Shown in pieces: positions 1 through 27,640 of a DNA stretch of 27,640 nt; position 1 is the first letter of the stretch; every line of letters starts with the position of its first letter. The stretch lies in the IMG/VR virus record IMGVR_UViG_3300010938_000122, positions 1 through 27,640 of that record; one strand, written 5' to 3'. The position numbers and the translations under genes are program-made. The stretch comes from a virus. The notes under the pieces were generated by a model. It did no database searches, had not been told where the DNA came from, and saw only the letters and a list, made by a program, of their open reading frames with translations.

Positions 1-56
1 TTGGTATCTCAAACAAACCAGGAGGTGATCCTTGCCTTTTAAGAGCAAAGCCCAAA
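1..56. repeat. Left copy of the imperfect terminal overlap
   Basis: This segment matches 27585-27640 at 51 of 56 positions. It contains the last eight codons and stop of the amidase gene (bases 2-28) and the ribosome site and first codons of the gene at 32. The differences are at positions 1, 12, 32, 34 and 37. The overlap shows that the window wraps round, giving about 27,584 unique bases. Because the copies are not identical, they may come from two variants in a population, from end errors, or from a real diverged repeat. Confidence 0.9.
20..31 (+). promoter_or_regulatory. Very strong ribosome binding site before the TTG start at 32
   Basis: AGGAGGTGATCC is complementary over 12 bases to the canonical 3' end of bacterial 16S rRNA. 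It sits directly against the TTG codon, with about five bases from the AGGAGGT core. The stop codon of the upstream lysin (TGA, 26-28) lies inside it, so translation of the two genes is probably coupled. The strong site may compensate for the weak TTG start. Confidence 0.7.
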
Positions 57-178
57 AGCGATTATTTTATGCGATGGCCGAACGGGGAGAAATTCTCCCT
101 TCGACGGTCGAGCACTGGGAAAAAGAGACGAAAAAGCAGCACAAGAAGCTGCCCGAAAAAGTAAGGAGGAAGAAATGA
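32..178 (+). CDS. Small basic phage protein of the PFKSKAQ type
   Basis: A 48-residue, very basic protein that begins with (M)PFKSKAQKRLFYAMAERG and ends in a Lys/Arg-rich tail. The start PFKSKAQ followed by an aromatic-rich stretch and LPEK near the end matches a short family common in phage genomes, whose function I do not know. The start is TTG, chosen because the family begins at this proline and because a 12-base ribosome site lies just upstream. The only in-frame ATG (74) would cut off the conserved start. Its stop overlaps the ATG of the holin-like gene by four bases. In the right-hand copy of the terminal overlap the start codon reads ATA instead of TTG, which is a poor initiator. It lies between the lysin and the membrane lysis proteins, so a link to lysis or late virion maturation is possible but unproven. 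Confidence 0.75.
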   Translation: MPFKSKAQKRLFYAMAERGEILPSTVEHWEKETKKQHKKLPEKVRRKK

Positions 179-579
179 GCGGACGCAAACTAATCCTGGG
201 TGCCTTTTTTTGCTGGGCGCTAGCCGTGCCAGCTATCGTCGCTTTAGCGCAGACACCTCCAGGAGGCGACATTGACCCTACGGCCGCGGGTTCGCAGCTC
301 GTCGATGCTATCGCAGGGGGCCAATGGGGCATCGCAATCGGTGCAGGCATTATGCTACTGGTCTGGGCGCTGCGCGTGTTCCTCTGGCCATCTGTCCCAA
401 CTAAGGCATTGCCTCTGCTAGCCGTAGCCCTCGCGGTGCTGGGGACCGGTGCTACCGCCTTGGTTGCCGAGCCGTCAAAGTGGCTGGCTGCTATCTGGGC
501 AGGGGTCCAGGCTGGCCTTGCAGCCGCTGGAGCATGGGGGCTGGTTGGCAAACATGTGTTGCCGGTGGAGAAAAAATGA
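175..579 (+). CDS. Holin-like multi-span membrane protein
   Basis: A 134-residue protein with an N-terminal hydrophobic stretch (about 7-25) that could be a signal sequence ending near LAQ, followed by three hydrophobic segments at about 57-71, 79-97 and 104-124, and a short charged tail (VEKK). Size, several membrane spans, charged C-terminus and the place after a lysin gene fit a phage holin, which would make holes in the inner membrane so that the lysin can reach the wall. I cannot assign a holin family by eye. The start ATG follows AGGAGGAAG. It overlaps the gene before it by four bases and the next gene (ATG at 576) by four bases, which implies translational coupling along the lysis cassette. 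A structural membrane protein is an alternative. Confidence 0.6.
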   Translation: MSGRKLILGAFFCWALAVPAIVALAQTPPGGDIDPTAAGSQLVDAIAGGQWGIAIGAGIMLLVWALRVFLWPSVPTKALPLLAVALAVLGTGATALVAEPSKWLAAIWAGVQAGLAAAGAWGLVGKHVLPVEKK

Positions 580-788
580 ATAAAAACAACGCATATTTAT
601 TGGGCGTGCTAGATGGAATCGAAATGGGTGCAAGCGTTCTGGGTATTTTAGGCAAGCGTCTGAAAACAGAAAAGAAGATCACTGCGTTTGATCTGAATGA
701 AGCGCGCAAAGCCCTGACACGGGAATTCCGCGCAGCGGCAGCGATGCTGGACAAATACAAAGAAGCCAAAACAGCAGAACCAACTTAG
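576..788 (+). CDS. Small helical protein in the lysis cassette, function unknown
   Basis: A 70-residue protein with no signal peptide. The first part (about 7-26) is mildly hydrophobic and glycine-rich. The rest is charged and helical, with a probable amphipathic helix from about 36 to 65. ATG 576 overlaps the stop of the holin-like gene (ATGA), so it is almost certainly co-translated with it. A longer open frame begins upstream inside the holin gene but would overlap it by about 100 bases and has no ribosome site, so I use 576. I do not recognise the family. Its place suggests a lysis accessory role, but nothing in the sequence proves it. Confidence 0.6.
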   Translation: MNKNNAYLLGVLDGIEMGASVLGILGKRLKTEKKITAFDLNEARKALTREFRAAAAMLDKYKEAKTAEPT

Positions 789-821
789 CTGGCGCACGCG
801 CACCAATTTGCAGAGAAACAT

Positions 822-1067
822 ATGAACTGGCTGCCTTTTGCAATTATCGCTGTCCTGCTCGTTATCTGCATCGTGCTATCTATCGTGCTGCTGCGCAATC
901 AACACCAGCTACGCCAGCACAGGGCCAAAGAGCTGGCGCGGCAGTGCGAGATATCCCGCTTGTTGGCAGCGCGGGATGCTGGAGGAATGAGCAATGAGGG
1001 CCTGGCTGCTGCTTTGCGTGGGTTGCTTACTGTCTGGTCTGCTCTGGACACAAAACGCAAGGAGTGA
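822..1067 (+). CDS. Single-span membrane protein, possible inner-membrane spanin or lysis accessory
   Basis: An 81-residue protein with one strong N-terminal membrane span (about 4-24) followed by a charged, helix-forming domain rich in Gln, Arg and Ala. This topology (short N-terminus, one span, helical outer domain) is that of Rz-like inner-membrane spanins, though it is shorter than most. Its last 25 codons overlap the next gene in another reading frame, an arrangement often seen in Rz/Rz1 pairs. The ribosome site (GCAGAGAAAC) is weak. The assignment rests on topology and context only, and an antiholin or small holin is a fair alternative. Confidence 0.5.
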   Translation: MNWLPFAIIAVLLVICIVLSIVLLRNQHQLRQHRAKELARQCEISRLLAARDAGGMSNEGLAAALRGLLTVWSALDTKRKE

Positions 1068-1323
1068 CGACACTAAAGAGATCGCCGTTACGCCCTGCAC
1101 CGGCGAGGTTTGCCCTACCGGCGAGCTGCGAATTACCCGCCAAGCTGCCGAGCGCATGTATGCTATCGCCCAGAGCGAGGCCGACTGCCGTCGAATGCTG
1201 GCAGAGATAACACAGCCTCCAGCGCAGGGATGGCAGCCGGGGACGGTCCTGGCAATCGGTGCGGTAATTGTTGCCGTGGTTGCGGCTGGTGCTTTTACAG
1301 CCGGGGTATTAATCGGAAGATAA
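994..1323 (+). CDS. Exported protein with N-terminal signal and C-terminal span, candidate u-spanin
   Basis: A 109-residue protein with an N-terminal export signal (about 3-18) containing cysteines at 8 and 11, a middle domain with further cysteines, and a C-terminal hydrophobic segment (about 85-106) ending in GR. A lipoprotein-type start plus a C-terminal span is the layout of unimolecular spanins such as T1 gp11, which tie the outer to the inner membrane at lysis. The lipobox is poor: CVG precedes Cys11, with Cys rather than Leu at -3. Cleavage by signal peptidase I near NARS-DD is also possible. The ATG follows GGAGG by eight bases and lies inside the preceding gene, in another frame. It ends the rightward module. 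If Cys11 is not lipidated, the protein would be an ordinary membrane protein and the u-spanin reading fails. Confidence 0.5.
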   Translation: MRAWLLLCVGCLLSGLLWTQNARSDDTKEIAVTPCTGEVCPTGELRITRQAAERMYAIAQSEADCRRMLAEITQPPAQGWQPGTVLAIGAVIVAVVAAGAFTAGVLIGR

Positions 1324-1350
1324 TTACGCTGTAATTGCACGCTGGTGCAA
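1322..1350. terminator. Two adjacent hairpins between convergent genes
   Basis: AATTAC-GCT-GTAATT (1322-1336) is followed, with a two-base overlap, by TTGCAC-GCTG-GTGCAA (1335-1350). They lie between the end of the rightward module (1323) and the end of the leftward one (1372), where a two-way terminator would be expected. Neither hairpin has a clear T-run, so intrinsic termination is only a suggestion. Confidence 0.4.
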
Positions 1351-1371
1351 TCCACTAATCTGGCGCTTGAG

Positions 1372-1728
1372 TTATTTTAGTAAACCCAGCGCGGCGGCGA
1401 GACCGCTAAGACCGCTTAGTGTTGCAACTACAACCAGCACATCCCTGATCACACGGGCAACAAGACTTGCACGGCCCGTAATAGCGTTTTCGACCTGTGT
1501 GCACGATTTTGCGATTTGTGTATGTAGCCTTTGTTCCAAGTCCAGATGCAAATGTGCGCAACGGTCAGGAGTCATTCTCGACAGCACGGCTTCGGTTAGT
1601 TTCTCGACGTGAGTACTCAGCTTTTCGACGTTGCGCTCTATGCCCAGGATGCGCCCATCAATCTGCCCGACGCGGGATTGTATTTCCAGTATCACATCTG
1701 CCCATTTAGTTAGCTCATTCGCCGACAT
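1372..1728 (-). CDS. XhlA-like coiled-coil protein with C-terminal membrane span
   Basis: A 118-residue protein. Residues about 8-85 form a heptad-like helical region (VGQIDGRILGIERNVEKLS and on), and residues about 95-117 form a C-terminal hydrophobic segment. This pattern matches hemolysin XhlA-type phage proteins, which sit in the membrane with their coiled coil exposed and assist holins or host lysis. An open frame starts further upstream, but the ATG at 1728 has GGAGGG eight bases before it and overlaps the zinc-ribbon gene by 14 bases, so it is the better start. It is the last gene of the leftward virion module, facing the lysis genes of the other module. Family membership is by architecture, and a tail-associated membrane protein is possible. 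Confidence 0.6.
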   Translation of the reverse strand: MSANELTKWADVILEIQSRVGQIDGRILGIERNVEKLSTHVEKLTEAVLSRMTPDRCAHLHLDLEQRLHTQIAKSCTQVENAITGRASLVARVIRDVLVVVATLSGLSGLAAALGLLK

Positions 1729-1924
1729 CGTCCAAGCCCTCCAGATACCCACACTGCCAACACCGTTTGCCCTTTTCGTGAGCCGCGCCGCAACGGCAAC
1801 GAACAATCTCTCGCGCTATGTCAGATGGGATAACGCAGCGGCAGATAGAGCATTGCCCTTGCTCTCCTACCTGCACCGCCACAAGCGCCCCGCATCGGGG
1901 GCAGACTGTTACGCGCGTCGTCAC
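1715..1924 (-). CDS. Small double zinc-ribbon protein
   Basis: A 69-residue protein starting at GTG 1924, whose last two bases overlap the stop of the preceding gene (GTGA), with AAGGAG about ten bases upstream. It has four Cys pairs: CPRC, CSIC, CRC and CWQC, in the order expected for one or two zinc ribbons. The rest is short and has no catalytic motif. It could bind nucleic acid or protein, or simply be a zinc-stabilised structural piece. The Cys codons and the tight overlaps on both sides (also 14 bases into the XhlA-like gene) argue that it is real, although longer upstream starts exist in the same frame. Confidence 0.65.
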   Translation of the reverse strand: MTTRVTVCPRCGALVAVQVGEQGQCSICRCVIPSDIAREIVRCRCGAAHEKGKRCWQCGYLEGLDDVGE

Positions 1925-2529
1925 TTCGGGCACTCTCCTTCGTGGCCCTGCCAATCCCGGCCGTAGAGCGTTGCGATTTCCCGGCACGGAGGACATCCGC
2001 CAGGCCAGGCGACGCATTCGGGGCAATGCCCGTGGTCGCCAGGATAGACAGGATAGGGCGCGCACCTGGCGCGCATTGCGGCGTCAAATTCTGTCTCTAC
2101 ACCTGCGCCCATCGAGCCGGTTACCGGTTCCAGGATATCGCCAGTCAGGTCTACGCACTGCGCCGGGACAACAGCATTTGCAGGCGCCCAGCGAGTAATT
2201 GTGTGCTGATGCTGGCCAGTGCCGGACGTGCACTGGAGCAATTTTTTCTTCTGGCTAGCCGGCGCTGTAGTAGGATCAATCGCCCCAGTGGGCGCTGAGT
2301 CTGCGGGAGCAAAGCACAAGCACCGGCCGGATGGCGACGGCCTTATCCCACCGGGACATTGCACCACGTCTGTCGAGTCGGCATCGGGGCAGGTCGGCAA
2401 AACATACATTTTCATCTCGATTTTCGTGGCTGGCTTTCCCACCGGCGTCTCGCCGCCGCCAAGGACGCCAAGGATTACACCGCCCGCCGCAAGCACTCCT
2501 ATTATTGCTGCTGTGATTGCACGCTTCAT
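1921..2529 (-). CDS. Exported cysteine-rich protein, function unknown
   Basis: A 202-residue protein with an N-terminal hydrophobic segment (about 4-24, MKRAITAAIIGVLAAGG and on) that should act as a signal peptide or anchor, followed by a region with 12 cysteines, several in close pairs (CLC, CPEC, CPPC). No membrane span follows. Such a pattern suggests a disulfide-bonded protein outside the cytoplasm, or metal-binding clusters. I do not recognise the family. Its ATG overlaps the stop of the fibre-like gene (ATGA), and its own stop overlaps the start of the zinc-ribbon gene. It is one of three consecutive late genes with export signals, which points to a job at the cell envelope or a virion surface role. 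Confidence 0.65.
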   Translation of the reverse strand: MKRAITAAIIGVLAAGGVILGVLGGGETPVGKPATKIEMKMYVLPTCPDADSTDVVQCPGGIRPSPSGRCLCFAPADSAPTGAIDPTTAPASQKKKLLQCTSGTGQHQHTITRWAPANAVVPAQCVDLTGDILEPVTGSMGAGVETEFDAAMRARCAPYPVYPGDHGHCPECVAWPGGCPPCREIATLYGRDWQGHEGECPK

Positions 2530-4574
2530 CTTAGCACCCCACGGTAGACACGGAAAGAATTGAGCCAGATATCATAGGCAAAAGAGGTCCCTGGATTGAC
2601 GAAATAAAGATAAGATTGTGCTGCACTTAATTTGCCTGTTCCACTGCCTGCTGCCTGATTATTCCAAGCACCGTTCCAATAACACGCGACATCATTATTT
2701 CCAGACGAATAAAACCCAGTTTGGTAATCTGTGTTGGCGCTAGGAATTGGATTAGTAAGGTTAGTGCATCTAGTGCCAAGGGCATTGTCGAAAAGACAGA
2801 CCTGTGGTTTTTTATCTAGCTCACGTATAAATACCACAAACGAATTTGCAGAACCATAACCACCATTTGTAAAAAATAGTTTTCTTTCTGCAATTTCGCT
2901 CCCACTATACGGTATGCGGAAATTAAAAGTAGCTGTCGTTGCTCCGTTGGCACTGAATGGCGAAGCAGTAGATATAATTGTTGGCGAGCACGCTGCGCTC
3001 CCCGCCGCATTGGCACCGCAGAAAGCATCGACTTTGGGATAATTACCTACCGCCCGCATCATCGCCGCGTCTATTGCTACGCTCTGCGCTGCGCCGGCAG
3101 GGAGAGCAATGCGAAATTGCGCCCTCTGCGTCGATGCCTGCGTTGTGATCGTGCCGGCAATGTTCTGCGTGCCACCAAGGCGAGTCCAGATCAAGCCGGG
3201 CACAGCGTCATTAACTACGCTGGTAGTAGTAGTCAGAGTCGCGCAGCCAGTATCAGAGTATTCGAGCAGGTCAATATCGACTTTGCCCGTGCCCGAGATG
3301 AGTTTTGCCCAGACAGACAGCTCGTATAACGTGCTTGCACTAACCGTCAGGCAGCCAGTCGTTAGACTGACTGCGTCGTCAGCATCGGCCAGCGTGCAGA
3401 GAGCCGACGAGGCCCCGACTGCCATGTGGTCTGTAGTCTGCGCGCAATCGCCAGTCGATGTAACAGTCTCGGTCCAGCCGGTCGGGACGCCAGAAGCCCA
3501 GCTCTCAAATGTAGAGTAAGGGACTAGATTCGTAATCGCCGACGCACCATAGAGTCCGCCACTCCCGCTCGCCGGCGAACCAACCATATTCGTGTAGCTC
3601 GGAAGCTGCATCAAAAACGGCTGAACACCGCTATAAGGCGGAGCAAGCATAATCGCAGAGCAAGTAGAGCAATAAGTCGAAACAGTGTTTTGCGCGGCGC
3701 TGTCAATCATGCCGCGGAACATGGCGTGCATTTTTTCATGCTGTGCTTGTGTAATAAAAATCCCGTCGTAATATGCACAGAAGAGAATTTGGCCGGAAAA
3801 ATATCTATAGATACTACTATCATACATCCCAACATTTATACTCGTAGAAGAGTTAAATGGAGGACCCGGAGCGTTGCTTATTGAATAGCAGTTGTTCGCG
3901 TTGGCGCATAACTGCATAATCGAGTTTCCATCGCTTATATAATGATACGAACCAGTAGCAAAACCAATTTGCCCACTAGCACACCCAGATCTGTATATAG
4001 CTGTTTGAGTTATTCCATCTTTGGATACATAGAAGTAAAAATTTAAATTACCACCGCGATAAAGCATCCAAGTGCGCTGATTGGTAGGTTCTTTCCATTT
4101 TGAAAAAATCCCAGTGAATTGATCCCCAGTCGTTCCATTTACCGCGCACACCACCGAAAAATCCCCGCTCGGGTCGAAATCATCCCCACTGGCGCTGTCG
4201 GACAGGCTAAGGTAATCCGAAGTCCCGTTAAACTTCCAGGCATATCCCATCGTCCCGCTGAGGCCGTTAGGATATGTGCCATCATTTACTCGCACCGGCG
4301 AGCCATTGACCGTAAAAACATAAGGAGCATGCGGCCCCGTGCCGACCTCGGCAGTGTAAGTCGCGCCTACAGCTTGATCGAAGAATACGACAAGCCGCGG
4401 TTGTCCCGGCACCGTCAGCATCGCCATCGTCTCGCCTGAATGCGTAAAGGGATAGGAGCGGACGAGACGGCCTTTGTCGAGCCAGCCGCCGGCGCCCGTC
4501 TGGTCCTGCGGGGCAAACACACCGCAGAGAACCAGTAGCCACACCCAACCGGGTATGCGTCTGGTTAGAGACAT
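2526..4574 (-). CDS. LamG-like fibre or lectin with N-terminal signal
   Basis: A 682-residue protein. Residues 8-22 are hydrophobic (WVWLLVLCGVF) behind two arginines, like a signal peptide. From about 111 to 290 there is a LamG/concanavalin-like jellyroll (YAWKFNGTSDYLSLSDS, then DFSVVCAVN). A region at about 350-510 begins with NLVPYSTFESWASG, like carbohydrate-binding modules in phage fibres, and a second jellyroll-like domain runs from about 540 to the end. The likely role is binding sugars on the host surface, as a tail fibre or spike. The ATG has GGAGG seven bases upstream. An export signal and many cysteines are unusual for a tail fibre that assembles in the cytoplasm, so a secreted or membrane-held lectin is a real alternative. 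Confidence 0.65.
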   Translation of the reverse strand: MSLTRRIPGWVWLLVLCGVFAPQDQTGAGGWLDKGRLVRSYPFTHSGETMAMLTVPGQPRLVVFFDQAVGATYTAEVGTGPHAPYVFTVNGSPVRVNDGTYPNGLSGTMGYAWKFNGTSDYLSLSDSASGDDFDPSGDFSVVCAVNGTTGDQFTGIFSKWKEPTNQRTWMLYRGGNLNFYFYVSKDGITQTAIYRSGCASGQIGFATGSYHYISDGNSIMQLCANANNCYSISNAPGPPFNSSTSINVGMYDSSIYRYFSGQILFCAYYDGIFITQAQHEKMHAMFRGMIDSAAQNTVSTYCSTCSAIMLAPPYSGVQPFLMQLPSYTNMVGSPASGSGGLYGASAITNLVPYSTFESWASGVPTGWTETVTSTGDCAQTTDHMAVGASSALCTLADADDAVSLTTGCLTVSASTLYELSVWAKLISGTGKVDIDLLEYSDTGCATLTTTTSVVNDAVPGLIWTRLGGTQNIAGTITTQASTQRAQFRIALPAGAAQSVAIDAAMMRAVGNYPKVDAFCGANAAGSAACSPTIISTASPFSANGATTATFNFRIPYSGSEIAERKLFFTNGGYGSANSFVVFIRELDKKPQVCLFDNALGTRCTNLTNPIPSANTDYQTGFYSSGNNDVACYWNGAWNNQAAGSGTGKLSAAQSYLYFVNPGTSFAYDIWLNSFRVYRGVLR

Positions 4575-4587
4575 ATGTAAGCCTCCG

Positions 4588-4983
4588 TTACGGGTTAGTT
4601 ACCCGTATAAATTGCAGCACTCCAGTTGCAGTCGGTGCGATGTAGGCGCACTTTGGCCCGGTAAGTCGCACAGGCACCGGCAGACAACCAGACACAACGA
4701 AGGCATAGCCGCCGACTGAAGTTGTTGCCGTAGGATTGCTGCCGCAGAGAATATACGCACTGTTGCCCTCGCTGCACACGATGTATGCTCCGCCAGGAGA
4801 TGGCAGTGTATACTGCGCCGAGCTGGAGCCAAGCGCTACGACCTGCGTAGTGTCGCTGTCGGCGATAGGCGAGCCAGCTAATGCCGCAGCGCTTTTGTTC
4901 TGCACTGCCGACTGCGCCAGTGCGATGCCGCCGATAGCCAGTAGGGTTACCGCCAGTGCTACATAGAGTCGCTTCCGTGTCAT
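4588..4983 (-). CDS. Small exported protein with four cysteines
   Basis: A 131-residue protein with a textbook Sec signal (KRLYVALAVTLLAIGGIALA, cut probably before Gln24), leaving a mature domain of about 108 residues that is rich in Ser, Thr, Gly and Val with four cysteines (in VCSE, LCGS, GCLP and KCAY). The mature part looks like a small beta domain. No family is recognised. The ATG overlaps the stop of the 902-residue protein gene (ATGA), and the fibre-like gene follows after 13 bases. It probably works with the fibre-like protein outside the inner membrane. The four cysteines would suit two disulfides. Confidence 0.65.
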   Translation of the reverse strand: MTRKRLYVALAVTLLAIGGIALAQSAVQNKSAAALAGSPIADSDTTQVVALGSSSAQYTLPSPGGAYIVCSEGNSAYILCGSNPTATTSVGGYAFVVSGCLPVPVRLTGPKCAYIAPTATGVLQFIRVTNP

Positions 4984-7688
4984 GCTACAACCTCCTCTAA
5001 TCTTTGGGTTCTACTCATACTAGCCCTGAGCGACTTCTGCCGCTGGGCCGGGGTTAACTTGGGCATGCCGGTTGCCGTTCCCTGTGCTGGGGCAGGGAAT
5101 AGCGTTGCAACCGCTTTCTGTATGATCGCCAGATTCTCGGGTTGCATTTCTGGCGTGGCTGCAAAGCCAAACACGTAAGACAACCGCACACGCTTGGCGT
5201 ATGGCACTTTATCTCCCGCTTCGGCGAGGGCATCGACCAGATTGTCCCGCAGTGTGGCATAGAGGCCAGGATAGACATGGCGAATTGTGTCTATTTCCTC
5301 TTTGGTAACAATGCCGGCTTTTATTCTCTGCAACACCTTCTTTGGTTCCAGCACCGCTTGCCGGACAAGGGCATATTTCCGCAGCTCCGCATCAGGGATG
5401 TTCTTGCGGCCTCCACCCTGCTTGGGCATCGCTTCTGTTAATATCTGCACGGCTGCCGTGGCGCGCTGCGCTGCAAGCTGGGAGAGAATAGGATAATCTT
5501 CGTGGCCAGGGACCTGTGCGGCCAGGGATGCCGGGTCGGCCGCGAGCCGCCCGAAGCGTTCCTTGTCCTGCTTGAGCTGTTCCAGCGTAAACACCGGCAC
5601 TGTGGCACGAATGACCCTGTTAGTGCCCCGCCCGATTAATTGCCGTATCGCCGAGAACGCTTCACCGCCCACATTCCCTGCAAGCCGCTTGATGCCAGCG
5701 AGCACCCGAATTGTGCTGGCAGGATTGACAAGAGCCGATAGCACACCACCAATCACCGCACCTGGTGCGCCGCCAGCAACCCAGCCGACGAGGGTTGAGG
5801 TGCCGACAGCGGGCATAATGGCCTTGGCTCCTTCGTCGAGTTGCCGCAGAGCCGATTTCGCTTCCATTATTTCCCTGGCGCGCTGGTGCACTGATTCAAA
5901 CTCTCTGCGCACACCCCTGAATTCAGACGCTGCTTTCAGTGCTTCTTCGCTTCCAGTGTGCTTCGAGATGCGGTCCAGCAATGTTTCTGTTTTCTGGAGA
6001 CGGTCGAACCAATATCGCTCTTCCAGCGGGCTTCGGGCTGTGTCGCCAAGCGATTGGATGTAACCCTCGAAGGCCTTCGGATCGGCCTCGCGCTTGAAAT
6101 ACTTTGCGCCGGCCAGTTGTTCTTCCCACTCCGTAACTCCGGCACGTTTAAAGAACGGCCTGACCTGAACTCCTACAGTGCTCTCAAGCAGATCGTGCCA
6201 GGCGGCGTTAATTTCCCGTTGCGCTGTCGCCGCGGCTTTACCAAATATAGCCTCGTTCTCCAGCAGCGGTCTAAGGTTGTTTTCGTAAAGTGAAATCAGA
6301 TATCGACGTGTATTTTCCGCAGCCTGCTGTGTTGCTGGATCGGATGCCATATTCACCAGTCTATTCATATTATCAGCATAAGCGCCGACCGAGCGTTTGA
6401 AATCATCCAGCGCCAGAAATATATCTTTGTTTGCGGTTTTTGACTTTATGCTACTTTCGATGCGCGTTTCAGTTTCTTTAAGTATCTTCTGTAAGCCCTG
6501 CACAACTCCTGGCCGATGTGGCTCTGCGGCTATAGCATCAAGCATCTCTCTAGTTTTGGCTAACGTATCCTGCGCGGCATCCCGCACAACAGCGGTGTCT
6601 GTCTCAAGGGATATCTTTTCAGCCAGGGCGTTTGCTTTCCCAGCCTTCGCGCCAAACATGCGGGCGATATCGCTCATCTCTTCTACTTTGTCGGCTGCCT
6701 TTGCTAACTGTGTTGCCAGGTCGCCGACTTCTGATGCAGTAACAGCGACATCTTCCAGCGCCCCAGGGCGTTCCAACAGATACCCGAGCTGCCTTTTGCC
6801 GCCTGTTAGGGATCCGGCAACCTGGGTATATAGCTTCCTGGCTGCCAACTCCTGGGCCTGGGTGGATATATTTGGGGCGACATGCTCGATTAATTTTTTC
6901 GCCTGATCAATCGTAAACCGCCCGGCTTTGCTGGCTATGACACCAGCGGAAGTAAGGGCACCCGTCAGACCTCCGCCCAACAGTGCTCCCATACCTGCCT
7001 CGGCCAGGATCGAGTCGATAGAACCATCGAGATTGCCTAACGCGGTTTCCGAGACAGCATGGCCAACGCCATAAGCCGCGCCTTCGACTGCGCCCTGGGC
7101 GACAGACGCTGCAATACGGCGCGCAGCACCGATGCTTGACTTTGCAGCACCGCCCAGTATCATTTTCGCTGCGGCTTCACCGGCCTGGGATACCAGCCGG
7201 GGCATTGTGGCTGCGCCGCGGGCAAGGAGGCTTCCCGCCCCTTTAGCCGCACCGGCCGCGCCACCGCTTAACAATGTGGTCGCAACAATGGCGCCATACT
7301 CACCAACTGCCGATGCGGTCGGGTTAAATTCCAGGAGATTCTTAAGCGTCTCGGGGTCAACGAGACCGAGCTTAGTAAGCGCGAGGTCCGAAAGACCAAA
7401 CGTTAACCCTCGGGCAGCGCCAGCGATGCCGGCGACCAAGGGTTGGTCGTATTTTTCTTCTAATGCCGCTCTTTTTCGCTGTTCTTCGGTCGGCGGAACG
7501 TAACCAAGTGAGCGATAATGGAGATAGTCTTTGAGCGGCACTTGCCGCACTTTGTTGATATCTGGATCGTAGATATCAATAGTAGCATTTTCAGGTGCCT
7601 GATATTCTCTGCTGCGCAGCGCTTCTTCAAGCTGCTGCATGCTGACTTCTACCGGCCGGCCGGTGCGTTTGTGAATTAATTGCGGCAT
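4980..7688 (-). CDS. Large internal virion or DNA ejection protein
   Basis: A 902-residue protein. Residues 1-75 form a small charged N-terminal domain. From about 85 to 260 there are Gly/Ala-rich hydrophobic helices (for example LVAGIAGAARGLTFGLSDLAL), then a long charged helical region, another Gly/Ala-rich stretch near 620-660 and a helical C-terminus. Such long helical proteins with membrane-active segments, placed after tail genes, are typical of podovirus internal proteins that leave the capsid and help DNA cross the envelope. No enzymatic motif, such as a transglycosylase, is clear. Its start overlaps the previous stop (TAATG), indicating coupling with the 422-residue gene. Confidence 0.65.
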   Translation of the reverse strand: MPQLIHKRTGRPVEVSMQQLEEALRSREYQAPENATIDIYDPDINKVRQVPLKDYLHYRSLGYVPPTEEQRKRAALEEKYDQPLVAGIAGAARGLTFGLSDLALTKLGLVDPETLKNLLEFNPTASAVGEYGAIVATTLLSGGAAGAAKGAGSLLARGAATMPRLVSQAGEAAAKMILGGAAKSSIGAARRIAASVAQGAVEGAAYGVGHAVSETALGNLDGSIDSILAEAGMGALLGGGLTGALTSAGVIASKAGRFTIDQAKKLIEHVAPNISTQAQELAARKLYTQVAGSLTGGKRQLGYLLERPGALEDVAVTASEVGDLATQLAKAADKVEEMSDIARMFGAKAGKANALAEKISLETDTAVVRDAAQDTLAKTREMLDAIAAEPHRPGVVQGLQKILKETETRIESSIKSKTANKDIFLALDDFKRSVGAYADNMNRLVNMASDPATQQAAENTRRYLISLYENNLRPLLENEAIFGKAAATAQREINAAWHDLLESTVGVQVRPFFKRAGVTEWEEQLAGAKYFKREADPKAFEGYIQSLGDTARSPLEERYWFDRLQKTETLLDRISKHTGSEEALKAASEFRGVRREFESVHQRAREIMEAKSALRQLDEGAKAIMPAVGTSTLVGWVAGGAPGAVIGGVLSALVNPASTIRVLAGIKRLAGNVGGEAFSAIRQLIGRGTNRVIRATVPVFTLEQLKQDKERFGRLAADPASLAAQVPGHEDYPILSQLAAQRATAAVQILTEAMPKQGGGRKNIPDAELRKYALVRQAVLEPKKVLQRIKAGIVTKEEIDTIRHVYPGLYATLRDNLVDALAEAGDKVPYAKRVRLSYVFGFAATPEMQPENLAIIQKAVATLFPAPAQGTATGMPKLTPAQRQKSLRASMSRTQRLEEVVA

Positions 7689-8956
7689 TACTGTGTGTAC
7701 CCATATATAGACATTTCATCAATCATCTGGTCGCGGATTACCTTTGCTAACTCATCGAGTTGTTTTTGAACGAAACCAAAACTAGTTGGGTCTATTGTGT
7801 CGGCCACTTCCGACAGGCCTAGGCTCTTTAGCTTATCTCTTAGAATTTTTCCTAATATCATCATTTTTGTCTTTGTCTCACCGGGCAGCGTTTCGCTACC
7901 ATATTTTTCGCGCATGCTCTTCAATTTCTCGACCATTTTAAGTGCATCCTGGTATCGATTGTAAGTCATTTTGGCCGCCATTTTCTGGCGCGGTTGTAAT
8001 GCAAGTGTAGCTTCGGTCGGTTGGAATTCTCCTAGGGGTTGTTTCATCTCAGCTTGTTTTTGTGAGGCTTCCCCGCGGGCTTTCTCGATTGCCAGCAGAG
8101 TCTGCATATTTGCGGCCTGGGCCTGCTGCTTGAGTTGCTGGTCAATCTTTGCGCGGTCTAGCTCAATTTGCGCAGCCAGCGCTTCGGCATTTGCTTTGGC
8201 CTGCGGGGCCTGAGCATCCAGCGCAGCTAGCTTTAGCTGTTGGGCAGCGTTGTCCAGCATCAGCGACCGCAGTGCCAGCATTTTCTGGCCTTTGTTCGCA
8301 TACATGTCCATTACATTCCGGTATTCCTGCTGTATGTCGTTCAGGTCCTCTTTGCGCTTTTGCAGCTCGAACAGCTGCTCCTGCACATCACGGTCGATTG
8401 CGCGCTGGATGATTTCGTAGGCCTGGTTCGGCGCCCCCGGCTGGCGTGACAGCGTGTTACCAATGCCACTAAGTGCAATCGCGACCGCGGACAGAATGCG
8501 GTTCCCGGGAGTTTTCATTAGCCTATTTGGGTCTACCCTGTATTCACGCACTCGCTGGCGCGCCTCTTCCATCTGGCGCATTTTTTCTTCGGCCAGCTCG
8601 TCCGCGCGGGTCATTAACTGCTGAAATCGCTCTGTAGATTGCAATATCTCGGGCATTAACTGGCGCACGGCAGCAGCCTGGCGCTCTGCGGCCTCTGCCT
8701 GAGCCTGCCCCTGTTGCTTGACCGCAGACTGCATCGATTCATAGGCCCGCACAAGCGGAGCAGCCATCTGACCTGACAGGAGTGGCACGCGAAATGGAAC
8801 AACAGGTTGCTGTGGCTCTGGCGCAGGCGGAGGTAGAGGCGCTGGAGCCTGGAGCTGAGCCCGCGCGGCTTCCTCTGCCGCCTGCTCTTTGGGGGGCGCA
8901 CTCAAAAGCCTCGACTGGGGTTGTGGCTGGGCTTCCAGAAATAGAAAATCATCCAT
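7688..8956 (-). CDS. Coiled-coil virion protein, probable ejection protein
   Basis: A 422-residue protein rich in Gln, Ala, Glu and Lys. The first 60 residues are Pro/Gln-rich and probably disordered. A long region at about 70-290 is predicted to be coiled coil (for example QAEAAERQAAAVRQLMPEI), followed by a mixed C-terminal domain ending in IYGYTQ. I chose ATG 8956, which has GGAG eight bases upstream. An upstream GTG (8962) is too close to that site. It lies between two other likely internal proteins, and its stop overlaps the next start. A scaffold-like or tail-lumen role cannot be excluded. Confidence 0.6.
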   Translation of the reverse strand: MDDFLFLEAQPQPQSRLLSAPPKEQAAEEAARAQLQAPAPLPPPAPEPQQPVVPFRVPLLSGQMAAPLVRAYESMQSAVKQQGQAQAEAAERQAAAVRQLMPEILQSTERFQQLMTRADELAEEKMRQMEEARQRVREYRVDPNRLMKTPGNRILSAVAIALSGIGNTLSRQPGAPNQAYEIIQRAIDRDVQEQLFELQKRKEDLNDIQQEYRNVMDMYANKGQKMLALRSLMLDNAAQQLKLAALDAQAPQAKANAEALAAQIELDRAKIDQQLKQQAQAANMQTLLAIEKARGEASQKQAEMKQPLGEFQPTEATLALQPRQKMAAKMTYNRYQDALKMVEKLKSMREKYGSETLPGETKTKMMILGKILRDKLKSLGLSEVADTIDPTSFGFVQKQLDELAKVIRDQMIDEMSIYGYTQ

Positions 8957-8971
8957 TTCCACATCTCCATT

Positions 8972-9598
8972 TTAAGCCAGCAATCCTAGCGTTGCCACTG
9001 TGCCAGCTGTGTTTAACAGACCACCCAGAAAACCAGGATGCTGTTTGCCCAACTGCTGCTGGACAGCTAACTGTTCCAGCGCTAGCCTAGCTTGCGCAGC
9101 GGCCTGGTCGGCCGACAATCCCATCGCCATAAACCTGGCGGCAAGCTCTGACTCCAGCCCGCGGGTCCCAAGCAGCCCCTGCATGTATTGGGCCCGTGCT
9201 TGCGCCATTTCCTGTGCACGTAGCGCAGCCGCTTCCTGCGCCGCCTGGCCGCCGAGCTGCGCCTGCTGCTGTTGTGCAATACGATACGCAGTCAGCGGGT
9301 TCACGCCGCGCATCCCTGCGAGCATCGATTGCGCGCCCGCTCTGGCGCGTTCTGTGCCGCGCATAAGCAGGCTTTCTGCCACAGACGGAGCCTCGCCCCG
9401 GGCGGCTTTTTCGAGCATGTCCAGGGCGCTGCCTGTTCGGCCCCGAAGGCCAAGAGCGGCCTGCATGGCGTCCTCACCATACATCTGGCCGGTGATACCC
9501 CAGGAGTTAAGCCGATTGTCGCCAAGCACTCTGCTGTATGCCTGGTTGAGGTCGAACGTCGGTGCTTGATACCCGAAAAGGAATTCTCCAATACCCAT
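8972..9598 (-). CDS. Small Ala/Gln-rich virion protein, probable ejection protein
   Basis: A 208-residue protein with a helical core rich in Ala, Gln, Arg and Met. The stretch ARGEAPSVAESLLMRGTERA followed by repeated QQQAQ and AQ segments resembles a phage structural family often found beside tail genes and annotated as an internal or ejection protein. A short hydrophobic C-terminus (GGLLNTAGTVATLGLLA) could touch a membrane, as in P22 gp7-like proteins. ATG 9598 follows GGAGG across a nine-base gap after the upstream gene. The family reading is from memory of the pattern, so the function is tentative. Confidence 0.6.
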   Translation of the reverse strand: MGIGEFLFGYQAPTFDLNQAYSRVLGDNRLNSWGITGQMYGEDAMQAALGLRGRTGSALDMLEKAARGEAPSVAESLLMRGTERARAGAQSMLAGMRGVNPLTAYRIAQQQQAQLGGQAAQEAAALRAQEMAQARAQYMQGLLGTRGLESELAARFMAMGLSADQAAAQARLALEQLAVQQQLGKQHPGFLGGLLNTAGTVATLGLLA

Positions 9599-9607
9599 TG
9601 TATCCTC

Positions 9608-12526
9608 CTATCCTCTGGGCCGACTCCATCGTTTCAGATGAGCCGGTTCGATTCCGACTAAAAGCTCTACGCCACAGAATTTCCATGCCACCGTCCCAGC
9701 AGGGGACGCAGCCACAGAAATCCGCACAGCCTCACAAAGCTGGCGTGTAGGTATGATTCGATACCGGCGTTTGCTGCTTGTGGCTTGGATGATATAGCTG
9801 GTTTTATAAAGATCATTGTTGTAGTCGTATTGCAGCTCAACAGTAATGCCCAGGTTGGAATCAGTTTCAAGCAATAGCACAATCTCCCAGAGGCGATGGT
9901 ATCCTGCAAGGCCTGCCAGGTGCAGCCAAGGAGTTTTTATTATCGTGGCTTTGTCGGATGAAGAAGTAGAGGATGACCAATCAAACTTAAGTAACTCCTT
10001 GCTGTTGGTCGGTGGAGCGGCTGCCTTTACCGCGTAAATCTTGCCATCTATAACTGACACCGTGTGCCAGCTGTCTGTCTCAACAGCAGAAGGAATATAT
10101 TGGGTCCAGCTCTGGGTCCGCAGACAATAGATGTAGAGCTTACCGTTGGCGTCGGTAGCGATTAGGCGCTGCCGCGCTGAATCGAAAGTGATACCAATCG
10201 GGATGCCAGCTGTCGGATGCTGGTTTGGCCAAAGCTGATCGCTAATACGTTGCGATTGCGTCCCGGCGACTATGTAGATGCCGTCCACTGCGTACACACC
10301 AAATTCGGACATTCCGACATTGCAGATTGATTGCCCATCGGCCACACCGGAACGGAGCACGGTAACCGGGGCGTAGAACATCCCTTGGCCATATTTCGTC
10401 GGTAGGCTCTCAGCCGGCATGATAACACATCGGTCTGACATTCCAACAACGATCTGTTGCTGCGAGGCCCCGATTGCTTTGCTCTCGCCAAGATAAACAG
10501 ACAGTTCGTCCGATATTACTGGCGCATAACTTGGTTCAAACGGAGCCGACACAAAGAGCCGGTCATCCTTGCTGCTGAGCAGGAATAGGCGGTCGTTATT
10601 CACGGCCAGGGCAGTAACAGGGAAGTTAACGGCATGCATGACCTCACCGCCAGACGTATAAAGCAGCTCATGTTTGATGAGGTCTGTATCGTCTACGCCG
10701 TAATCTTCCCAGCTGCCGGTTGTGCTCCGGCCAGCGTAGTAATAAAGACTGCCGTTGGCCTCTGTGCGGTATATTTCCAACCAGCAGCGGGAGTCAACTG
10801 GCGGGTAGTAGGTAATCGTCACTTTGTAAGGTCCGGCGGCGAGGGTTGATGCGGTTCTGAAGGTAGGCGGACTACGGACAATATTGCCGTCCTTGTCGGC
10901 ATAGGCAAACACAAAAGCAAAGCCGTATTGCTTGCTCGATTGGTATTTACCGCTCGCGCTGGCTGTATAACCGATTGCAGTAATGATTGGCACATCATCA
11001 ATCAATACCGGTCTGACGCCGGTCTGGTCAATGCCCCAGAGCTTTCCGCTGCCAAGCAGCGTTACGTTCGGCAGCGCCAGGCCGGGGACAGGGGTTTCAT
11101 GGTCAATTGACGCTACAACCGCGCGGGATATGCTGTTGCTCGAATCAACAAATTGGTCATATTCCGTAATGGGAACATAGGCAACGCCATCCACAACCGA
11201 TATGTGTTGGCGACAGTATGGGTTTGTCACTCTCCCCACATCACCGCCGCCAGGAGACAGCACCGCCTCCAGGACCGCGGGGTTATCGCTGCAAGAGGCA
11301 AAAATCGCTGTTGTGCCAATCGCGCCGCTATCAATATCCCCAGGTTGGCCTAGAACAATCCGGGGGTTGTAATCTCCAGGATCGTATGGATGCGATGCAA
11401 GCAGCCAACCAGACAGCTGTTTAAGCGATGGGGGTGTCGCACTGATAATAGATGTTTTCGCTGAATCAAGCTGTGACGCATATATCGTGTAGTTATTCTC
11501 TCTGGATGTCCCCGCCGCCGTGCGGTCGATGTCGCCATCTGATGCGTTGAGGGTATAGCTACCACTGGCGTGCACCGTGGACAGGTCAGCAGAGTAGACA
11601 CGCCACTTTACGATGTTTGTCGCTGTAGTTTCGACGTAAGCAACAACAACGAGATCAGCACCCATCCCTGGCGAGTAGAATGCGTTGACCGAGATCGCAT
11701 AGGGGTTCACTAGAGCATTAATGGACGCACTGGCCAGCATGTTACCCCGGTTGTATGCAACGACACTAATTGAGTTCGCAAATGCCACAGCAACGTATAT
11801 CGCTTCTACCTGAGAACCTGAGAAATTAGTGTAGTAAGCGCACGCATCGTGCTCGTATGCGCCGGTAGCTAGAGTTGGGACTGATGTTAATACTGACAGA
11901 TCATTCCCTAATCTCCATTCTCCGCTTAAAGTATAGGGCACATATGCGGAGCTAGCCCGAGCGAAGAAAATACACGCACCACCTTGCTCTGCAACGAGAA
12001 CAGGATAATGCACAGCAGTTTGTAGCAGGACGTTATGTGTCCGCTGTTTGTCCTTCCAACGCTCTAGCGTGCCGTAAACTCCAGATGTCCCCTCAAACGT
12101 TATAGTCGTTGTCTGGCTGTTGAGCGCAATTATGGCTTCATTCGCCGCCACGGCTTGGAAGAAACGACAGTTCGGAAACTTCTTGTCGGTCAGCAGATTC
12201 TTGTAGCTAGCCGGGCCGAATCGGCCGCGGAGCGTAAAAGTCGAACCGTCGTAGTAATAGACGCCAGGATATTCGTTGGTTTTTCGCGCCAGGATTAGCA
12301 GGCCGCCGCCTGGCGCGGGGTATACACCGTAAATATTCTGCCATGTAGCCCCCGGCGCGGACAACAGAGTTGACGGCCCCGGGAGCGGATGAAACGCTCC
12401 GATTTCAACGTCAGGCAGAAGATTCTTGAGATAGTTGTATTTTGTATCCCGGAGCAGCCTTGCGTCCAGGCTGCCATCCAACGAGCCCAGCGCAGGCAGT
12501 GTTACTATTTGACGACCGAGTGGCAT
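9608..12526 (-). CDS. Large tail protein of the P22 gp10 / T7 gp12 type
   Basis: A 972-residue protein beginning MPLGRQIVTLPALGS, then a region with LLPDVEIGAFHPLPGPSTLL and many aromatic beta-strand stretches such as LILARKTNEYPGVYYYDG. A long beta-rich body after the adaptor gene, with NNDRLFLLSS and AQLWPNQHP-like segments (QLWPNQHPTAG), fits the nozzle or 'stabilisation' proteins (P22 gp10, T7 gp12 tail tubular protein B) that form a ring at the end of the short tail. The open frame extends 22 codons upstream, but that would overlap the preceding gene. ATG 12526 lies one base after that gene's stop with GGTGAG next to it. Confidence 0.7.
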   Translation of the reverse strand: MPLGRQIVTLPALGSLDGSLDARLLRDTKYNYLKNLLPDVEIGAFHPLPGPSTLLSAPGATWQNIYGVYPAPGGGLLILARKTNEYPGVYYYDGSTFTLRGRFGPASYKNLLTDKKFPNCRFFQAVAANEAIIALNSQTTTITFEGTSGVYGTLERWKDKQRTHNVLLQTAVHYPVLVAEQGGACIFFARASSAYVPYTLSGEWRLGNDLSVLTSVPTLATGAYEHDACAYYTNFSGSQVEAIYVAVAFANSISVVAYNRGNMLASASINALVNPYAISVNAFYSPGMGADLVVVAYVETTATNIVKWRVYSADLSTVHASGSYTLNASDGDIDRTAAGTSRENNYTIYASQLDSAKTSIISATPPSLKQLSGWLLASHPYDPGDYNPRIVLGQPGDIDSGAIGTTAIFASCSDNPAVLEAVLSPGGGDVGRVTNPYCRQHISVVDGVAYVPITEYDQFVDSSNSISRAVVASIDHETPVPGLALPNVTLLGSGKLWGIDQTGVRPVLIDDVPIITAIGYTASASGKYQSSKQYGFAFVFAYADKDGNIVRSPPTFRTASTLAAGPYKVTITYYPPVDSRCWLEIYRTEANGSLYYYAGRSTTGSWEDYGVDDTDLIKHELLYTSGGEVMHAVNFPVTALAVNNDRLFLLSSKDDRLFVSAPFEPSYAPVISDELSVYLGESKAIGASQQQIVVGMSDRCVIMPAESLPTKYGQGMFYAPVTVLRSGVADGQSICNVGMSEFGVYAVDGIYIVAGTQSQRISDQLWPNQHPTAGIPIGITFDSARQRLIATDANGKLYIYCLRTQSWTQYIPSAVETDSWHTVSVIDGKIYAVKAAAPPTNSKELLKFDWSSSTSSSDKATIIKTPWLHLAGLAGYHRLWEIVLLLETDSNLGITVELQYDYNNDLYKTSYIIQATSSKRRYRIIPTRQLCEAVRISVAASPAGTVAWKFCGVELLVGIEPAHLKRWSRPRG

Positions 12527-12527
12527 C

Positions 12528-12818
12528 TCACCAAACCCACAACTTGACCTTGCAGTCGGCGCTGGCGGTAAGAGTGATCGTCCTGTCTCCAATATCAGTT
12601 ACAGCCACGCTGGCTGGAGTATTGACAGACAACACAATCGCACCCTGAGGCTTATTTGGCAGAGTATGTGTAGTAGCCTTTGGGACGCCAGCTTGCAGGG
12701 TCGCTTCGACAACCGCGCCGGCTAGAAAGGGACATTCCTCTATCTGCCGCGCCCAGCGGGAAAGCCGCTCATCAAGCGGTATTGACTGCATTCTTTCCAG
12801 CTTGCTTATCTTCATCAT
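12528..12818 (-). CDS. Small conserved-looking tail-region protein
   Basis: A 96-residue protein. The first half is helical and charged (ISKLERMQSIPLDERLSRW). The second half looks like a small beta domain that ends in KVKLWVW, after HTLPNKPQGAIVL. Proteins with the same outline, a histidine, a PxGAIV strand and a terminal LWV-aromatic end, are common between adaptor and tail genes of podoviruses, but their role is unknown to me. The ATG overlaps the stop of the adaptor gene (ATGA), and the tail protein starts one base after its own stop. All three are therefore translated as a unit. Confidence 0.65.
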   Translation of the reverse strand: MMKISKLERMQSIPLDERLSRWARQIEECPFLAGAVVEATLQAGVPKATTHTLPNKPQGAIVLSVNTPASVAVTDIGDRTITLTASADCKVKLWVW

Positions 12819-13549
12819 GGCACCCAGAATGACCCACCACCACCGCCGCCGCCGCCGTATTTAATCGGGTCGTAATAAGGCGGCATAAAATAACGCCGAT
12901 GCGCAGTTGTCCCGGTATGCTGCGGGCCAATGCTCTGCACTGGTGGAGGCCACTTTTGCGCCAGAAGCTCGCGTTGCTGATACAGCGCGCTGGCATCACG
13001 TTCCTGTTTGGTCAAGTTATAGATAGCAACCGTCAATGCCACAAATTGCTGTTCGATCTCACTGATGTTTATCGAATCAGTGTCATTTACCAGCACAGGA
13101 TACCGCCAGCGATAGACGATGTTGACCGTCATATCAGGATGTGGATATATCGCCAGTGTAGGCCCCTGGCCTGGCTTGGTGACGATTAACACCGGAGGAA
13201 ATGGTAGCACTTGCATGGGATATTGTGCTATTTGTGGCAAAGGGTCAGACACGATCTGCAGCGGGTAATTATATGGCGCTATGTAACGATACACACCCAG
13301 GATGCGATAGGGCGTGTATTCCAGGAGTGTAGATAGGTCGTATTCTGACGTATCGGCAGCAACACTAATCTGGCCAAACGCTACTCTGTCCCGGCCGGTG
13401 CCCATCTGGTCGTGCATCGCTTCGAGCTCTTCAAGTGCAAGGTTGACCTGCTGGTTCTGTTCATCCGAACTCAGATAACTATCCCCACCGGTTGTCTGGA
13501 GGTCTGCGAGCGCCAGCGCTCTATTTTTCAGGTCTGCGAGGGTCGCCAT
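12815..13549 (-). CDS. Head-to-tail adaptor, tail tubular A / P22 gp4-like
   Basis: A 244-residue protein starting MATLADLKNRALALADLQ, with a helical N-terminal half (EQNQQVNLALEELEAMHDQ) and a beta-rich centre with PYRILGVYRY and YRWRYPVLVNDTD. The helical start and the LEELEAM-type segment fit adaptor proteins that bind beneath the portal. The order portal, scaffold, capsid, adaptor and large tail protein supports this. Near the end it has eight glycines in a row (12833-12856), coded by GGC and GGT repeats, before SFWVP. The ATG follows GGAGGGCTGA. Which of the gp4 or gp11 families it belongs to needs a profile search. Confidence 0.65.
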   Translation of the reverse strand: MATLADLKNRALALADLQTTGGDSYLSSDEQNQQVNLALEELEAMHDQMGTGRDRVAFGQISVAADTSEYDLSTLLEYTPYRILGVYRYIAPYNYPLQIVSDPLPQIAQYPMQVLPFPPVLIVTKPGQGPTLAIYPHPDMTVNIVYRWRYPVLVNDTDSINISEIEQQFVALTVAIYNLTKQERDASALYQQRELLAQKWPPPVQSIGPQHTGTTAHRRYFMPPYYDPIKYGGGGGGGGSFWVP

Positions 13550-13566
13550 TCAGCCCTCCAAGGAGA

Positions 13567-13605
13567 GCGTGGGAGGGGCGGATTTGCGGTCCACCCCTCC
13601 CATGC
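13567..13605 (-). terminator. Strong GC-rich hairpin after the capsid gene pair
   Basis: Twelve paired bases (13567-13578 with 13594-13605, one G-T pair) enclose a 15-base loop. The core is GGGAGGGG against CCCCTCCC. It lies between the decoration-like gene (stop at 13610) and the adaptor start at 13549. No T-run follows, so it more likely slows polymerase, terminates partly, or protects the capsid mRNA 3' end than acts as a full terminator. Confidence 0.55.
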
Positions 13606-13609
13606 TGGG

Positions 13610-13990
13610 TTAGACCGACGTATCTTTCGCCAGCACAAGCACCGAGATGCTGTTAAGCGCGTTCGCGGCGATGTCAGCCACAGCGGCCGCGCTTACATCC
13701 CAGTTGGCAACATCGACGTAAGTGTTGCCGCCTGAGGTGCCCCAACCAACAACCTGGAGAAAGTTATCAGTCGCCGCTGCAAAACTCGGCGTTGCGACTA
13801 TTCCCAGGATATCGTTGAAGAGGCCCTCGAAGACAACACGAAACGTTCCGGTACCGGTGCGCGATACCGATACTACATGTTTTCCCTTTAGGCCCGTAGG
13901 TGCGCTCGTTCCGTTGGGCCAAAACCGGGCCGACAGCAACACAATGCCCGGCCCGGGCGCCCATGAATGGAATTTAGCGAAGTTAGCCAT
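13610..13990 (-). CDS. Probable capsid decoration (cement) protein
   Basis: A 126-residue beta-rich protein with the pattern ARFWPNGTSAPTG, SRTGTGTFRVVF, then alternating strands and NWDVSAAAVADIAANALN-like sequence near the end. Short proteins with this outline are frequent in phages next to the major capsid gene and are usually taken as virion surface components. It lies 14 bases after the capsid gene in the same transcript and is followed by a strong hairpin, which fits high-level expression with the capsid. ATG 13990 follows GGAGATGCGGAA. The role is inferred from place and fold impression, not from an identified domain. Confidence 0.6.
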   Translation of the reverse strand: MANFAKFHSWAPGPGIVLLSARFWPNGTSAPTGLKGKHVVSVSRTGTGTFRVVFEGLFNDILGIVATPSFAAATDNFLQVVGWGTSGGNTYVDVANWDVSAAAVADIAANALNSISVLVLAKDTSV

Positions 13991-14004
13991 TTCCGCATCT
14001 CCTA

Positions 14005-15231
14005 TTAGGCGAGCTTAATGGACACAATGCTGTCAGGCCGCTGGGTTACAAATTGCGGATAACCTCCGAGCCGCACTTCGTAGGCATCGGCATTGTAGAC
14101 GCGCAGAATACGGTTGTTGTCGTCAGCCAGCACCGCGGGGAACTCGCCGTAAGCGATTACGCGCGCCTGGTCGGGGTCGAGCATAAAGCCATAGTTGGGC
14201 GGGCACCAGGGGTGCGGCAGCACGTTGATGACCGATACATCGCCGTAGATTTTGATGGACTGGAAGCCGATGTCGCCTAGAGGTCCATTCAGGCCCTGGG
14301 CGGGAAGGAACTCGAATTCCTTCTTGCTGCCCAAGAGATTGACAAGCCGGCGATACCACTTTGGGTTCAAGAAGCAGTAGCGGGGCATCGCACCGTTGGC
14401 GGCTCCGGCGCTCTGGGCATTGACCAGCGCTTCATCGATGTTCTCGCTGTTCGCGGTCGCATCGTAACGAGTTCCGGCCAGCCGCTGCGGGTCAATACTG
14501 CGGTCCACGCCGAAGAAGCTGTCGCCCGAAGTAGGCGCAGAAGCAGGACACCATGCCTGGAGGCCGCAGATGTTTACCCTGGACGAGGTCGTGAAATCAC
14601 CCAGGAAGAAGAGATAATCGTTGGCGGCAATACCGGTAATAGTGCCGCTGTAGGTAATCGTTCCGGCGTCGCGGTCTACAGCGGTAATGGTGCCACTGCC
14701 GCTACGAGCTGCGGCGTTGTATGCAGTAGTCGCACCAATCATCTGCCCAACTTCAAACAGATGTGCATCCTCTTTGTTGGTAAGGGTGATCACACCACTA
14801 GAAACGCTGGCGATCTGGCAGAGCAAGCCATAGCCGTCGCGGAACAATTTGATCTCGGCAGCCCGCAGGACCGCGTCCATAGTGCTGTCGAGCTCGGCCT
14901 CGATTGCCTGCAAGAAGGCCAATTCGTTGTTCCGAGTGGCCTTGACCATCTTTCCGCTAATCTGCGCGATACCGTATTCCTGAGAACAGGTAACCTCAAA
15001 GGCTCTGCGGACGGTAACGCCAGCGCTGGCGATAGACTGCGCCGATGAGAAAGTGACAGACCGGGCGGGGTTGACGGTTACTTCGACAGGTACCTTGTCG
15101 CCGTAGCCTCCGGCGTTGAAGTCTTTCTTTAGCAACATGAATAAGGGAAATTTACGCCAGCCCAGCCGGGCCACGGCATCAAACGAATATCGCTCTTTTA
15201 GTAATGCATCAGTAGCACTCCAATCTAACAT
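14005..15231 (-). CDS. Major capsid protein
   Basis: A 408-residue protein directly after the scaffold gene. The first part (to about 125) is of mixed helix and strand type with SGKMVKATRNNELAFLQAIE, a long helix as in HK97-fold spines. Residues about 130-205 form a beta-rich insertion (GVITLTNKEDAHLFEVGQ, then GTITAVDRDAGTITYSGT), similar in place to insertion domains of P22-like coats. The C-terminal half holds RYCFLNPKWYRRLV and DVSVINVLPHPWCPP, then YPQFVTQRPDSIVSI, typical of capsid ends. The ATG follows AAGGAGGATTGTT, the best site in this area, and a hairpin lies just upstream. Length and gene order fit, but no family profile could be run. Confidence 0.8.
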   Translation of the reverse strand: MLDWSATDALLKERYSFDAVARLGWRKFPLFMLLKKDFNAGGYGDKVPVEVTVNPARSVTFSSAQSIASAGVTVRRAFEVTCSQEYGIAQISGKMVKATRNNELAFLQAIEAELDSTMDAVLRAAEIKLFRDGYGLLCQIASVSSGVITLTNKEDAHLFEVGQMIGATTAYNAAARSGSGTITAVDRDAGTITYSGTITGIAANDYLFFLGDFTTSSRVNICGLQAWCPASAPTSGDSFFGVDRSIDPQRLAGTRYDATANSENIDEALVNAQSAGAANGAMPRYCFLNPKWYRRLVNLLGSKKEFEFLPAQGLNGPLGDIGFQSIKIYGDVSVINVLPHPWCPPNYGFMLDPDQARVIAYGEFPAVLADDNNRILRVYNADAYEVRLGGYPQFVTQRPDSIVSIKLA

Positions 15232-15243
15232 AACAATCCTCCT

Positions 15244-15258
15244 TGCGCCAAAGGCGCA
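15244..15258 (-). promoter_or_regulatory. Hairpin just upstream of the capsid ribosome site
   Basis: On the minus strand TGCGCC-TTT-GGCGCA forms a perfect six-base-pair hairpin whose 3' side touches the AAGGAGG of the capsid gene. A second palindrome, GAAAAAC-GG-GTTTTTC, lies about 20 bases further upstream. Hairpins in this place often protect the 5' end of abundant phage mRNAs or mark processing sites. Which of these applies here is not known. Confidence 0.45.
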
Positions 15259-15366
15259 TTAGCGTTGTGCGAACCGAAAAACCCGTTTTTCCTTCGAGCT
15301 TATCGGCGCTCAGCTTACGGAGGATTCAGGAGTGCCTAACGGTAGGCAGTGCTACGGTCTACAACA

Positions 15367-15396
15367 AGAGTAACACGACTTGCGCCGTGATGTCAA
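15367..15396 (-). promoter_or_regulatory. Candidate promoter before the capsid gene
   Basis: On the minus strand TTGACA (15396-15391) is followed after 18 bases by TACTCT (15372-15367). The -35 match is perfect and the -10 match weak (3 of 6). It sits in the 161-base gap between scaffold and capsid genes, where an extra promoter would raise capsid output. The rest of this gap holds only the two hairpins already noted. Confidence 0.35.
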
Positions 15397-16196
15397 GATT
15401 TACGCATCTTGCCGAGCGCATACTCCAGCCATTCGCCCCGGCTCATTACTGCGGGGTTTTTGCCCTCTGGGCCAGTTCGCTGGCCGGCTGCATCTGGCGT
15501 TGCTGCAACGCTGCGTTGCTGCTGCGCCGGCTGCGATTGCTGGGATTGCTGCTTCGCTGTTTGCTGTACTCCCAGAAGCTCCTTGAGAATCTGGCTCTGT
15601 TTAATTTTACCCATCACATCGTTGGCCCGTTGCGCCAAGATTTTAGCCAGTTGCTCGGGGTCAAGGGGGGTATCATCGCGCAGATAAGCAGCGATGACCT
15701 GGGACATATCGGGTTTCTGGCCATACAGTTCGGTCTCAAAATCGAGCACTTTTTTGACGGGGTGATAATCAGGTTTGCTTTCGATTAGTTGCTGGACAGT
15801 CTCGGCCAGGCTACGCAGCTTGGCCTGCCTGGCTGCGTTGCGTTCCTGTTCTTCGAGCTTTGCTTTAATGCTTTCAAGTTCTCGTTCGATCCTGTTCGGG
15901 TCGCTCTGCTGCGGCTTTGAGACGATGATGTCGTAGAGTTTGTCCATATCAATGTTCAGAGCTTTCAGCGCTTGTGTTGGGTCGGCTTTCCAGGATTCAA
16001 GCTGTTTGGTGAGCTGGTCAAGCTGGACCTGATAGCGCTTCGCCTCTTGCTGTGCGGTTAGAGCTCTGGCTTCGGCCTGGGCGATGCTATCAAGCATCTT
16101 TTTCTGCAAGTCTTCTGTTGGTGTAGCGGCAGGTTGTTGACTTGCTGATTGCGACGGTGTCACCTGTTCGGCGGTTTTTGCTACGGTATCAGGCAT
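15393..16196 (-). CDS. Capsid scaffolding protein
   Basis: A 267-residue protein rich in Gln, Lys, Glu and Ala, placed between portal and capsid genes. The N-terminus (to about 28) is low-complexity. Residues about 30-145 are strongly coiled-coil (LDQLTKQLESWKADP, ESIKAKLEEQERNAARQAK), then follow helical segments, a Gln-rich linker near 215-235 and a basic C-terminal helix ending MRKS. A charged C-terminal helix is the part that binds coat protein in known scaffolds. The ATG overlaps the end of the portal gene by eight bases, with AAGGAGGAGAG as its ribosome site. No protease domain is visible, so any removal would be by exit or an external protease. Confidence 0.75.
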   Translation of the reverse strand: MPDTVAKTAEQVTPSQSASQQPAATPTEDLQKKMLDSIAQAEARALTAQQEAKRYQVQLDQLTKQLESWKADPTQALKALNIDMDKLYDIIVSKPQQSDPNRIERELESIKAKLEEQERNAARQAKLRSLAETVQQLIESKPDYHPVKKVLDFETELYGQKPDMSQVIAAYLRDDTPLDPEQLAKILAQRANDVMGKIKQSQILKELLGVQQTAKQQSQQSQPAQQQRSVAATPDAAGQRTGPEGKNPAVMSRGEWLEYALGKMRKS

Positions 16197-17928
16197 TCTC
16201 TCCTCCTTGCGGCATTGCCGCAGCTAATTGGGCAAGCTGTGATTGCTGCGCAGCAGCCTGCGCGGCTGTCTGCTCAGCGATAACAAGCTCCTGTAGATAG
16301 CTACGATAGGCTTCCAGCACTTCGTCGCTGGCCCCGTTATTTCGGGCGGCCAGATAGTTAGACAATACCAGCGCCTTAGCTGCTTCGTGCGGAATGTATG
16401 GCTCTGGGCTCACTTGCTTGCCTTCGTTGAGCTGCTCGATGTCGGCCATGACAGCCATGACCGGGGCGGCCAGGACTCTCATAACCCCATCGACATCAGG
16501 GTTATCAAGTTTAGTTGCGAGCAGCTGCGATGCGGCCGGGAACATCGACGCCAATTCCTGGATGGTCTGTAAGCGACCAGCAGGCTCTCTCGGAAGCAAA
16601 GCCGCGGCGCGAATCTGCACGATATATTTCTGTCGATGTAGCTGTAGCTGCGACAGTGTGATTGTTTTCAGCCCCTCTGCTCTCGGCAGAGTATATTCGC
16701 GGTCTCCTATCACCTCTCGCAGCGGCTCCAACATGTCCAATATGCGGACTGCTAGGTCGATGAAAAATTGTTCCCAATCCTGCATGATGTCCCGGAAGCG
16801 CTCGTTTTCGGTGTCCCTGTAGGCCCGCAAAGCCTCACCGCTGCTCAGTCCGGCGGGCTTGAGAGCCAGGGCAAAAAGCTGAGAAATGCCGAGAGCGTTG
16901 AAAATCGCCTGCTTAATATTCGCACGCTCCTGTAGCAGCGCGGCCGGAGGGCCAGGATCGGGGATAGCTTGTGGCGGCGTGCCGTTGTAACTTACAACCG
17001 GATAACCGTTGGTGGTGTCGGGGTTCAGGTCTTCGATTGTGACTTTCGTCGAGCGGTCCACGAAAAATCGTGTAGCACAAGCGGCCAGCATCTGTGCTAT
17101 CCTCTCGTCGAGAGTATCAAGATAATTCTGGAGCTCTGCAACGTCTTCGTAGGCCGAGCGGCCCCAGAAACCTTCAGTTGGGCGCTTCCAGCGATAGAAA
17201 GCAAACGGCAACCGAATCGAATGCCAGGGTTCTTCGGCCAGGACACCGGCTGAGGTGCAGACGAGATGATAGCCGTCTTTTTCACCATCAGCGCTGGCTG
17301 CGTAATAGGCATCATATACAGTTACGGGTTCTGATACGTTAGCATAGCTGGCAAGGCTATGGGGATCAGATAACCTGGACTTGACAATTACGGCCTGTTG
17401 CTCTTTCTTGCGGTAGATTCGGGAAAGCTCGATCTTGCTGCATACACGGGCGTGTATGACTTGCTGGGGCTGGTCGTCTCGCGCCTCTACATTATCGAGC
17501 AGCAGTTCGTATGGCCTGACGCGGACAATGCCTATATCGCGGCGGGGCAGGTCAATAAATACTTTCGCTGCCCCCGTGCCGAAAATGCAGGCATCGCGGA
17601 AAATCAACCTCGCCTGACTATATGTTCGCGTGTTGTGCATAATAGCTTCCAGTGCCAGCGTCTGCGCAGATGCCTGTTTGACTGCTTCAAACGAGCCATC
17701 GGTTGTTACAACAATTGGCCTTGGAGAGTCGCTACCGATTTTAGCGGTAAGGGCGTCGATTGCCTGCTTGGCCACATTCTCCCTCAGCACGCCCGGGAGC
17801 GATTGAACCGAGAAATAATGCTTCTCGGCCCGCTGCCAGGTGTTGATGATGTCTTTGCGAGTATCAATCAGCGCCTTGACGGTTTTTGTTAAGTCGCCGG
17901 GATTACCTGTCTGCCACCAGTATCCCAT
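16189..17928 (-). CDS. Portal protein
   Basis: A 579-residue protein after the terminase genes and before the scaffold, the standard portal place, with a length normal for podovirus portals. The sequence shows a helical N-terminus (LIDTRKDIINTWQRAEKHYF), a central region with FGTGAAKVFID and IRLPFAFYRWKRPTEGFWG, a helix with AELQNYLDTLDERIAQMLAA, then SGEALRAYRDTENERFRDIM, typical of portal stem and crown regions, and a Gln/Ala-rich end. It forms the dodecameric ring for DNA entry. The ATG overlaps the preceding stop (TAATG) behind GGAGGGAA. Confidence 0.8.
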   Translation of the reverse strand: MGYWWQTGNPGDLTKTVKALIDTRKDIINTWQRAEKHYFSVQSLPGVLRENVAKQAIDALTAKIGSDSPRPIVVTTDGSFEAVKQASAQTLALEAIMHNTRTYSQARLIFRDACIFGTGAAKVFIDLPRRDIGIVRVRPYELLLDNVEARDDQPQQVIHARVCSKIELSRIYRKKEQQAVIVKSRLSDPHSLASYANVSEPVTVYDAYYAASADGEKDGYHLVCTSAGVLAEEPWHSIRLPFAFYRWKRPTEGFWGRSAYEDVAELQNYLDTLDERIAQMLAACATRFFVDRSTKVTIEDLNPDTTNGYPVVSYNGTPPQAIPDPGPPAALLQERANIKQAIFNALGISQLFALALKPAGLSSGEALRAYRDTENERFRDIMQDWEQFFIDLAVRILDMLEPLREVIGDREYTLPRAEGLKTITLSQLQLHRQKYIVQIRAAALLPREPAGRLQTIQELASMFPAASQLLATKLDNPDVDGVMRVLAAPVMAVMADIEQLNEGKQVSPEPYIPHEAAKALVLSNYLAARNNGASDEVLEAYRSYLQELVIAEQTAAQAAAQQSQLAQLAAAMPQGGENA

Positions 17929-18182
17929 TATTCCCTCCGGATAAAGAGCACGGCGGCGAGAGAGACGAGATACTCTTTGCCGTCGATTGACAGTTTCAAC
18001 ACGCCATCACTAACTGTGAGGTCGGAAACGGTTACGGCCCTTCTGCCAATAGCGACGTATGCTTCCTCGCTAAACCGCACTGTCCATTTTTGCGGAGCGC
18101 TCCCTGCTTTTGGCGCAGGCTCAACAGGCGGCTCGGGCATAGTGGGCGGCGGGTTAAGATCGATTCGCTTTCTCGGGGGCAT
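17928..18182 (-). CDS. Small protein between terminase and portal genes
   Basis: An 84-residue protein. The first 30 residues are Pro-rich and probably flexible (NPPPTMPEPPVEPAPK). The rest looks like a small beta domain with VRFSEEAYVAIGRRAVTVSD and LKLSIDGKEYLVSLAAV. I chose ATG 18182 because AGGAGGTGAAC lies just upstream. The longer open frame runs back into the previous gene. The stop overlaps the portal start. No family is recognised. The place suggests an accessory to packaging or portal assembly. Confidence 0.6.
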   Translation of the reverse strand: MPPRKRIDLNPPPTMPEPPVEPAPKAGSAPQKWTVRFSEEAYVAIGRRAVTVSDLTVSDGVLKLSIDGKEYLVSLAAVLFIRRE

Positions 18183-18184
18183 GT

Positions 18185-18568
18185 TCACCTCCTGAATTTC
18201 CAGGGCGCATAGGTTGCGCCGGGAGCTAGCTTCGTGGCCACTGGGGGCCACCACTCAGTATAACACGTATAACATGAAATGTGCCACTTTGCAAGCAAGT
18301 TTTTTGCAACACCCATCTGGCGATAGAGCGACTTCACGAAAACATAATGCAATATGTCTGGCTCTTCGACGGCTGCCCAGCCAATGATGAGGCCATTTTC
18401 TGCATGGTGCACTGCCAGCTCGGAGCGCTCCAGGTTAGCCCAGATGGCGGACGAGATAGTATCGCGATATACCGGGTCTGGGAGACAAGCGTAGGTTTTA
18501 CGCAGGCTAGTAAGCCAGGTATAGTGCAAATACAATCTGTCATTTTCAGATAATTCGCCGAGTTTCAT
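18185..18568 (-). CDS. GNAT-like acetyltransferase-fold protein
   Basis: A 127-residue protein with a GNAT-like core: strand pair ELAVHHAENGLIIGWAAVE (about 50-68), then ILHYVFVKSLYRQMGVAKNLL (about 72-92), in which RQMGVA matches the acetyl-CoA pyrophosphate loop pattern R/Q-x-x-G-x-A. It is shorter than free-standing GNAT enzymes. Similar short proteins are found next to terminase genes in many phages, with unknown substrate. It begins inside the last codons of the large terminase gene (23-base overlap). Whether it still catalyses acetylation is uncertain. Confidence 0.6.
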   Translation of the reverse strand: MKLGELSENDRLYLHYTWLTSLRKTYACLPDPVYRDTISSAIWANLERSELAVHHAENGLIIGWAAVEEPDILHYVFVKSLYRQMGVAKNLLAKWHISCYTCYTEWWPPVATKLAPGATYAPWKFRR

Positions 18569-20099
18569 TCCTCACCCTTGCAATCCGCGCGGCCCGCATC
18601 CGCGCTGCCTCCTGTTCCCAGTATTCGGGAGTCCCAATCTTTGGCGGCTCAACGTAACGCTCTGCCTCGTTGCGGAGATATCGCAGCGCCATCGACAGCG
18701 CGTCAACAATGTCATCGTTTGGCGAGCTGGGGAAATTACAGAGCTCAGCCAGGGCCGTTTCTCGCCAGGGGGCGTCGGCGGGCAGATATACATTGCCGGC
18801 CTCTATCTGCGGAGCCACAACAGACAAGCGCTCTATTTTACTCCCCTCGGGCTTGTAAGCAATGACGCCAGGGATATCGCGCCGCAGAGTTTCTATGACC
18901 GCCGGCCCGTTCGCCTTATCCTCAATCACAATCGCAGAGGTAGCAGGCCATTTTTCGCGCATCCGGCGGATAGCCGCTACAGCCTCGGTAAAGCCAACCC
19001 GCTCGCGATAGAGGTCAAGCAGATACCGATTCGGCCCATCCACGCCCCACACCTGGCCGCAGACGTAAGAAGAAGCCTCGGACTTGAACGTCAGGTCCCA
19101 GCTCTGCACTATGCGAGCGCAGTGCGGCAAATCTGCATTGCTCCAGAACCGCAACCATTCCCTGCGCACAATGCCGCCCTGTAGCGGCGCCGGCGATTGC
19201 AGGTATTGCCCCGCGTAGCCCCAGCTGCCAAGAGCTACTCGTTGCCGCTCTAGCTGTGCGGCGTCTTCCCGCTCTGGCCAGAGGGGCGCGCCTTGGCGAT
19301 AGAGCAGTTTCCGGCCCGACACCGGGAACGTAATTTCGGTGTCCTGTTGCGCTGGGCAAGGCAGGCATAGGTGGTGCCACCCACCGCGAGCCAGTAGATG
19401 CCCGGTGGTGTCGTCCTGGTGCAGGCGTTGCATGATTAGCACAATCGCACCCTTTTGCGGCTGATCCAGTCGGGTGGAGATAGTCAGGTCGATCCACTGG
19501 TTTGTCGAGTTACGCTCGGCGTCTGACAGCGCCCGCGCGGGGTCCATAGGGTCGTCGAGGATGATGATATCACCGCCCTTGCCCGTCGCGCTGCCGCCGA
19601 CAGAAGTGGTATACATTGCGCCGTTGGCTGTATTTACACGGTAATCGCGGGTGTTCTGCTTGTCGGACATTTTCCAGCTCACAAGCGCTTGATACCACTC
19701 ACTCTCAAGCAGCCGCGCGCGGTCGTTGCTATGCTTCATCGACAAACTGGCGGAATAGGAGCAAAACAGAAATTTCAGCGTTGGTTCTTTGAGCCAAAGC
19801 CAGCATGGCCATAGGACCGAAACGATCATTGACTTCATATACCGCGGCGGTATGTTAATAATTAATCGACGATAGCTTGCAGGCACAAGCTGTAGATACT
19901 CGCAGATCAAATCGATGTGCCAATTATGCAGATACGGCGTAGAGGGTTCAAGCACAGCAAACGCTGCGCGAAGGAACTTCGTAAATGATTCGCTGTAAAG
20001 TTTGTGCCGCGCCGAATAGAGAAGTGGTAACAAATCACTGGAGTTTATGCGAAGGATGTTCACCTTCCCGTTCGGCACAGTGTGCTTTTTCAAGCGCAC
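18546..20099 (-). CDS. terL: Terminase large subunit
   Basis: A 517-residue packaging motor. The ATPase part has NWHIDLICEYLQ (about 59-70), a Walker A-like PPRYMKS (84-90) and Walker B IIILDDP (178-184). The nuclease part has three acidic sites, SWD (Asp335), VIED (Glu393) and NDDIVDA (Asp462/463 and Asp466). It cuts concatemers and drives DNA through the portal. The listed start is a GTG at 20099, overlapping the small-subunit gene by 65 bases with GAGGG upstream. GTG at 20063 or 20078, or a TTG near the small-subunit stop, are alternatives that would leave all motifs intact. Confidence 0.9.
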   Translation of the reverse strand: MRLKKHTVPNGKVNILRINSSDLLPLLYSARHKLYSESFTKFLRAAFAVLEPSTPYLHNWHIDLICEYLQLVPASYRRLIINIPPRYMKSMIVSVLWPCWLWLKEPTLKFLFCSYSASLSMKHSNDRARLLESEWYQALVSWKMSDKQNTRDYRVNTANGAMYTTSVGGSATGKGGDIIILDDPMDPARALSDAERNSTNQWIDLTISTRLDQPQKGAIVLIMQRLHQDDTTGHLLARGGWHHLCLPCPAQQDTEITFPVSGRKLLYRQGAPLWPEREDAAQLERQRVALGSWGYAGQYLQSPAPLQGGIVRREWLRFWSNADLPHCARIVQSWDLTFKSEASSYVCGQVWGVDGPNRYLLDLYRERVGFTEAVAAIRRMREKWPATSAIVIEDKANGPAVIETLRRDIPGVIAYKPEGSKIERLSVVAPQIEAGNVYLPADAPWRETALAELCNFPSSPNDDIVDALSMALRYLRNEAERYVEPPKIGTPEYWEQEAARMRAARIARVRNETRRII

Positions 20100-20493
20100 T
20101 AATCAGTCCCTCTAGTTCATCAGTTGAGAGAGCCGACAAATCAAATTTATTTCTCATTTTCGAGACGTCGATAACAAGATCACGGCGCGCCCAGCGCTCG
20201 GGCCAACGGCGTTCGAGTAACCAGGCAGCCGCCTGCCACTGTTTTTGTGCGGCCGTTTGAACGGTCTGAACCAGCGCAAGTTCGCTTTCCGCAACGGCTT
20301 TTTTAACTTCTGCATCAACGGCGGGGTCAGACCTACGCCACTCTCCCAACGTGCCCACGTGCATTCCTGCCAGCTTGGCGGCAGTGGTAAGTGTGACGCC
20401 TTGCCGGACAGCAGCAAGGATTTTTTCGAGTCTCTCTGGCGTGCGTTTAAGATGAGGATTTACAACATGTTTCTTTGGTTTTTCTTCTTGCAT
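20035..20493 (-). CDS. terS: Terminase small subunit
   Basis: A 152-residue protein. Residues about 18-55 form a helix-turn-helix (LEKILAAVRQGVTLTTAAKL, then MHVGTLGEWRRSDP), followed by a helical oligomerisation part with AAWLLERRWPERWARRD, a very characteristic small-terminase segment, and a charged C-terminus. It recognises the packaging site and stimulates the large subunit. The ATG at 20493 lies inside the end of the RuvC-like gene (34-base overlap) and has only a weak ribosome site, so translation may depend on the upstream gene. Confidence 0.85.
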   Translation of the reverse strand: MQEEKPKKHVVNPHLKRTPERLEKILAAVRQGVTLTTAAKLAGMHVGTLGEWRRSDPAVDAEVKKAVAESELALVQTVQTAAQKQWQAAAWLLERRWPERWARRDLVIDVSKMRNKFDLSALSTDELEGLISALEKAHCAEREGEHPSHKLQ

Positions 20494-21038
20494 GTTCTCA
20501 TGTTACCAGATTCTTTGGCCGCTGTCAAGAACAGTTTATCAAACGCAATAGCTAACGCCAGCGCTTGCCACAAATCATAATGGATGTGATACAATGGTCC
20601 AGGGGCTGCTTTGTTACCAAGCGCGTTTTCTTTTCCACCGTAAAGCTTGATAATAGCATATCGGATCATACTATCATTGGAGTTACAGCCAAGGTAGAAC
20701 ACCTGTTTTGCTCTCTGCCTCGGAAGTAGCGTAACTTTGTTGTTGCCAATCACATCTTCAATTGTCTGGCAGAACCGGCCAATCCACAGCACGGTGGTGA
20801 AAACATCTTTGCCTACAGGTAGGCCGTAACAGCTAACCATTTCTATTACAGGAACAAGCGACCGAAGCGGCAGCTCCCTCAATCTACCAATCAATTCAAA
20901 GTTGTCCAGGATTTCACCAACCACTTGGCCGCATTGCTGCACTATAACATAAGCACTGCGCTTGCTTCCCGGATCGATGGCGAGAATATCTTTGCTAAAG
21001 CTTACTGTTGGTTTCTTGCCACGGGGGAGCTCAGCCAT
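20460..21038 (-). CDS. RuvC-like Holliday junction resolvase (RNase H fold)
   Basis: A 192-residue protein with ILAIDPGSKRSAYVIV (Asp22), PVIEMV (Glu66) and HYDLWQALALAIA (Asp155), the acidic residues spaced as in RuvC-like nucleases. LLPRQRAKQVFYLG and the late APGPLY segment match phage forms of the family. It should cut branched DNA, clearing junctions before packaging, which fits its place as first gene ahead of the terminase genes. The open frame extends upstream, but ATG 21038 lies seven bases after a good -10 box (TATACT), so the message would be leaderless or nearly so. No ribosome site is seen before it. Confidence 0.8.
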   Translation of the reverse strand: MAELPRGKKPTVSFSKDILAIDPGSKRSAYVIVQQCGQVVGEILDNFELIGRLRELPLRSLVPVIEMVSCYGLPVGKDVFTTVLWIGRFCQTIEDVIGNNKVTLLPRQRAKQVFYLGCNSNDSMIRYAIIKLYGGKENALGNKAAPGPLYHIHYDLWQALALAIAFDKLFLTAAKESGNMRTCKKKNQRNML

Positions 21039-21045
21039 TGGCTCA

Positions 21046-21073
21046 AGTATACACAAACCGACCACCAAGTCAA
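21046..21073 (-). promoter_or_regulatory. Strong promoter for the leftward module, leaderless type
   Basis: On the minus strand TTGACT (21073-21068) and TATACT (21051-21046) are 16 bases apart, each matching 5 of 6 consensus bases. The ATG of the RuvC-like gene lies seven bases after the -10 box, where transcription should begin. It is the only convincing promoter at the head of the packaging and virion module. Confidence 0.7.
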
Positions 21074-21101
21074 GACAAATTTGAAGCGCAGCCAGGCAAG
21101 C

Positions 21102-21233
21102 ATGGTATTTTTTACCACAGCTCAACTATTTGAAAAATAAAGACTTCAAAAAAACAGGAATGGCAAAGTACCACACATGTTAGACACGTCTAACAAAAAA
21201 AAAGACTAATGTTTACAAAGGGTTACAGACAAG
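21102..21233 (+). repeat. Left copy of a 131-base direct repeat
   Basis: About 90% identical by eye to 22281-22411 in the same orientation. In order it has ATGGTATTTTTTACCACA, CTCAACTATTTGAAAAATAA, an A-rich part, an 18-base palindrome TGTTAGACACGTCTAACA (21178-21195), an A-run and ACTAATGTTTACAAAG. It lies between the leftward promoter and the iteron array. The two copies bracket the iteron array and the GC-rich stretch. Confidence 0.85.
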
Positions 21234-21333
21234 GGGAATTTCTATATAGGGCTTTCCCAGGAGAAATCTGTTTTTTGTCGTGAAGACCACCCATCCCCGG
21301 GGAATGGGGACCCGCGTCATTCTTAGCAAATTT

Positions 21334-21506
21334 TTGTAGACACGAACTTACAAAAAATAAAACAGACTATATGAAATCAAAAAACTTAACTCCTTGATTT
21401 ATAAGGGATCACGTTTTTTTTTGTAGACACGAACTTACAAAAAATAAAACAGACTATATGAAATCAAAAGGCTTAACTCCTTGATTTATAAGGGATCACG
21501 TTTTTT
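21334..21506 (+). repeat. Two tandem 86/87-base units beginning with the iteron
   Basis: Units 21334-21420 and 21421-21506 differ by two bases (AAAAAAC against AAAAGGC) and one T. Each starts with TTGTAGACACGAACTT and ends in GGGATCACG plus a T-run. A third iteron at 21507 and a fourth at 21593 continue the 86-base spacing, but the sequence between them is no longer alike. Confidence 0.9.
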
Positions 21507-21920
21507 TTGTAGACACGAACTTGGTGTCTTTAAAAAGTTCGTGTCTACAACTTTTTTTAGTAAAATCAAATAGTTAATTCACTTTTTATGCTTTGTAGAC
21601 ACGAACTTTAACAAATTTTTTTTTCACAAAAGAGTTACCACTTACGACTATATGTGTTTTGTCTCAAGTTCGTGTCTACAAACTCAAATAACTTATTGAT
21701 TCATAAAAGAAAACCTTGTAGACACGAACTTTTTTTACCCTCAAGTTCGTGTCTACAAAGTTTTCCACATATTTTTATATTTCAAGTATTTATATAACTT
21801 TTTGTAGACACGAACTTTCTTCTCTATATAGAGATTCCTGTTTTTTTTAATTTTCATAATCGAATCAACGGGTTATAGCTGTTTTTAGGTGTTTTAGTTC
21901 GTGTCTACTCGTGTCTACAA
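21334..21920. other. Iteron array, probable replication origin
   Basis: The 16-base sequence TTGTAGACACGAACTT occurs at 21334, 21421, 21507, 21593, 21716 and 21802 on the plus strand. Its exact reverse complement is at 21535, 21666 and 21743, and two overlapping partial reverse copies lie at 21896-21920. The forward copies are 87, 86, 86, 123 and 86 bases apart. The intervals are very AT-rich, and a 14-base palindrome TCTCTATATAGAGA lies at 21821-21834. Repeated initiator sites in AT-rich DNA next to primase and helicase genes are the usual signs of an origin. No protein can be named as the binder. A transcription control or packaging site is an alternative. Confidence 0.7.
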
Positions 21921-21946
21921 AAAACCACTCGTGGCCACAAAAGGTG

Positions 21947-22295
21947 GGTATTTTTTACCCCACCCAGTAAGCTAGCTTATGGCAATGTACCAGTGTCAGC
22001 CGTGGCTTTATGGCCTCTTTGCTGGCCTGACCCATATCCCTCCCATACCCCCAGCAGCTCCAAAAGCGTCCTGGGCCACGGGATGGCTTTTGGCGGGCAT
22101 TGTAGCCATGCCGCCTGGCTCCCTGGCCACAAGCTGTCAATGCCAGCAACGCCAGCTAAGCAGCAGTGCCAGCAATGCGAAAAATAAAGACTTTTTTCTG
22201 ATATTGAGCAGCAAAGATCAATGGTGTGGTAATTTTACCATACCCTAATTGTTTGAAAAATAAAGGCAACCAAAAACGGTATGGTATTTTTTACC
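21947..22295. repeat. Recurring GGTA...TACC short inverted repeats
   Basis: GGTATTTTTTACC occurs at 21947-21959 and 22283-22295, with a variant GGTAATTTTACC at 22228-22239. A further copy lies outside this span at 21104-21116. Three of the four are followed by Cys/Ala-like ACCACA, ACCCCA or ACCATA bases, and two by the shared CTCAACTATTTGAAAAATAA. They could be operators for one regulator or part of the origin. Confidence 0.5.
21961..22190. other. GC-rich non-coding stretch inside the control region
   Basis: About 230 bases rich in G and C stand between AT-rich sequence on both sides. Open frames on both strands exist but lack ribosome sites and have unlikely compositions. Inverted segments ATGGCT (22082-22087) with AGCCAT (22105-22110) and several GCCAGCAA repeats near 22139-22180 suggest structured RNA or a remnant of other DNA. 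I see no known RNA family. Confidence 0.35.
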
Positions 22296-22411
22296 ACAAC
22301 TCAACTATTTGAAAAATAAAGACTTCAAAAAACAGGAATGGCAAAAATGCCACACTTGTTAGATATATCTAACAAAAAAGACTAATGTTTACAAAGAGTT
22401 ACAAACAACAG
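22281..22411 (+). repeat. Right copy of the 131-base direct repeat
   Basis: Partner of 21102-21233. Its palindrome reads TGTTAGATATATCTAACA (22357-22374), so the left and right arms changed together compared with the other copy. It ends in TTACAA (22399-22404), 16 bases before TATCTG (22421-22426), a weak promoter-like pair that could drive the first rightward leader. Confidence 0.85.
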
Positions 22412-22426
22412 GAGCTGGCATATCTG

Positions 22427-22463
22427 TTGCATACGTTATAGACCAGGAGTTGCGAGTATGCAA
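22427..22463 (+). promoter_or_regulatory. Inverted repeat covering the start of leader ORF 1
   Basis: TTGCATAC (22427-22434) and GTATGCAA (22456-22463) are perfect inverted arms around 21 bases that contain AGGAG (22445-22449). The ATG of the leader frame (22458) lies in the right arm. In RNA this would hide the start codon. In DNA it could be an operator. Confidence 0.5.
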
Positions 22464-22574
22464 ATCGACAACAGAAATAGCCCCGCAGCTCGCCGGCCAA
22501 CAAACCGCGTCTCTCGCACTCCTGGGTTGCGGGGTGTTCGGCCACCCTCTGGCCGGCAGGGTGGCTTTTTTTGA
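22458..22574 (+). CDS. Leader ORF 1, 38 codons, ending in the terminator T-run
   Basis: ATG 22458 has AGGAG eight bases upstream. The 38-residue product is basic, with eight arginines and five prolines (for example SPAARRPTNRVSRTPG) and ends SGRQGGFF, where the last codons are the T-run of the hairpin at 22541-22572 and the stop TGA is at 22572-22574. It ends 12 bases before the next gene's ATG. A ribosome translating it would melt the hairpin and could then restart on the gene behind it. This resembles leader peptides of attenuators, but the peptide could also be a gene product in its own right. A similar frame exists in the second leader, with its stop at the matching place. Confidence 0.45.
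   Translation: MQIDNRNSPAARRPTNRVSRTPGLRGVRPPSGRQGGFF
22481..22572 (+). terminator. Attenuator-like leader 1 with terminator hairpin
   Basis: The hairpin GCCACCCT / AGGGTGGC (22541-22548 with 22558-22565) has loop CTGGCCGGC and is followed by seven Ts. Upstream, GCCGGCCA (22492-22499) is a perfect complement of the loop (22550-22557). CCCCGCA (22481-22487) can pair with TGCGGGG (22528-22534), and GGGTG (22532-22536) with CACCC (22543-22547), which would break the terminator. These mutually exclusive pairings are typical of an attenuator. The hairpin starts 46 bases before the ATG of the next gene. Confidence 0.65.
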
Positions 22575-22586
22575 GAAGGAGCGAAG

Positions 22587-22826
22587 ATGGTAGCCACAGG
22601 GCAAAGGAGAGCAAAACTGCTTGTTTTGCTTGCCACCAAGCTGCTGGATTTCGGTCTGAAGCACAACGAAGTTTTACACTACCTGGCCCAAACCAATCGC
22701 GACGTCTGCCACCCACCGCTCAGTTCCGATGTTGTGCTCGACATCTTGCTGTATGTGCGTGGCCGGAGAAAGCTGCGCAGAATTAACGAGTCAAAACTAC
22801 TTGACATCGTCTCTGATTTGAAGTAG
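22587..22826 (+). CDS. PriCT-like mini-protein
   Basis: A 79-residue protein. Residues 5-45 align with residues 196-235 of the primase encoded just downstream: both have G-[QE]-R, a hydrophobic helix, then G-x-x-x-N-x-[VI]-[LI] and N-x-x-x-C-x-PPL, with 8 of 23 residues identical from the glycine to PPL and one gap before it. In the primase this is the PriCT-1-like segment behind the catalytic domain. Here it stands alone, without any catalytic residues. It may bind the primase's partner or DNA and so regulate priming. The ATG follows GAAGGAGCG. It is the first full gene of the rightward module and is preceded by an attenuator-like leader that has a relative before the primase gene. Confidence 0.7.
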   Translation: MVATGQRRAKLLVLLATKLLDFGLKHNEVLHYLAQTNRDVCHPPLSSDVVLDILLYVRGRRKLRRINESKLLDIVSDLK

Positions 22827-22829
22827 TAT
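22801..22829 (+). promoter_or_regulatory. Promoter for the second leader and primase gene
   Basis: TTGACA (22801-22806) and TAGTAT (22824-22829) are 17 bases apart, matching 6 and 4 of 6 consensus bases. The first base expected in RNA is near 22836, directly before the GTG of leader ORF 2. The -35 box lies inside the end of the mini-protein gene. The seven-base distance from -10 box to start codon equals that at the RuvC-like gene. Confidence 0.6.
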
Positions 22830-22836
22830 TGTTAAT

Positions 22837-22954
22837 GTGAGCTGGTTGAATGACGTAATAAATATTTGGTCTGCGGCAGCCAGCTGCTCGCCCGTATTCG
22901 GCTCACCCGCAGCCCAAAGTAAGCCGCGCTCTGGCTGGCGGCGCGGCGTTTTTT
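22837..22954 (+). terminator. Attenuator-like leader 2 with terminator hairpin
   Basis: The hairpin GCCGCGC / GCGCGGC (22923-22929 with 22941-22947, extended by a T-G pair) has loop CTGGCTGGC and a T-run to 22954. Upstream, CAGCCAG (22877-22883) is complementary to the loop (22931-22937), GCGGC (22873-22877) to the stem start (22923-22927), CTGCGG (22871-22876) to CCGCAG (22907-22912), and GTGAGC (22837-22842) to GCTCAC (22901-22906). The last two would cross as a pseudoknot. The hairpin starts 46 bases before the primase ATG, exactly as in leader 1. Confidence 0.65.
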
Positions 22955-22956
22955 AA
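22837..22956 (+). CDS. Leader ORF 2, 39 codons, ending in the terminator T-run
   Basis: GTG 22837 lies seven bases after the -10 box, so it would be read as a leaderless start. No ribosome site is present. The 39-residue frame includes WSAAASCSPVFGSPAAQ and ends SGWRRGVF with stop TAA at 22954-22956, 12 bases before the primase ATG. Leader ORF 1 ends SGRQGGFF at the equivalent base of its own hairpin, so frame and stop are aligned in both. Translation would disrupt the hairpin. It is weaker than leader ORF 1 because its start codon is GTG without a ribosome site. Confidence 0.35.
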   Translation: MSWLNDVINIWSAAASCSPVFGSPAAQSKPRSGWRRGVF

Positions 22957-22968
22957 GAAGAGGCGACG

Positions 22969-24333
22969 ATGAGTTTTTTAGAACACGCACTCTCTCTTGC
23001 GAAGAAGGGCTGGATGGTTTTTCCGCTGCTTCCGAAAGGGAAGACGCCTATACTTCCTGGTGGCTTCAAAAATGCTACCACAGACCCCACGCGGATAAAG
23101 GAATGGTGGGTGAAGTGGCCCGAGGCAAACATCGGCCTTGCAACCGGAATGTCCGGGTTGTTCGTAATAGATATTGACAGCGCTGATGCTGCAAAAGAGC
23201 TTTACAAAATCATGCCTGAGCTTGCTACATTGGTAACGCTTCGTGCGAAAACCAGCAAGGGGGAGCACATATATTTTAAATGCAAAGAAAACGAGTTTAA
23301 GTCTTGCACGTCCTTTGCTGGAGTGAAGGGGATCGATATTCGATGCACCGGTGGGTATGTAGTTGCGCCGCCGTCATTGCACCCAAGCGGCATGACTTAC
23401 ATCTGGAAACAGGAGTTGGAAACTGCATTAGTGCTCCCTGTTCCGGATGTAATTAGAGAAATCGCAACCAATGGTGTGCGAAAATCTGAGGCAGCCGCCG
23501 GTGACAAACTGGAGGCTGTGCTGGACGAAGAATTCGGCGAAAAAATCCTCGAAGGCGAGCGCAACAATCGGCTTACATCTTTCGCTGGCAAGCTGCGCCG
23601 GCTCGGTTACGGCGAGAACGCGATTATCCAACACCTGTTGTTATTCAACAACAATCGCTGCGACCCACCACTTGCCTTCAAAGAACTACAAACCATCGCG
23701 AAAAGCGTTTGCCGGTATCCGGCTGGTGGAAAGTCTGAAGAAAAGATCAATTTGAACTTTGAATCAGCAAAAATATTCAAAGGTGACCCGGCGCTCGTAG
23801 AACTGAAAATCAATAACTGTGTGCTCTGCTGTCCGGTGAGCATTTTCACATCGCCTAGGAGATTCGCAACAGTGTGGGAAAACAAATTCTTCCAAACACC
23901 TACATGGAAACATGCAAAATCCCGCGTTTGGGATAGTTTTGTCAATAGTGTTCTGGCTACGGCGGAAGTTGTTGACCTAGGCCCGCAGGCATTGACGGAG
24001 GAAGCAGCGAAAGAGAGGATAATGATTGGGCTTCGCTCAGCTAAGGTAGTAGAAGATCTGGATTTTTTAAGCACAACTGCATTGCATTTATATATTAAAG
24101 AATCCTACGCATACTTTCACTTCAATGCCATCGCGGATTATATGGAACTGCACGGGTATAAACTTTCGCGTATCGAGCTGTCAAGATTGTTGAGAAAGTG
24201 TGGCGCTCGCTGTGGGCGTGTTTGGGACGAGGGGGTGAAGATGCAAGTGAGACTTATGTATATTCCGTTTGACAAGCTTCGCCGGCCCGGTCTTGATAAG
24301 CCGTTCGAAAAAGACCATGAGTTTGATGTGTAG
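22969..24333 (+). CDS. Prim-pol type DNA primase/polymerase
   Basis: A 454-residue protein. Residues about 5-165 form the bifunctional primase-polymerase domain: PLLPKGKTPILPGGFKNAT, the metal site FVIDIDS (Asp68, Asp70), KGEHIYF (His100) and DIRCTGGYVVAPPS (Arg125). Residues about 193-250 are a PriCT-1-like segment (RLGYGENAIIQHLL, CDPPL). The C-terminal part contains a winged-helix-like region (ADYMELHGYKLSRIELSRLL). It should make primers, and perhaps extend them, at the nearby origin. Unlike D5-type or DnaB-fused forms it has no helicase domain, and the next gene supplies a helicase. The ATG follows AAGAAGAGGCG and the second attenuator-like leader. Confidence 0.85.
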   Translation: MSFLEHALSLAKKGWMVFPLLPKGKTPILPGGFKNATTDPTRIKEWWVKWPEANIGLATGMSGLFVIDIDSADAAKELYKIMPELATLVTLRAKTSKGEHIYFKCKENEFKSCTSFAGVKGIDIRCTGGYVVAPPSLHPSGMTYIWKQELETALVLPVPDVIREIATNGVRKSEAAAGDKLEAVLDEEFGEKILEGERNNRLTSFAGKLRRLGYGENAIIQHLLLFNNNRCDPPLAFKELQTIAKSVCRYPAGGKSEEKINLNFESAKIFKGDPALVELKINNCVLCCPVSIFTSPRRFATVWENKFFQTPTWKHAKSRVWDSFVNSVLATAEVVDLGPQALTEEAAKERIMIGLRSAKVVEDLDFLSTTALHLYIKESYAYFHFNAIADYMELHGYKLSRIELSRLLRKCGARCGRVWDEGVKMQVRLMYIPFDKLRRPGLDKPFEKDHEFDV

Positions 24334-24344
24334 GAAAGAAAAGA

Positions 24345-25847
24345 ATGGAGACAAAAATAATCATCGGGCCGCCCGGGACTGGAAAAACAACTACGCTTAT
24401 AAACGAAATGCAGGTGCTACTATCAACCTATTCACCAGAAGAGATAGCAGTGTGTTCGTTTACGCGCGCCGCAGCAGGCGAGGTGGCCGAGCGGGCGTCT
24501 TCGTTATCCTCCAAGCGCCTTGTGTTTGGAACCATACACAGCCTGTGTTTTCGTCTGCTAGGTCTTTCCCGCGGTTATTTCATGAATGTTGAGCGTTGGG
24601 AGCAGTTTGCCAATGAATACAATCTAGTGATTAGAAAAAATTTTATTCTAGGCACAAGCGAACCATCCAGTGACGACGAAAAAGCGCTAGCCTGCATTTT
24701 TTTTATTCAATCCCACGGCGAAGAAGTCGGTGAGTGGCCAGAGGGAAAAACAGGAAAATTACCCTATTACCCACAGTTTGGGATGCATTACATAAATCGA
24801 ATCAACACCATGTTAGAAGAATTCAAGCGCCGCAATGGGCTGGTGTATTTTAACGACCTGCTGAAGATGGTGCTGGAAGAAAGACTTTACTTGCCTGCAA
24901 AAGTGCTGCTTGTTGACGAAGCCCAGGATTTGTCTGCGCTCCAGGGAGCTGTTGTGGACATGTGGGCCGAGAAGCTCGATAAGCTAATTATCGCCGGGGA
25001 TGATGACCAGGCTGTGTATGAATGGTCCGGGGCCGACCCGAGCTGGCTGATTCGTAAAGCCAACAAGTTCGGATGCACAGTGTTAAAGCAGAGCTACCGG
25101 TTACCGAGTCAAATCCTTTCTCTGTGTATGCAAATTGCGCGTCGTATCTCTACGCGCGTTCCAAAACAATTTATTGCTGTGAAAGAAGGCGGCTCAGTTG
25201 ACCGGTTTTGCGTTAGCGACCGCGGTTACCTGATAAAAAAGTTGGCCCACAAAAATGTCCGGGTGCTGACACGTACAAACAATCTGATATCGGCTTGGGC
25301 AGAGTTGCTCGAAAAATGCAATATCCCGTGGGAAGCAGAGAGCCGCGAGGGCACCTACGGCTCGGTGTGGTCAGACTCCTATCTGGCTTCGGCTTTGTCA
25401 GCAATCAAAGATTTGTGTAGTGGTAAAGCACCGCCGCGAAATAATTTAGTAGCTTTGTTTTCTTTTATTCCTGCCAAGCATCCGCTCGCGCCCTGGGGAA
25501 TAAAAACAGATATAGCGGAAGGGCGCCCGATTGACCTGAGCCCACTTTTTGAGCAGGCTGCCAGAGACCCGTGGGGATTGCTAGTCAAGTTTGACCAGAA
25601 TAAGCTTGCGCAATTAAAGACTGTGGTAAAGGATTGGGCACTAGAAAGACCAAGATGGAAAATCAGCACGATCCACACAGCCAAAGGACGGGAGGCCGAC
25701 TATGTTATTGTTGACCACCCGATACCGAAACAACTGAAAGGTCTGTGGCGCCTGCCTGATTCAGAACACCGGGTCGCCTACACTGCGGCTTCCCGTGCTA
25801 GAGAAGGAGTCATTGTGTTAGATGAAAGACGATACTATTCTTACTGA
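24345..25847 (+). CDS. UvrD/Rep-like superfamily 1 DNA helicase
   Basis: A 500-residue protein with all SF1 helicase motifs: I GPPGTGKT (8-15), Ia CSFTRAAAGEV (37-47), II VDEAQD (190-195), III GDDDQAVYEWSGA (218-230), IV QSYRLP (249-254), V TIHTAKGREAD (442-452) and VI VAYTAASRA (477-485). It is shorter than UvrD (about 720 residues), with reduced insertion domains and no nuclease part. It should unwind DNA at the phage fork, working with the primase encoded 11 bases upstream. The ATG follows AGGAAAGAAAAG. Its last 26 bases overlap the next gene. Confidence 0.9.
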   Translation: METKIIIGPPGTGKTTTLINEMQVLLSTYSPEEIAVCSFTRAAAGEVAERASSLSSKRLVFGTIHSLCFRLLGLSRGYFMNVERWEQFANEYNLVIRKNFILGTSEPSSDDEKALACIFFIQSHGEEVGEWPEGKTGKLPYYPQFGMHYINRINTMLEEFKRRNGLVYFNDLLKMVLEERLYLPAKVLLVDEAQDLSALQGAVVDMWAEKLDKLIIAGDDDQAVYEWSGADPSWLIRKANKFGCTVLKQSYRLPSQILSLCMQIARRISTRVPKQFIAVKEGGSVDRFCVSDRGYLIKKLAHKNVRVLTRTNNLISAWAELLEKCNIPWEAESREGTYGSVWSDSYLASALSAIKDLCSGKAPPRNNLVALFSFIPAKHPLAPWGIKTDIAEGRPIDLSPLFEQAARDPWGLLVKFDQNKLAQLKTVVKDWALERPRWKISTIHTAKGREADYVIVDHPIPKQLKGLWRLPDSEHRVAYTAASRAREGVIVLDERRYYSY

Positions 25848-26235
25848 TTACGACGGAGTGTGCCTGGCCGCGTGTTTTACAATACTAGCTACGGAAGGTG
25901 CCGACATCGGCATCAGTAATGGGCGCGTAATCACTGACACCAAAGATGCCGAATTACGTCGCTTTATACGTAAGCATGAAAAGCGTGTTGTAGAGCTTTT
26001 ACAGTGTAAAGACGACGTTGGTTTTCCGTTAGTGTGGTATCCATGCCTGCCCTGCCCGACGTGTTTAAGCCAGCTTTGGTGGTCTCCTGACAATGGGCAA
26101 TGGCGTTGTATCCGGTGTTTCCCGCCGCAAAAATTTGGCTACCCGGTCCGTGGGTTCGTGGATGCAGAGTTTGTAGCCAGGCTGTTGTTAGACGAAGCAT
26201 CTTTTTCCTGGCATAAGGAGGTTGTGCCGTGTTAG
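25822..26235 (+). CDS. TubC_N-like and zinc-ribbon protein
   Basis: A 137-residue protein. Residues about 12-62 resemble a TubC_N-type helical module (GADIGISNGRVITDTKDAEL, then IRKHEKRVVELLQ), a shape common at the start of phage and mobile-element DNA-binding proteins. Residues about 74-102 hold a zinc ribbon (CLPCPTC, then WSPDNGQWRCIRC). The combination suggests a small DNA or replisome-associated protein. The ATG lies inside the helicase gene with GAAGGAG twelve bases upstream, so the start is slightly uncertain. The stop overlaps the next gene. Confidence 0.65.
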   Translation: MKDDTILTDYDGVCLAACFTILATEGADIGISNGRVITDTKDAELRRFIRKHEKRVVELLQCKDDVGFPLVWYPCLPCPTCLSQLWWSPDNGQWRCIRCFPPQKFGYPVRGFVDAEFVARLLLDEASFSWHKEVVPC

Positions 26236-26501
26236 TAATTCACAATCCGAAAGAAGTTCTTGGTTTCATCTTTGCGCGTTCTTTGCATACGATTGTGGCA
26301 GAACTGAACGACCAGGCCGAACGCCGGTTTGGTGGCGCGCGTGTGGTGCTAAAAATAAAAGACAACAAGCTACGCGCAGTTGTTGAGACAAGACTGGGTA
26401 TCAACGAGGCGGCGGCGCGCGCGAGAGAGTTTGAGGAGTGGTGGGAACCGGCGTGTGGCACTGCCGGCCCATTGATTGTTGTGGATGTCGTAGCGTGTTA
26501 A
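26229..26501 (+). CDS. Small unrecognised early protein
   Basis: A 90-residue protein with a GTG start behind AAGGAGGT (eight bases), one of the best ribosome sites in this module. It has a mixed fold impression: a helix near 8-30 (VLGFIFARSLHTIVAELNDQ), a strand pair RVVLKIKDNKLRAVVETR, then an Ala/Arg/Glu-rich helix with WW and a hydrophobic end PLIVVDVVAC. No known motif is seen. The start overlaps the previous stop, so it is co-translated with the zinc-ribbon gene. Confidence 0.6.
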   Translation: MLVIHNPKEVLGFIFARSLHTIVAELNDQAERRFGGARVVLKIKDNKLRAVVETRLGINEAAARAREFEEWWEPACGTAGPLIVVDVVAC

Positions 26502-26515
26502 GAAAGTAGTGTGCT

Positions 26516-26689
26516 ATGCAAGAGCTTTCCGAAAAAGTAATTGAGCTGCGTAAGTTGATTGCAGAACTGGTCGAGCAGAATCGATTGAAACTAAACGACG
26601 CAATGATGTTGTTTGGCAAAATTGAAGAGCTCTTGGAACCAATTGCCAGGAAGTGCGAATGGGATACAAACCTCGAAATAAGAAGTTGA
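26516..26689 (+). CDS. Short helical protein of 57 residues
   Basis: ATG 26516 opens a 57-residue frame that is nearly all helix: QELSEKVIELRKLIAELVEQ, then LNDAMMLFGKIEELLEPIAR, with heptad-spaced Leu and Ile, so a coiled-coil dimer is likely. There is no clear ribosome site (AAGAAAGTAG lies about six bases off). It overlaps the next gene by 31 bases. It fills a gap that would otherwise be unused in a densely packed module. No family is recognised. Confidence 0.5.
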   Translation: MQELSEKVIELRKLIAELVEQNRLKLNDAMMLFGKIEELLEPIARKCEWDTNLEIRS

Positions 26690-26997
26690 TCCGACGCTAC
26701 CCAAAATATATCAACAGAGACCGTGCTGGAATAATATCATACCTGGAAGCGTGCCAGAACCAGGCGTTTGACGAGAATTGCCCGGAGAAAGCATTGTGGC
26801 TTGAAGTCATTGTATCAGTGATTCGTGATATCACCGCGCCTCCCAGCTTCGGCCGCACCATACGTGTAAATCCAGAACAGGCCGCTGCTTGGTTGTGTAG
26901 CAGAAAGTTTGAGTTAGACCGGGAGATTGTGTTCTCGCTCGCCGGTCTGGAGCCGGGCGTTGCAGCTACGTTTGCGAAGAAATTAGGCTTGCGTTGA
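26659..26997 (+). CDS. Small basic phage protein, function unknown
   Basis: A 112-residue protein with a basic start (GYKPRNKKLIRRYPKYINRD) and a helical core with EKALWLEVIVSVIRDI, AAAWLCSRKFELDREIVFSL and AGLEPGVAATFAKKL. The series 'alanine-leucine-tryptophan helix, AAAWL, then AGL-xP' matches a family common in phage genomes, often a regulator-like or DNA-binding protein of unknown role. I use ATG 26659, seven bases after AGGA. A GTG two codons upstream is possible. The gene is followed by a 27-base gap before the lysin. Confidence 0.6.
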   Translation: MGYKPRNKKLIRRYPKYINRDRAGIISYLEACQNQAFDENCPEKALWLEVIVSVIRDITAPPSFGRTIRVNPEQAAAWLCSRKFELDREIVFSLAGLEPGVAATFAKKLGLR

Positions 26998-27024
26998 GCC
27001 TAAAAACATGTTAGGATCACAACG

Positions 27025-27612
27025 ATGCTGGTTATAGCAAGAGCTCACGACAGAAAGAATGTTGGTGCTGCAATAGCCGACGAGAATGAGTGGTCTCTCT
27101 CGCAGATTGTGCAGGCTACAGCGCTGCTCGAAGTGTCTATCGCGGGCATCCCCGCCGAGGCCTGGAGCGGCGACCTGGAAGGACGAATAAAGCTGGCCAG
27201 GGAGACAAAGCCGCTTTGCTTAATCGAGCCGCATTGCGATAACCTGCCAGAAAACCCGGCAGCCAGGGGGGCTTACGTGCTGTCTAGCGGCGATAACCCT
27301 GCGGCGTATGATCTGGCAAGGGATATCGTAGCAGAGCTCACGCCGATTGTCCCAGCGCTCAATCATGGCGGGCTGTGGATGTATCGCGACGGGACCCGCT
27401 GGGCTGCGCGCGGAGACGACCCGGCGAGTTACCAGGGCAAACGGCTGGCATTGCTGGAATTAGCTAGCACTGCTGGCATTATCGTCGAGTGTGGATATCT
27501 GTCTAACATCGACGATCGGACCTGGCTACTGGACAAAGCCAACCGGGCCCGGATTGGCCGGGCTATCGGCCGGGCTTGCGTTGGATGGTATCTCAGACAA
27601 ACCAGGAGGTGA
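27025..27612 (+). CDS. N-acetylmuramoyl-L-alanine amidase (Amidase_3), endolysin
   Basis: A 195-residue protein consisting of one catalytic domain. The Amidase_3 pattern is visible: first zinc ligand in VIARAHDRKN (His8), Glu22 in NEWSLSQIV, His70 in IEPHCDN and the catalytic glutamate Glu155 in VECGYLSN, followed by IGRAIGRACVGWYL. It cuts the bond between muramic acid and the peptide in the cell wall. No signal peptide and no separate wall-binding domain are present, so it needs a holin for release, which fits the holin-like gene beyond the window junction. The ATG follows AGGATCAC. The stop lies in the strong ribosome site of the next gene. Confidence 0.85.
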   Translation: MLVIARAHDRKNVGAAIADENEWSLSQIVQATALLEVSIAGIPAEAWSGDLEGRIKLARETKPLCLIEPHCDNLPENPAARGAYVLSSGDNPAAYDLARDIVAELTPIVPALNHGGLWMYRDGTRWAARGDDPASYQGKRLALLELASTAGIIVECGYLSNIDDRTWLLDKANRARIGRAIGRACVGWYLRQTRR

Positions 27613-27640
27613 TCCATACCCTTTAAGAGCAAAGCCCAAA
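27585..27640. repeat. Right copy of the imperfect terminal overlap
   Basis: Counterpart of bases 1-56. It ends the amidase with TGA at 27610-27612 and begins the next gene at 27616 with ATA CCC TTT, where the left copy has TTG CCT TTT. Five of 56 positions differ. In the amidase part one change makes Arg here and Lys in the left copy. Confidence 0.9.

Follow-up and report, generated by a model that had tools for sequence, protein, structure and literature searches.

Organization of the replication region

The window analyzed here, a virus record of 27,640 bases, carries TerL and portal-like genes on its minus strand and a replication module on its plus strand. The latter comprises orf79 (positions 22587 to 22826), whose 79-aa product returned no match in family searches, a Prim-Pol/PriCT_1 primase gene (22969 to 24333; 454 aa; Pfam PF09250, E value of 7e-40, and PF08708, E value of 6e-13), and, as the gene that follows the primase in the operon, a gene for a UvrD-like helicase (24345 to 25847; Pfam PF00580, E value of 1.5e-28).

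The AT-rich non-coding region that adjoins the replication genes (21336 to 21908) contains ten occurrences of GTAGACACGAAC, six in forward and four in reverse orientation, and this array probably represents an iteron-type replication origin. A block of approximately 140 nt is present twice (21102 to 21237 and 22281 to 22413; 85 to 88% identical), each block carrying the palindrome TGTTAGA-N4-TCTAACA (at 21178 and 22357), which resembles a repressor operator. At 21960 to 22190, there is a GC-rich island, apparently non-coding, in which TGCCAGCAA-type words recur; its folding energy is ordinary (z score of -0.24), and Pfam gave no match for its 89-aa ORF.

Anatomy of the two leaders

Leader elements are located at about 22478 to 22572, preceding orf79, and 22866 to 22954, preceding the Prim-Pol gene, and both present, in the same order, a hairpin (A), a GC-rich hairpin (B), a run of six to seven T residues, a Shine-Dalgarno sequence, and the ATG start codon. 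In leader 1, the predicted hairpin A (22480 to 22535, plus strand) shows three compensatory pairs relative to leader 2 and includes the segment GCCGGCCA (22492 to 22499), which can pair with the loop of its own terminator and, through one G-U pair, with that of leader 2. Hairpin B of this leader has the form of an intrinsic terminator (22541 to 22572, plus strand), in which the arms GCCACCC and GGGTGGC enclose the loop TCTGGCCGGCA and are followed by T7. Leader 2, on the same strand, contains a hairpin A that was delineated by folding and by comparison with leader 1 (22866 to 22917), a loop complement, CAGCCAG (22877 to 22883), which lies partly within an inner helix, and a predicted intrinsic terminator (22923 to 22954) composed of the arms GCCGCGC and GCGCGGC, the loop TCTGGCTGGCG, and a G followed by T6. 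The loop of hairpin B is 11 nt in both leaders and conforms to TCTGGCYGGCR.

Spacing is conserved: the terminator hairpins start at 22541 and 22923, in each case 46 nt before the ATG (22587 and 22969), the T-runs end at 22572 and 22954, 15 nt before it, and the terminator stem is separated from the start codon by 21 to 22 nt. As this gap leaves no room for a promoter, orf79 and the Prim-Pol gene are expected to require read-through of the respective terminators. A promoter-like site, TTGACA-17-TAGTAT (22801 to 22829, plus strand), identified by consensus match only, is located 5′ of leader 2.

The coordinates, spacing, loops (CTGGCCGGC and CTGGCTGGC), and upstream complements (GCCGGCCA and CAGCCAG) reported in the initial annotation of this DNA were all recovered upon re-reading. 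The structure is larger than was described, since a preceding hairpin A is common to both leaders. Both leaders had furthermore been assigned to primase-type genes, a description which is correct for leader 2 (Prim-Pol) but not for leader 1, which precedes the 79-aa ORF of no known family.

Paralogy and covariation of the leaders

Over the 49 nt that extend from hairpin B to the ATG, the two copies align with no gap, 38 of 49 positions being identical and the score being 54, while 500 dinucleotide shuffles yielded a mean score of 19.6 (standard deviation, 3.0; maximum, 33). Because the observed score is far above those of the shuffles, the copies are considered paralogues, and the two leaders are, on the basis of this comparison, diverged copies of one element. 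The fact that the conserved 49 nt run through the Shine-Dalgarno sequence to the ATG would also suit a translation-enhancing cassette, in which the hairpin and U-run ahead of the Shine-Dalgarno sequence affect translation and not transcription; however, a strong GC stem followed by T6-7 is the classical form of a terminator, and hairpin A would be superfluous in such a cassette, which we regard as highly improbable.

The four substitutions between the terminator stems constitute two double changes, such that all seven pairs are kept, a result which four random substitutions among the 14 stem bases produce in about 0.4% of simulations, thus bearing out the earlier claim of matched stem changes with retained pairing. 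Of the eight pairs of hairpin A that can be compared, three differ in both bases, two differ in one base, and three are unchanged, while two further pairs of leader 1 lack a counterpart in leader 2; the register of this comparison was set by hand, as automatic alignment fails to match the 3′ arms. As homologues were not found, the covariation evidence derives from the two copies within this one genome. Read together, the copies are paralogous, with compensatory changes in both A and B, a conserved loop and spacing, and no promoter room. When 830 kb of phage DNA was scanned for a terminator combined with an upstream perfect loop complement of at least 7 nt, the two leaders were the only sites detected (0 to 1 sites in shuffled sequence). 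The folding energy of the whole leaders is not below that of shuffled sequences (z scores of -0.4 and +0.6).

Terminators of this kind are frequent in phage operons, and the two described here may be ordinary early terminators that are subject to a general antitermination system, in which case the loop or hairpin A would only provide a site of contact for a protein or for the polymerase, with the loop complement being incidental. Such a reading is consistent with the better conservation of the loop (9/11) than of the stem (10/14); however, an antiterminator gene was not recognized, and the complementary change between segment A and the loop (see below) argues against it, and we deem this explanation rather unlikely.

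Predicted folding of the terminators

In equilibrium folding, the leader 1 terminator forms with a probability of 0.97 to 0.99 for most 5′ ends and of 0.79 for the longest tried, compared with a mean of 0.43 when the upstream sequence is shuffled. Because the real upstream sequence of leader 1 outperforms shuffled sequence, hairpin A seems to act as an insulator with OFF as the default, rather than as an antiterminator, and the modeling suggests that it insulates the leader 1 terminator. The corresponding probability for leader 2 varies with the assumed 5′ end (0.46 to 0.99) and is 0.46 to 0.67 against competing folds if transcription starts near 22832 to 22840.

Leader 1 also contains a possible 38-codon ORF, MQIDNRNSPAARRPTNRVSRTPGLRGVRPPSGRQGGFF (22458 to 22574, plus strand), whose ATG at 22458 is accompanied by AGGAG and whose frame spans both hairpins before ending at a stop codon directly after the T-run. 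Its translation could open hairpin A and the terminator, so that read-through would track translation, as in ribosome-controlled attenuation. Leader 2, however, lacks such an ORF despite harboring both hairpins, an equally open frame occurs in 35% of shuffled stretches, and the ORF has no family match, and this form of control is considered very unlikely. The leader ORF was separately examined as a PF10554-like Ash/Icd candidate, which was rejected as the Pfam search returned no match.

Complementarity between segment A and the terminator loop

The complements GCCGGCCA and CAGCCAG, of 8 and 7 nt, are located 41 and 39 nt from their own terminators. In leader 1, loop residue C22554 pairs with G22495, and both positions are changed in leader 2, where T22936 pairs with A22878. 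When compared with shuffled hairpin A interiors, the complement is significant for leader 1 (P = 0.005; 0.5% of shuffles), whereas that of leader 2 is at chance level (8.9% of shuffles).

The complement covers the terminator loop and not the stem, and loop pairing and stem can, therefore, coexist. Forcing the loop pairing gives a near tie in leader 1 (-43.5 versus -44.2 kcal/mol) and a fold that is approximately 9 kcal/mol worse in leader 2 (-32.5 versus -41.2 kcal/mol). Because the near tie occurs only in leader 1, the loop-pairing alternative does not represent a switch common to both leaders. The mutually exclusive pairings invoked in the initial annotation appear to be a weak reading as formulated, given the position of the complement on the loop, a terminator probability of about 0.97 in leader 1, and the 9-kcal/mol penalty in leader 2. 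Its more general description of an attenuator-like leader nevertheless remains the best reading, in view of the terminator located 21 to 22 nt before the ATG, the lack of promoter room, and the compensatory change in RNA structure.

The loop complement also admits a relay acting in trans, in which the terminated transcript of leader 1 would be a small RNA that kisses the nascent B1 and B2 loops through its A-loop, GCCGGCCA, and thereby tunes read-through, much as IsrK acts on its own long transcript. Segment A1 fits loop B2 via one G-U pair, while A2 does not fit B1, and the predicted pairing energies, including opening costs, are about -11 kcal/mol for A1-B1 and -9.5 kcal/mol for A1-B2, as opposed to about -3.6 kcal/mol for A2-B2 and 0 kcal/mol for A2-B1. 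The loop change from C to T, which is accompanied by a complementary G-to-A change in segment A, is in keeping with such a relay. Set against this, the leader 2 loop complement taken alone is at chance level and a single contact covaries, and we judge the relay unlikely. Its more specific form, a self-regulating relay of one-way specificity (A1 acting on B1 and B2, and A2 on B2 only) in which loop kissing and not stem competition would govern the replication genes, appears less likely still.

Search for further copies

No third copy of the leader was detected in IMG/VR pattern scans, in related loci totaling about 2 Mb, or in 369 class-mate genomes, and phage and E. coli sequences, searched at the DNA and protein levels, yielded no leader homologues. 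When the primase, orf79, TerL, the helicase, and the ORF at 20460 to 21041 were used to scan IMG/VR, TerL alone identified a near relative, a contig (L005) which is 95% identical and ends before the leaders. Loop-motif patterns produced 3 and 39 matches in IMG/VR, none with a proper terminator stem. A model of the terminator cassette gave no credible match in 34 related records, 6 genomes, and the 369 class-mate genomes; 7 matches were obtained at an E value of 0.01, where about 4 are expected, the best being in a carboxysome-type shell-gene cluster. Rfam searches of the window and of the leader region retrieved no relevant family. Among 160 Prim-Pol loci, a terminator is located just before the gene in 3, and a long loop complement is present in one of these alone, a bacterial MAG locus (L247).

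Proposed function and comparison with known systems

We propose, with a probability of roughly 0.6, that the element is a termination-control leader present in two copies, which would be OFF by default and would work in the manner of the SeqA/IsrK control of P4. Each copy would consist of hairpin A and an intrinsic terminator, B, positioned at the ribosome-binding site of the gene that follows. Hairpin A would fold first and shield B from interference by upstream RNA, termination would be the default outcome, and orf79 and the Prim-Pol/helicase operon would be expressed via read-through, most likely triggered by a putative phage factor, an RNA or a protein, that targets either hairpin A or the conserved loop. 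The promoter-like site 5′ of leader 2 and the presence of replication genes downstream of the leaders support this proposal; termination in vivo, its regulation, and a role for contact between the A and B loops are inferred. If correct, the leaders would represent a second RNA design, unrelated to the first, for holding back phage replication genes via termination, and would be a rare natural case of a terminator loop, rather than a stem, serving as the regulatory contact; as the element is duplicated within one genome, covariation evidence is built in, and two switches are available for testing.

The plasmids pT181 and pIP501 likewise attenuate transcription within the leader of a replication (rep) gene; there, the terminator stem is the target of pairing by an upstream segment, and a convergent antisense RNA is employed. 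In contrast, the complement in the phage leaders covers the loop. No minus-strand promoter-like site was detected at 22300 to 23000 using the E. coli consensus, which may not be that of the host. The put elements of HK022 are two related two-hairpin leader elements within one phage and function as antitermination signals; they are set apart by description, as they are not terminators at a ribosome-binding site.

The L247 locus resembles the phage leaders in having a terminator 21 nt before the Prim-Pol ATG and an upstream loop complement of 12 to 14 nt with one G-U pair, but it is present in single copy and shares no sequence similarity with them. Its pairing is predicted to be exclusive, since the complement extends beyond the loop into the stem. 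As one among about 160 loci, it constitutes an analogy and not a trend. The attenuator-like leader at this locus (3850 to 3974), which precedes a Prim-Pol/helicase gene, has a folding z score of -4.1 and yields the only int-alpA (RF02996) match, below threshold; the phage leaders have none.

Rfam model RF01394 (IsrK/SeqA) gave no match in the window at E values up to 10, while it does detect SeqA in the P4 control record; similarly, RF01695 (C4/CI) detected C4 in the P4 record and gave no match in the window, where the operon region contains no complement of at least 10 nt to the leaders except for one 10-nt match at 24736. Because Rfam matches P4 and not the window, the leaders are suggested to work like P4 control while lying outside the IsrK and C4 families. 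RNA brakes on replication genes are already known, and this leader pair appears to correspond to no family described in Rfam. In the P4 record (L080), an annotated cI protein gene lies beside the C4 and IsrK/SeqA matches, both RNAs being missing from the annotation table.

In P4, premature termination, which involves the CI antisense RNA and the IsrK homologue SeqA, keeps the replication genes off (PMC4825925). The initial annotation had recognized no precedent for such a pair before primase-type genes; as P4 termination control precedes a primase, the leaders are less unprecedented than was then assumed. As in P4-type control, an intrinsic terminator is predicted in the leader of the primase operon (21 to 22 nt before the orf79 and Prim-Pol ATG codons). 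The likeness extends to a hairpin followed by a terminator in the leader of a primase-bound operon, to premature termination, as proposed here, holding the replication genes off, and to a short ORF and a further control site before the primase. What sets the present system apart from that of P4 is the presence of two copies of the leader itself and a large terminator loop with complementarity to the hairpin A that precedes it.
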